Below, piece by piece: positions 1-64,000 of a DNA stretch of 64,000 nt (position 1 is the stretch's first letter; each line of letters begins with the position of its first letter). Below the pieces are notes generated by a model. It was not told where the DNA came from and made no database searches. It saw only the letters and a list, made by a program, of their open reading frames with translations. The translations under genes and the position numbers were made by a program. The DNA is taken from contig CP136064.1 of assembly GCA_032622095.1 (NCBI GenBank), forward strand, positions 193,843,948 through 193,907,947, given 5' to 3'. This stretch comes from Siphonodentalium dalli (taxonomy: Eukaryota > Mollusca > Scaphopoda > Gadilida > Siphonodentaliidae).

Positions 1-13
1 CAGTTGTTTGCTC

Positions 14-111
14 TAACATTCTGACCAAAGTTGTCAGTCGAAGGATTATCCTAGATGTAAGGACTGGTGTATCATACGAACCTCCGACTGGCAACTTTGG
101 TCAGAATGTTG
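14..111. repeat. Inverted repeat (short hairpin MITE candidate)
   Basis: Arms of about 31 bp at 14-44 and 81-111 are complementary with about four mismatches (core ACATTCTGACCAAAG against CTTTGGTCAGAATGT), separated by a 36-bp loop. The size and structure fit a short palindromic MITE or foldback relic. No target duplication is clear and no second copy was found in the window. Confidence 0.7.
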
Positions 112-658
112 TAGAAAACCACTGAGTATTTCCGAACAAATAAGGTATCAACTTCTTTTAAAAATAAACTAGCATATGCTCGTAACTGTCAAAATGCTAT
201 GTTTTGTGTCAGAGTTCCCCATATAATATAATATTGTGCGTTTGCACATTTTGATTGGATTGTACTCACCGACCTCGAAACCACGTGATTCCTCACCGTG
301 GATAATGTGCGGGTTTTCGGGAGAACAGGCTGGATAATTAGATCGGACCTTCAGGGTGTTTTGAAGCCGCACGCGGGATTCATACCCCCGAATTAACTGG
401 TATTCGTGTTCAAGCAAAACATCTTGGACGCAGGTTTTGATGGCGCAAAATAATATTTTGTGCTAATTATCTGTATGAATGAGTGGGTAGAATAGCTTCT
501 TGGGCATATTCGACCACCATGCCATCATAAAGTATCATTAATCGTATCATAACGGCCTCATAACGCCAATAACGCGACCGGAGTCTCTTCGGTCGTTAAA
601 ACAGTCAATTTGTATGTCATTTATCGCATATTATTTCTTAACATGTATTCAGGATTCA

Positions 659-715
659 CCCCCCAAAATTAACTGGTATTCAGTATTGAACCCCCCAAAA
701 TTAACTGGTATTCAG
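659..715. repeat. Short tandem repeat, 32-bp period
   Basis: Two copies of a C-tract followed by AAAATTAACTGGTATTCAG start at 659 and 691. A diverged single copy lies at about 373-401 (CCCCCGAATTAACTGGTATTC). A G-rich run follows at 720-731. A related G-tract motif reappears near 51531 on the other strand (GGGGGTATGAATACTGG). This is dispersed simple sequence with no coding content. Confidence 0.6.
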
Positions 716-2030
716 GATTCAGGGGGAGGGGGTGATACCCTCATGCATGAGCCGATGACTAGGAGCTTTTGTTGTTTGCGGCCAGGTATCGACTTTCAAA
801 AGAGGTAGTTTTAACACGTTTTGAATTTTTGTCAACCTCACAAAAATTCCAATTATCGTCTCATAAAGATCGTCCATGCTTCCGTCGATCAATAGCGGTA
901 GTTAATAAAGAGCGTCCATGCTCCTTAATACAGATGTTTCTCAATTATGGTCAATTGTGCTCGTTTTCAACGTAAAATGACGGATTAATCTGTGTATTTT
1001 CTCGTTGCTTATGCCATACGAATGATGGTGACAGCGTGTATCTTTTTCCCAGTAAGAAGCTGAAAACTAGAGGAATTTGTTTTACCTAATCTGACAGGGC
1101 ATCTTTAAGTGAACGTAATATGCCACGGAATTACTTACTCAAATAGTGGAATTCAGAAAAAAGTCGGTGCAAGTAAAGAGTGTTGATAGGAATTTCGTAT
1201 AGGCCTAAGTATACAAAAGTTGTATCCCGCTTGTGGTCTTGGTGAATATGGACACAATTTTGCATATGGCAAATCTGGGCTCACCGGTGGTTGTTGTATT
1301 TATTATTTTTCTGCTTATTTATCATGCGATCGGATTTGACTTGGTCATCTTAATCACAATCGGGAGGGCTTTCCGATAGTGTTTATATAGTAACATTGCT
1401 TACAGAATAAATTCTATAAAATTCTCATTCCAGCACCTGCGCGCAAAAGGTGTATACTATAATGGTTAGGTAAATTGAGATAGGTTCAAGATGGATGGAA
1501 TCAATTTATTGTGCTTTTGCCGCTTTTAGAATCGCCGATAGCAACAGACGGTTACGGGGGGTGCGGTTTTGTGGAGAACCACAGGGTCTTACAGAAGATT
1601 GATGAACTTAGATAAGGCATATTAATTAGAATCTTCAGAATCTATTCATCTTCCGACGGACACTAGCGGTGACGCATGGTGACAAAATAAAATGTTCATT
1701 GGTTTTTAATGTCATCGAGCGGACACTCTGACTGGCATATGGCAAGAAGCGCAGCCAATGTGACGCTATGTAGAGCACCGCACGTTCTATCACCGGACCG
1801 AGGAGAAATCGATGACGACAGAATAGCTTCACCCACGAGAAATAGCGTTATAAATACCGCCGCTACCGCGCTTACGAGTCCCTGTTATTTCGGCGCCCAT
1901 TCCATACGTTGATTCTGTTCGCGCCAAAATTGAAGTTTGTTGTCCTGAGTCCTGCAAAAAGAGAAGACGTGAGACTTGTTTGAGCGAAATACAGATATAA
2001 CTGACAGGGTATATCAGGAAGCAGGGAACG
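716..2030. other. No recognised gene; possible divergent upstream sequence
   Basis: Mostly AT-rich sequence. An AATAAAGAGCG motif at about 905, which recurs across the window, marks a dispersed repeat fragment. The part at 1640-1930 is visibly richer in GC and CpG than its surroundings and lies just upstream of the signal-peptide exon at 2086. It could be promoter or 5' regulatory DNA. No protein family could be recognised on either strand. Confidence 0.35.
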
Positions 2031-2033
2031 GAG

Positions 2034-2041
2034 TTATATAG
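2034..2041 (+). promoter_or_regulatory. Candidate TATA box of the secreted-protein gene
   Basis: TTATATAG lies 45-52 bases before the ATG at 2086. A start site about 30 bases downstream would fall near 2065 and leave a 5' leader of about 20 bases, with an A-rich run (2064-2074) before the start codon. Position and motif fit a TATA promoter, but TATA-like strings are common in this AT-rich DNA. Confidence 0.35.
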
Positions 2042-2085
2042 AAAGTAATTTGGACTCACTAGTAAAAAAAAAAATACTTGACAAA

Positions 2086-2178
2086 ATGGAAAGAATAGTG
2101 TTGGTATGCTTCTGTTTGTTAAACGTTACGAGTCTCCTCTTGGTTTCATCAGCAGCTATTAACAAGGCAGAGGGACAG
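2086..2178 (+). CDS. First coding exon of a small secreted protein (signal peptide)
   Basis: Thirty-one codons from ATG run straight into a canonical splice donor (CAG|GTGAGT at 2179). The start has a good context (ACAAAATGG). The encoded peptide is a typical signal peptide: a short N-terminus with one Arg (MER), a hydrophobic core (IVLVCFCLLNVTSLLLV), then a small-residue cleavage region (SSAA) before INKAEGQ. Cleavage after one of the Ala residues is likely. The exon ends in phase 0. A TATA-like box lies about 50 bases upstream. The mature product must come from downstream exons; the best candidates are 2668-2745 and the Cys-containing exon ending at 5334, which fit the same phase. The protein family is not recognised. 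The exon is too short to find by open-frame length alone; signal peptide plus donor is the evidence. Confidence 0.6.
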
Positions 2179-2667
2179 GTGAGTTTCTAATATTTAGCTG
2201 TTACTAACAGGTAAATTTTGAAATCAGACAATATGATCCCTCATCTTTGGTGTGTATGTAATCCAAATTAATTAATCTCTTGTGTGGAATATTGCACAAC
2301 CTTTTCTGGGAACCGTTCAAACTTATTGTAGGCAATTGTGTCCCAATCCCAACTTTATGTTTTCTGGGCATACAATTAATGTCTCGGATAGTTTTCTTAT
2401 CTTCTGAATTGCTTATAAGTGCATGTACCTAACTAATTACAAGAACAACCGTTCGCCAAACGTTCAAAATCCGTTTGTTGAACGATCATCACGGTCTGTA
2501 GTTTCGTATACACGATACAAATTATAGGTACTTGTAAATTGGCGAGGGAACTTAATAGAACATTCATTATAACTCGCTGCTGAATTCTTGTTTCAAATAT
2601 AATTTACCCTTACTTAGTCGTATTGCAAATTAACCTTTGAACTGCTGAACTATCTAAACATTATCAG

Positions 2668-2745
2668 GTGCGAGGCGAGACTGAAAGCGGGTTGAGAAAA
2701 GACGCAAAATCAGATATGAGAAATTATATGTCTTATTTCATTTTA
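2668..2745 (+). CDS. Possible second exon of the secreted-protein gene
   Basis: An acceptor with a weak pyrimidine tract (TATCTAAACATTATCAG|G) opens 26 codons in phase 0, continuous with the exon ending at 2178. They read as a charged, propeptide-like stretch (VRGETESGLRKDAKSDMRNY) followed by MSYFIL. A possible donor GTATAG follows at 2746; if it is not used, the next in-frame codon but one is a stop, giving a 58-residue protein. The matching phase and hydrophilic composition support the call, but the donor is weak and no family is recognised. Confidence 0.3.
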
Positions 2746-3842
2746 GTATAGGTATTGTTCTGTGGTACTATATATACTATGTATAAAGCCGTTCCAGTAT
2801 ATATATACCGACGTGATACACTAGCTTCTACCACGTCTATGGGTTAACGACAACCCAATAATCGGGGAAATATATTTTTTTTATTCTCACTCCCCCCAAT
2901 CAAAGGGAATTATGGAATATTAAGGTTTTAACCCGACCATTAGGACTTTGGATGCAGATTTATTCACGCGAATGAGACTATATTGGAAGAGCCTGTAAAG
3001 TCGTAATTGTAGATTTACCGGGTGATTCGTTCTCAAGCATTATTTCTATCTCGAAATCTATATTATAGCATGATTAAAACATCGACCTATTTTAGTCACC
3101 GTAACGTGACAAAATGCGAAATTCCTAGGTTTAGTTTGAGGGCTGAAGTTTATGAGTCGCTTTAACGAGAGGAGTGGCATCTGGCTGGGTGGGATTTTGT
3201 CTCACCCCCTAACTTTTGGTAAAAAATTTGGTAAAAAAGTTGGAAATTCAATAACTGACACAGCAACAGCTGGAAATTTTAAATCAAATATAGATGTAAA
3301 TTGCTATGAAACATGTAGTAATTGTAGTTTGATTTTTCCAACCGATATTTAATGTGGAATATGTTCTTTTCCGACGCAAACTCGAATATGTAACTACCTC
3401 CAGTAAAATTTTCGCAATGAAATGGCAATTAGCTGAAAATTGCCATTAGTTGGATATATTTCACAATTATTTCAACCCACTTTCAAATTATGTATTTTAA
3501 CGTGAGGATGTATAAACACGTCTGTATCTTTGAGTGGTAAAGTAATAGTAGACTGTAATTATTAGTGGTACTGGCACTACACATATAATATCCTATTGAG
3601 TATTGTAATATGGAATCACCCCCATGTATGTGGTTGCTATGTGTCACGTACGATGATCTTACGTCGAACATTATCACGAAAGCTAATTGTTGATGTAGCT
3701 CTTTGTTATCTATTTAGATAAGCGTAGACGCTTTATATAGGAGACGATCAGAAGATTTTTTGCTATATAGGCTGACAACTATTCAAAACCATTTAAAATT
3801 ATCCATATTTGAAAGTCGATACCTGACCATCAAAACCTCCTA
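2746..3842. other. Presumed intron with a dispersed repeat
   Basis: This lies inside the presumed intron of the secreted-protein gene. The stretch at 3200-3345 has several GTTGGAAATT / GTTTGATTTTTCCAACC blocks also seen at 17400-17710 and 18700-18900, so it is a copy of a dispersed repeat. A small palindrome (GGCAATTAGCTGAAAATTGCC) is at about 3424-3444. No exon was seen here. Confidence 0.35.
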
Positions 3843-4105
3843 TCAACCTGTCCATGACTGGAGCTTCCAAAAATTTAGCGAAAACCCTGTGCCAATGCAT
3901 TATCTTATATATGCGAGTCGCCCATAGGGCGCCTCGCATATATAAGAGAATGCATTGGCCTAACAATATTTACATTGACCGTGTAAGCAAGTGCATTCTC
4001 TTATATATGCGAGGCTCCCTTTGGGAGACTCGAGTATATACGAGAATGCACTGGCACAGGATTTTTAATGCTGCACTAGCGCAGCTCCCGTCATGAAAGG
4101 GTTAA
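3843..4105. mobile_element. Double-hairpin MITE, TTAA/piggyBac-like ends (copy 1)
   Basis: A 263-bp element. The right end reads CCCGTCATGAAAGGGTTAA; the left end is the degenerate complement (TCAACCTGTCCATGACTGG). Inside are two imperfect palindromes of about 65 bp (3891-3956 and 3985-4053), each built on TGCATTCTCTTATATATGCGAG and its complement, placed as inverted copies of one another. TTAACCCTTT-type ends with a TTAA target resemble piggyBac-superfamily termini. No transposase is encoded, so it is non-autonomous. It lies in the presumed intron of the secreted-protein gene. Confidence 0.7.
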
Positions 4106-4287
4106 TATGTTTGTCGATACGACACTCGTGCCATAGCAGAAGGATGGAATTAGAGGCTGAGCCTTTCCTAATACATTCTCTTATATATGCGAGTCTCTCA
4201 TTGGGAGCGTCTCATATATAAGAGAATACATAGGCCTAACAATATTTACCATTATGTGAGAATCCATTCAGTATAGAAAGGGTTAAC
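4105..4287. mobile_element. Mosaic of three MITE families
   Basis: From left to right: 4108-4160 is half of the family whose full palindromes lie at 6621-6773 and 7861-7994 (GTCGATACGACACTCGTGCC). Then 4168-4232 is one copy of the TATATATGCGAG hairpin. Then 4255-4287 is the right end of the TTAACCCTTTCTATACT family (GAATCCATTCAGTATAGAAAGGGTTAA-type end). The pieces meet with little spacer, which suggests nested insertion or template switching. Confidence 0.55.
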
Positions 4288-5163
4288 ACCGAAGCATGAT
4301 GTTTTATAACTTTAATGACCCGTTTTGTGCGTACTTGTCGAACTATTCATCCTAGGAATGTGACACAAGAGAACAATCACTGCGATTAATTCTGTGTTTC
4401 AAAATTATTTATAGTTTAAGTTGTACCATTTAGTGTCCCGTTTTTGCAAAATTACTGTGCTGTCGCAGCTGTCGTAATTGACAACTAACAATTATGGCAT
4501 GTTTATTGCATATACAGACGTGTGTGTCAATATATTTGAATGATGCAAAGTACAAATGTACGACAGTGAGTTCCCGAACTGTAGAGAAATGTACACACCG
4601 GCATGTGGAGACCATGTGGAGACCATAATGTTACGGTAATCTTCAAAGTGACTCATAAAGAGTCATAATCATTTTTTTTTTAAATTCACCAAATAAGTCA
4701 GAATTTTATAAATCAATTTTCCCCTTACAAGGCAAATTAAAATGAGAAATACTACAATTGCCGTCATTGGTATCATACAAGCACCAAGAACATCCACAAA
4801 AACTACCCGTATATAACACGATAACACGTCGAAAACGCGCACAAAAGCTTATAATTGAGAACGCACTTTATTATCAATTGTTTTTGAGCGACGGAAGCAT
4901 GACGCTCTTTAAACTTCATCTTTCGAATGTCGAAATCTGGCCATAAAACGTCACATTAATGAGTTCATGTGTCCTATCAATTAGTTTATGCCATAGTACA
5001 AAAAAAAAGGTATACATGGTGTACAGTCGGACATATTTATGAAGAAAATATCATTTATTAACCGTTGAGCTATAATACGGAGGAATCATAACCAACCTCG
5101 ATGCCTGCAACTGACTTCAAATGAAAATTAAAACCTAATTTGATCATCAAAATCTCATCACAA
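4288..5163. other. Presumed intron, nothing recognised
   Basis: AT-rich DNA between the mosaic MITE and the last exon. It holds one AATAAAGAGCG-family motif in reverse (about 4905) and no recognisable exon. There is no AG dinucleotide between the in-frame stop near 5121 and the ATG at 5164, so the last exon cannot begin in that interval. Confidence 0.3.
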
Positions 5164-5334
5164 ATGTATTGTCGTACCTATGGGGGATTACACTTCACTT
5201 ATTTTCTGGGAAATGGGAAGACAGTCCATCGAGACTATGTGAGCCCCGGACAGGAAGTATACGACTGCTGTAGTTGGTACGACGATCTTGTGCAGAATAC
5301 TGGTGTATTTGCGCCATCGCCAGCAGATCTCTAA
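5164..5334 (+). CDS. Last coding exon of a small Cys-containing secreted protein (start uncertain)
   Basis: An open frame of 56 codons after the ATG ends in TAA and is followed by two polyadenylation signals within 100 bases. It reads MYCRTYGGLHFTYFLGNGK, then TVHRDYVSPGQEVYDCCSWY, then DDLVQNTGVFAPSPADL; Cys residues are at about positions 3 and 39-40. No AG lies just before the ATG, so if this is a spliced terminal exon the acceptor is inside: a pyrimidine-rich stretch (CACTTCACTTATTTTCTG) ends 11 bases before AAG|ACA at 5220/5221. That junction is phase 0 and fits the exons at 2086 and 2668. The alternative is an independent short gene starting at 5164. No family is recognised. Confidence 0.45.
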   Translation: MYCRTYGGLHFTYFLGNGKTVHRDYVSPGQEVYDCCSWYDDLVQNTGVFAPSPADL

Positions 5335-5375
5335 ATTTTAAAATTCATACTTTTATGATAATTTTGTATAATATT

Positions 5376-5425
5376 AATAAACTTTGTCACCACATTGTCA
5401 ATTGTGTGTGCTTCTTGTTAATAAA
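5376..5425 (+). terminator. Polyadenylation signals (two AATAAA)
   Basis: AATAAA occurs at 5376-5381 and 5420-5425, 42 and 86 bases after the stop codon at 5334, followed by T-rich sequence. This is a normal spacing for a eukaryotic 3' UTR and supports the preceding exon as terminal. Confidence 0.5.
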
Positions 5426-5501
5426 GTATATATCTATCTTATTCAAATACGTTTGTCTATTAAAGGCACGAGCGGCGTTCGTTGCAGAAATATTCATATT
5501 T

Positions 5502-5932
5502 GTTCAAATCGCCATCAACGGAATGAATATTAAAATATATATAGTTTTTTTTCATATGCCAAACATAATCAGCGCGCAAATAGTATATTGTCGTCAAGAC
5601 GCACGATGGTGTACGTAAACAAGAACCTTCTCGTGTTACAGAAGTTTTGCTTCTGTTTACATAACACAGCGCAATTATATTGGTTAATCACATACAAATG
5701 ATATAAACGCTCTTTATTATTTCCATATCAGGAAATCAGGAACAAATAACGCTCTTTATGTTTACCATATCCGGATCTAAACAAAAGCCAGGTTCCGTAA
5801 CATTTTTTGCCTTTGTTTACATAACAAAGGAAACACATTTGACATTAACTTACTGTTTATGCCATATTTCTGATTGGTATAAGAACAAGGTCTGTCTATA
5901 TTTTACTATTCGTTCTGTTTATGGCGGTTTTT
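5502..5932. repeat. Dispersed repeat with diverged inverted ends
   Basis: A left arm at 5502-5570 (reverse: CAAATCGCCAT ... GAATATTAAAATATATA) and a right arm at 5872-5932 (GATTGGTATAAGAACAAGG ... TTTATGGCGGTTTT) are diverged inverted copies. Related arms occur at 24190-24265 (reverse) and 37040-37115 (forward). The interior holds two reversed AATAAAGAGCG motifs (near 5708 and 5748) and a duplicated CTTCTGTTTACATAAC / CCTTTGTTTACATAAC block. It is likely a decayed DNA transposon. Confidence 0.4.
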
Positions 5933-5984
5933 GACGGAGCTGAATATTTTAACAGCATACCCACCGCCAACATCGCCCGTATCT

Positions 5985-6092
5985 TTAAAGACATATTATG
6001 GACTTATTCGGGTGCTTGAAACTGATAAGTTAGTACTCAGGCGCTATGCCAACTGTGGGAATGTAGCATTCTACTAACATCACATCACTTTA
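5985..6092. mobile_element. Internally deleted copy of the TTAAAGTGATG MITE
   Basis: A TTAA-bounded 108-bp element that starts TTAAAGACATATTATG and ends ACATCACTTTAA. It keeps both ends of the 370-bp family (complete copy 32542-32911; composite 9905-10911) but lacks the interior: the sequence jumps from the TAGCATTCTACTAACATC segment straight to the far terminus. Internal deletion with kept ends is typical of MITE formation. Confidence 0.65.
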
Positions 6093-6660
6093 AGAGTCAA
6101 CCATGCAGTCGCTTGTGTTGTATTTTCGCTGCAACAACAAATATAGCACTCCAAGAAATATGTGTGCTATGTGAGCACAGAACGACACGAGTGTATTAAT
6201 GGGTTTGTCGATACGAAAACACAAAGGGGTGGTCTGTCTTATTACGTAGCATTATGACGAAATTATCATTTCAGTGCGTTGACCTTATCGGCTTGAAATA
6301 CGTGTGTCTGTTAAGAGTCAATCGTGCACTCGATCGTGTTGTATTCTTTCTGCGACAACACATACAGCACTCTACGAAGTATACATGTAATATGCATACA
6401 CATAACGATATGACAGTGTGTTAATGGGTTCTTGGATACGAAAATCAAAGTGCACGGTGGTCTGTCGTCTTACTGCGTAAATTTATGAAGAAAATATAAT
6501 TTCAGTGTGTTGACCTTATCGGCTTCAAATACTTGTGTCTATTAAGAATCACCCGCGCACTCATTAGTGTTGTTTTTCTCGCTGCATCAACAAATACAGC
6601 ACTCGAAGAAATATAAATGTACAGAGAAGGACTCGAGTGTGTTAATGGGGTTGTAGATAG
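6089..6660 (+). repeat. Tandem repeat, about 225-bp period, 2.5 copies
   Basis: Units start at 6089, 6312 and 6542 (steps 223 and 230), each with TTAAGAGTCA or TTAAGAATCA. Shared blocks include GTTGTATTTTCGCTGCAACAACA and TTTCAGTGCGTTGACCTTATCGG (both given by position, unit 1). Each unit also includes a GAACGACACGAGTGT-like half of the palindromic family at 6621-6773, into which the third copy merges. Identity between units is moderate, so the array is old. Confidence 0.65.
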
Positions 6661-6773
6661 GACACGAGTGCTAGCACGGAAGGATAGTACGAACGGTTCA
6701 GCCTTGAGTTCCATCCTTCTGCTACGGCACGAGTGTCGTATCGACAAACCCATTTACACACATGTCGTTCTGT
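6621..6773. mobile_element. Palindromic MITE, GAACGACACGAG family (copy 1)
   Basis: A large imperfect palindrome. The left arm (ACAGAGAAGGACTCGAGTGT ... GGACACGAGTGC) pairs with the right arm (GGCACGAGTGTCGTATCGAC ... CATGTCGTTCTGT) around a loop near 6690-6715. It is the same family as 7861-7994, and one arm recurs in the mosaic at 4108-4160. No coding content. Confidence 0.65.
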
Positions 6774-7135
6774 ATATATTACACGTCACCCGTCCTAGAA
6801 TATGTAAATTACAAACAAAAAACAGACGTACAATGTTTATTCAGGCACATACATTGCTTTTTTTGTCATGTATGATAACGCTTTTATTCTATAGCTCCTG
6901 TTTCATTTTTGACGGGAACGCAATTTACGTCGTGTGACATCAACGGCATGCGTATGGAACACGTGTTCCATACGGATTTGTTAATATGGAACAGCAAGAA
7001 CACTGTAATTCTAGGTGCAATAAAATTCCAAACTAGAACTCTAAAAATAATAAATAGCCACCTGAAACGAATTTCTAGGACAATTTGTCAGTGTATGAAT
7101 GCAGACTAAGTATTCCTTTCTTGATTTTTTTTAGT
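6774..7135. other. Nothing recognised
   Basis: AT-rich sequence between two MITEs. It includes a short inverted repeat (GCGTATGGAACACGTGTTCCATACG-type, 6951-6977). That palindrome is near perfect and centred on CACGTG, but it has no clear partner motif. Its GTTCCATAC part recurs at 7680-7690. Confidence 0.3.
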
Positions 7136-7340
7136 TTAACCCTTTCTAACTAAATGGATTCTCCCACTCAGTTAAAAAATGTACATCGGAATGGTCTATT
7201 ATTGATATTCAGGGATGTGCAGGTAATTTTAGCAGACGACAGAGGAATAAAAGTGGAGCAGGGGTATGGTCGTTTGTTGAAATTATCTGAACATTTCATA
7301 TGGGATAACTACGCATCAATGATAGTATAGAAAGATTTAA
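7136..7340. mobile_element. TTAACCCTTTCTA MITE (piggyBac-like ends), copy 1
   Basis: A 205-bp element bounded by TTAA: left TTAACCCTTTCTAACTAAAT, right ATAGTATAGAAAGATTTAA. Related copies are 30401-30662 and 30829-31074, and the right end alone is at 4255-4287. Shared internal words include TTATCTGAACAT and TCCACTTTTATT/GTCGTC in opposite orientation. TTAACCCTTT with a TTAA site is the usual appearance of piggyBac-superfamily ends. It is non-coding. Confidence 0.65.
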
Positions 7341-7860
7341 ACATATTTATAAAGCTAAACTCAGTTTAAGGGATCGGAGCACAATTTACAAAACATACAA
7401 TGGAGAGTCCTAGAGACACACATATGCTATAGGATTTTCGTCGGCTTTCCAATGAGACTGTCCACTGATATGTGATATACTAAAATGCAAGTTGTACAGC
7501 GCCATAAGCGTTTTTACGTCGCCACACCTGCTGGAAGTACCCATTTGAATAAGAAGTCATTCCAGATGACTGAGTGGGCGGAACGACTACAAACAGCGTA
7601 TATCTTACTTTATTACACGCTTGTTCCCAAAAGCAGAGTGTTATTGCTGTTCCATATTGACAAAGACGTATGTAACGTACGTTCCATACGCATCTCGTTG
7701 ACGTCAAATGACGTAAATGACGTTCGCCTCAACCATGAAACCGGAACTATAAAATAAAGGGATCATCACACATGACAAAACACGCCCTCTATGTACCTAA
7801 ATAAACCTTCTAAGTCTGTATTTTTAATGCACGGATTCTAAGACGCGAAGCGTGTAATAA
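7341..7860. other. Nothing recognised
   Basis: The stretch is unusually open on both strands around 7480-7757, but neither translation resembles a known family. No splice-bounded exon could be defended. Confidence 0.3.
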
Positions 7861-7994
7861 ACACAGAACGACACGATGTGTATAAATGGGTGTGTCGATA
7901 CGGCACTCGTGCTGTCGCGCCTCTCGTTATATCCTTCCGCGACAGCACTCGTGCCGTATCGACAAACCCATTACACGTCGTTTCGTTCTGTGTA
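7861..7994. mobile_element. Palindromic MITE, GAACGACACGAG family (copy 2, near-perfect hairpin)
   Basis: Arms at 7861-7918 and 7939-7994 are almost perfectly complementary over about 56 bp (ends ACACAGAACGACACG and CGTTTCGTTCTGTGT; inner ends GTGCTGTCGCG and CGCGACAGCAC) with a loop of about 20 bp. It is less decayed than the copy at 6621, so it is probably younger or homogenised by hairpin-templated repair. Confidence 0.75.
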
Positions 7995-9325
7995 TGTAGT
8001 TTCCTCCTCAAACCAATAAAAGCATCTCCAGACATCGGACAAGATTCAGCAGCAAGTATATGTTAATTATGCCTGTCTCAATATGTATGTATTGTGCATA
8101 TATATGTATTGTTCTTGTGGTGGAATCGAGTTTAAACCAAGATCGGTGACTGAATTGTCCAGAAAGCATTAACAGGACAATGAACTCGCCACACTTTTCC
8201 CTGAAGAACTATTTCACTCGAAAATTAATTCCGCAGCACAACGACCAGATAATAGTTTAGCACCACGCGCTTGTGTGGAGATATTTGACACATTCGCCTC
8301 CTAGCCCCAATTACACTTGAGAGAGCAATCCACCGCAAGCAAACTTTCTTATCAAATGGACATTATCGAAGGCTGTTCTTCGTGTTTCCATTTTGTCGTT
8401 GAACCATAACACTTAAAACAGACGAAGAGCGCCTATCGCTCGCTGGAGAATTCAATTTTGTCTGGCGAACCGGCGTGATCTTCATAGGGATAGGCACTGT
8501 TTGCATATCTGGTCAGGGATAGGCTCGGTTTGCATATCTGGTCACAAAGGTGCCCACGGTGTCATTGGAACGGTCGCTGACAGGAGACGACAGCTGTTCA
8601 CTCTTGCCCGCCACGAAGGGGGACACAAAAAGCGCTTTTGTTTTTCGTAGAATGGCACGAAATACATCATTATCAACGAAACAGCATTCTATATTGTCCG
8701 AAGCGAAATATATATCCATTCTAGTAGCTTAATATGAAATTGGTATTGGAAAGTGTTTTAAAATGTTGTATGATTACCAACTTTTGCATTTTAAGCATTT
8801 ACTTCAATACCGCTGGTCTATAAAAACATTCCCGTTCATTTTACTGATCACATCCATGTGTTCTAAGGCTTTTCTTGTTGTTATTGGTGCAAATTTCTCA
8901 TAACTCGTATGCACACGGTTTTACTCACATTTTGATATGTTTTTCTTCTTCTCGTTATTGTCCGAAAGTCAATCAAGTAATATTTTGTTACATCCTCGTG
9001 GACTTCTTACTTGGTCTTTGATATTAAAGTCCATATCGATGAGATATACCTTTTTTCACTTTGCTGTTTTTAGTACAATCTTATCAATGATTAAAATCCA
9101 TTATTTTTGTCTTATCAGCTGTCTTATCTTAAAACAATTTCCGATTCAATATACAATGAAGATGAGGATATTTGAAATTCAAGATTTTTGACCAGATAGA
9201 CGAAGAGAAATTCTTTGTAGGAAAATTAGTGCATTATGGTCCTCGATTTATGCAAAACAAGCGTCTGTCCGTTTACTTAAAGCTTTCAATTTTGGCCACG
9301 GAACCGGACCGTAATGTCATAGACG
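7995..9325. other. No gene or clear repeat recognised
   Basis: A directly repeated short block (GGGATAGGC-C-GTTTGCATATCTGGTCA) occurs at about 8488-8515 and 8516-8543 (28-bp period). The 8513-8732 interval is open on both strands but unrecognised. The rest is AT-rich and featureless to me. Confidence 0.3.
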
Positions 9326-9548
9326 TATATGCAACTAATGAATGAATTTGAACCATGGGTTAGTGAAAATGCACGCATGTGCTCTATGAACGATGTAAAC
9401 AACATGGAAATTATAATGAAAATGAGTTAATAGCTCCAGTCATAAATTCATTTTCATCATAATTACCATGTTCTTTGCACCGTTCATAGAGCACATGAGT
9501 GTAGTTTGCACCAATCCATGACTCAAACTCATTCAATTGTTGCATATA
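9326..9548. mobile_element. Palindromic MITE, 223 bp
   Basis: The left half (ATATGCAACTAATGAATGAA ... GTGCTCTATGAACG ... AATGAAAATGAGTT) is complementary over about 100 bp to the right half (AATTCATTTTCATCATAAT ... CGTTCATAGAGCAC ... TTCAATTGTTGCATATA), with a loop near 9431-9448. TA lies at both ends. No coding content and no other copy in the window. Confidence 0.75.
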
Positions 9549-9904
9549 TTATGTTGTGCATAAAAGGAGATAGTCCCATAAACGGCCAGATTTAGTCTAC
9601 AGTCCCCCTTTAAGGACTATTGAATCTACAACGTCGCGGTTGGGAGCTATGTACGCGCTGAAGGGTCGTAAGCGTTATATCTCCAATATATATATCGTAT
9701 AGGATCGCATGTCGCCGAGTTATAAGTAATATCTTATTCAATGGAATCACGGGCGTTCATTTACTATCTGTAGTGTTGCTATTCAAGGAATTGATTGAAA
9801 CAAACATGATTCAACACATTGAGGAATTGGTCGATTTTTAGGATATCGTATGTCTATTTACCAAGCATGAATGAATAATGCACACGCATACGAGGATCTG
9901 ACAG
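9549..9904. other. Nothing recognised
   Basis: Unannotated AT-rich sequence. A short C-tract and CTTTAAGG lie at 9603-9616. There is no repeat partner and no exon-like open frame. Confidence 0.3.
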
Positions 9905-10911
9905 TTAAAGACATATGATGTATTTGTTCGGGTGTGTGAAACTGACAAGTTAGTATCCAGGCACTATGCCAACTGGAGAAATGTAGCATTCTACTAACAT
10001 CGCGAAAATATCAAGCAAATCGACCGTACCACTCCATATATACAAATAAATATTTACTCGATTCAGGACGCAACTATAGGCGATAAACTAACGAAACAAT
10101 TTAGCCATCCAGATTGATTGCATTTAATTAATATTTAAGATTGATGGTGTGCGTTATAATTTTGGATATAATTATTTGGAAAAATAACTATATACTTTGT
10201 GCAAGAATATTCTCCACTTCTATTCGATCACCCTACCCGAGTGTTTCACATCACTTTAAGGGCTTGCATATACTTGGCTGGTTACCTGTCACTCCCTCCT
10301 AGCAAAATACACACGTAGAACGTTCTGGTCCGAACAGGCACATTGCATAAGCGCCATGTTCCCGGTGTCGTTATATAGAGCACGGCCGAACAAAGATTAC
10401 CACATGGATATTTGAACCGCAAAAACTGCGTAAAGGTAATTTTTTAGCAGGGACAATATAGCTCGATAAATACACAAAATGCTTATAGACAAGCTTTACA
10501 CTCTCCTGTAAAATATGATATTCACTCTATATGTTAACGTGATGTGAAACACTCCGGCAGGGTGAGCGAATAGAAATGGAGAATAATCTTGCTCAAATTA
10601 ATTAATTTTTACGAATATTAATCCAAATTTACAACACACCCCCGTCAGTCTTATATATTAATTAAATGTAATGACGCTTGACGGCGAACTCGTTTGCGTT
10701 AGTTTATCGCCGATTGTTGCGTCTCGAATTGAGATGTAAATATTTACAACTGAGCGTAGTTCAGACGATGTTTTCTATGGAGTGGTATGGTCGATTTCTT
10801 TGAAATTTTCGGTGATGTTAGTAGAATGCTACATTCCCCAGATTGGCATAGAGCCTGAGAACTAACTTATAAGTTTATCGCACTCGAACAAGTTCATAAT
10901 ATGTCTTTAAC
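9905..10911. mobile_element. Composite of two inverted TTAA MITEs around a 274-bp core
   Basis: The left element 9905-10259 and the right element 10534-10911 are inverted copies of the same 355-378 bp TTAA-bounded unit (TTAAAGACATATGATG ... CATCACTTTAA and its complement). A solo copy is at 32542-32911 and a 108-bp deletion derivative at 5985-6092. The unit contains GTAGCATTCTACTAACATC, AGGACGCAACTATAGGCGAT and a TAATATTCGTAA-rich end. The pair forms a potential composite transposon with 355-bp inverted ends. The core (10260-10533) has no recognised gene. Confidence 0.7.
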
Positions 10912-10973
10912 TAACGCTATTTATTGTTCCACGCTTAAGAAAAGTCGGGGCCCGATTTTCGTAATTTCTTAAC

Positions 10974-11030
10974 CACAAGATACAAGATACAATATTTTAT
11001 TGCAATAAAACCTCAGTGTGCTGTTGCAAA
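10974..11030 (-). mobile_element. LINE 3' terminus with short-repeat tail
   Basis: On the minus strand: AGCACACTGAGGTTTTATTG, CAATAAAATATTG, then TATCTTGTATCTTGTGG. A polyadenylation-like AATAAA followed by a TATCTTG tandem tail is typical of CR1/L2-group LINE 3' ends. It lies downstream, in the same orientation, of the LINE C-terminal coding remnant at 11526-11789 and may belong to it. Confidence 0.55.
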
Positions 11031-11260
11031 CATATAACATATATATGAATCATACATGTACAATAATAGCATGAATTAAACCCAAAAAAACCTGACTCAG
11101 TCAAAATTTATATTCTGTATACTCACTCATAAGTTGTTCTTGTAAGTATTATGCACCTTGATAAACTCTGCCGTTTATCAAAGAAGGACCGGATCATGTC
11201 GCATATGCACCTAATGCGCATAAGATTGTCCACTTATAAACGGACAATCCTTACCTAAAA

Positions 11261-11366
11261 ACACTTCTTCGAATATTTCCGTTATTTCGTCAAAAACTCT
11301 TCTTCAAATGTCTCCGTTTTTTCGTCAAAAACACTTCTCATACAAATCACCGTTATTTAGTAAATT
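11261..11366. repeat. 35-bp tandem repeat, 3 copies
   Basis: Units begin at 11261, 11296 and 11331 with the pattern ACACTTCTTCGAAT-TTCCGTTATTTCGTCAAAA; the third is the most diverged. GGATTGTCC words recur in both orientations at 11225-11250, 11445-11490 and 11515-11550, giving several small hairpins around the array. Non-coding. Confidence 0.55.
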
Positions 11367-11525
11367 AACATTCTTTATAGAGTTATTGCCCTTCATATTA
11401 AATATGAAGCTAACATGCAGGATTGGCTATACATGTCTTCATTTAGTGGACAATCCCAAGCTCGCGTGCCACGCGTGGTTGGATTGTCCATTTATTAATG
11501 ACCATTTTAGGTCAGGATTGTCCGT

Positions 11526-11789
11526 TTATAAGTGGACAATCCTTGAAGAATTGCCTGCGCATATGATATTAATGGTATCAATGTGCCTATTTTCCATTAT
11601 AAAATTAAATTTATTGTCTTCTGTCATTCTATGGAAATCGGTTATATACTCGCCTATTGCTGCGAAACAACTAATGCGAATATGTTCGTATGTCGGACAA
11701 TTCACAACAAAGTGTGATTCGGTCTCAATCGAGTTTGTCTTACAGACAGGACATATTCTGTCCTCTATTTCTGACGGGGGCTGTTTGTC
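11526..11789 (-). pseudogene. Non-LTR retrotransposon (CR1/L2-like) C-terminal remnant
   Basis: Read on the minus strand, this is an uninterrupted stretch of 87 codons between stops. It contains the zinc-knuckle-like C-terminus of LINE reverse-transcriptase proteins: RICPVCKTNSIETESHFVV followed by NCPTYEHIR. That is C-x2-C ... H-x4-C with the conserved E-x-HF and CP-Y spacing. It continues with a tail of the FNFIMEN / INIICAG type. After that it runs into unrelated residues and a stop near a GGATTGTCC hairpin, so the end is disrupted. The family position is inferred from the motif; the RT core is absent here. Confidence 0.75.
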
Positions 11790-11799
11790 TTACTGTTGA

Positions 11800-12180
11800 G
11801 AATAAAGTCAGTATGATCGGACATTGAACGACCTATTTTGTTCCTCGGATACATAGTTGTTACAGACCATCATTATACTGACTCATACCTATTGGCTCAT
11901 TATACCCACACTTTTCAAAGAAAATGGCGTGTATACTGGATTGATTTCGCCGTCCATCTCAACCCCGTGATATCGGATCTTACTGGAATTTGGTATGAAT
12001 GTTTGGCATCGGGAGCACTTTCAAACGACAGACCAATGGCGTTGTTCCCGTTCCCCTTCTAGAGTTATCCTGCTTTGGAAGTTCATCATCATGGCAGCTT
12101 TCAAAAGAATCGAAGTACGGTTTTAGGAGGGAAGATAGGCATTTTGTCATAAAGTAATTCCAGGATGTCTGTTTTGGTAA
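11800..12180. other. Unrecognised sequence between two LINE ends
   Basis: Open on the + strand from 11838 to 12062, but the translation is not recognised. Because a + strand LINE 3' end follows at 12187-12408, part of this may be a decayed coding region of that second element. Confidence 0.25.
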
Positions 12181-12186
12181 ATATCT

Positions 12187-12408
12187 ATATATATATTAAA
12201 GGTATTGAAGACTCAAGAAGGCTAGTCTCAGTCTTTCTCTTTCAAAATTTGGTTTATATCATGCTTTGACAATTTACTCTTTATAAATGTAAATATGTTC
12301 ATTTTTTTAAATGTTATGTTCAGATGACCTTTGGTATACATTTTATATTATATTGTATCTCGTGCGCGGTCGAAGGCTTGAATAAATTCCATTCCATTCA
12401 GACTAGGA
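12187..12408 (+). mobile_element. LINE 3' end with ATTCC tail
   Basis: It ends GTCGAAGGCTTGAATAAATT followed by CCATTCCATTC. The AATAAA plus pentamer tail (ATTCC) is the usual 3' signature of non-LTR retrotransposons of the CR1/L2 group. It faces the minus-strand LINE end at 10974. No RT motif remains upstream. Confidence 0.5.
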
Positions 12409-13705
12409 CGTCTTGCGGGCGCGCAGTTTGTTGGATTCCATGTCTTGGTAAAATAAAGTTGCGTCAGATATTTAAGTTCTGTCACGACTGAATACTCCTC
12501 AATTCGATAATGACAGGCTTTATTGTAGAACTTCGTAATGCGTTTTTCGTATATACTAAGTCGAAATCATTGGGTTTCGTCTACTTAGTGTAATATAGTT
12601 TTGATGGAAAAAACCCACATAATATCCGGACAAATAGGAATTCTTGTCTGATCCTCTGTGATTCAGGTTCAAAAGCACTGTCATGTGGGCGAAACTCAAG
12701 CTAGACCTTTCGGACCACCCGTCTTTAGTGGGCGTTGAAATATTGACAGTATGCCCATAGGCTAGCGAACATAGTCGACGGCCACATGCAGGCAAAGGTG
12801 CCATCTAAAGTTTTAGACCACTGCATTTATTAATCGTATATATAATGTGTCATATTTACTGCTCATGATATCCTACGATGTGATAGTTATATATAAATGA
12901 AAAAAAAGGCCATTTTATAGGTCGGTGGCATCGAAGACCAGCCCAGTATATTGCTTTTCTGTGGTGTACATTACTTAGTGTTTTCTTTAACATTATGAAG
13001 TTAACCACTAGATATTTTCGTGCAGCATATGAAATGACTTGTACTCTGTGAGCCTGTGAACAATTCCATGCCGTCAATCAAGCAAGCTGAGCCCGTAATT
13101 GGTTTGGACTCTATCATCGTTTGGTCTCGGCATGGGGGGGGGTCTTCTATTTTTTCGCAGTATACCCGGGTGTGTCTTTTCTTTTGAAGATTCAAAATTT
13201 CTCAAGCAGGAATATCTTCGTATGCTGTTGACCAGACGAGGATGATATGTATTTGCAGCCTGGAGCTTCCAAATGGCTGACCCACAGTGATTCCCTTCGA
13301 TGTTCAATCATTGGATATCTCCGAATCACACATGCAGTTCCACTCCTACCATTTCCTGAAACCACAATTTTCTTTAAAACTCTGAAATTTGGTCATTGCC
13401 TCATATAAGAGGTTTAATGCAGCACATTCACACGAGATGTCTGCTCCAACATTGCATTCAAATGACCGCATTTAAGATATTTAGTGTTAGTTCGCATTAA
13501 TAAAAACTAATGAAAGTCCTCATGACAGAGGCAGGAAGCCGTGCAAAATGACCGCGGGCTACTCATCTGAACTCAAAATGAGAGAATATTACAGAAACTA
13601 TACCAGACTTATTTTTTTAAATATTATATTTCGCAAGTCAATGGAATGAAGAACATTGATTCATTATCGACGAATGGCGAAACCTCCCATGAGAGAACCG
13701 GGAGA
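12409..13705. other. No recognised feature
   Basis: Several short open frames on the minus strand (for example 12556-12804 and 13001-13307) have no recognisable motif, signal peptide or splice context. An 8-G run is at about 13134-13142. I see nothing else. Confidence 0.3.
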
Positions 13706-13865
13706 TACAGTAAAAATGTTCTAAATAATAGACTCCTTAACCACAGCAGAATTATGGGTAATTTTTCAGGATTTAGTCGGAAATATGGCTTCAATTTTTT
13801 TTACCTGAAAAATTACCCATAATTCTGCTGTGTTTAAGGAGTCGATTATTTAGAGCATTACTGTA
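13706..13865. mobile_element. Palindromic MITE, 160 bp
   Basis: Arms of about 62 bp (13706-13767 and 13800-13865) are almost perfectly complementary: TACAGTAA ... ATAGACTCCTTAA ... GCAGAATTATGGGTAATTTT against the reverse on the right, which ends TTACTGTA. The loop is about 30 bp. Terminal TACAGTAA suggests a TA target, as in Tc1/mariner-derived MITEs (inference). Confidence 0.75.
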
Positions 13866-14099
13866 GTCGAAAGGAACAAAAGATGCTTCCGCAGCCCACA
13901 TAGTGCATTGGTCGTGTACTGAGCCACTCATGTTCATTTGTGAAATCGTTTCTATTGAGAATTTATTGATTTATATGCCACATGAAAATCTATACAATAT
14001 GTGTTATAACCCCATTACATAAGACATCGACATCGTACATTGATGCTTTAAACGAAATAGAAGATCGCTGATCCCAATTCCCCCGAAAAGGTCGCTTTT

Positions 14100-15790
14100 T
14101 GGGGGGAGTTGCCTTTGTCTGGAAACAAACTAGTAAAATTCAGGTAAAAATCTTCGAATAAACTTTGACTTCAAATTACCTTGACTGTCAAAAATCACCG
14201 AAACGTGACTATTTTCGTTCTTGACCTGGGACTTCGCAAATGTGAATCACATACCAAGTTATCGTGAAATTCTAGTGAATATATACCTCAAGTTATAATC
14301 CAGAAAATCTAAAAGTGTCCATTCTAAATCGAACAAAAGGTCGCAGAATCAACGTCCTCCGAAAATAGGTGGCTTTTTTGCGTTGACTTTTTATAAGAAC
14401 AAAGAAAACAATGAATTCTGAGAAAAATTTGATTTAAAGGTACTCAATCCGATAAAACTCCTCTCAATTACTATTTCAATGGCTTCGGGGGTCAAAAATA
14501 TTTAATTCGAGTCGAGGAAGTCACCCATCAAAGCTCAGATTTGTTAGATATCGATTTTAGAAATCTATTATTTTTCATTATCGGGAATACTATCTGGCCC
14601 AGAACTCAGTCAATATTGCGTTATTATTACCACTTTATTTTAGAGTTATCCATCCTTGTCTGTTTGAATATATTTTGGGGTACACATCCAGAGCAGATTA
14701 CGGCAGTTATTAGTACTCATCTCGAGTTAATAACAAATTTCAAAAATCAATATCTAATAACTCTGAGCTTTGTTTGATGGGTTCCTCGACTCGAATCAAA
14801 TATGTTTTACCCACAAACCCAAAGAAATAGTAATATAGGACCCTCTGATCGGATTGTTGTTGTTGGAATCTGTTGAGATGGGGACCCTCTGTTCGGATTG
14901 AGTACCTTTAACTTGTCGATGGCCTGTTCTCAATGGTAAACAACACATCAAATATAAAGAGATTTTTTTGAAGATTGTTCGGATCATCTATTATAACACA
15001 AATTATATGATTTCCAAGTCTAACAAAGGCGCATAACATCGTCAAATTCGAACTTGACATGTGTGTTCTGAAGTTTAAACTATTTGCCAAATATCAAGGA
15101 ATTTGGTTAAAACATTGTTCAAGTTATCATCTGGACAACACAGAATTAAGTTATATCTGAGATGAAAAGGGGAGATAACTCCGTCAAAACTCATCGGGCG
15201 GTGACCATTTTTCGAACTTGACCTGCGTTATGACAAATGTTAACCAAATATCAAGAAATTGTGTTAAATATTGTTTAAGTCATCATGGTGATAACCCAAA
15301 AATTTACGTTTTAGCTCGAAAAGGCGGCATATGCAATAAACAAAATAACCAATATGTAACTCGACCTGTCTTCTCAAATGTGAGCTACATATAAAATATC
15401 AAGAGTATTGCTCCAAGTTATCATCGGACAACCCAAACTTTGTTATTTTAAGTCGAAAAAGTGGCATAACTCCGTCAAATATCATCGAACCATGACAAAA
15501 ATCGAACTTACTTGGCTGTCTTCTCGAATGTGACATACGTATAAGAAAACTATTGAATAGTGCTCAAATTATCATCCAGACAATAAAAAAGACTGCGATT
15601 CCTAACTTGAAAAAGGGGAATAACTCCGTCAAAAATTATTGGACCGTGACAAGATTCGAACTTAGCCTGCGCATTCTGAAATATCAACGACATACCAAGT
15701 CTTATGTGGAATTCGGATTAATATTGTCAAAGTTGTGATCCAGACTGACACACGGACGGACGTGTTGATTATTCATCCATTAAATGTTCA
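14100..15790. repeat. Decayed tandem array, about 150-bp units
   Basis: Words such as ATAACTCCGTCAAA, CGTGACAAAATTCGAACTTG, CAAATGTGA-ACATA and AAGTTATCATC-GGACAAC recur at roughly 150-bp steps (for example 15174, 15327, 15471, 15620, with weaker units from 14150). The array ends at ACACACGGACGGACGTG (15752-15768). The same layout, a degenerate array ending in a short GACGGACG or ACAG run, is seen at 39890-41660. It is split by the TTAA element at 14434-14911. Confidence 0.6.
14434..14911. mobile_element. TTAAAGGTACTC MITE, 478 bp (copy 1)
   Basis: Both ends carry the terminal inverted repeat: left TTAAAGGTACTCAATCCGAT, right its complement ending GAGTACCTTTAA, with TTAA at each boundary. 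Inner blocks (GGCTTCGGGGG, TCGAGTCGAGGAA, CATCAAAGCTCAGA, GAAATCTATTATTTTTCA) recur in copies 31091-31522, 48927-49369 and 51389-51528. This copy duplicates the inner block in both halves, so it is more palindromic than the others. Non-coding. Confidence 0.75.
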
Positions 15791-17067
15791 GGGGACAATA
15801 AGTTGGGATCTCACACATTAACATGGCGATTGGCGAACTGATATCGTTTCGGCATTCATTTCGCGCCCCGTGTATAATGATTCGCTGATTCTTGGTACAC
15901 ATGGGCCATGGACGTTTTATTTATAGAAATGAGAATTTTTGGGACGGATTAAAAGTCGAACTGCGACCCGGAGGCCCAGTCCGGTAAAAATTGTAGTTGG
16001 GAATTCTGGTGAGATGCATGGGAAACCTTCAGTGATAAGCCGTATATAGATGTTGTAATGATTTGAAGGATTAGTTGTTTTAACGGAATTATGAGTTGGT
16101 CATTCGTGAAACCAATATATTTTATATTCTATAATTACAATCATGGGTATATAATATATTATCTTGAGCGCGTTACCATTTCTGACATTGGTTTTATTGT
16201 ATACATAAATATGGATGTTCGTTAGCAAATCGTGAGTAGTATCCCCATGTGTTACATGTGGTCTTCCCGTTTTCCATACTTGTATCTGACTTCAATTATT
16301 TTCCAACACAGTGATGGCCCTTTAGTCTCATGTTCTCCAGAACCCCAATAAGGAAAATGGACTGTGTCAACAACACACGCGGTGGTATTAGGTGTGCATA
16401 ATCAAAACATGTGTGTGGAATACCCTCAGTTGTGTATTTCTTATATAGCTGATTGCCACCGAGTTGTTCCAACGATGTTATGTCATAAAATAGACGCGAC
16501 ATGTATACCGTCGAGATATCGATCAACATTTGGTTAATATAAAGTTCCCGTTCATATTAAATGCATCTGTACCGCACCTAACAACATGCGAAGTAAAATC
16601 CCCGTAGTTTCCACCTGTATAGCCATGCTACCGGAATTCGCCTGTAAATAGCATGCAATTATCTCGTAAGAATCAATCATACAGGTATTTGAAGGCAAAT
16701 GTCAGTAGCGCCGTTACAAGTGGGACTACAGAACTTTTTCCTTCTCATGTCGGGTTTTGGTAAAGATGCATATTATGTGCACGTTACTTTCAAATTATGG
16801 CACCATGTGGTTTTCTATGATGAAATGCCTTGCAGAACATACCGTGTAAACTTGCCAGCGTATGAACGTACCCTTAGTATTACGTTGGGTTATTTTGTCT
16901 GCTTTGGCGTCGAGAGAAGATTCACCTTGCGGTTCCTACTACCTTTCTCGTAGTTAAATTCGCGCAGTACTATTTTTCGCGCACCTGTCGGTGCGCTAAT
17001 TTAAAACTGAGCGAAAAATAGTACGACTCGGAATTTAAAATATACCACACGGAAAACAAGAGAATTA
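15791..17067. other. No recognised gene
   Basis: A + strand frame at 16699-16953 (84 codons, ending just before a GTACTATTTTTCGC inverted repeat at 16967-17023) looks fairly protein-like but has no known motif or clear splice signals. The rest is featureless to me. The 16967-17023 hairpin (CAGTACTATTTTTCGC against GCGAAAAATAGTAC) may be a small foldback. Confidence 0.3.
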
Positions 17068-17176
17068 GGGCGCGTTCACATGAGGCTGCAAGAAAATTTC
17101 TGCAAGAAAATATCAGGTAAAAAATTGCACACTGATATTTTCTTGCTGCAAAGATTACGCCCGTGAGAACGCGGCG
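17068..17176. mobile_element. Short MITE with GCGCGTTCACATG ends
   Basis: About 109 bp. The left GGGCGCGTTCACATGAGGC and right GCCCGTGAGAACGCGG are inverted with few mismatches. Inside, CTGCAAGAAAATATCA and TGATATTTTCTTGCTGCA form a second inverted pair. This is a typical short TIR MITE. A CpG-rich end with ...GTTCACA is common among hAT-like MITEs, but the superfamily is not certain. Confidence 0.6.
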
Positions 17177-17399
17177 GTTTAGACGGCGTTGATTGAGCTC
17201 AAACAGAACAGTATTAGTCATGCTGGTTCAAGTGAATTGCGTCCGGTAAATAACCTATAGTCCATTTTGGCAATGCATAGCTTTGTGAAATCTCCAACTG
17301 TTGACATGTATTACCGAATTCGGGTGGGGTGAGGCACCCACCGACCTGTAGCAACGTTGCTGATCTCATGCATAAAGATCTTCTGCGTAATGAGAAAGT

Positions 17400-18900
17400 G
17401 GTCACGTTATTTGGAAATTTGGAAATGTTATAATTTCATAGTGCATACATATGTGGGGACAAAAATGTTATTATGGTTTCGTTGGAAATCGGATGACCCC
17501 ACCCCATTGAGAACCCATATGAAGTTTTCAGGATATTGTTGCTTGGTTCATGGGGCTGTGGTGTATATTACGTTACCGACCTTACATGTGTGCATGTGGG
17601 GACATGAGACCCGCCAACTATGGTCAAAGTTTTCACCAGTTGGAAACAATATTAGTTGGAAATTTCACACCAACAATCGTTTGAAATTGTTCTTGTAGTC
17701 TGATTTTTCAACCATTAATGTATGTGGAATTAGTGGTTTTAGACCAACATTTGCATTTCTTCCTTCTTTGGTCAAAATATTGGTTTGGAATTTCTTCTAG
17801 GCCCCTCCCTCCCCGGTGTCCAGTCAAAATTCAAGGCATGTGAGGTACCAGATGGGAAATTCAAAGACGATGGGAGGTGTGCAATGTGAAGGGACTATTC
17901 TTGGTAAGATTCAGCCGAGACGATTCGAACATTAATCCAAACTGAAAGATAATTAACTATTGTGAATCTCGCTCCTTTGAGTACCTCGTACGACTTCTGA
18001 ACACGCATGTGACTTATATCTCGTAGGAAAATGGTTGAAACCATATCCTGCACATACAATGTACCAATAATTATCGGAAATAGGATAATTTGCTTGATAA
18101 AAGCTACCTTCAAACGAAGCCGTTTGCACTCGAATTCGCGTGGCGAACAAAAGATTCGTGGCAGGAGAACCTAATATGCTGCTATGCCGCACGTCGAAGA
18201 GCGACTGATATTCCATTCATATATATATATATATATATGATAATTCCGCTGCGAACTTCTAAATCTTCTGGCGATATTCACATTCATAGCACATCATCTC
18301 GTCGGCGCCAAAAGTCTATGAATATTCTTCTCAAACTGGCGCTCTATATTTGGTAACCCCCAAAGACAGCGATATTTTACATAATGATATATTTATATTA
18401 CTAGTATATTACCCATTATTAGAGCGGCGTGGAATAGTCTGTGTTTTCGTCCGTGCTGCAACGTCAGCACTGCGAATTGGTCCCGATATGGCCCTTCTAT
18501 GTTACAGGTACGTGACCAGTGGGTCTCCGTGTGTGTGTGTGGGGGGGGGGGGGGGGTGACAACTTTGAAATTCCACCTGCACCTCTTGAAACAGACCAAA
18601 CTCAAAAGTTCGCGAAATTTCATCTGCGAAATTCCCTTTGGTTTGGAATATTACAAATGGTACCTCAACTTTTCAGTCAACTATTGGAAAAATTTCTTCC
18701 ATAAGTTTGGAAAATTTCCAACTAATTGCTAATTCAGTTCAGTCTTAACCAATTGTTTTACAAAAGGTAGAAAAATATGCGACTGTTTCCTAGAAACGAT
18801 AAATTCCTAATCAATTACTGGTTGGAAAATCAAACTGTTTCAAATGATTTTGTGTGAAATTTCCAACTTATTGGATGGCATGGACTTTCCAACTGTTGAA
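17400..18900. repeat. GTTGGAAATTTC dispersed repeat, inverted copies
   Basis: Dense GTTGGAAA / TTTCCAAC words. The 17628-17705 block (CAGTTGGAAACAATATTAG, TTGGAAATTTCACACCAAC, CGTTTGAAATTG, TTTTTCAACC) is a diverged reverse copy of 18815-18890. It is related to 3200-3345. A (TA)n run is at 18216-18238 and a (GT)n plus G16 tract at 18526-18556. No gene is supported. Confidence 0.45.
18526..18556. repeat. GT microsatellite joined to a 16-G run
   Basis: GTGTGTGTGTGTG followed by 16 consecutive G at 18541-18556. It has potential to form a G-quadruplex and is prone to polymerase slippage, so the length may be imprecise in the assembly. Confidence 0.8.
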
Positions 18901-18989
18901 CATTTTGGCCTGAGTTAGGGTGTGGTACTGTCGCAACGACCCTGATGTGCTGATTGCTATATAGTCAGAAACCAAGCTTCAAGTTATTC

Positions 18990-19210
18990 CTTCAAATATA
19001 CCTAGTAAAGATAGTATGTGCCACTTTCAAAACAGGTCGATACACTCATGAAATAGTTTTATGCGGACTTTATATTATATGCATGTATTCAACTTATGTG
19101 ATTTAGAACAAAATTCTTAATTGTGAAACAATAAAGAGCGCTCATTGTTAGGCTATTCCTGATATGGTACAAATAAAGAGCGTTTTCTCACTTCTGCTCG
19201 AAACATTGAA
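18990..19210 (+). repeat. AATAAAGAGCG dispersed repeat (copy 1)
   Basis: Contains AGGTCGATACA, TAGGCTATTCCTGATATGG and AATAAAGAGCG twice (19131 and 19178, direct). It matches 50085-50380 (same strand) and 46250-46560 (opposite strand) in block order. The three copies are diverged by many substitutions. Fragments with AATAAAGAGCG also occur near 905, 4905, 5708 and 5748. Superfamily unknown. Confidence 0.55.
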
Positions 19211-19659
19211 AACAGCTGGGAAATTATATAAGTTACAAGGCTATTAGTTGCCAGATAATATCGGGCGAGGCGCTAGCCGAACCCGATGTTAATCTCACTG
19301 AGCCTCACATGACACCGTAGCCGACAACTAAGGGTCATATAAGGCTTTTATCGTGCTTCCCATGTCAGAAAGTGAACTTATGCTTCTTTAAAATTTATAA
19401 AATATATCAGATGTAGGTATTAGTACATGGTACTATGTTTTTAAAATCGTAGAAAATGATTTCCAACAGATATCCATTTTCTTTGCGCCAAAATGCACTG
19501 CATATTATGCCTGAGGCGGCAGAGCAACAACAACAAAACAAGATGGCGTCTACCCACCGATCTCAGAGAAAATTCGTGGGCACCGCTATATTATAATTAT
19601 GAATGCTAAAATTTTAACGGAAATTTTAGTAGAAACTATATAATTGACCAAAACCGCAA

Positions 19660-20200
19660 TAGCAAAGGGAAACTCATGGACCTAACACAATACACCAGAA
19701 GACATCAATGGACCAAGTAACAATATCATGGACACTCTTGAAAAGCTCGCAGACCCAATCGTAACTTGGATGGGAAAATCCATGGGAATTTAAGGACCCA
19801 GTCATAATATCATGTGAATATCAGGGGAACCATTTGATTTATATTCCTAATATATAAATGTCAGACGAAAGTGACCCTTCAAAAATAGCATATGAACACC
19901 ACAGGAAATTCAAGGAGTCAGTCATATTGTCATAAAATTACGAATGTCAAAGGGAACTCATCGATTCAGTCGAAATAACATTAAGGTGCACTGCATGAGA
20001 AAACTCCAGGAGTGGGTTAATATGGGAAGAACAGTAGACCCAATCGTAATTTAGTGGGGATGTTCGAAGGACCCTCGAGGACGCTGTCATAAAAAGCATG
20101 GGATTACCAGCACAAGCCCATAAATCCCGACAAAGTATCATTATAACGCTAGAGGAAAATCCTGGACTCAGTCATAATAAGATGAGAATGTAAACTTACC
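19660..20200. repeat. Decayed minisatellite, about 45-55 bp period
   Basis: A recurring core GGACCCAGTCATAATATCAT followed by GG(G)AA(C/A)TC-like words appears about nine times (for example 19753, 19795, 19913, 19964, 20034, 20079, 20163). Units vary in length and are strongly diverged. A similar core near 20308 (AAGGACCTCTCATTATG) suggests a longer original array. Confidence 0.55.
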
Positions 20201-23200
20201 TTGTTTGTTTATGAGTTTTCGTCCAAAAACCAAAACCAAAACCACGTTTCATAACAACAAGGTTTAAATTGAGTTTTGAATTGTGAATGGAATGGTGGTG
20301 TAAGTTCAAGGACCTCTCATTATGTATAAAATATTCCACTGTAATTTAGTCAGGCGGAAATGATAGGCGTCTCTTAAAGGGGTACTGTACGCCATTTTCA
20401 ATAAATTCCCGGTGATAACAACGATATAATATCTAATATATAGAAAACTAAGTAATTTGAGTCGAAGATGTATTCTGTAAACGTTCAGGTTAATAGGTTA
20501 TCTTAAAATCAAAGTTAATAATTTGATATAAATTTTATTTATGGCCTGAGTCATAAATTAAATTACGAATTTCCGTGTACAAGACGTAATCAAAATAATT
20601 CACGGATAGTGGATTGGGCAAAGCGTGGCACACATGTTCATACGGGGCGTAAACTCAAGCCACTCACTGACTAGTGGCTATACAATGACTTAATGAGTAT
20701 ATCGGACTAGTGTGCATATAACATAACATTTATTTGATACATTTACTTGAAAACTGTCCAAAAATTACTCGACAACGACAATTGGTATTTTCGCGTTCCG
20801 GCTAATCTGCCATCCGTAACATTACTTCGTACTCAACAGACTTTCAAATAATGGTTACCTTATTCTACAACTCAGACGCTAAAGAAACCAACAACACAAG
20901 GTAAATTAATTTGAAGCATGCCGCTCCCGGTATAAGTGCGGGGAAACTGTTAGTTCATACTCAATACGCAAATGTGATGATACAATGTGTCTGCAAACGA
21001 TCTAACTATATATGTGTGAAGAATTTAAAACAATCATTATTCACAAACAGTGATTTTAATTGCTCCATTATAAATCGGTTAAAACAAAACAAAGAGTCCT
21101 TATCACCCCCCCCCCCCCTTTCTCCCCCTCCATCTTCTTCCCTCGAACTCACCTCTTATTCCCAATACCCTATATATTACAGAACCAATGTAATATCAGA
21201 TTTATCTATCTACTATATCTGACGCAAAATCCCAGGAAGAATTATATATACATTTTACAGGGCCCCTTCGTGGCACATATATAGAGAGCATGATCCCCCG
21301 AAGGGCCATGTACTTAAGTACTGTCGTTCTCCTTTTCTACCAGATACATGATAAATTACCATACCCAATACAATAATATAGTTATGTAATATCATGTTCA
21401 ATGCAATTTAGGTAACATATATCTGGTGGATAAATAAACAATGTTTAAACCGGGTTCACTAACAAAGATATATATTCAGTGTGTGTGCCGATGTGGCGTG
21501 TTCGGCATACTAGTTATTGCATGGGATATATCCCTTTTGACAACAGAATAATTTAGTTCTTATCTGAAGGGAGGAGTGTTCCTTGCTATTGCACACTGAA
21601 CCGGCGGAGAAAGGATTAGGTCCTGAAATTTCTCGATATTTAGGATATGCGTCGTGCTTTAGTTCTAGCCTATGTGTCGATAGGGAGATGTACTCGATTT
21701 AAAAATAAATGGTTGGGGGCTATCGACTATTTTCTATATAGAACTAAGATGGGTTGCTTATTATCACAAGAATCATAAATGTCTATTGCTGAATTCCAAT
21801 AATAGTATTGCCCCGATATGCATCACCAATCGTTGAAGATATATATGGCGCATATATATAGTATACGATTATATCTAAATCCGTAGCAACTTATTCTGGT
21901 ACGGCATTCAGACAACATGAACTTAAGCCGCTTTCACGCACTTGTCTGTTTTCCGTTTGCATTTTCCGGATGCGTTTTCCCGATCGTTTTAAGCATATAT
22001 AATATCGTTCGACCTTTCATCAGGGGGCGTAGGAAAGAAGTTTGTATCGGAGTGACCATATTCGATGGCCATATGATATCGGCGACAGCCGCAGGCTGGA
22101 TGTGGGGGAGAGCACGAGAGGGGTGTCCCCTATCATCGGTGGGGGGTCTGGGGTAACTCCCCCAGAAAAATATTCTTAATTTCAAACCCTCAGATCGCAT
22201 TTCGTTGCATCTGTGACAGCATTGGACTTTGTTTTTCTTGGCCCATTGCCTGTAAATATTATTTTTTTAAATCTCTATAAAGTTCACATTTTGTATTTCT
22301 AACACAATCCACCACGAAGTATACCCTTAAAATGTTGCATCAATAGGCATGGTTTCTGTGATTACGAATATACGTGACCAGAATCCTTTATTTGTACTCT
22401 ATCATATTTTGGGAAAAATTGGGTCCACAAAGACCTTAAACTGATGGAAAACGAATAAGTTAACACACACCCACCGCGGGGGGTCGGAGTGAGTAAACAA
22501 GGGCGTAGAGTGGCTAACGCTCACGATCAGTGACCAAGTCTGTCCAAACAAACACTTGCCTACCCTTAACATGCCAAATCTCGTTCTCTATCTGTCGAAC
22601 TTCAACAGATTAATGTATATTGACGAATCGCGATAGCGCAAACACATATTTATATTACATTATAAACAACCTATTTCTAATTGTCAGTAACAGCAGTGTT
22701 TCTTGATCTCTTGACACGGTTCGTGCTGAATGAGATGTCCGAACGGTTACAAGACGACATTCGCGGGGTTTACATTTAATCTTATGGCACTATATTTGAA
22801 TTAGTTATCGAAATTATTCCAAAATCTCGAGAGCTTCATGATTCCGATATTATCTTATAACGAACCAAAGCCAGACGCTTTGGGTCGTTTATAGACTATA
22901 TCTTATTTTGTGACGTCACCAATTATTATCTAATACGACGCTGCTGTTTTGAATTTCGCGAGCGCTTTTGTCGCACAGTAGATCGGTGGGCTTAAAGCAT
23001 TAATGCCGTGATCGGAAAATCTTGGTCCTGCACATGTCTTTCGATTACTGGTATTGCAAATGAGAATTATGAATATTGAATTACAATGTAAGTTCATTCG
23101 TAGCGTTAGTTTACCTTTTATTGCGAAAATAAGACCAGTCTACACACATAGGGGCGAGTGAAAAGTGATCGAAATTCCTGATGTGAAATATAATAAGAAT

Positions 23201-23373
23201 GTCATCACGAATTTACCGTTCTACTGGGCATTTAATGTACAGCACTTGGTACGGTGCAGTACTGTGCGAAACGAAATAACATATATTTAATAAGGAATTA
23301 ATTGTTATCATAAGACTATATAGTACATACATGCATGTGATAATCCATAAATATACTATTTTCTGGAATCGAG
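20201..23373. other. No recognised gene; scattered low-complexity DNA
   Basis: I see a C13 tract at 21107-21119, and a GC-rich block at 22080-22170 whose minus strand reads CTGGGGGAGTTACCCC then AGACCCCCC, a motif I associate with dispersed repeats. A short hairpin is at 22858-22893 (AACGAACCAAAGC against GCTTTGGGTCGTT). Open frames at 20911-21284 and 21917-22156 are unrecognised. No splice-bounded exon could be defended. Confidence 0.3.
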
Positions 23374-23560
23374 AGGAAACACATGATTGTTCGTCGATTT
23401 TCGTTGAAATCGACACGGTGACACCTTTGAGTGAAATGAACAGCTATGAAATGGACACGCTTCTCGGTATAGTATCTCCGCCGCAGTGTTCACCCAGCGT
23501 CAAGAAAAGAAATAAATTGGTTAAATGCATTAAAGATGTTCCCATTCCCCTCTCGACAAG
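23374..23560 (+). CDS. Orphan exon candidate, function unknown
   Basis: An open stretch of 187 bases lies between a possible acceptor (TATTTTCTGGAATCGAG|AG) and a donor-like site (TCGACAAG|GTATAA at 23561). The translation (ETHDCSSIFVEIDTVTPLSE, MNSYEMDTLLGIVSPPQC, SPSVKKRNKLVKCIKDVPIP) is balanced in charged and hydrophobic residues and lacks the Tyr/Ile-rich composition of the surrounding noise frames. It is unrecognised. No partner exon was found, so it may be an exon of a gene with long introns or a chance open frame. Confidence 0.25.
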
Positions 23561-24331
23561 GTATAACTATTTTCACTTTGATGTTGGTACTAGTAGTTTA
23601 TAACCATGAATAGTCAAGATGTCGATCAAGAGTGCCGGGAAGTACGACCTGCCTAATTTATATTCGATATTACGATTGGGGTCCATTCATTCGACGAACC
23701 CAGGAAATATAACCTTATGTGAATCTTATTTGGAAGGAATACCAAGGAATCTATAAAGTGATTTTGATGAAAAGAACAAAAAACGAAAAAAAAGGCCACA
23801 GTTACCCTCGTGTGAGTGGTTTTGCTTTGGTTCGTTAATTCGTTTGGCCTCTTGGTAGGATTTGTTTCTCGTCGTTACACCTTTAGATTCGAAACTCATA
23901 ATCCCAAATAGGATTGCTCTGTGTGGGCGTTGGCATATTTGATATATAACTGCTTTGGTACAGTCTCTCGATCGTCACCAGTGCTAGAACATCTTGCATA
24001 CATTATTTCATTGCGGCTACCAGTTTGTTGACCGTGACCGTACTTATGGCACCTGGATATCACACGTCGTTATATGCCGCAATGACATGCTATTGTACTC
24101 TATATTTAACGTAGCGAATTGATTGATCGATTCAATCACCTAGCTTAAAGATACGAATGGTCTTCGCGATGAGTATTGCTGTTAAAATAGTCACACCCGT
24201 TCAAATCACCATAACAGACAGAATATTAAAATATAGACTGATTTTGTTCTTATACCAATCATAAATATCGCATAAATATGCTATTATCAATATCGTACGC
24301 AGTGTTGGCAATATGTTACAATACAGTACCT
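23561..24331. other. Nothing recognised except a repeat fragment
   Basis: The interval 24190-24265 carries the reversed arm of the repeat at 5502-5932 (CAAATCACCATAACAGACAG, TTGTTCTTATACCAATC). The rest is AT-rich with no identified gene. Confidence 0.35.
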
Positions 24332-24650
24332 AAAGAGTGTGCGATAAACAAAACACTCAACACCAGGGAGATTCCACTTAATGAACTTTGGTTAAAACTG
24401 TACCATGTTGTCCATACCATAACGTTATAGCGCTCGCTAATCCTCACCACTCACCACAATATGTCGGCGTTGAATGGGTCACGGTCAATCAATCTCCCAA
24501 GAACATCACCACGTACGGTGTTGAATGTTTTGCTTATCGCACACTCTTTGTGTTCTGTCGGTTCGCACATATGTGTTTTGTGGATAATATCGTATTCATG
24601 CTATCAATATACTATACTATTAGTATATTCTTGAGGAAATTGACAACGAA
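24332..24650 (+). mobile_element. MITE with AAAGAGTGTGCGATAA inverted ends (copy 1)
   Basis: Left AAAGAGTGTGCGATAAACAA (24332) and right TTGCTTATCGCACACTCTTT (ending about 24549) are near-perfect inverted repeats around about 180 bp. A reversed copy lies at 36705-37022, with extra shared flank (24551-24650 against 36705-36810: CATATGTGTTTTGTGGATAAT, GTATATTCTTGAGGAAATT; positions rather than continuous text). Both carry an internal AATCCTCACCACTCA block. Non-coding. Confidence 0.6.
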
Positions 24651-25066
24651 CTTAGCCGGACCGACATGTCCTTGATTTTGACGACTCGCGCGATACGACC
24701 ATGCAGTTGTAATTGACTTCTTTCGTTTAATAGGTGCAAACCCCAATTCTGTGTAATTTCGCAACTGTGAGCAATGTCTGGACATGAAGACGATACAAAC
24801 ATAGGTTAAAACACACAGCGACTCTTTATTTCTTCTGTGTCGTTATGTATATTTAACGAAATTTGTGGATGTTTCAATGTCGATGGTTCTGTACATATCT
24901 TATTCCTTACCACTATTACCTGGGGAAGAAACAACATTTACAACAATCTATATATCCTGGAAAACGGTAGATGATACACTTCATGATGACCCGATCTGCT
25001 GTCGATATCGCTTATATACTATATAGGTTGTAGGTATCCTCGTCGGCTGAGATGGCTACAACTATG
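24651..25066. other. Nothing recognised
   Basis: AT-rich sequence. A reversed ACTCTTTATTT motif at 24820-24835 resembles the AATAAAGAGCG family. No gene signal was seen. Confidence 0.3.
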
Positions 25067-25618
25067 TTGGCTCCTTTACCAAACACATCCATGACAGACA
25101 CGGTACCACGATATGAGTTTTTCTAACCGTCCTGGTGAACTTATTCTACATCGGGCCTACACCATGCACGTGTGGGGGACATATTTTATCTCATATAATT
25201 TAAATGGACACATATATGTTAAACTATGTTGAATTCGCATGAATGTTCATGCTTTTTTTCATTCAAGGCCACGGTCTAAATGGGTATATAGGGTTGCATG
25301 TGTTCATTCTAGGTCAGACAAATGTAGTCAATATGTCACTAGTTGGCTCCTTTACCAAACACATCCATAACAGACACGGTACCACGATATGAGTTTTTCT
25401 AACCGTCCTGGTGAACTTATTCTACATCGGGCCTACACCATGCACGTGTGGGGGACATATTTTATCTCATATAATTTAAATGGACACATATATGTTAAAC
25501 TATGTTGAATTCGCATGAATGTTCATGCTTTTTTTCATTCAAGGCCACGGTCTAAATGGGTATATAGGGTTGCATGTGTTCATTCTAGGTCAGACAAATG
25601 TAGTCAATATGTCACTAG
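25067..25618 (+). repeat. Near-identical 276-bp tandem duplication
   Basis: Two adjacent copies (25067-25342 and 25343-25618). I see a single difference (CCATGACAG against CCATAACAG). The last 69 bases of copy 2, with the next four bases, also form the left arm of a perfect inverted repeat whose partner is at 26981-27053. The unit contains no gene. The identity implies a recent event or unresolved haplotypes in the assembly. Confidence 0.9.
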
Positions 25619-27053
25619 TAACATATTCATTCTTTTTTTCATTCAGACATGTTATTTAGTATTTCCTTCTGCTTAATCCACTGATACATGTAAACTTGTT
25701 GAATCAATGATTAGTGTTCAATCCCATATTTGTGTGAGTAAAGTACATACTTGCCAGTCTATTAAGATGGCATATATCACCCAAAATAAGCCATAAATTA
25801 AACACTCAAACTTTCCATCATTTACATGTATTAACAACGCAGTTTGTGTAATCAGTAAATTGTAAGTGGTGTATTATCAACTGCACTAGTGTCGTACATC
25901 TCATCTCGTCATATCATCTCTGATATCTATAATTGGGAAATGAAAATCGAAAGTCCCCAGGAAAGCAAATTAATTAACACACTCTCGCGGAGAAGACAAT
26001 GTTCCGAATTATCGAGGGCGAATGTGTAAGATTCACTGATGACTAATTACACTGGTTACAACCATCCACGCGTACCATATGAGATTATCGACTGGTCGAA
26101 CGAACTGAGGCAATTGTAGAAACGGATAATCCCAGGAGTTTATATATATACGGACCAATTAACCTACACTAACTACGCAGTAAAATGAAAATAACCAGAA
26201 CTTACGGCACATTTGACATAATTGATTCCCGTTGAAATTCCCCGTTCTTAACAACGTTTGACCGTAACTTGTTTGACATGATTTACCGATGTGTTCTCTC
26301 CCTCGAGACATGCGTGGTATCTTTCACATTGTTGGATTTGTTTCACATGTGTGGATAAAATGATGAAAATGACAATAATGTGTCGATATTATTCCACTGA
26401 AGGGAGTTTCGTGGGAAATATTTAATAATTTGGCAAGCTATTTATTCTTAGATCGTGTAGGTCCATTTCGTTCGGATTGAACGTAGTTTCGACCGCTAGG
26501 CCATGTCACGATTAAGAATCTGGAGACCCCAACTGGTATCAAACTGGAACAAAGTTTATGTCCATCAACAATTTACAATTAATTGCACACAATAAAAGAT
26601 GCAGAAAAAAACATTGTAGATGGCAATTGAATAACAAAAACAAGAAATTTACCTTGGAAATATAACTGTAAAAATTATTGTTTCCTGATTCACTGTAAAC
26701 ATGTTCTCGGACTAAAGAACATCATGCTGACAGTAGTTGGAAGACCAGGAATGTGGTCTCTCACCCAAACTTTAACCCACAAATACATTTGTTTTTAAAC
26801 TCAAACGTTTTTCTTCGCGTCGTCGTGTTGAACTTATCAACTGATATATCAACCTATATTTCTGGAGATTATGACGATTGTTTTGAACCAACAAGCTCAA
26901 CTTGTGAATATTTGTCTGATATCACCATTTCCTGTTATACATGTTCTGGAAATGAAGCAATATATATTTCTATCAGCTGCGTTACTAGTGACATATTGAC
27001 TACATTTGTCTGACCTAGAATGAACACATGCAACCCTATATACCCATTTAGAC
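25550..27053. mobile_element. 1.5-kb segment with identical 73-bp inverted ends
   Basis: The left arm 25550-25622 (starting GTCTAAATGGGTATATAGGG) and the right arm 26981-27053 are exact reverse complements by my reading. The arms end CACTAGTAAC at the inner side. The 1358-bp interior contains one + strand frame (26753-27013, 86 codons, Cys/Ser/Thr-rich, unrecognised) ending inside the right arm. No target duplication is obvious. It could be a young TIR element or an inversion/duplication product. Confidence 0.55.
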
Positions 27054-27583
27054 GTAAAAGACCCAAACTCGGAAATCGATTTCACAAAGAAGGTAGCCAC
27101 GAGCTATGTTCTGTGTGTTGGTGATTTATCACATTAAAACAAAGTGATTCGTGTCATTTGTCGTAGAAACGGGTCATTCAACTCCGACTAAATAGCAAGG
27201 TAGCGACCTAAACATCTCGCATATCCATGTGAGTCTCGCGAGACTTGACGTCATCCATCACGGTGTTGTCATCTGCCCATTAGTGGACGTACTGATGAAC
27301 GCGATAAGCAATGGTGGATAAGTGGCTTTTTGTCCGTCATTATTAAGCTTTTTACTGAACCAGGAATCCCGATGATCTGAAAGAAAGCTGACCAGTGCAC
27401 AATGTAATTCTCTAAGGTATTGTTATCTTTTGGGTTTCTTCCGGCCTCTGAGTGATGCCATAAAACAGGGAATTGTACGTTGAATATGATCAATATGCTG
27501 AATTCATATGCGTGCATCTTTGTAGAGATTTACATTATATTTTACGATCATTATGTCCAGACATAAATTTGAGTATTTGCACA
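27054..27583. other. Nothing recognised
   Basis: A minus-strand frame at 27269-27517 has no known motif. No repeats with partners in the window were noticed. Confidence 0.3.
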
Positions 27584-27725
27584 GGGGGTGGGGGAACTGC
27601 AGCCACAGGGTGGAAAAAACTGTTTTCTTCGGTTTGGGTACCCCCCCCCCCCCCCACAAAAACAGCAAAAACTGCAGTTTTTTCCACTGACCATTTGCCC
27701 CCCCCCCCCCCCCCCCACAAAAATC
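27584..27725. repeat. G/C-homopolymer cluster
   Basis: A C run of about 15 at 27642-27656 and another of about 19 at 27699-27717 flank two inverted AAACTGCAGTTTTTTCCAC-type words (27605-27690). A G-rich GGGGGTGGGGG lies at 27585-27595 on the same strand. There is strong potential for secondary structure. Open frames rich in Gly or Pro here are translations of the homopolymers and not genes. Confidence 0.8.
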
Positions 27726-27945
27726 AAATCTACCCCAGCCGGACAACAACTCGGTTCGACCGGAAACCGGAAAAAACACCGGAGCATACAATTCACGAGA
27801 AGGTGCTTGGTAACTTAGTTTAGATTATTATGACTAAAATGGTCATTGTCTACCAGTAGAACGCAGCTTTGTACCTCGTGATGTCATGACATGTACAAAC
27901 ATGTATATTGGTGATCGCAACGACGCGTTGTATGCACTTTAAAAA

Positions 27946-28272
27946 ATGACAACTAGTCATTATCTCGACTTTGAAAAAGATGCAAATGAGATGAGTGAGA
28001 TACCAGCATATAACTGTTTTCTGATACCATTGGAGGAGAAATTGTTTAATACATGGGATAGTTCTGCAGTAAAAATTTGCCAAATAAGCGATCGCAGGGT
28101 AGAATTCTGCATTCGACTGGTAGACACTGACATAGTCGGCATTATTAAGAGGGTTAATGGGGTCAATATCACATGTAAACCAAGACAGTGGTTATCCAAA
28201 ATTGTTTTAGGTGGATTGTACTACTCATGTACTACTATGATTTGGATATTAAGGTTAATCCATATTCTATAA
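27946..28272 (+). CDS. Unassigned open frame, 108 codons
   Basis: Starts ATG in A-rich context (AAAAAATGACA) and encodes a mixed-charge sequence (MTTSHYLDFEKDANEMSEIP, AYNCFLIPLEEKLFNTW, DSSAVKICQISDRRVEFCI) with a hydrophobic C-terminal end. The composition is protein-like, unlike most open frames in this window, but I recognise no domain. It sits just upstream of the minus-strand LINE remnant at 28505, so it could be part of another decayed element. A second short frame (28328-28486) follows in the same direction. Confidence 0.25.
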   Translation: MTTSHYLDFEKDANEMSEIPAYNCFLIPLEEKLFNTWDSSAVKICQISDRRVEFCIRLVDTDIVGIIKRVNGVNITCKPRQWLSKIVLGGLYYSCTTMIWILRLIHIL

Positions 28273-28327
28273 AATGAGAGAAAATTGAAGTTGTGAGTCT
28301 GAAAATACATATTTGGAAAAAAATTAC

Positions 28328-28486
28328 ATGCAAATTTTTTCCGACAAATACAATATTGATTGTCTTGTAAATGATTGCGATATAAGTCGTAATGCAGGTT
28401 GCTACACCCTAGCCGTAGTCGACAGTGGAAAAGTTGACTTCGTCTTGTGTAAAAAAAAATTCGTATGTATTTTCACACACACCTAG
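28328..28486 (+). CDS. Unassigned short frame, 52 codons
   Basis: ATG to TAG, reading MQIFSDKYNIDCLVNDCD then ISRNAGCYTLAVVDSGKVD then FVLCKKKFVC. It has five Cys residues and a soluble, protein-like composition. It may be an exon related to the preceding 108-codon frame. No splice sites are convincing and no family is recognised; chance is possible at this length. Confidence 0.2.
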   Translation: MQIFSDKYNIDCLVNDCDISRNAGCYTLAVVDSGKVDFVLCKKKFVCIFTHT

Positions 28487-28504
28487 ATTACACAGTTTGG
28501 ACAA

Positions 28505-29300
28505 TAGTCCCTTTTCCAAACTTTATCAAAAGCTTTGCTTGTCACAGAAAGACACCTGATTTCTTTGCCTTCGTCTAAAGATGAAATAAGATAATGATAT
28601 ATGTATGTTAGTTGGAATATGGTACTGTCGTTTGGAGTGAAACCGGATTGTAAATCTGTTAGGAGCTTATTTTCTTACAAGTATTTTGATAAATGTCGAA
28701 AGATACATTTCTCAAATATTTTCGAGAGGCAACTTAGCAATGAAATCGGACGATAATTCGATGGCATAGTTGGATCTCCATTTTTAAAGATGGGACAAAC
28801 GTTTGCTCTCTTTCACTCATCAGGTAAATAGGAATATTTTTAAAATTCGTTAAATATATAGCACATATGATTTGCTATGGCCGTAGCACAGTTCTTTATA
28901 ATTTTGGGGCTGATACCGTCATCGCTACTGGCCTTTGCTGCTTTAACGCTTGCTAGGGATTCCAATACATGTACATCTTTGGGTGTGGTCTGAACACGTT
29001 TCAAGGTACAATTTTTAGATCTAGATAATAGTGGTGGTTCCCTTTTACCAGATTCTGGCAGGGACGATGTAGAGATGAAGTAATTATTCAATATTTATGA
29101 TTTAGAATTGTTATCTGTGTATACGTTATTGTCCTCGCAAAGTTCCGGAATAGGTTTACGGTCTGGAGCCATGAGTCTATTAAGAGTTTTCCACAACACG
29201 GAGGACTCGGTAAAAGAATTGCCGAGGAGTTTGTTTTTTTGTTCATTTCCAGAGTCTGATTTGACATTCTTTGATCCACCAAATTCGAGATATATATATA
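28505..29300 (-). pseudogene. Non-LTR retrotransposon reverse transcriptase, broken
   Basis: The minus-strand translation runs, from 29300 downward: a linker between endonuclease and RT (LWKTLNRLMAP, ELCEDNNVYTDN); the start of the RT (VLESLASVKAAKASSDDGIS then PKIIKNCATAIANH); then RT block [18 protein letters not shown]; block LQSGFTPNDSTIFQLTYI; and the beginning of the palm motif SKAFDKVW. The Asp expected in the F-D-SKAFD position is not seen (LSVTSKAFD). Stop codons interrupt the frame near 29098, 28845, 28808 and 28671. Downstream palm motifs (YADD region) are missing: the copy stops near 28505. It looks like a CR1/L2-type LINE. A 97-bp piece of it is repeated in inverted orientation at 29448-29544. 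Confidence 0.85.
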
Positions 29301-29349
29301 ATACTTCTGTAGCCGATAAAGGTCTGTATCCTAGCTGTATGATGATGGA

Positions 29350-29421
29350 TTGTGAAATAACACCTTTAAGACCTTTGAAATTTATATAAATTTCAAAGGT
29401 CTTAAAGGTGTTATTTCACAA
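29350..29421. repeat. Perfect 72-bp palindrome
   Basis: The 36-base arms TTGTGAAATAACACC ... TTTGAAATTTAT are exactly complementary with no loop (centre TTTAT|ATAAA at 29385/29386). Part of the right arm (AAATTTCAAAGGTCTTAA) is repeated directly at 29423-29440. It lies within the LINE remnant, just before the inverted duplicate of its RT segment. No palindrome this long is expected by chance. Confidence 0.9.
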
Positions 29422-29447
29422 TAAATTTCAAAGGTCTTAAAATTGAA

Positions 29448-29544
29448 TCCAAACGACAGTACCATATTCCAACTAACATACATATATCATTATCTTATTT
29501 CATCTTTAGACGAAGGCAAAGAAATCAGGTGTCTTTCTGTGACA
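29448..29544 (+). pseudogene. Inverted duplicate of a LINE reverse transcriptase segment
   Basis: These 97 bases are the exact reverse complement of 28540-28636. On the + strand they encode PNDSTIFQLTYIYHYLISSL followed by DEGKEIRCLSVT, the same RT piece found on the minus strand. The flanks are unrelated on both sides. The duplicate is younger than the mutations that broke the frame, or is kept identical by repair. See the finding on template switching. Confidence 0.9.
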
Positions 29545-30400
29545 CCTTTGTGTAGATTCTCTCAAATGGTACATCGGTATTACCATGATAGGGTAATAAT
29601 AAAGATAGTTTGTGTGGTCAGTTGGAAACTACTGATATGTGTCTTTAAGAGTATTATTGATGATATATAATGTTAGGCCCACATTTATTATCAGAAAGTG
29701 AATACCATTTTTCATTTTGGGACAATGACAGTATAAGTATACAGCAAAGATCTAACTGCTCTACTACCATAGAGCTATTAGTGAGTATTCTCGTGTAATT
29801 AGACGGGCATTCAATAACATAAGAAACTCTTCGTAGATTTATATGAATAGTGTTTCGCAGATCATACGTCACAACATCCCAGTTATATACGTTTTGAATT
29901 GCTTCACACATAGATGCACGCAATGCCTCGTCGCGACACAGAAGCCACATACACCAACATACAATTATGTTTTCGAATCACCATGTATTTCTAATATATT
30001 TACAACTGTATTCGATGTTGACTTAAGTTTCGTGCCACAAACGTCATTACTCAACTAACAGATCTCTGCAGAGCAATATAGATATACAAAGACACGCAAC
30101 AACACATAATACCACATGAGATTCGGTTCCGGGCCTCATCCTATGATGCAATAATTATACATAGTGTATAGTTTAGTAAATGTGATACGTGATACCTTTC
30201 TGGCCAAATGTATGTATTCGTTTCTCTGTTGTCGGTCTTTTGTTTCGAGTAGATGGCAAATATAGATACACTTTTCGAAGTATCCCACAATACTCTGGCT
30301 AGATCGGTAAAGTTACTAGAGGTGATGATAGAGGTTCAACCATCCAGGGACTCGAGACGTCGAGTTGGATCTCAAAAGGTCTACACATAATTGAACCCAT
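29545..30400. other. No recognised gene
   Basis: A minus-strand frame of 98 codons (29654-29950) reads MWLLCRDEALRASMCEAIQN and continues protein-like for about 60 residues, but it matches nothing I know and lacks splice context. The rest is AT-rich. Confidence 0.25.
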
Positions 30401-30662
30401 TTAACACTTTCTATAATAAATCCACATTGATGAGTAGTTATCCCGTAGGAAATATTCAGATAATATGTTCAACAAAACGACCAGAAGTGGTTTGTTGAAC
30501 TTATTATCTGAACATATCTCCCAATAAATATGACTTCTTCACTTTTATTTTATCTGTCGTCTTCTTATATTATTTGTACACACCTCCAAATCAATAATAG
30601 AACATTGCGGTGTACACTTCTATAACAGAATGGGGGAATCTATTTAGTATAGAAAGGGTTAA
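30401..30662. mobile_element. TTAACCCTTTCTA MITE, copy 2
   Basis: Bounded by TTAA at 30401 and 30659. The right end TTTAGTATAGAAAGGGTTAA matches the family at 7136-7340 and 4255-4287; the left end TTAACACTTTCTATAATAAA is its diverged complement. It includes a local hairpin (GTTCAACAAAACGACCAGAA against GGTTTGTTGAAC, about 30466-30503). Non-coding. Confidence 0.6.
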
Positions 30663-30828
30663 TGTGTTATTTTCTTTCACTGAAAACTAGGACAAAAGAA
30701 AAAAACAAAGGTGTTGGTAGAAGCTATTGACGTCTGATTTTATCCTTATTTCTGTAGAAGTACAATTGTTGTTTCTTATTCCTGCACCGCAGGGTCGCAT
30801 CTACATGTGGTGTCTTATGTTGGTGTCA

Positions 30829-31074
30829 TTAACCATTTATATACTAAATGAAATTCACACTCAGTTATAAAAGTCTACATGGAATGGTCTGTCATTCAGT
30901 TAGAGGGGTGTCCAGAAAAAATGAGAAGACAGACATACGAAAAAATAATACAGTGCAGGGATTCATATTCACTTCTGGGAATTTTTCAGACAATCAATTC
31001 TACAAACGACTTATTATCTGAACATTTCGCACGGGAACTACTCGCCAATCGGTATTTAGTGCACAAAGGGTTAA
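30829..31074. mobile_element. TTAACC MITE, copy 3
   Basis: TTAA at 30829 and 31071. The interior shares CTCAGTTA-AAA-GT(C/A)TACAT-GGAATGGTCT and TTATTATCTGAACATTTCGCACGGG-like words (by position) with 7136-7340. The right end AAGGGTTAA is kept. It lies 16 bp from the next element (31091-31522), and only 166 bp from the previous one, so three TTAA elements are clustered. Confidence 0.5.
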
Positions 31075-31090
31075 AGATGCATACTCCGAA

Positions 31091-31522
31091 TTAACGCTCG
31101 CAAATTACTATTTCCTTGGCTTCGGGGGTAAACACTATTTGATTCGAGTCGAGGAACCTAGCCATCAAAGCTCAGAGTGATCAGATATTGATGTTTGAAA
31201 TCTATTATTTTTCACCACCGATAATTTTAAGTGGCTCAGTAAACATCGACAAGAAGACTTTCGCTGACCAAATTGCGGATGAAGATGGATAACTCTAAAA
31301 TCAAGTGGTTTTTTGTGTCAGATATTTGACAAACCGGCAAAATATCGTTGAACAAAATGTTGATAAGTTACTGGTTTTGTGCAATTTTATACTATAGTTG
31401 ACTGTGGTTAGCATTATTTTTGGGCAATTACTCGATTCTGATAACTGAAGCGGCATTTCAAAACATTTTGTTGTTGGAATCTGATGATATGGGGACCATC
31501 GAATCGGATTGAGTGCCTTTAA
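31091..31522 (-). mobile_element. TTAAAGGTACTC MITE, copy 2
   Basis: TTAA-bounded, 432 bp: one end TTAACGCTCGCAAATTACTA, the other GGATTGAGTGCCTTTAA. It is the reverse of copy 3 (48927-49369) along the full length, including ATATTTGACAAACCGGCAAA and AATATCGTTGAACAAAATG. The ends differ from each other except for the TTAA and a few bases, so inverted termini are weak in this subtype. Confidence 0.75.
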
Positions 31523-31899
31523 AATACTATACGTTTGTCACATATACATGCATGTAACAAGAAGTTGAGTTGTTGTGGCGAAAATTCCCCAAATACCAAA
31601 CATTTAACAGAATATGATCACTTATATTTGAGTACGATCGCAAACTACACAAAATGTGTATTCAATATTACCAACAGACGAACGACGTGAACCCAACCAA
31701 ATATTCATTGTCAAATTTCCTGCAATTCGATTTTCCGTTTCTATACAAATAATGATTGAATAAACGTTAAAAGTAGAATTCCTGGCGTTTTTTGTTTATA
31801 TTGATGTTGAAATTCGTTGACTTTATACATATTTTATTTGTATATAGTAATATAAAAGGGATCGGAGCACACAAGTGTTGTCCTCTTATGAAGCCCCTC
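31523..31899. other. Nothing recognised
   Basis: AT-rich sequence between a MITE and a dispersed repeat. No gene signals were seen. Confidence 0.3.
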
Positions 31900-32170
31900 T
31901 CACAATACAAACAACTAAGCATTCAAATGTTAACAAGATCACAGCTTAACACATTTTCATGTTATGGTACTTTACGTTGGCTTTTGTGTAATGCCTTCCA
32001 CAGCTCATTGCTATGGGTTATGGTTGATTTTCTAGCCAGAATTTGATGATGTTTGTGTGGTTGTTTGTTCAATTTCAACTGATGTCGGATAAGGGTTTTG
32101 TTGAAAGGTGTATTTTCATCATATTTGTTGGCCACTTGTTAGTCTGCTACTCTGGAAGGCAATACTAAAT
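31900..32170 (-). repeat. Dispersed repeat shared with 59300-59600
   Basis: On the minus strand it shares ordered blocks with 59300-59600 on the + strand: CCTTCCAGAG, ATATGATG-AAATAC, ATCAGTTGAAAT, CAACCACACAAAC, AACCCATAGCAATGAGCT, AAAGTACCATAA and TTGTTAACATTTG. Divergence is moderate. There is no coding signal and the ends are unknown. Confidence 0.55.
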
Positions 32171-32541
32171 ATTAATTGGTTCAAAGAAAGAGCAAGATAT
32201 TCGATAACATAAAATAGTAAGATCATTAAACTGATGGTATACGTGCATGTATCCACACCTGGTTAAGTGGTCCTGCTAATTCTGGTATGAAGCTGATTGG
32301 TCCTGCTGAATTGCTATGATAATGGTGGGGCAAAATGTTATTTTATATCAAGTAGTCATTTTTACTGTGTTTGGCAAATCAAGGTTATTTGAGAAACATC
32401 CAATGTGCGTATGAAACATTTCATGGACATATATATTTTCAAATATATTAATTAATGCTGCTCAGGTGTTAGCAAAACAACAGCAATATCCATCTGGATT
32501 TCTGGATTGTGGTCGGTTTGCAACAATCAAAATGTCCATTA
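32171..32541. other. Nothing recognised
   Basis: AT-rich. GGTCCTGCTAATTCTGGTAT and GGTCCTGCTGAATTGCTATG (32270-32320) form a weak direct repeat of about 32 bp. The phrase AGCAGGACCACTTAACCAG at 33517 is the reverse of one at 32262-32276, which suggests the two lie in related repeat ends. Confidence 0.3.
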
Positions 32542-32911
32542 TTAAAGTGATGTGAAACACTCTGGTAGTGTGATCAAATAGAAATTGCGAATACTCTTGC
32601 TAAATTAGTTATTTGTTACGAATATTAATCCAAATTAACGATACACACCGTCATTCTTATATATTAATTAAATGTAATGACTCTCGATGGCGAAATAATT
32701 TGTGTTATATTATCGCCGATAGTTGCGTCCCGAATCGAGATGTAAATATTTACAATTGGGCGCAGTTCAGACGATGTGTTATATTGAGTGGTATAGTCGA
32801 TTTCTTTGAAAATTTCGGCGATGTTAGTAGAATGCTACATTCCCCAGATTGGCATAGCATCTGAGTAATAACTTATCAATTTCACGTTCATAGTCCATAA
32901 TATGTCTTTAA
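32542..32911 (-). mobile_element. TTAAAGTGATG MITE, complete solo copy (370 bp)
   Basis: Bounded by TTAA at 32542 and 32908. It starts TTAAAGTGATGTGAAACACT and ends CATAATATGTCTTTAA. It aligns along its full length with the right arm 10534-10911 of the composite element. Terminal inversion is limited to TTAAAG / CTTTAA. No coding content. This copy defines the single unit. Confidence 0.7.
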
Positions 32912-33129
32912 AATTGTCACAAAATATGTTTTCTCAATTTAGAAATCATGAGTGTGTCAATGACACTGTAGCTCAACTTGCGGAGGCCTTAATGTTATGG
33001 TAAGCAGTCAATAGAATGACCAAGAAGAAGGAAATTCAAACAGTTTTGACAAAGGGACTGTATTTTGTAGATCATATTGTTTTCATTTTAAATATTTCTC
33101 CAATATGTGTGTGCCGATGAACTCAACTG

Positions 33130-33545
33130 TGTATTCTAAGATGGCATGACGGCCATGTTTTAAAACAAAAATTGAAAAAAAATTGATGGCTAGAGGTCAC
33201 CCCGAAGAACCATATGAAGTTTTGAGATGGTCAGATGGGGGAATTGGTCTATATGAAGTGCCGATGGATATAGTCATGAGCTCTGGCGGCCACGTTTAAA
33301 AAAAAATTCTGACATTTCCGAGGGCTCGCATACTATTGGTCACCCCGAATATCCATATGAAGTTTTGTGACATTTGGATAAGGGATGTCGTATGTAGGGT
33401 GCGTCAAATGATTTATACATGCAAAGAGTAAAATCCAAGATGGCTGCCGGCGGCCATGTCTTTCGTCAGAAATAGTTGAACAGCATTCTGTTGCCTCACC
33501 AGCATCATTTCAAATTAGCAGGACCACTTAACCAGTGATTGTAGC
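33130..33545. repeat. Decayed tandem repeat with GGCGGCCATGT and CACCCCGAA words
   Basis: Two or three degenerate units of about 150 bp. Each has a (G)GCGGCCA(C/T)GT word and a run of A, followed by GGTCACCCCGAA-ATCCATATGAAGTTTTG-like words (33205, 33340). AAGATGGC starts a unit at 33139 and 33440. This is a type of non-coding tandem repeat common in marine invertebrate genomes (recollection). Confidence 0.55.
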
Positions 33546-33574
33546 ATAGAACACAATGAGGACAGAATAAGGGC

Positions 33575-33705
33575 TACAGTGCGTTAGTCCGAAGGTTCGA
33601 TAGTTCGATAATCCGAGGTTACTCTAAAGTTCGAGGGTTTGACAATCAGTCCGTTAATCAGCCAGTCAGTTCGTTAATCCGACAGTTCAATAGTGCGATG
33701 TCCAT
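33575..33705. repeat. Low-complexity array of GTTCGATAGT / GTTAATCCGA words
   Basis: Repeated 7-10 bp words (GTTAGTCCGAAGG, TTCGATAGTTCGATAATCCG, AGTTCGTTAATCCGACAG) cover about 130 bp. Cryptic tandem array, non-coding. Confidence 0.65.
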
Positions 33706-34047
33706 TACCAGGGACAGGGATTTGCGTCCTCACCCCAAGCCCAACTTTTTGGCCAAAATGTTTAATAGATGGAAGGCAATATATCATGCTTATAGAAACA
33801 AAACAAAGGCAAATACAGACTGCGCATTTGGATATGTATTATTTATTAAATTACTTGAAGATCGATTGGGGTCATTGCATTTGGACCGGTTAATAATTAA
33901 ACAAAGTGTGTGAATTGTTTAATTACTCTGCCGGTCTAAACTTCAAGTCAATCCTTGTAATTATATACCAGGACATTTTAATAGAACATTAATAACATGA
34001 ACAACTATGTAACATATTGTTAAAGTTCCAAAACAGTCTCCCAATAA

Positions 34048-34262
34048 CAACACGCAGCGAGCTCGTGCACATGTTTGATCGGCTTGAGGTTACCCAGGTG
34101 GTTCATATCTGTTTGTGAAGTATACAACACGTAGCAACCCCGTGCACATGCATGATCAGCTTGAGGTTACGCGGGTGGTTCATATCTGATTGTGAAGTAT
34201 ACAACACGCAGCGAGCTCGTGCACATGATTGGCTTGAAGTGACGTTGGTTTTTTATGAAGTG
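34048..34262 (+). repeat. 77-bp tandem repeat, 2.8 copies
   Basis: Units start at 34048, 34125 and 34202 with CAACACGCAGCGAGCTCGTG or a close variant, and include GCTTGAGGTTAC and GGTGGTTCATATCTG. The third unit is shortened and diverges after ATGATTGGCTTGA. No function is evident. Confidence 0.85.
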
Positions 34263-35149
34263 TAGACTTCAGTTATTGGTTTATGAACATCTGAAGTGTT
34301 CGTGTAGACCATATTGTCGATTTGTACTGACTCTTATGGGCGCCAATTGTGTGAATGTAGAGGGTGTGTGATTATAGGAAAATAAACACTCAGTCACTTC
34401 GTGTTTCAAGTTCATGAACCAACGAATCATCGGGTTATCAAAACCCTCGGACTAACTCTCCCCCGGAATAAGAATTTCACATAATTACTTTTCTGAATGG
34501 TATGTACACATTCACATCCTTAGCAAACATCGTATGGGTATCCTGGGTACCCAAAGCAACATTTCGCAAATGAGATTAAACTGATTTAATTGAATTAACG
34601 ATCCTTAATCAATGGTTGGAATAGATGGTAACCCTAATACAACTGTGGTAACAAATTCGGCCTAACTGAACCGACTTGTGTTTGGTAGAGTTCGTGAACA
34701 CATGTTCTTTTAATTTCAGGGCTACGGGATGGTAGCTTTCTTCTTGAGTCTGTATAGATGTTTCAGCGAGTGTACTTGTCTCCAATTCACGTTCAATCAA
34801 AGCTCAGAGATAGCCAATTAGGAGGCCATGAAATTCGAGTCCAGTTAGTTTACTGAACGTGCCTCATCTATTCGGAGTTATAAAGAAATTCAATCAGACA
34901 TCGTACGACATTATGTAATTGAATCCGACCGCTCCATTTGCTGTCAAACGTTACATCGAGACGAAAAGTATCATCATGTCTTACACACCCAATTAGTTCA
35001 TTTTCGATTCTTTGGTGGGAAGAACTCTCAGGAATATTAAAATGGCCGATCTCCCGTGTTGATTTTACGCACGGATATTGTAAGCTGGCGGAAAACCATC
35101 GATTTAATACGCCAACTCCCCAACATCCTTACGCATAACCAACGACTTG
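34263..35149. other. No recognised gene
   Basis: Short frames at 34609-34800 (minus) and 34938-35138 (plus) are unrecognised. A TGGGTATCCTGGGTACCCA imperfect palindrome is at 34536-34554. Confidence 0.3.
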
Positions 35150-37760
35150 ATTGAAGGTTCGTCTATAATTCCAATACGTTCGTGCATAATCCCCGTTACA
35201 CCAATATCTTATCTTGCTTCGATACCCCATATCGGGGATTTCCTGTAAAATAAACTTATTCGTGTGTACCAATCCGTCACTGCGATGCATCTCATGCATC
35301 TCATCCATTTAGAGAGCATGAAACCTTCATTCCTAATCCGCATGACATACTTTAAGTAAGAATCTAGATCATGCCATGAACCTCTACTCTAACTTACGTC
35401 CGTATAGATTATATTCCACCAGTACAAAACTTGGGAACTTTTTGATGTTCTGACCCCTTCTAACATCGAACACACAAGGCAGGGAAAATATTTCTTTGTT
35501 CGACAATAAAGTGCTTCACAGTTGGGAGTTGCCCAGTTCGAGACTGCATGCTTTTTGTGACTTTGTGAGCCGATATCGCAAAACAATATTGAATTAATTA
35601 CCCGGGAGTAATTCCATGATTGTAAGCGACGCAAAGCAAATTCGCTGAAATCGTGCAATGTCATGTTGGGACCTTCACCTATACAGTGAAATACATATTA
35701 TGTAACAGATAATAACTGAGAAATATTACCTGCACTGTTTTTTTCAATGTCATAAACTTTCATGTCGTACCATCAAAAAGTTCCCAGGTTTTGTACTGGT
35801 GGAGTATGGTCTCGAAATGTGTAAGTCAGATTAGAGATTCAATCATGGCATGATCCAGTGATAATCGCACTTGAGATATATTTCCGTAAAGTCTCGTTGT
35901 TAATATTCACCTGTACTTAGATATAACATAATCTAGGTTTACTTTGGTCGAGACGATAATGTTTGTTCAGTTGTGCTGAATTGAATTTCCAATTGCATCC
36001 CTAATTTCCCCTATATATATATAGAAGCGAACCAACTGTAGCCAATTCTCTATTTGCAACACCGCAACCTGTTTAGCTTTTTCCGAGAGTTAAATTAAAG
36101 TATGACATTGGATAATTCCAACATCGGAAGTGTAACATATTAGTAGGTATATTTGATATCAAACGTATGCGTGTCCCATATGCAGTGCAAGGAAACCATC
36201 AGCGAATAAACGGCTTACCTGTATTCGATATGGCATCCGAACACAGCCCAAATTGGATGTCACATAATGATAGCGTGCGTAATCCCCGTTACACTGCTGT
36301 CTTAGCTTGTATCAATACCTAATACCGCGGATTTCCTATATATAAAATAAAATTATGTTAGGAAACCGCCAACAAATATACTCCATTCGACTGATTATCA
36401 GAATTCGATTCCGAAAGAGGATTCATCTACAATTCCAATGCTTTCTTGCATAATCGCTGTTACGCGAACATCTTTCCTCTTATATCCAGGGTGTTCTGTA
36501 AAATAAGTCATCCGTGTGTACAAACACGTCATCGTGCATGGAGAATCTCATCATTTAGAGAACAGGAAACCTTCAGTAGACTCGTCAATATTCACCCGTA
36601 TATTTATTTGGGTACCAGACTTTCACATAATATAGGTTTACTCTGAGCGTGAGCTCGGAGGCGCTGATTGAAATTTCCAATTGCACCCATAAAAGCATAC
36701 CATATTCCCAACTCTGAATTTCCTCAAGAATATACTAATAGTATAGTCTAATGATCTTATGAATGCGATATCACCCACAAAACACACTTTGTGTGAACCG
36801 AGCATTTGTGTGCAATAAGCAAAACACTTTGGCGATTTTATGTTGTTTTTGGGGGGGGGGGAGAGTGATTCACGGTGACCCATTCAACACAGAAATATTG
36901 AGTGGCGAGGATTAGTAAGCGCTATATCGGTATGTTGCAAACAATATGGTGCAATTTTAACCAACGTACACGTAGTGTGTTTCTCTCCGGATTTGGGTGT
37001 TTTGCGTATCGAACACTCTTTATTCACTATACTGTGTCATAATATTGGTATGAACAAAATATGTCTACATTTTAATATGTTTTTTCTGTTTATGGCGGTT
37101 TTAAGGCATTCTACTTTTTAAACACCAATACCCATCGCGATTGCCACCGGTATATTTAAGTATGAACCACACTTTACATATATTCCATTATAGGATCGCT
37201 ATTAGTATTCACCCATATATACTTTGGTACCGGACATTTGTGCCGATCACATATGTTTACTATGTTTGTCATTATATAAGATCTCCGTTCGATGGCCATG
37301 CATATGCATGTACTGAATTTCATATTGCATTCCTATAGAAGCATGCCATGTTCCCAATTCTATGCCAATTTTATAACCCCCTCTCAACTCAGCTCAACCT
37401 TGTTAGAATTTTCCGACAGTTAATTTAAGATTTATAGCTTTGAAAACAATAATTAAATACCCCTACGATATGAGATTTCCCAAATCGTAAGTAGGTATAT
37501 CTAAGTCCATTATATCTGCCCCATGCATGTGCAATTGCAAAGTACCTAACGATTATACCTGTGTTTGAGTATCATAATTCACCACCGATTAAAGGTTCGT
37601 TTGCTATTCCGATGCTTTCGTGTATCATCACCGTTACACCAACATCTTATCTTGAATCGATACCCCATATCGAGGATTTCCTATAAAATAAACGTATTCA
37701 TCCATTTAGGGAGCTGGAATCCTAACCTGGAATTAAGAATCACACTTAAGTAAGAAGTAA
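35150..37760. repeat. Decayed segmental repeats, three or four partial copies
   Basis: A shared block series recurs at about 35155-35390, 36270-36345, 36400-36610 and 37560-37760: TATTCCAATGCTTTCGTGCA, AATCCCCGTTACACCAA(C/T)ATC, TCGATACCCCATATCG-GGATT and TCCTATAAAATAAAC, then CATCCATTTAGAGAGCATG-AA. A second series (CAATATTCACCCGTATAT, CATAATATAGGTTTACT, TTTCCAATTGCA, GCTTTTTCCGAGAGTTAA) recurs near 35905-36095, 36585-36700 and 37195-37430. The pattern suggests old tandem copies of a unit of roughly 1.2 kb, the last of them interrupted by the MITE at 36705-37022. Non-coding as far as I can see. Confidence 0.45.
36705..37022 (-). mobile_element. MITE with AAAGAGTGTGCGATAA ends (copy 2)
   Basis: Reverse-orientation copy of 24332-24650: CCTCAAGAATATACTAATAG, ATCACCCACAAAACACA, GTGTGCAATAAGCAAAACAC, TTCAACAC, GAGTGGCGAGGATTAG, ends ATCGAACACTCTTTA. 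A G10 run at 36850-36859 is private to this copy. Confidence 0.6.
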
Positions 37761-38847
37761 TTACAGATTCTACTATATAACTTCCATTAGGGGGGTCTCT
37801 GATAGCATTCCACCGTACGTGTGTGTATGTACTCAACTAATTCCCCTATAGGGAATAAATAACCGACCCGCTTGTGGTAGGAACTTCCACAACCCAACGC
37901 AAAGACGGGATTTGAGTCCAAATTTGATATTTGAAATTAATGTTAGCTCTCCATAAAACTTGTAAATACAAGGCGATTGAATTGAATTTTTTTATTATGC
38001 TACAACGTATATATATATATATATATATATATATGTGCCATACCTATACAAATCACGCTAAACATACATGTAGTATTTACACAACACGCTCAATAAATTA
38101 TGTTACGATTTTCCCAGCAATGCTTCGGGATATTGTTTGCGATTGCCCACAATTAGACACAAATTCTGCATATTATATTGCTGCTCTTTGCTTCCAATAT
38201 GTGTCTCGCTTGCGATGAAGGCTAATGTGCCAAATCATTTGCAATTCGTATTGGTTCATTATTCGTTGTGTGATTTCAATCACACGTCGAGACGTAAATT
38301 GGTCTTCGAAAGTCGGAAGTGCGAATCCAATTTATTTCCTGTGAAGGTTCACTTTATTTCATGTGACATTGTGGTCCAGATGAACAACAATCCGTGTATA
38401 TCAAACACGCACAATTAACACATCTGTACTATATACGTGTATCAGTTCTCCTTGACCTCTCGTCCTTTTGACCAGTTTTCGCCCGAGTCATCTTGTTTAT
38501 TACCTCCTTGAAAACAGGTCTATATGTCAGTTGAGGAGATAAAACAAATCATTCGTGTGTCACGCCATGTGATCGAGTTAATATGGTCTTTAAGCGATTT
38601 CATTACGTCTATATATGTTTATAAATAATATTGAGTTTATATATATAAACCATACCATTAATCTCCATATTAGGACAATGTGTTGATCCAGGGAAATTCA
38701 TCGATATCACTGCAAGCGGATTGGTAAAAGATGTGAATTGCTAAAAATGAACATGACTGGCATAGTATATATTGAATTTCAAAATAGCGATAAATTTACC
38801 ATTCCACATTCAAAAATTTAAGTCAAAATTATGGTATATATCTTACA
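37761..38847. other. No recognised gene; TA microsatellite
   Basis: A (TA)n run of about 26 bp is at 38008-38034. Two overlapping frames (37931-38218 and 38137-38418) cover it or follow it and are unrecognised. Confidence 0.35.
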
Positions 38848-41601
38848 CTAGCAGGGTTACCCGGCGTTGCCCAGGTTAATGTATGCTGTGGATATGTGTT
38901 GGGAATAGAGAATGCTCTTGCTTAAAGTGTTAAACGTTTTCTCATAAATTGTATATTCAAATAGCATCACAAAACATGATTATTACAGTCATGGAATATA
39001 AGTAGTGGCTCACCTTGACAATTGTCATTCTGTTTATCACGATTAATCCGTTCCACCAATAATGAAGTATTTATGTATTTACAACTGCGTATACATTAGA
39101 CGTTATAATATGATACATGAACATCATAAACACATCAGTTCGATAACATATGATAATTGGGTTTTACATATTGAGATGTATCAAGCAATCTAGTGGGTTG
39201 GACTAAGATATCGAGGACACCTGGCTATCATATCTCCATGAAGATACAGATGTTTCAAAGAAATGTCCAGGTGCTCCTCTGTTCATGGTGCTATATATTG
39301 GCTAAATATTCTTAGTTTAAACGAAATGTTGCTGCGCAAATATATCAGCTACATGTGCCAGGCACAGAGCGATATTTTGAGTTGTTTATGTCAGTCGATG
39401 AGTCTGTTCTAAAACTCTTGTCAGATGTCAGTATTGGTAGGATCCTGAAAAGTCTTGTGCTACTAACTGCATTTTCTTGTATATCAGAAGAAACTATATT
39501 TGACTGCACACTGACCACTATTTTTTAACAGGCCTTCCATATCTCCTGACAAATTGTAACTTTTTGTGGAAACTGTATTGAATGGAACAGAATAAATTTT
39601 ATTATTATATATATCCAATCCTCTGACGGTTGGAGGTCTCTCAGTTTGCACGAATATACGTATCTCTTCAATAGAATGATAAATATACGTTTAATGCTTC
39701 TTCTGGTTATCTCTTTTTGCTAGCTCATTTTGTGAATGCCTTGATTGCCATTCCCATATAAATATGACTGTTAAGAAGATATAATTGTTCAAGTGACTTA
39801 TGTGGGTCACCATATGTCGGGATTGTGAAATGTGAACGCCCAACTACTTAAAATGACATCGAGATGGCCTGGTGACTGTATATAACTTATATGTGGATAT
39901 CGGCGAATAGCAATCTTATCAATTATAGTGCATATCCTCTCGCCATCCGTGACGCAAACGACACCAAATGTGATTTAATTCATGGTATATCATTAGAGAA
40001 AAACGTGGAATTGGTTTATTAAATCAATTGTTGATGCAACGCTGACTCGAACAACGCCATATTGCGAAGGTGATTATGTATTCGTTTGGTGGAAATCAGC
40101 GACAAAACTATTTCACCGTATTTTTTAAATTTCCTCTCCCACCAACAGCGTCATTTTAGAAAATTTTAATCCGCACAATTATCTTCCTTGTAAAAATTTA
40201 CCCCTCTTAGAACGCCTTGGTGCCATCTCGATTGTACCGCGTGAAGTTATATATAGAACGCACACAGACAGACAAAAAGACAGACATATCACTTGAGAAG
40301 AACGTGTCTGAATTTGATGGTAATTGGTACTAACAATATTTTGTATCAGTTTTGATGACCCTCCCGTCCCTATTTCGGACTCAAGCTGCACACACTAAGA
40401 CTCATTAGAGATTAGAGATGCATATATATGAAATTGGTGAAAATTGGCGAGTATACAAATTCGTATCAAATTTAAGGTCCCCATATCTCTCGCACATAGG
40501 GCACCAATTTGGTGTATCTAAACCACACGATAAGATTCCTCGTATCACGGAGAAGAATATGTATCAATCTGGTGGAAATCGGCACTAAACATATATATAT
40601 AATTTTTTGTGTCCCTCTCATCTCTATACACCACTGACTCGAATGGCCCCACTTGTGACATCCTTAAACCACACGATTACAATCCTGATATCATGGAGAT
40701 GATTGTTTATAAGTTTGGTGATAATCGCGGCGACTAAACAATTGTTTTTATCAAATTTGGTGCCAATCCCACCCTCTCCATCTCTCACCGAAACAGCACC
40801 ACTATGGCGTCTTTAAATCACGATTAGATTCCTCGTATCATGGATAAGAACGTGTATCAATTTGGTGGAAATTGGCGCTAAAAAAATTGTGAATCAATTT
40901 TGGTGCCCCTGTCCCTTTCAATGCAACCCTGACTCGAATGAGGCCACATTTGACAGATAAAAGCCACACCATTAGACTCCTTATACCATGAGGATGATTT
41001 TGTATAAGTGTGGTGGCAATCGGCGACTTATTATCAAATTTAGTGCCCACCCCTCCCAATCTCTCATCCAAAAACAACAAACTGGTGTTGTTAAATCGCA
41101 CAATTAGATTCCTTGTATCATGAAGAAGAATATATATCAATTTGGTGGAAATCGGAGCTAAAATTTGTTTTATCAATTTTGGTGCCCCTCTCCCCTTCCG
41201 TTCATCCCTGACTCAAACGACGCCACTTTTGACATATTTAAACCACACCGTTGGATTCTTCATATCATGGGGATGATTATATGTAAGTTTCGTGGCAATC
41301 GGCGACAGAAACAAAAATATCTGCCCCCCCCCCCTTCCGGGCACCCCTGACGCGAACGGCGCGACTTTTGCCATATTTAAACCACGCCATTAGATTCCTC
41401 ATATTATGGGGATGATTATATATAAGTTTGGTGGCAATCGGCGACAAATTTTTTTTCTGCCCCTCCCCCTTTTCTGCCCCTGACAACAACGGCGTCATTT
41501 TAGAAAATTCTAACCCCGACCATTATCTTTCTCCTAAAAAGCTACTCCTAGTAGACCCATTTGGCATCATCTAGATAGTCCCCTGTGAATTTCTATACAA
41601 C

Positions 41602-41640
<39 letters not shown>

Positions 41641-41667
41641 TTCGCAAATATAGATATAGATACAGGT
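38848..41667. repeat. Long degenerate tandem array with ACAG tail, probably TE-derived
   Basis: The left boundary has AGCAGGGTTACCCGGCGTTG, a CCCGGC-GTTGCCC hairpin word often seen at ends of RTE-like or related repeats (recollection). From 39890, units of about 150-165 bp recur, with ATTAGATTCCTCGTATCATG, AATTTGGTGGAAAT(C/T)GGCG and TTGGTGCCCCT-TCCC. The array ends with an ACAG microsatellite (41602-41640) and an ATATAGATATAGATA tail. An AATAAATTTTATTATTATA string at 39590-39608 resembles an inserted LINE 3' end. No intact frame. It could be one expanded non-autonomous element or several in tandem. Confidence 0.5.
41602..41640. repeat. ACAG microsatellite
   Basis: About ten perfect ACAG repeats at the end of the degenerate array. 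A shorter version (CAGACAGACAAAAAGACAGAC) sits at 40264-40285 inside the array, so it is part of the repeated unit's terminus rather than an independent locus. Confidence 0.9.
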
Positions 41668-41707
41668 CCGGACAAAAATGTACATTGTACTTATTCCACC
41701 GTGTTAG

Positions 41708-42175
41708 TATATGTGACCCGCCATATCAAATCCAGTCGTAAGTCGGGATTTTTTTTACCCTGTGCCAATGCATTCTCTTATATATGCGAGTCGACCATAG
41801 GACGCCTCGCATATATAAGAGAATGCATTGGCTTAACAATTTTTTATCATTTTTTTTAAATAAATGTTTCTTACAATTTTTAGGATATAAAATAAAGAAC
41901 ATCCATTACCCTGCAGGGAGCCCCACACATATATAGAAGCACATAGAAGAGTGTCGTCTGTTCATGTTTGTCTGGGGCTCTGTATGGGTGAAATTATAAA
42001 ATTGTTAAAGAATACAAGAACAAATTATTAAAATTGTAAAAAATTGTTAGGCCAATGCATTCTCTTATATATGCGAGGCGACCTATGGTCGACTCGCATA
42101 TATAAGAGAATGCATTGGCACAGGGTAAAAAAAATCCCGACTTACGACTGGATTTGATATGGCGGGTCACATATA
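41708..42175. mobile_element. Double-hairpin MITE with TATATGTGACCCGCC ends
   Basis: A 468-bp element. Outer inverted repeats of about 60 bp (TATATGTGACCCGCCATATC ... GTCGTAAGTCGGGATT ... ACCCTGTGCC) are nearly perfect. Just inside each lies one copy of the TATATATGCGAG hairpin (41763-41833 and 42052-42118) in inverted arrangement. The core has a GAGCCCCA ... TGGGGCTC inverted pair and an AATTATAAAATTGTTAAAGAA block shared with 62236-62270. A TA at each end suggests a Tc1/mariner-like target (inference). The outer ends differ completely from those of 3843-4105, although the hairpins are shared. Confidence 0.8.
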
Positions 42176-42437
42176 CATGTATTATGTGTGGATGCATTGC
42201 GTGATCTCACTGTGTTCGAGTGTTTGCTGGTTGCAAGTAATTTTCTCAGTTTGTATTTGCCTTCGAGCGGCAAATATGGGTTACGGAAATTCTGACGAAT
42301 TTGGTATAAAATTGGACGGGGCATGCATTTAACTGTTGGACAGTATTTGTCAGACTCAGTGCATGAACCGTAGCATCCGCTGAGCACCTAACAAAATTAA
42401 TTGCTCAATCAAGATGTGAAGTTGGAGCAGGGCTTCC
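42176..42437. other. Nothing recognised
   Basis: Intervening sequence between two elements. No gene was seen. Confidence 0.3.
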
Positions 42438-42440
42438 TTA

Positions 42441-43782
42441 GGCCCGTTCCAAACGACGGATTTTTGTCGAATCGAATCTAATACCAGACCCACAATTGTA
42501 TTAAATGCGTCTAAAATGCGACGTTTGAAACAATTAGATCCTTGTCAGACGCACCACAGACGAATCTCCGTCCAATTCAGACGAATCTTCGTCGGTGATG
42601 CGTCTGAAATCCGTCTTGGTTTCAAACGACGGATTTTTGTCGACTCGAATCTAATACATGTGACGAGAAGAGCCGAAAGTTGCCGAATAACGAATGCAAA
42701 TGATATGATAATGATATGATAATATGATAATAATGAGGGAGTTCCCCTTATCTGCGGAAATACCCACATGACGTCATTTGTCGCACGCTCTCTTTGTTAT
42801 AAAGAAAGATATATCTATAAGAATTGCTTAGGTAACATTGTGAAAATTTTAATTATTATGGTAGTTTGACTTCTCAACGAACATGGCATGTCACTGACTC
42901 ACATCTAATAATGGATATATTATCAATGATTTATAATAAATCAATATACCGGTATAAGGGATATTGGTTGTAGCAACTGATTTGTAATAATTCATATAGA
43001 CCGATATTCTTTATTGTAAGGGATAGGGGTGGTAGTCCCTGATGTATACAAATTAATATATACCGGTATTACTTATTATAAGGGGTAGGGGTTGTACTGA
43101 TTTATAACAATTCATATATACCGGCATTACTTGTTATGATGGGTATATGGGTGGTAACCTCTTATTTATAATAATTAATATATTCCGGTCTTACTTATTA
43201 TAAGGGGCAGAGTGGTAGCCTATGATTTATAATAATTTATATATACCGGTGTTACTTATTATGAGGGGTAGGGATAGTAGCCTATGATTTATAATATTCA
43301 TAGATACCGGTATTCCTTATAACAAGAATATAGGGTGGTAGTCTCTGATTTATAATAATTCTTGTATACCGGTATTTACATGCATGGTATACACAAAGAT
43401 GGCAATTGGTTGCACGATATAACATTTATTTGTAGCGCCTATAGTGTATTATATATATGTATGTACTATATACATCCTCATATACATGAGCACATATATT
43501 CGCGCTGCAGTCGCGCATATATATATATATATATATATAATTTATACTGTATTTTAGTATATATATGTATAACATATACCGGTATATATAGGCCTCTATA
43601 TCTACGCGTGACCAATTTTTGACGGTAACCGGGCATCCACCTTTAAATAAATCGACCGATGTATTAGATTCGACGCGACAAAGATGCGTCCGTCTGTAAC
43701 AAAATCGACCGCAGACGCATCACCGACGGATTTAATACAATTAGATTCGAGTCGACAAAAATGCGTCGTTTGGAACGGGCCT
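42441..43782. mobile_element. Harbinger-like non-autonomous element, 1342 bp
   Basis: The terminal inverted repeats start GGCCCGTTCCAAACGACG and continue TTTTTGTCGA-TCGAATCTAAT on both sides. They are flanked by TTA on the left (42438-42440) and TTA on the right (43783-43785), a 3-bp TTA duplication as made by PIF/Harbinger transposases. A subterminal GATGCGTC / GACGCATC block and further CGTCTGAAATCCGTC copies lie next to both ends. No transposase is encoded. The middle carries an eight-unit minisatellite (42929-43385) and AT repeats (about 43440-43570). Confidence 0.8.
42929..43385 (+). repeat. 61-bp minisatellite inside the Harbinger-like element
   Basis: Eight units start at 42929, 42980, 43042, 43100, 43164, 43225, 43287 and 43348. 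Consensus features are ATTTATAATAATTCATATA, the palindrome ACCGGT, TTACTTATTATAAGGGGTAG and GGTGGTAGCCT. The usual step is 58-64 bp. ACCGGT is kept in most units. The array is wholly inside the element. Confidence 0.9.
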
Positions 43783-43785
43783 TAG

Positions 43786-46249
43786 CGTCTAAGTTCACGC
43801 GGACACGGTGCAAACGTGACAGGATTTCCTGCATGCTTCATATACCCCATCTGCCCAATACGGTTATGGTGCAAACACAAAAAGGGAAAACGAACGCGGA
43901 TGAGCATGCGTGGGAAAGCCATACTTCATTAATGTTCGATTTGATTCGGCGGATATTTGTCAGGTTTTGATCAGACTAAGTCCAATTGACGTCGGTTGCG
44001 TCGTCAATGCTGTATAAAAGCTAAAAAAAAAATAAGAAATTATTATGCGTAATATGATTTCCGTATTCGAGTGCAAGCCAACTCTGTGTTTTGTCACCAG
44101 AGCTTGAAAGACAATATTTTGGCAGTGACTAAGACATAATTTAGTGACTACTGCTAAAAACAAACCAAAATGCACTCAATTGTACGTCAAGTATTCATAT
44201 AAATAGGATAATGAGCCCAGAACAACCGCTTAGCATATATACATGTAGTAGAAGTACATTGTATACCCTCTCCTAGGATTGTCGAAATTGTGTACTTCTA
44301 CTCCACCTATAGTATAGCGAGACAGACCTGAAGAAAGCAAATAAATTAAATACAACATAATTATTGCAGTCAGACTGGAGTGATTTTCCTTTTTCAAAAG
44401 CTGAGATGATGCTCATTTTCGTTACTATTCTTGTAAATGCCTGGAGCTCGACGTACTCATACAACTTGAAAATTGTCCTTAATTAATACCATGCAAATAC
44501 TGGGATGTTTGGTGAAATGATAGTGTCCCGGCAGGAGAATTCACCACCTTAATATTAATTAATATCCGTCCAACGACAACCGTCCGAGCCCTTTTCAGCT
44601 TTAAGTTCCATCACATGCAAACGCTGCGATTTTAATTGCAGATCGGAAAAATCGCAGGTGGAAACAAGGGGCATGCCAACATATGCTGCGGTGCTCCGAT
44701 GTTAAACCCTTCTACATTATAGTTGAAGTTCTGTATATTGTAGCCTCTAGTGTGAAAACAAAGGCAATAGGTTATATTACATTTTCATCATTATGAAATT
44801 AAAGATGTATGGCATGTATCTCAAGTTTCTAAACTAAACACTAGGATTTTTTATTTGAAGTTGAACTTGAACAATAAGTTATAGTTTTTATTTTGTACCT
44901 CTTTCGCAATGTCAGCAATTGCGGTGGCTCTCTTCCCTCTGTCGTTGTGGCAGAGGGCATGCACATTATATAAACACTCCCTTTCCTGACACTCAATAAA
45001 ATGTTCCTCCTTTGAAGGGGTTCAAAGGGTTGAATGTATTGTTTGCGCGCGTTGCCAAGGGATACACCACGATCTTCCTGGAAAAATCAAACATAGAATT
45101 GCTTGGTATAGCTACGATAACCAAGACGAGAACCTATAGATATATGAAACTTAAATTGAGGCCACATATGCCTAGGTATATATATTTATTATGGTTAATG
45201 TTATGGGAACAAAATCGTTACCTCCGGCAAAATCGTGGGGCTTGCCTTCAAGGAGATTTATTAACTGGATTCTCTTTTTATATCCATATTCCCACCATTT
45301 TTGCCGTAGATAACTTATAATTTACCCCGATGTTCCGCGCTTCATTAGCCCCACAACCCCCGTTATGTACATGCGCTCTTAGACCCAGCTGCACCTGGTA
45401 ATAGGGGACATGAATTTGAACGTCTCCGTGTAGCCAATCAGATAACTTGTTTCAGCTTTAATGTCTGGACAACTCTTTTTTTTCGGCGACATTTCACTGT
45501 TTCCATGCAGGCATTTGCGAACCCTATATATAAGAACAATCGCTGTCAACAATACATGTAGCATCGTCCTGGAACCGGATGCGACTTCGGTGCATCCGTG
45601 CATGTTTATGGAGAGAGATCATTGGGATAATAGTCTTGACACCTTGCGTGGGAGCGAATGGAATGCGCAAGAAATAGTGGTCATTACAATTAAATTATCT
45701 TGAGGTTTAATTGAAAGCGTGCTACAAATAATTTGGGTACCGATTATTGAAGAGCCGCCCTCTCCATCACACTATTGAATCGACCCACGTATGGCAGCGG
45801 CTAATTAAATTGAGAAGTTTGTCCATCACAGAAAATTGCAATATGTACAACGCTTATCGAGGTCCTACATATTGCATGGTAAAATGAAGATAACGTATCG
45901 CGTTCCACAGAAACAGACCAACTTGCTTACATACTAAACATGGACCGCAAGCAAATCGACATCCATTTTATGAAATAACTACCACCGACCATGTATGCGT
46001 CCATATATATACTGAGTGAGTTGTATCTAGCTAGACCTAATTACTTCGATCAGGTCCAAAGGTAAAATGAGTTATTGAAAATGGTTTCTGAAGGGATATT
46101 GAGTTCGCAAAATCACTTTAACAGACATTGGAATCGGCAAACAATGTCTATGTAATTTGGAAAGCTATATGATAGGTTGAAAAATATACGAAATATTGAT
46201 ATACAGGCTTCGTATGCTCTGAAAAAAATACTTGCAATGGTCACAGCCA
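43786..46249. other. No recognised gene
   Basis: Unassigned sequence with several unrecognised frames (45012-45320, 45461-45703 on +; 43960-44175 on -). At 44930-45005 a TATATAAA box, CTCCCTTTCCTGACACTC and AATAAA come in close order, which could be a small promoter or an LTR fragment, but no partner LTR was found. Confidence 0.25.
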
Positions 46250-46560
46250 ATTCCGCACAGAAGTGAAAGCAATGCTCTTTATTTCTACCATATAAGGAAT
46301 AGACTAACACTGAACGCTCTATTCTTTTCCATACCGTGCAAATAGCTGTTTTTTATGTTTGGGAACCAAACATCGTGTTAAAAGTTGTATTTTTCATTAT
46401 ATTACTGCAATACGTCTTTTTGTGACACAGAATGATCGTAGAAAGGTATAGTTGATGCATTTATCGACATATTTCAACAAGGGGGAAAAATTAAAAAGCG
46501 AATATTATTAGGTGTATTTTGAAGCGCAAACCGCAATGTGGCTTTAAATACGGCGACAAA
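46250..46560 (-). repeat. AATAAAGAGCG dispersed repeat (copy 2)
   Basis: Reverse copy of the repeat at 18990-19210 and 50085-50380: AGAAGTGAAAGCAATGCTCT, TTATTTCTACCATATAAGG, AATAGACTAACACTGAACGC, GTTTGGGAACCAAACA, CGACATATTT and AATGTGGCTTTAA. It shares more with 50085-50380 than with 18990. Confidence 0.55.
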
Positions 46561-46734
46561 TAAACGAAATATTGTTATACATGTACATGATTTATGTGTT
46601 TACTCTGAATAAAACTTGGCAATGTCATAGCATTTTCCAGATGTCTTCAACTTATCAATCAGCTGTGAGACAAAAGAATTGTATACGTCCATTTTGAAAA
46701 AAAAAACGACGTATTCGGTCCGTCCGCACATTCG

Positions 46735-47000
46735 CTTTTTTCGTTTCCGGGTGATAATTTTAGTAAGTCTGAACTGAATGGACTTAAATTTGGTATGTGG
46801 GTTTACTTACACAAAATACAGATCACGTTCGAATTTGGGTTCCGCACGCCAATTTTTACCAGAGTTACGGCCCTTTTTGTTGGAATTTGCACTTAATTTT
46901 AGTTTCTGGATGATAGCTTTAGTAAGTCTGAATTGAATGGAATGAAATTTGGAATGTGAGTTTACTAGCCCAATTTTCGCCTGAGTTATGGCCCATTGTT
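46735..47000 (+). repeat. Two degenerate units of about 167 bp
   Basis: Units at about 46743 and 46910 share GTTTC(C/T)GG(G/A)TGATA, TTTAGTAAGTCTGAA, TTGAATGGA, AAATTTGG(T/A)ATGTG and CAATTTT-CC-GAGTTA-GGCCC. This is a tandem repeat of the class often seen in marine invertebrates; it has no coding potential. Confidence 0.55.
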
Positions 47001-48147
47001 GAAATTACCGCGGGCGTATTTTGCCACGCCCCAGTGATGATCTTGTTATTTTTACCATGCATATCCGAAATATATGAACAAGGAACACTCTGTAATGTTC
47101 CACGCGGAACATAAATTGGGACCCGGATATCCTAAATCGTATGACTTGAGTAAGTCTTTCTTAACACGTAAACACTAACACACGTATTTATCGACCTATG
47201 TGTATCCCCAGAACCGGACCGGTGTGAAGCGAAACTAATCATACATTTCAGGCTTCAAGCCACCGCGGAGCTTTCGGAATATATAATTAAGTTCCGGAAC
47301 ACTTAAAGTTCTGTTTCTATGTACTTGGTGTGTTTTTTGATCCACTGAACATGACAAAATTGAGCAATTAATATGTTTACTTTGAGGCTAGAATCTGATA
47401 TTTCGCGCTAGTTGTAACATTAGAAGGCTTTGGTCTTCATGTTCCTGTAGGCTATCACGATGATGGTACCGACGGGAAATCTTGGCCAAAACAATTAAGG
47501 CCGTTGATCAGCTTCTACGTAACACGATCTCAGTCTGAATTAGGTAGAATTACTCCAGACAACATAACGCTGTAGTGGTTATTAGGATGGTGTCAGAAAT
47601 ATAACTGACCAAGATCGTGCTGATCGTGGCTATCGATAATTCAAGTGGGAAGTATGTATTATATGCCGTTATATCCAGACGAGCATGTGTCCTTGTGATA
47701 CGATATTTATCTTGCGATAGATTTGAACTATTAAGGAATTTGTTTCATTACATGATCCTACCCTTATTCCATTCAATAAACCCGTTCTATAAATTGTGAT
47801 ATAAAACGTTCGTTGCAAAACAGGAAATAGTGCCAGTTGACATTTGACTTCCGGTTTGTCGTCTGTTTACATTCCATACGCTACGTCTCAAAATACTATG
47901 GCTTCCATTATTTTTCTAACAATCTCTAATGAATTAACAGTTTGGAAAAGTGATTTCATTAAATTTACGCCATTAAATACGCCAAAGAGTCTTTATTTAT
48001 CTGGGACTATTTCTTTACACTGGGCAAACAACGCATAGTTACGTGAAACGTCATCGCAAGTCTTTTTGAAGCCGATGTTAGTTTCACGCCCCATTTTTTT
48101 ATTTCATTATGTTTTATCGAGGTTTTGGATCATATATTAAATATAAT
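47001..48147. other. No recognised gene
   Basis: A short palindrome GAACACTCTGTAATGTTCC is at 47082-47100 and CCGGACCGG at 47213-47221. The frame at 47844-48038 is unrecognised. Confidence 0.3.
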
Positions 48148-48288
48148 CTACAACTCGTCCCAAGTTTATAGCGGCATTTGCAAAACTTGTCCAGTAAATT
48201 AGGTCTGAGCCTCGCCAAAGGCTCGGTACAGACCTAATTTACTGGATTCGTTTTGTAAGTTCCGCTATAAACTGGGGACTCATTGTAG
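48148..48288. mobile_element. Palindromic MITE, 141 bp
   Basis: The left arm CTACAACTCGTCCCAAGTTT ... CCAGTAAATTAGGTCTGAGC pairs with the right arm GCTCGGTACAGACCTAATTT ... AAACTGGGGACTCATTGTAG over about 66 bp, with a loop of fewer than 10 bases (GAGCCTCGCCAAAGGCTC also pairs). There are few mismatches. Confidence 0.8.
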
Positions 48289-48926
48289 ATCCTCTCTATA
48301 TATATCAGTTGAAGGATATCCGTATACACGAACAAGGTTGGAAACTCGATGCGGAAGTTTGACTTTATTCAAGCAACGATCCAAGCAATCGCCAACTTCA
48401 GCCAATACCACGTCACAGAACATGTCATTAACGACCAAATATCAGTCTGGTAATCACAAAAGGATCAGCCTCATTAAATGTTCAAGTATGAAGTTAGTGT
48501 ACAGACCGTTCAATCTAGGAAGTCTTCTCTTGCAGAGTAAAATACAACCAGTGTTCGCACTGCCATTTGTTAGTCTAGCAAAATGCTAAAGCAAAATAAT
48601 TATATCACAATTGTCTAAAATGTTCTTAAGAAATTGTCGCTATGAGAACTAGACATATTATTTACTGAAACACCATCAAGTCCTCTGATGTCGCCAATGA
48701 GCCTAGCTTTACATAGTTGCGTACGGGATTAGGTGCGGCGGCCCGGTAACCATGTGCGGATCAAACCTTGAAGTAATTATCTAAAAAAAGTGGGGTTTTT
48801 TATTTACATTACACGAATCGGTAAACTATAGGATTACTATAATGAACCACGTCGAAATAGTGTTCGATTTTTGTTGTGGGTGTCATGCCTATAACAGTAA
48901 TATACTTGCGAATAACAAGTGCACAG
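48289..48926. other. Nothing recognised
   Basis: The + strand frame 48338-48589 has no known motif. No repeat partners were noticed. Confidence 0.3.
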
Positions 48927-49369
48927 TTAAAGGTACTCAATCTGATTCGATGGTCCCCATATCATCAGATTCCAACAACAAGAACAACAACATTTTTTCT
49001 AAATGCCGCTTCAGTTATCAGAATCGAGTAATTGCCTACAAATAATGCTAACCAATCAACTATAGTATAAAATTGCACAAAACCTGTTATTGATCAACAT
49101 TTTGTTCAACGATATTTTGCCGGTTTGTCAAATATCTGACACAAAACAAGCCACTTGAATTTAAAGTTATCCATCTTCATCCGCAAATTGGTCAGAGACA
49201 GTCTTCTCGTCGACTGTTTACTGGGCCACTTAAAATTATCGGTGGTGAAAAATAATAGATTTCAAACATCACTATCTGATCACTCTGAGCTTTAATGGGT
49301 GGGTTCCTTGACTCGAATAAAATATTTTTTGCCCCCGAAGCCAAGGAAATAGTAATTTGCGAGCGTTAA
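48927..49369 (+). mobile_element. TTAAAGGTACTC MITE, copy 3
   Basis: TTAA at 48927 and 49366, 443 bp. Starts TTAAAGGTACTCAATCTGAT; ends AATTTGCGAGCGTTAA. Full-length reverse match to 31091-31522, including GTCAAATATCTGACACAAAA and CTTCATCCGCAAATTGGTC. Non-coding. Confidence 0.75.
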
Positions 49370-49663
49370 TTTGGATTATGCACATTTAGCTTCCCGCATA
49401 AATTGATCAATAAAAGTCCATATTTTGAGGCTGAATTATGGTGTATGTTCTCACTCAGTACGTGCTAACTACTATTATACGCAACTAATATGTCATCTAT
49501 AGCCAAAGTGAGAAAACATGAAAATTATCATTAATAACATACAATCTCTATTTTTGACATGACAGACATGTAGTTTCTCTTTCTTCATACTATAAGACAA
49601 TAATCGTAGATTCGCTGCTGTGGGCTCTTTATGAAATTGCTCCACTTGGACTCCAAATATGCA
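49370..49663. other. Nothing recognised
   Basis: Short AT-rich spacer between two TTAA elements. Confidence 0.3.
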
Positions 49664-49772
49664 TTAACCCTTCCATGACTGGAGCCTCCTGAAATTTAGC
49701 GAAAACCCTGTGCCAATACATTCTTTTATATATACAAGTCTCCCATAGAGAGCATCCCATATATAAGGCCAA
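49664..49772. mobile_element. Truncated hairpin MITE (TTAACCCTTCCATG end)
   Basis: The left end TTAACCCTTCCATGACTGG, then AATTTAGCGAAAACCCTGTG, matches 3843-3895 closely. One decayed hairpin (49704-49768; apex AGTCTCCCATAGAGAGC) follows, and the element then stops. It shows that the TTAACCCTTCC flank belongs to the double-hairpin family. Confidence 0.65.
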
Positions 49773-50084
49773 AAATATATATACCTGTGTTTCTGGTGAC
49801 ATGCAAGAAAAGAATATGGGCGGGGGTGGTTTTTCATTTTATTTTCAACTTTGCGCATTCATAAATATGAATGTGATCCGCAAGCCTACTTCTTCTTGTT
49901 TGTAATTGACTATAAATTAATAAAACTAAGTAACGTTAGATTCTATTAGAATATAGTGTAATTTATTGTTTTATTAAATAAAACATGGAAAAAACATGAT
50001 ATGTACAATAGAGATCGATATATTTGCCATGAATAAGCTATTAATGTTTCTTCAGTATATATGTACTGCATACGGTAGTGGTGA

Positions 50085-50380
50085 TCTTAAAGCCACATGG
50101 CAGTTTGAGCTCTAAAATACACTTAATAATATATGCTTTTGAATTTTTCCCGGTATCAAAATAGGTCGATACATACTTGAACTACATTTCTACGGACATC
50201 GTCCCAGAAAGACGGTATTGAAGTCACAACAAATACAACACGTGTTTGGGTCCCAAACAAACAGCCATGTGCAAGACATTGAACAGAATAGAGCAATCCG
50301 TGCTAGTCTATTCCTGATATGGTAGAAATAATGAGTGTTGTTTCACTTGTGGGAAAAATTGAAAAAAGTTGGAAAATGGC
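50085..50380 (+). repeat. AATAAAGAGCG dispersed repeat (copy 3)
   Basis: Contains AAAGCCACATGGCAGTTTG, AATAGGTCGATACATAC, GTTTGGGTCCCAAAC, AATAGAGCAATCCG, AGTCTATTCCTGATATGG and AATAATGAGTG. It matches 46250-46560 (reverse) and 18990-19210. Confidence 0.55.
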
Positions 50381-51289
50381 TATGGCCATGGACTATTTTT
50401 GTGGCCGTTAAAAATACTATACAGCATACGTAACCGTTACTAGTATGTTGATATTTTGTTTATTTGTCAATCTATCTTATACTTCCTTCCAAAATTACGT
50501 AGACAAAATTTGGAAGCTTGAATGAGCCATGTCCGTTTAAAAACAATTTTGTTAAATAGTATTGGCCAGGAAGGCTGTTAGGCTGTTATATTCAAATTAA
50601 TTGTCCTAAATCTATATATGATCTTGATATAAGTGAGTATTTAGAGTTCACTCCATTGTAGTGGCTATCCCATAATAGCATGCTGTGTGAAAACATGAGT
50701 TCCCTGTATGTGAACAATATTCAACCTGCTTAAAAAATCACCACCCTCCCACAAACGCTCAATGTTTGCGTCCATACTAGTGTTACACCTTTTAATGCCT
50801 ACATATCACTTAAATTTAAATAAATAATGTTGAGAAAGTCTATGTCCAAACTCATTTAAATTCTACTAACCATTACCCATTCACATCAAATTGAGTTAAT
50901 AAACTATATGCTCAATCATGAACCATAAGCCTAAAAGACATCGTTTTATTCTTGTTTCATGTTCCCTATTTTCGAGGTTCCGGTACTGCGGTGGTAGTCC
51001 GTTATTTTGCGATGAAATTTCCGTTTTTGGATGTTTGATGTGTTTTGTGAGCATGATTTACGCAGTTTATTAACTTAATTATGCAAATGACTCATTGAAT
51101 TAAATTAATGACTGCAACTAATAGAAAATGGAAGATGGTTTTGCATATTTGTACATGGATTTCTTCCAGGTGGCATGAAAATAAAACCAGAATCGTACAC
51201 ATTTTGCAAAATGAATAAAATGAAAACTGTCGCCTGCTCCGAAATAGGGGCGGGCGGGTCTTTCTTTTTTTGTTGCCTAAGAGAATATA
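50381..51289. other. Nothing recognised
   Basis: AT-rich sequence. The short minus-strand frame 51092-51301 is unrecognised. Confidence 0.3.
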
Positions 51290-51385
51290 TTGGCTTAACA
51301 ATATTTACCTTGTAAGCCAGTGCATATTCGTATATATGCGAGGATCCCTATGGGAGACTCGCACATTAATAGAATGCTCTGATGG
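51290..51385. mobile_element. Decayed single hairpin of the TATATATGCGAG family
   Basis: GGCTTAACAATATTTACC followed by TGCATATTCGTATATATGCG, then apex AGGATCCCTATGGGAGACT and a decayed 3' arm (CGCACATTAATAGAATGC). The inner-side words place it in the reverse orientation of the module. Confidence 0.55.
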
Positions 51386-51388
51386 TCC

Positions 51389-51528
51389 GATACTGAATTT
51401 TCAAAAATCGATATCTGATCACTCTGAGCTTTGATCGATGGGTTCCTCGACTCGACTCAAATATTCTTTACCCCCGAAGCCAAAGAAATAGTAATTTAGG
51501 AGCGTCTGATCGGATTGAGTACCTTTAA
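51389..51528 (+). mobile_element. TTAAAGGTACTC MITE, truncated copy 4
   Basis: Only the right-hand 140 bp remain: CTGATCACTCTGAGCTTTG, GGGTTCCTCGACTCGA, ACCCCCGAAGCCAAAG, then GATTGAGTACCTTTAA at 51525-51528. It abuts the hairpin relic at 51290-51385. Confidence 0.65.
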
Positions 51529-52202
51529 GACGGGGGTATGAATACTGGCTAACAACGGGTGTGAATCCCGCGTACCGAATGACAGTGGACTTAATCCCGC
51601 CTACCAAAATAGTGGGGGTGTCACCATCGTTTAGCAAGGTGACACATATAGTTCACTAAAGATCACAGAAACCGACCGGGGTCATATACGGTGGAGCTGC
51701 ATTCAGGCACCAGCTTAGCGGTGCGACGATCCTCGGGCTTTCTTTAGAAGTCAATTAAGATCTGATTTGACAAGCATTTGTAAGATTCCAGTTCGCATCT
51801 CGTTTCATTCCAATCGGAATTAGAGTATTTGCTTCAATCTACTATAGAGTTCCAGGGATGTAAGGTATCAAGGACGCCATCTGATAACACATTCTGAATA
51901 ACTACAACGTTCCGTGCACCGTCTTGACGCTCGACAAAGAATTGGTCTCTATTGTGTGAGATCTATTATATTGGTGATGGGTTTTGTAGGGTTGTGATTC
52001 TCTGCATTGAAGGAAAAGAGAAAGCATGCAAGCACTTCAGTTAAATCCTGTGGATATCGATTGCGACGTAAGCGAATGTGACATGGGATACCCGTGTACC
52101 GGGCGCATACGATTCTTTGTGAGCTGACTTGCTTCCATATAACCGAGTATTCCTGAACTATTCGCTTCGACATTTTCTGAAAGTAACGGTTGACTATGTA
52201 AC
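51529..52202. other. Nothing recognised
   Basis: A repeated TGAATCCCGC / TTAATCCCGCCTACC word (51570-51606) suggests a small degenerate tandem repeat. The minus-strand frames 51949-52234 are unrecognised. Confidence 0.3.
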
Positions 52203-52285
52203 AGAGTAATATGCTCCATCATCATCGTCATCATTTCATCATCATCATCATTTATTTTCTCATTTCCTTAACAAAGACATTGAGA
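52203..52285 (-). mobile_element. Probable LINE 3' end with ATG-repeat tail
   Basis: Minus strand: AATGTCTTTGTTAAGGAAAT, GAGAAAATAAATG then ATGATGATG tracts. The AATAAA followed directly by a trinucleotide tail resembles LINE 3' termini at 12187-12408 and 63478-63530. A plain ATC microsatellite is the alternative. Confidence 0.35.
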
Positions 52286-53125
52286 TAAATATATTAAGTA
52301 TATACAGATATATACATATTTACATATGTTCAACATGGCGAACAAACATATGTATCTAGCCTACATGCTATCAATTAAATAAATAATGCCATACATATCA
52401 TATAGTTTGACTCACATACATGTATATATATACTTCAGTAGGTGTAGGCACAATTTTATAATATGAGATATTCTAATGCATGTACGTTCATGTACGTTAT
52501 ATGATATATAAATCTAAGAAAATTCTTTGACTATTTATCTTATCAGAATACATATAGATGTCGATATAATTGTTTGTCTTTAGTGTTGAGTTTTTCGCTC
52601 ATAACTATTATATTTGGGTTTTCTGTGAATTCTATTGGCAAGAGATGGGTTCTTGATCCAGTCATTCGGTGTATTCACGTATTGTACAAGTCAGGAACAT
52701 ATAATTACACAGTGCATGGTCGTACTAACATTTATCAAATAATTCAGTAATATGCCCGATTGAGCAACTATAGGGATCAAGCTTGCAATTATGAAATTAT
52801 TTTCCCATGCACATAAGCCATGTTTGTATGCGAATAAAATAATTTGAATTTGAACCGCCATTTTTGAGACACCGATCTGCATTTTATACCTTATATAGAT
52901 CGTGATATCGTGATATGTCGTGAATTCTTCAAACGACGTACGAAACATGTAGCCAGAAATAACAACCACCAAATATGGCGGTATGTGAACACTCAATGTA
53001 GTCATAATTTGTGTCTATATGGTACGTAGCTAACGAAACTTTCGTCGCACCTGTACCGCTATATATGAGAATGGGTTATATTATATAGGCAATAGCGGCA
53101 GTTATATATACTGTAACATGTACGC
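52286..53125. other. No recognised gene
   Basis: The minus-strand frame 52691-53005 (104 codons, hydrophobic stretches) has no known motif. AT-rich. Confidence 0.3.
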
Positions 53126-53128
53126 TAA

Positions 53129-54848
53129 GGGTGGATACACACATGCATGTAATCTCTGTAAATATCGTATATTTGGCGTTTTACATGGATCATACAGACC
53201 ATGTAATATGTGTCTGCTGATAACCCAATCATTGCGGCTATGTTTGACCACAGTGAGTAACGCTCTGAACGTGTAGAGTGTCGTTGACTGGACGAAGTCG
53301 TCAGGCCGCTTAAAATAATTGTTCGCGCGATAACCCAAATGTTGGACGTTCTGTTTAAATCATTGTCAGTCTTCTCTTGGTTGTATACCAGTGATGGTCC
53401 CAGGATTTCCACAATGCAGGGGCTATATTATACCGGAAGCTACCGGACTGACCATTACATATTTCATCGACCGGAGGGGGGGGGTGGCATGCAGCAACAT
53501 GAGGCCTACCCCCCTGAAGCAACGAAGCCACTCCTGATTTGTAAATATTGTAGTTGACAGTCATATCTGCCGTGTCTGTTTGCTACGAGTGATTAATCTC
53601 ATATGCAGCAATGGATGCTATTCATATAATTATGAACATATTATTACAGCTTTAAATTTGAAGGTATACAGAAGGTGGTGTTGCTGCATGTGTGTCTTCA
53701 TTCGGGAAAAGGGTTGTCCAGCTACGAGTCCACAACTACGTCACCTTTCCTCTCTTGTGTTATATACACACAATTTACAACTATGGAATATTTAAGTAAA
53801 ACATTATGTTGTACATTCTTGCCCAGATAATCCCGGCCGATACATTCAACTAAATCCCTTAGTTATTCGAAACTTTCGAGAACCAGCCCCCTCCCCCAAT
53901 CATGGATTATAGTCCAAAATGTGATAATTCAAGCCTGTACAGGCTAAAATGGTGACAGTTAGGAACTTGTTCATCCTTTGGCCTGAGAAACATATACTGC
54001 TCTGTAAATTCTGGGTTAAAATGGGAGGGGGTGACTCTTTTTTCTTTCAACGTTGTACCTGCATTAATGTTTTTGGCGCTGTAATGGATATATGCAAAGA
54101 AATCCCAATTGAAAGTTATCACATGAGCTCGCCCTCAAATTATCCGAGCAATCTCAACAAACTGGTATTGTCTGTCTTAATGTTCCAATGCCTGTATTCA
54201 AGGCATGAGAGCACCATATCGGATTGTTAAAGTTTGAACTGAGGCCATGCACAGTCGAGGAACAAATATCCTTATCCTGACTCGATTCGGCGTTGTCTGA
54301 TTAGGCTAAATCACTTTATACCATGGAATTCACCATGTATGAGTTAGTTGATTGCCATGTGTATTAATATAGCACTTCCAAAATGTGGAGCCAGAAAGCC
54401 GTTCGGGTTCTGCTGGACGAGATCAAATTGGGAGTCAGTGTGTGGGGCATTAAACACTCATGTATCACAATCGTCCTAAAATAGCTTCAAAAGTCTACAC
54501 ATTTATTTTTATTTTGGATGACCCTGTTTCCAAGAAATGACGAGAAACAAATCAAGTATAAAATCGACTCAAATCCACTTTTCGAAATGAACTAAAACTC
54601 GTGAAAAACAGCAACATATATCAGACAGGATTTATTCATTTCGGCACCCATGAAAAAAGACATGTTTATGACTGGCCTGAAATCTCTTGATAACAGTTAG
54701 TTTGGTTTTGGCTTATAACTACTCACCGGTCTCGCCTGTTGAAATGGAACGATCGCGCGCAGGCGATTAATGCTATCAATGATTGGTGTGACCATGTAAA
54801 ATACATGTATTTTACATACAGAAATTACATGCATGTGTGTATCCACCC
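53129..54848 (+). mobile_element. TIR element GGGTGGATACACACATG, copy 1 (1720 bp)
   Basis: The ends are inverted: left GGGTGGATACACACATGCAT, right ATGCATGTGTGTATCCACCC, continuing into ...GTAATCTCTGTAAAT / ATTTACA-GAAATTAC-like words. TAA lies at both boundaries (53126-53128 and 54849-54851). The interior has no recognised gene; open frames there are short. It includes a G8 tract (about 53476) and a TTTAAATTTGAAGGTATACA block. TAA plus short inverted ends suggests a PIF/Harbinger-type non-autonomous element (inference). Confidence 0.7.
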
Positions 54849-54851
54849 TAA

Positions 54852-56405
54852 GGGTGGATACACACATGCATGTAATCTCTGTAAATGTCGTGTATTTGTC
54901 GTTTTACATGGACCATACAGACCATGTAATATGAGTCCGCTGACAACCCAATCATTGCGGCTATGTTTGACCACAGTGGGCCAAGCTCTGAACGTGCAGA
55001 GAGCCGTTGACGGAACGAAGTCGTCAGGCCGCTTAAAATAATTGTTCGCGCGATAACCAAAATGTTGGACTTTCTGTTTAAATCATTGTCAGTCTTCTCT
55101 TGATTTTTATACCAGTGATGGCCCCAGGATTTCCCCAACGCAGGCCTATATTATCCCGGAAGCTACCGGACTGACCATTGCATATTTCCTCGACGGGTGG
55201 GTGGGGGCATGCAGCACCCTGGGTCCTGACCCCCCCCCCCCCCCCCCACCCACCAACGAAGCCACTCCTGAATTATAAAAATTGTAGTCGACAGTCATTT
55301 CTGTCGTATCTGGTTGATAAGAGCGATTAATCTAATATTCAGCAATTTATGCTATTCATATAATTATGAACATAGTATTACAGCTTTAAATTTGAGAGTA
55401 CATAAGGTGGTGTTGCTGTGTGTCTTCATTCAGGAAAAGGGTTGTCTAGCTCTACGAGTTCCCAACTACGTCACCTGTCCTCTCTTGTGTTATATATGTA
55501 TACGCAAATTTTACAACTATGGAATATGTATGTTAAACATATTGTACATTCATGCCCAGATAATCCCGGCTGATACATTCAACTATATCCCTTAGTTGTT
55601 CGAAGCTTTCGATAACCAGCCCCCTCCCCAATCATAGATTATGGTCCAAAATGTTATAATTCAAGCGTGTACAAGCTAAAATTGTGACAGTTATATAATT
55701 CAAGCGTGTACAAGCTAAATTTGTGACAGTTAGGAACTTGTTCAACCTTTGGTTTGAGAAACATATACTGTTATGTAAATTCGGGGTGAAAATTCGGGGG
55801 GGGGGGGGTGTCACTCTTTTTACATTCAACGCTGTACCTGCATTAATTTTTTGGCGCTATAATGGACATTTGCATGGAAATCCCAATTGAATGTTATCAC
55901 ATGAGCTCGTTCTGAAACTATCCGAGGAATCTCAACGAACCGGTATTGTCTGTCTTAATTTTCTTATGCCTGTTATTCAAGGCATGAGCGCACCGTATCG
56001 GATTGGTAGTGGGACATTAAACACTCGTGTATCACAATGGCCCTAAAAGAGCTTCAAATTCTGCAAATTTTATTTTTATTTTGGATGACCCTGAAATAAC
56101 GAGAAACAAATCAAGTATAAAATCGACGGACTCAAATCCACTTTTCGAAATGAAAAACTTTTCGTGAAAAACAGCAACATATATCAGACAGGAATTATTC
56201 ATTTCGGCATCCATGAAAGAAGTTATGACTGGCCTGAAATTTCTTGATAGCAGTTAGTTTGATAATGGCTCATAACTGCTCACTTGTCTCGCCTGTTGAA
56301 ATTGTAAGATCGCGGACAGGCGACTAATGCTATCAATGATTGGTGTGACCATGTAAAATACATGGATTTTACATACAGAAATTACATGCATGTGTGTATC
56401 CACCC
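54852..56405 (+). mobile_element. TIR element GGGTGGATACACACATG, copy 2 (1554 bp)
   Basis: Direct tandem copy of 53129-54848, joined through a single TAA. It differs by many substitutions and indels, a longer C17 run (55231-55247), a duplicated TAATTCAAGCGTGTACAAGC block (55656 and 55696) and a G11-12 run near 55797. Ends TGCATGTGTGTATCCACCC. Not coding. Confidence 0.7.
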
Positions 56406-56408
56406 TAA

Positions 56409-56920
56409 GGGTGGATACACACATGCATGTAATCTATGTAATTATCGTGTATTTGGCGTTTTACATGGATCATACAGACAATGCAATATGTGTCCACTGA
56501 CAACCCAATCATTGCCGACGTGTTGACTGCACTTTGTTCTAGTTGCAATAAAGTCGGAATATAGATAAACCGCTATCTTAGACCGAGTCGCCAGGCCACT
56601 TAAAATATTTGTTCGTGGGATAACCCATATGGTGGACGTTCTATTTAAATAATTACCAATCCTCTCTTGATATTCATAGCAGTGGTGGATCAGGATTTCC
56701 ACCAACTTGGGGCTATATGTGATCCCGAAAGCTACCAGGCGGTGTGGCTAACTCTGAGCTATTCAACTAAAACATATTATATTGTACCTTTTTCCCCAGT
56801 TTATTCCGACCGATGCATTCAATTAAGTCCCTTAGCGAATTGAAGCTTTCGCGACCCCACACCAAACAAGAATCATGGTCGAAATTGTTCAATATCAAGC
56901 CTGTATATAAATATGTTGTG
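56409..56920 (+). mobile_element. TIR element GGGTGGATACACACATG, copy 3 (left part only)
   Basis: Begins GGGTGGATACACACATGCAT after another TAA (56406-56408). It follows the copy pattern to about 56700, then skips to the CTAGGGAAT-like region (TTCAATTAAGTCCCTTAG) and fades near 56920. It is internally deleted or truncated; no right end was found. Confidence 0.65.
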
Positions 56921-57654
56921 TTGTGCACATTTCACTTAAAAGTTTTTTAAAAGAGAGATTTCCAATTAAAAAAATGATGAACTGTCCTTAAAACAATACA
57001 CATTTCTGTCCCAATTCATAGGAAATAATTGAAAAAAAACATATTTCCCAGCGACAGAAGCTCCTTGTCTCTTTGGTTCAAATTTATTATTTTACACTCC
57101 GAATCTATATGTGTACGGTAATTCTAGGGGAAAGACTTTTTGGGGGCCTGTTATGGTGCGAAACTGTCTCTTTTGTTGTTCGATTTTATTATGTTAAGAT
57201 TTTAAATATTACAAATAGTATACTTTTATGGGGCGAACATATATAATGGGGAATCACTATTTACCTCCCCCCCCCCCCCGAATTCCGTAATTATATCTCT
57301 TTCAACATGACCATGTACTACTGGTATACATTGGAACAGTACTATGGTTGGGATATGCTCAGTTCATGAACAAACTAAATATTGTTGCATGTGTGGTTCT
57401 CTGCATCCGCGAATCGATGACTATATTGTACCTCGCCTCTAATGATATTTCTCGTTCGATCAATTGGATATACTAGACCTACTTAATACATAATTTGTGC
57501 TCGGGGGCAATTAATTCATCTACTCAAGTGCCGAAATGGCCGATTGATAAATGCCCTGTGTGTTTTGTTTTCCCTGGAGAATCACTGCATATGTCTCTGT
57601 TCCTGTGACCTGTACAAACCCGTAATTTTTACTTTGCCAGGACAAAACGGGCAT
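56921..57654. other. No recognised gene
   Basis: Contains a C12-like tract at about 57267-57279. The frame is frequently closed. Nothing else was noticed. Confidence 0.3.
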
Positions 57655-58134
57655 CTACAGTACCAGTCAGAAGAAGGGGTATATTTATTGCGATATTGAG
57701 CGCGCTTAATTTCGAAAAAAACGCGATTAGAGCGCAATACCAAAAATCTGTCGCGCTTATTATTGCGATATTGAACGCAAAATATTGCGACATTAAGCGC
57801 GCTAAATTTCATACAGAACCGATGGTGTCATATTTATATTAGATAAATACTCTGCAGCTATAATTATATACTATAACTATAATTATATACAAATCTAAAA
57901 CATTGTCTCTATTTATGCAATAAACAATATAGAAGCACTAATTTGATTTAAATGTCACAATTTTGAGTGCAAGATGTCGCAATATTAAGCGCGAAATATT
58001 TCGATATTAAGCGCAAAATATTGCAATAATATCGCAAGCGGCGCGCTTATAAGCATTTCCACTTGCAATATTATTGCAATATTGGGCGCTAAAATAGCGC
58101 GCTTAATATACCACTTATTTGACTGGTAATGTAG
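57655..58134. mobile_element. Foldback element rich in ATTGCGATATTAAGCGCG words
   Basis: A 480-bp element with inverted ends: left CTACAGTACCAGTCAGAAGA, right its diverged complement TTGACTGGTAATGTAG, followed inward by GGTATAT-TTA and GCGCGCTTAAT on both sides. The inner arms contain about a dozen copies of ATTGCGATATT(A/G)A(A/G)CGC in both orientations. The middle (57800-57960) is plain AT-rich DNA. Non-coding. Confidence 0.7.
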
Positions 58135-58754
58135 CTGTTGAGTCTGCTTTAGACGTTTTCTGGCTTCCCCTCCCTTTAAATAATATGCGCTATATATATA
58201 TGCAAGAAAATGTTGGTAGTTGTCGTTAAAAAAAAGAGCACGAAATTGAATTACATGAATTGGTGTATTGCGCCCAATTTCAGAGACATCTCGCATTTAA
58301 GGTGCTACACATTGTTCAGGCAACGAACTATAAAGCTGTAGTGCTGGTTCGCTTTTGTTATGGTCTGCGGATAAAGATAGGTTGGCAAATTATTGTGCTC
58401 ATTATGCATGCCGCTTTAAAAGAATTTTTTTTTAGATAGAACATTATATTTTACAAGTTGAGAATTCTGATACAGGGTTCTCTTTCAGTGAAAATTTGGG
58501 TTGGATGAAAATGTAACCGAAAAATCTTTTGGGGAATCGAATCTGTAAGAATTGTGAATCGAGTTTTCATGAAATTGAAACGCGAGGGCAAATTAAAAGG
58601 TAATGAGTTGTGTAAACCATGATCAATTGAGGTCTAATTTAAGGGGTAAGTTTTCAATGAAATAAGGTCCACTATCTAGATTTTGGAAACAAGAGTGCAC
58701 ATTCGTCATGCGTAAAAACCGAAAACACATGATTACATTCATTTATCTTGACTT
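58135..58754. other. Nothing recognised
   Basis: AT-rich sequence upstream of a LINE remnant. Decayed 5' parts of that element may lie here, but I cannot recognise RT motifs. Confidence 0.3.
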
Positions 58755-58763
58755 GAACGTCGT

Positions 58764-58970
58764 ATGTACACACATGCCGCGCCAAGTGCTTGGAACTCAA
58801 TTCCTCTCGACATTCGTCGCTCGCATTCCCTTGATATATTCAAACAACGACTGAAAACGCACTTCTTCAAGATTTACCCACAACAGTTAGCCACAGATGA
58901 CATTGTATCATTATTGATTCAATTGTGTGTGATTGCTATCATCCAATGTTTGTATATAACTTGTATATAG
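58764..58970 (+). pseudogene. L2/CR1-like LINE C-terminus
   Basis: The frame starts mid-protein and reads AAPSAWNSIPLDIRRSHSLD then IFKQRLKTHFFK. This is the conserved C-terminal block (A-P-WN-LP--IR ... SL--FK--LKTH-F) of L2/CR1-group retrotransposon proteins. It ends at TAG after about 35 further residues. No RT core precedes it. The 3' end at 58971-59030 fits the same element. The copy is 5'-truncated, as usual for LINEs. Confidence 0.8.
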
Positions 58971-59032
58971 AGTCACAAGCGCTTCGAGCTACATCGGGGA
59001 TGAAGCGCTATATAAATACTCTATAATATATC
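58971..59032 (+). mobile_element. L2-like LINE 3' UTR end
   Basis: AAGCGCTTCGAGCTACATCG then GATGAAGCGCTATATAAATACTC (stem words GCGCTTC / GAAGCGC). The GAAGCGCTATATAAATA terminus after a small stem-loop is the characteristic 3' end of L2-type LINEs. Confidence 0.7.
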
Positions 59033-59299
59033 ATTTTGAAATTCTGAAGCATTAGCTAGATACGACGATTGCCAGTGACGTGACTCAGAACATTTAATTT
59101 AAAGTGTATAGACGTTTACTCTAATGCCTATAAATGACCGCAACCCAAACCTGAATGAAAAGTAGAATGCGTACGAGGATGTATAGCCGTTTTCTTTTGA
59201 ATGACAGCGTCGCAACCTATTAGCTTGATATCCTGCTTCCACGTAGCAACACAATTCTGATATTAGTCACTCCCCAACTCAACCATCAGTTCTTTGTTA

Positions 59300-59600
59300 T
59301 AGATCTACCGTATAAATTGCCTTCCAGAGCAGAAGTATACCAATTACCTAACACATATGATGGAAATACTCCCTCTCCAAAAATCAGTGTATTTTCGGAA
59401 CCATGCAATCATATCAGTTGAAATGAAACGAACAACCACACAAACTCCATCAACCCCCGGCTAGCAAATCAACAATAACCCATAGCAATGAGCTCTGGGG
59501 GCATTACAAAGTTCCACACAAAGTACCATAATACCACAAAGCATGCATGTAGATTTGTTCAGCTATCACATTGTTAACATTTGCGTACTTAAATGTTGGT
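59300..59600 (+). repeat. Dispersed repeat shared with 31900-32170
   Basis: Same ordered blocks as the minus strand of 31900-32170. It includes TCAGTTGAAATGAAACGAAC, ACCCATAGCAATGAGCTCTG and ATTGTTAACATTTG. No coding content. Confidence 0.55.
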
Positions 59601-59647
59601 ATTGTTATCTACCAAATCATTCAGCAATTCGTTATTGTGGCGTATAT

Positions 59648-59955
59648 AGTACTAGAAGGTGACCCGACTTCGTCCGGGCTTTGACATTGAATTGACCATT
59701 TTGAAGGTCAAGGTCAGATGGGGTCACGATTTGACCCGTCCAAAACACTCCCTGGAAACAATTACCACTAAGTATCGAATTTCGTCAAAATCCGTCTGGC
59801 AGTTTACCAACACCAACACCCCAAAAATGGTGGAAATTGGCCCAGCGGATACCGAGATACCCTATGTATCAAATTTCGTCCGAAAAATCCGCCAGTTTTA
59901 CCCACTGATTTCCACTAAAGTATATAAACGCGCCTCATATACACACGCTCGTTAA
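59648..59955 (+). mobile_element. RTE-like or related repeat, left end and partial unit
   Basis: Starts ACTAGAAGGTGACCCGACTT then CGTCCGGGCT (hairpin word CCCGACTTCGTCCGGG) and continues with GAAGGTCAAGGTCA, TCGAATTTCGTCAAAATCCG, GGTGGAAATTGGCCCAG and CAAATTTCGTCCG. The class resembles RTE-type 3' regions (TTTCGTC-AAATC-GTCCA; recollection). It pairs in style with 60780-61016. The apparent frame is not a gene. Confidence 0.45.
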
Positions 59956-60069
59956 TTATCAAGCTTCAACGTAAAGATAAATTAGCATTGTGTAGTAAAT
60001 TTTAACTAATTATTTTCTCGGCGTCAAAGTTGAACAATGTCGATGTTGATGGCATTGACGGTTTGGGGG

Positions 60070-60457
60070 CACCGGTAGATTTTTTATTATTTTTTTTAGA
60101 ACCCGGGGCTATTGCGGACCACTCATATCGGCTGGAGCACCCCGAAAGAGGTGACCCACCCTTACGAGATGGTCAAATTGCCTGTCAGGGTCAGTCCCCG
60201 CTAAAGCGGAAGTCCGTCAGTCAGTCACGACCACTCGTCCTCCTCAGGCTGCGGACCCACACCGTGGAAGTCCCGTCCGATGGGGTGACCATCGTCGGGG
60301 ACGTATCTCACAGCACGGGCTCGAGCCAAAAGGCCGAGAAGCGATCGAATGAGCACCATCCCTATGGTCCGAAACCCCAGCCAAATGGAGTGGTGGATGA
60401 GAATCGAGGCTCTTGGATGAGATTCCAGACCATAACGATGATGGCCACCGGTAGATT
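60070..60457. repeat. 12-bp target-site duplication flanking a retroposon
   Basis: CACCGGTAGATT occurs at 60070-60081 and 60446-60457, exactly flanking the insertion 60082-60445, whose A-rich tail (minus strand) abuts the left copy. This is the expected product of target-primed reverse transcription. Confidence 0.75.
60082..60445 (-). mobile_element. SINE-like retroposon containing the 5' end of U2 snRNA
   Basis: Read on the minus strand, the 364-bp insertion ends in an A-rich tail (TTCTAAAAAAAATAATAAAA) and is flanked by a 12-bp duplication. About 100 bases from its 5' end, 60345 down to 60324 match the first 22 nucleotides of U2 snRNA without a mismatch (ATCGCTTCTCGGCCTTTTGG and the next two). 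A few bases further, GATACGTCC resembles the stem-loop IIa part of U2, but the branch-point-pairing region (GTGTAGTATC) is replaced. The rest is GC-rich and unlike its AT-rich neighbours. No pol III A/B boxes were recognised. The + strand frame over it (60030-60500) is therefore probably not a gene. Confidence 0.7.
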
Positions 60458-60779
60458 ACAACAGCGAAATAGCATTTCAGCTAAATGGATTCTTGGATGA
60501 GATTCCAGACTCGCGGGGTAAATGTAAACAACTTGAGCCTATGCGTGGTGTAAATATACGAAAAATAAATATATCGACAATAGACCTAAGAATATCAGCT
60601 GTAACAAAATTTATATATCAGAAATTGTAAATGATTTATTTTGGGATAGATACACGATTCTTAATAGCCTGCAAATTGACAATATATATTGTAAATGTTA
60701 TAATTTTGGGGAAAATACACGATTCGTAATTGCCTGTAAATTGCTTACGTTCGTCAACGTATGAATATAGAGTTATCCT

Positions 60780-61016
60780 CCCTGCATCGCAGTGCTAAAT
60801 TCCGGCGTGTTAGCACTGCGGATCCCGAGATATGAGTTTTGAAGGTCAAGGTGACACCGCACGGACAAATGGACGGGCCCATGTTCGTTCCCGGGTCGAA
60901 TTACGTGTCCGTACCAAGTTTGGTCGAAATCGGTCCAACCGTGTTCGAGTCCATCGCGAACACACACACACACACACAGATCTTCCAAAATATATAATAG
61001 ATATAGTACCCTATTA
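60780..61016 (+). mobile_element. RTE-like 3' end with CA repeat and ATAGATATAG tail
   Basis: AGATATGAGTTTTGAAGGTCA, GGTCGAAATCGGTCCAACCG, GAGTCCATCGCGAACACACAC(AC)n then TATATAATAGATATAG. The AAATCGGTCCA-CCGT ... CGAACACACACA ... TATAGAT order is the usual RTE-type LINE or derived SINE 3' terminus (recollection). No coding region. Confidence 0.55.
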
Positions 61017-62124
61017 GAAATGTAGTCTGGTGTCGTTATGTGCTGCGAAGGAACTGTATGACAACTGTGCCTCACGATTTATTCGTGCAGTATATATAAG
61101 CGGAAAACTGGCCTCGGAATGTTTTATTAATTTGTTGCCAAATGGTCTTGTAAGTTTTTATTGTTGCGTGCCAACTGCTCATCGTGGGCGTATTTTTGTC
61201 AAAGAATATTTCACATGCTCACATTTGATAATTGCGTCAGACACGACCATCTGTCTTGCCACTCGCTGACGATCCATAAGCGATTTTGTGCAAATTTAGC
61301 CTCGCGATCTGTGCTAATTTTCATTGACAACTGTTGTCAATGACAATTTGTTAATCGAGAAAATACTCCTGACAGTGCATATTCCTGTAACCGTTTTATC
61401 ATCGACGGGCATGAAATGGAAAACAAAACACGTAATAGAACTCCTATAGGGTACAAACCGTGATAATTTTATCACCAAATCAATTCAATTGAACACGTTG
61501 AAGAGATAGGCATTTAATTCTCTTGGAACAGTCGCGCGACGTTCAATTCCCGACGGCCCATCACGTGACATAATGTAATGCCATTGACAAATCGTGCTGT
61601 CGAGAGTTTATTGAATTTGTGCGGATAAATAATATCTTAACTGTGTTCGCTGCAGAAAAGTCGAATTATCTGTTTTAAAACTTAAGTCTGCAACAATTGT
61701 AACAAGTAATGTGCACGCTCGTGGTCAAATTAAAATTTCAAAAAACTGGGTCCATCTCTGTACATGCACCAATGTGAACAGGCAGCTCGTTTCTGGACAC
61801 AAAATTGTTAGCTTCCACCACCCTGGAGTCGCCCTCCAATATTGGTTGGCCTTTGATAAAATATCCCCCTTATACGAATATTGTTCGTGCAGGTTAAGTT
61901 GTACGTACGTGTGGCATGTAGGTCTTTAGACGTATACAATCCCCACGTACATGTTGGAACGACGCACCTGGAATAACAGCCATGCTACCTGCATGTTGTC
62001 TCTTTTTTCACGTTTATGTCTAAAGTTTGTATTACCACTGCAGTTGCCGTGGATACCTAAACATTTGTATAAAGTCGGCTCGATCCATGCTTGAAAGTAG
62101 GATGGGATATTTACAGAGAACTAT
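61017..62124. other. No recognised gene
   Basis: Frames at 61030-61343 and 61711-61929 are unrecognised. A hairpin CATTGACAACTGTTGTCAATG is at 61322-61342. The region is slightly richer in GC than average. Confidence 0.3.
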
Positions 62125-62523
62125 TTAACCCTTTAGTCAACAGAAGGGCCCTGTGCCAATGCATTCTCTTATATATGCGAGTCGACCATAGGTCGCCTCG
62201 CATATATAAGAGAATGCATTGGCTTAACACATTACAAATTATAAAATTGTTAAAGAATGTAAGAAAAAATGGTAAAAAGTGTTAAAAAAAGTTTTTTTTT
62301 AGGCCAATGCATTCTCTTATATATGCGAGGCGACCTATGGTCGACTCGCATATATAAGAGAATGCATTGGCACAGGGCTAACTGTAACTATCACAATGTG
62401 GTCAAGGAGCCGGTTGCAATGATATCCATATTTGTATGGTTCTATTGAGACAGACCGAAGATATTTTAGGCTGTTGAAGCTTTATTTGGCCGGTTTTGGT
62501 CGGTTTGTTGGGTAAAGGGTTAA
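62125..62523. mobile_element. Double-hairpin MITE, TTAACCC ends (copy with near-perfect hairpins)
   Basis: TTAA at 62125 and 62520. Left TTAACCCTTTAGTCAACAG, right GGGTAAAGGGTTAA. Two near-perfect hairpins (62154-62223 and 62303-62372) are arranged as inverted copies around a spacer with AATTATAAAATTGTTAAAGAA, which is shared with 41708-42175. About 130 bp of private sequence lies between the second hairpin and the right end. Both hairpins have the apex GACC/GGTC. Confidence 0.8.
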
Positions 62524-62673
62524 TTATAATTTTTGGTGATTGATAGCGATACAACAACGTCAGAAGTCACGCAGGATGGTATCTGAACATGCCTATTAAT
62601 TCAGTTTGATAGATGGAAGGTAGTTCTAAAACATGTAGTAGTCATATGTGATATGATATTACTTATTGACAAG

Positions 62674-62946
62674 TTACACCCACTCGGGGGAGATGTCATA
62701 CAACATACAAGTAACATCAATACATATAAAATTGTTAGACATATGGGACGCAATACAAGTAATGGTTTTTAAGCGCTCTCTTTTCAAATAATTTCCAGAC
62801 GATGTTATACAGATTGTAGTGCAAACATCTTTGTATTCGTTCTTAATCAGAAATTTATATTTATCGTCATCATTCATACATTGAAATTCGGGTATTTTTT
62901 CTAAAATGTCATTGAAAAATCTGTCGCGCTTTCCGCTATTCTTCAT
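62674..62946 (-). pseudogene. LINE C-terminal remnant
   Basis: Minus-strand frame: KRDRFFNDILEKIPEFQCMN then DDDKYKFLIKNEYKDVCTT ... NYLKRER. The pattern FF--I-EKIP-F--M---DK--FL--NE--- ... L--R is the region after the zinc knuckle in CR1/L2-like LINE proteins. The zinc knuckle itself and the RT are not seen upstream. After KRER the frame runs on without similarity for about 35 residues to a stop. Truncated relic. Confidence 0.65.
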
Positions 62947-63469
62947 TCATTAGTCATTAACTAATTACCCCGAGCTCATATTTATTGCTTTCCAGTACCA
63001 ATACAGGCACTGACCAGCAACCAAGTGCAATCATTTGGTTCCAGACAGTGGAACGGTCGTGACGTATACCTAATGGATCGTAAACGTGTTTCCTGATTAC
63101 AAATTAATCTAGATGATCTGACGATGAACCATAATATGGCTGTCAATATAGGATCTCCAGACATCCGGTTTGACTCTATGACAAAGGCGGGTACGCAGGG
63201 AATATTTCCCCTAATTACATCCCATGCATAATACCGCGAAGAGTAATGGAAAATAGGCTCAAAATATATTCAAGACAAATAGGTATGCTTATATGCGACT
63301 ATATATAAGTCAAACATTAAGCACAGCGGAACTATTATATCTCTACGTGTGGCGGAAAAAAACGTCGAATTTACCTGAACAATAATATGTTGACAGCCTC
63401 CTCATCAATCGTGATATGTTTTGCATCCGCAGCTGTTTCATTTAAACACCTCATTACTGTGTGGTTGTT
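62947..63469. other. Nothing recognised
   Basis: Sequence between two minus-strand LINE relics. No gene was seen. Confidence 0.3.
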
Positions 63470-63477
63470 CATTTATT

Positions 63478-63620
63478 TCAATTCAATTCTTTAATCTCAA
63501 TAAATCAATAATACAAGTATATACAAGATTCAAATACAAATATATGACAAAAGCACATTTAACAGGTACATAAATATATTTTATAGTATATGTAATATTA
63601 ATGTTAATGCATACATTGAA
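63478..63620 (-). mobile_element. LINE 3' end with GAATT tail
   Basis: Minus strand: TTGTATTATTGATTTATTGA then GATTAAAGAATTGAATTGAAA. A 3' terminus with a GAATT/TGAAT tandem tail is common for CR1/L2-like LINEs. It is oriented like the coding remnant at 62674-62946 but lies upstream of it, so it is a separate insertion. Confidence 0.5.
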
Positions 63621-63653
63621 GGCACATCCACCCAAAAACAGGGTGGATGTGCC
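63621..63653. repeat. Perfect 13-bp hairpin
   Basis: GGCACATCCACCC, loop AAAAACA, GGGTGGATGTGCC. The GGGTGGAT part equals the first bases of the TIR of the 53129 element family, but the rest differs. It could be a minimal foldback relic; the function is unknown. Confidence 0.6.
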
Positions 63654-64000
63654 CGATACTATATATAAGACTTTCTATTTATTTGATACTTTGATACTCG
63701 CGTCATTTACACAGGGATACTGTCATAGCGACATGCATATACATAAATGTTGACGTGAGACGATGGGGCACATGAGCCACAGATATAACTTTGAATTTGG
63801 AAAAATAAGAAAAAAACGTATGGACAAAATCTGCATTGTATGTTTTAATCAGCATATAACTTGAATTCGAAGTTGTGGATGTATTCGAATAATAATGTTT
63901 AGAATAAAGCCGGGCTTCAAATAAACAGACATTTTATAATTTGTAATTGTTTCTGGCTTCAATCATTCTATGGTTATTTTTGGCTGTTGGGTTAGTTGTT
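63654..64000. other. Nothing recognised
   Basis: AT-rich sequence to the window edge. AATAAAG at 63902-63908 and ATAAAC tracts give no clear gene signal. Confidence 0.3.

Follow-up and report, generated by a model that had tools for sequence, protein, structure and literature searches.

An snRNA-headed SINE and L1-like LINEs of Siphonodentalium dalli probably insert at a fixed distance downstream of PSE-like motifs

Results

Structure of the SINE copy in the window

The window, that is, the whole stretch of 64,000 nucleotides analysed here (contig CP136064.1, positions 193,843,948 to 193,907,947), carries on its minus strand a 364-bp SINE copy that is bounded by target duplications and lies within a short Helitron-like host repeat. 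The features of the locus are as follows.

60082..60445, minus strand: SINE copy, 364 bp, consisting of Head A, U2 1–22, a body and an A-rich tail; near-full-length dispersed copies are about 90–98% identical to it, many with target duplications of their own
60446..60457, minus strand: target duplication, 5' copy, 12 bp (AATCTACCGGTG), abutting the element start; its left edge is the first-nick position (60458/60457)
60070..60081, minus strand: target duplication, 3' copy, 12 bp (AATCTACCGGTG), abutting the A-rich tail
60346..60445, minus strand: Head A, ahead of the older U2 head; host-repeat copies without a SINE share its first ~36 nt
60324..60345, minus strand: U2 snRNA nt 1–22, exact, as compared with the genome's own U2 genes
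60297..60307, minus strand: GATACGTCCCC, matching U2; replaced by TGATACGTCCCC in several long relatives
60098..60323, minus strand: SINE body; long-type relatives have 58 bp extra after U2 nt 22 (U2 23–46 plus CGCGCTGGCC...)
60082..60097, minus strand: A-rich tail, as read from the letters
60547..60551, minus strand: core of a PSE-like motif, ACACC within TTTACACCACGC; it precedes the nick position by 94 nt and the element by 106 nt
60491..60510, minus strand: scrap identical to Head A positions 16–35, in the host flank
60459..60473, minus strand: scrap GCTATTTCGCTGTTG in the host flank, the same, by eye, as part of Head B
59652..61001, minus strand: Helitron-like host repeat around the SINE, short, running TCTATTATATA ... 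hairpin ... CTAG between A and T, as read against SINE-free copies

The original prediction had described a 364-bp minus-strand insertion with a 12-bp duplication at both ends, and re-reading of 60445–60082 recovered AATCTACCGGTG on both sides, with the A-rich 3' tail (60082–60097) abutting the duplication at 60070–60081 as had been claimed. The 22-base exact U2 start reported at 60345–60324 was identical to the genome's own U2 genes, and GATACGTCCCC, which had been noted after the match as in U2, was present at 60307–60297. The branch-point-pairing segment of U2, stated to be missing, is indeed absent from the window copy, though longer relatives have it. Rfam made no U2 call in the window at gathering score, nor for 59900–60600 at E up to 10.

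The first bases of the window copy are junctional, since most full copies read ATCATCATCG where the window copy starts with GCCATCATCG. Its 5' flank already carries scraps of two SINE heads (60510–60491 and 60473–60459). The host repeat at 59652–61001 has end motifs that we take to be those of a Helitron. The PSE-like motif sits in this host repeat itself, and in the SINE-free copies (L056–L066) the sequence after it leads into Head A, of which the first ~36 nt are present.

Copies and heads of the SINE family

The genome searched comprised 2.23 Gb in nine contigs. A search with the window SINE gave at least 67 matches (40 of 596 candidates scored), and a 26-mer of the body occurred exactly 249 times (129 + 120), with no occurrence of the reversed control; a tail variant occurred 129 times (control 0). 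At the loci that were read, dispersed copies end in A-rich tails and are flanked by target duplications of their own, ~9–18 bp in length. The element is multi-copy and not single, with body, heads and tail common to many copies, and it shows the hallmarks of a SINE in being short and non-coding and in having target duplications and a 3' tail. The suggestion of an snRNA-derived SINE family thus agrees with the many dispersed copies that differ in their target duplications and end in A-rich tails.

Comparison with the genome's own U2 genes, many of which lie in a tandem array of 920-bp units, revealed that these genes begin with letters identical to 60345–60324. A longer U2 part is found in the long type of the family: U2 1–46 is present without mismatch in L029, L161, and L172, including the species' own ATCAAAGTG, and U2 4–46 or 5–46 is present in L020 and in most of the L068 array units shown. 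U2 of this species carries ATCAAAGTG, whereas vertebrate U2 is said to carry ATCAAGTG. The U2 part of the long type leads into CGCGCTGGCC or a sequence much like it; in all, this type has 58 bp that the window type lacks. Without Head A, the long type begins at U2 nt 1 in L161 and L172 and within a few bases of U2 nt 1 in L014, L072, and L020.

Head B (ATACGCTATTTCGCTGTTGCGAAATGG) stands ahead of the U2-containing body at seven loci (some truncated) and at three further loci, and two copies (L045 and L050), with target duplications AACACAATAGTTGTG and AATTGACAACACAC, are headed by U4 snRNA nt 1–61 at 100% identity, starting at U4 nt 1. SINE heads therefore begin exactly at nt 1 of U2 and of U4. 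The occurrence of heads A, B, and U4, each before one U2-containing body, amounts to recurrent head addition, and the internal position of U2 in the window copy follows from the addition of further heads before an older U2-headed SINE. Judged by its sequence, the window element is a chimera, of a kind in which Head A, Head B, or U4 1–61 lies upstream of the older U2-headed SINE; a chimera had been offered in the original prediction as one possible reason for the internal U2. An open-access literature search, which has incomplete coverage and is not proof of absence, found no report of U4-headed SINEs among the titles listed.

The promoters of snRNA genes are external to the transcript. TTTT is present within the U2 head. 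In the SINE-free host copies L056–L066, the first 36 nt of Head A lie ~60 nt after ACACC (a few copies with small changes).

Arrays of the SINE were also found. Four units at L069 have a common 5' truncation and duplication, yet belong to different subfamilies, and there are array units that meet at Head A position 41, at a distance of ~100 nt from the motif in the host. The tandem array L068 (C3:68.477–68.488 Mb) contains at least 25 SINE matches ~337 bp apart, with ACTCTCTCA as the spacer in the part read. Ten SINE matches of equal 5' truncation lie on one strand at C2:123.52–124.13 Mb, ~10–130 kb apart, and this region has 12 body 26-mer matches; the copies point to a large repeated unit that carries the SINE, and the two that were read (L031 and L032) have a common flank. 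The first 400 bases of contig C1 contained no telomere repeat.

Distance between ACACC and SINE insertions

From 114 SINE loci, 108 were kept and six with less than 200 bp before the detected start were dropped. Because shared host-repeat junctions are not independent insertions, the 108 loci were collapsed to 50 flank clusters. ACACC was present at −125 to −95 of the SINE start in 22 of the 50 clusters when one representative each was scored, with ~1.3 expected from the window's own rate, and in 26 of 50 when any cluster member counted. It ranked first of 1024 pentamers in this interval, in which the reverse motif GGTGT occurred in none of the 50 clusters. Five neighbouring intervals contained ACACC in 1–5 of 50 clusters each, and the downstream flank contained it in 3 of 49. 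No ACACC was found at −125 to −95 in 28 of the 50 clusters by representative, or in 24 by any member; among the motif-less clusters, many copies are severely 5'-truncated or have no clear duplication. L001 was a miss as cluster representative, its start being shifted by the head scrap, though its ACACC distance is 94.

Among the first 74 SINE loci, ACACC lay 102–120 nt before the SINE in 26 and at 58–61 in 20 more, the latter being copies at shared junctions of two host repeats; it lay elsewhere in 11 and was not found within the flank read in 17. A forecast, ACACC at −125 to −95 or at −60 ± 5, was fixed before 40 new loci were picked by the tail pattern alone. The motif was present in the forecast intervals in 13 of these 40, two of which had no usable upstream sequence, versus ~1.4 expected.

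For insertions defined by their duplications, the end point of each distance was the left edge of the target duplication, where target-primed reverse transcription places the first nick. ACACC lay 87–105 nt before the first nick in 24 of 29 insertions, or in 20 of 25 flank clusters (some of the 29 have common flanks), with a mean of ~97 and an SD of ~4; the distance in the window copy is 94. The distance between ACACC and the nick is fixed at many unrelated sites, and the sequences at these sites differ. The motif is separated from the element by the duplication and hence is part of the target, outside the mobile unit. The other five insertions had no ACACC in range: two have AAACC (at 103 and 109), and three have nothing with one mismatch. 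L123, which has a low-complexity duplication and was left out of the 29, has no ACACC either.

The table of 29 events comprises 27 rows plus L001 and L079. L037 has two ACACC in range, at 95 and 113; in such cases the motif closer to 96 was used. Besides L123, the loci left out were L013, L016, L017, L018, and L039 (repeat inside the host), L036 (host1), those with duplications of 7–8 nt (L028, L051, L122, L130, L142, L149, and others), and the same-host duplicates of L079, L085, and L152.

The motif in snRNA gene promoters

Of 20 U1, U2, U4, and U5 promoters scored, 19 have ACACC, usually as ACACCTC or ACACCAC, at 57–60 nt upstream of the gene; many of the 20 are array copies and non-independent, and the pseudogene L113 was set aside. 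In the main U2 array, AAACC at 57 takes the place of ACACC, and the L112 promoter has neither. By virtue of its position and recurrence, ACACC is taken here as the putative PSE core of the snRNA promoters. In the letters outside the core, 26 target sites were closer to snRNA-gene promoters than were 141 other ACACC sites (Mann–Whitney P = 2e-6).

L1-like LINEs in snRNA genes

LINEs were found inside U2 genes of the U2 array. At L158, a U2 promoter followed by U2 1 to ~53 lies before the LINE, whose A tail joins U2 nt 37; the duplication is GTATCTGTTCTTATCAG. The LINE at L157, the only one examined in this respect, starts with its own second U2 1–48; it codes for an APE endonuclease and for a reverse transcriptase (RT) that is nearest L1 ORF2 among solved structures.

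The 3' junctions of the LINEs lie at nt 37 in U2 (L158 and L178), nt 35 in U4 (L174), nt 41 in U5 (L172), and nt 33–37 in U1 (L173, L175, and L179; A-ambiguous). These junctions are 90–99 nt from the PSE in the four kinds of gene, whose nick letters differ, as calculated with the PSE spacing of each gene class and with AAACC for the U2 array. The motif distance of the LINEs is thus similar in U1, U2, U4, and U5 genes.

The 3' end of the LINE in U4 (L174) is 87% identical to that of the LINE in U1 (L175) over 268 bp, and the RTs at those U4 and U1 loci are 85% and 91% identical to that of the U2-array LINE. The latter RT had 132 matches, the nearest at U2, U4, U5, and U1 gene loci and others elsewhere; many relatives lie outside snRNA loci, some of them apparently in histone genes. 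Heads derived from snRNAs were found at LINE 5' ends (U1 1–28 and 1–36; U2 1–39 and 1–48). The 5' junctions are not simple, since the LINE of the C4 U1 array (L167/L175) is preceded by an intact U1 gene and spacer, and that of the U4 locus (L163/L174) by no U4 start.

A partner LINE of the SINE was sought via the SINE 3' end, a degenerate tail pattern (60 loci read of 129 matches), and the RT relatives. The 3' end of the L158 LINE had nine matches. The tail of the SINE was in none of nine LINE 3' ends, which sample few families, and the best match was at chance level (E 0.27). A LINE adjoins the SINE in L014, L054, and L072. In L072 (~912–1039), a long-type SINE is followed directly by U2-headed sequence that resembles the 5' end of the L158 U2-array LINE.

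Two related LINEs, L176 (~1249–1310; TGTCAGGGCGAGGCAAAGGAGG) and L177 (~874–940; CAAAGGTGGTAAAGGTCTTGGAAAGG), located at C5:111 Mb and C9:143 Mb, have the A tail joined to an apparent histone coding start. TGTCAGGGCGAGGCAAAGGAGG reads MSGRGKGG if A precedes, and CAAAGGTGGTAAAGGTCTTGGAAAGG reads KGGKGLGKGG, which we take to be H4. Judging from these junctions, histone genes may be a further target of this LINE group, with insertion close to the 5' end of the gene. In L165 (1380–1535), a U1-headed LINE lies directly behind what appears, by eye, to be the 3' part of a 5S rRNA gene.

Discussion

Our analysis points to a common mode of insertion: the snRNA-headed SINE and the L1-like LINEs probably insert via target-primed reverse transcription at a fixed distance downstream of PSEs, which are upstream elements of snRNA-type promoters, with the first nick at ~97 nt. 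With less assurance, we lean towards a broader reading, in which the snRNA-promoter complex would steer LINE and SINE integration to any PSE at a fixed offset, and SINEs would renew their promoter and 5' head there. Under the common mode of insertion, the shared ACACC motif would be a functional PSE, PSE-bound factors (SNAPc or the initiating polymerase) would position the endonuclease, and the LINEs would provide the enzymes for the SINE. In snRNA genes, the ~97-nt offset falls at about nt 33–41 of the transcript. A copy that landed behind a PSE would be transcribed from the start site of the host, and the first 35–60 nt of the host could become the new 5' head of the SINE, as with U2 1–46, U4 1–61, and the first 36–40 nt of Head A; a U4 head of 61 nt requires that insertion took place at the extreme of the distances observed. 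A PSE that repeatedly called insertions to one site would give rise to tandem arrays, and arrays with one shared entry point (L069, L037, and the units joined at Head A position 41) would thus be explained. Among titles from the open-access literature search, no report of PSE-positioned retrotransposition was found, the coverage being incomplete and no proof of absence.

The heads might also have arisen by template switching, in which the RT jumps from the 5' end of the SINE RNA to an snRNA and copies to the snRNA 5' end. This predicts heads whose first base is precisely nt 1 of U2 or of U4, as found; it is reportedly the explanation for U6/L1 chimeras and is plausible for SINEU. We nevertheless regard it as rather unlikely, because it predicts neither that a PSE-like motif should stand at a constant distance beyond the target duplication, nor that head lengths should be near the insertion position in genes, nor that a head should be common to SINE-free host-repeat copies behind a PSE-like motif. 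Template switching and positioned insertion could act together. The simplest account, an ordinary isolated U2 retropseudogene, would fit the U2 sequence, the A tail, and the target duplication, but is refuted almost beyond doubt by the body, heads, and tail common to many copies and by the internal position of U2.

Two further accounts address the motif and the target. If a few mobile host repeats (the Helitron-like host1, host2, and others) carried the PSE-like motif and spread the SINE, the association would be a passenger effect, and one flank cluster does account for 26 of 108 loci, two others account for 13 and 8, and many junctions are identical. This is very improbable, however, given that the association persists in the 50 collapsed clusters and in insertions with private target duplications, and that the LINEs keep the distance in real U1, U2, U4, and U5 genes. 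Alternatively, the elements might recognise U2-like sequence with relaxed specificity, as described for crocodilian Utopia; this is in keeping with U2 being among the targets and with the Keno/Utopia site, at which U2 resumes at nt 39 (PMC4640811), near nt 36/37 here. The nick letters in U1, U4, U5, and the dispersed sites are, by eye, unlike U2, and the common property found is the distance to the motif, which makes such specificity improbable. Positioned insertion behind PSEs remains our preferred reading.

The SINEU elements of crocodilians reportedly have snRNA-derived heads (U1 and U2), with snRNA 5' ends added recurrently. The family described here likewise has heads from snRNA genes that start at nt 1 and were added recurrently; unlike SINEU, with its reported U1 and U2 heads, it has U2 and U4 heads and a putatively PSE-positioned target. 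The comparison suggests that an snRNA-headed SINE family as such is of a known kind, SINEU being the closest, and that PSE-positioned insertion common to LINEs would be the surprising part. SINEU (Kojima 2015) is cited in PMC8010984 and PMC7245038.

Keno and Utopia are LINEs that target U2 genes, with downstream U2 beginning at nt 39 (PMC4640811). The LINEs described here resemble both in inserting in U2 near nt 36–39 and in having U2 fragments at their ends, and resemble Utopia in occasional tandem insertions, but related LINEs here also occur in U1, U4, and U5 at about equal promoter distance. Their APE endonuclease makes them like Keno and not Utopia. Dictyostelium TRE and yeast Ty elements target Pol III genes (PMC5911963), and likewise depend on position near small-RNA genes and not on the sequence at the cut. 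Unlike TRE and Ty, which target tRNA genes, the elements here would target snRNA-type promoters, including scattered PSE-like sites, and the SINE may gain a head from its target. Dada elements, which also target multicopy small RNA genes including snRNA genes, are DNA transposons, whereas the elements here are retroposons.

Since snRNA promoters lie outside the transcript, it has been a puzzle how an snRNA-headed SINE is transcribed and keeps gaining heads. PSE-positioned insertion, if true, would answer both: each jump behind a PSE could found a new family headed by the first bases of that gene. Such insertion would be to snRNA promoters what tRNA-gene targeting is to tRNA genes, would be the general cause of snRNA-headed SINEs, and would link these SINEs with U2-targeting LINEs. 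The insertions could then map functional PSEs, and a direct test would become possible.
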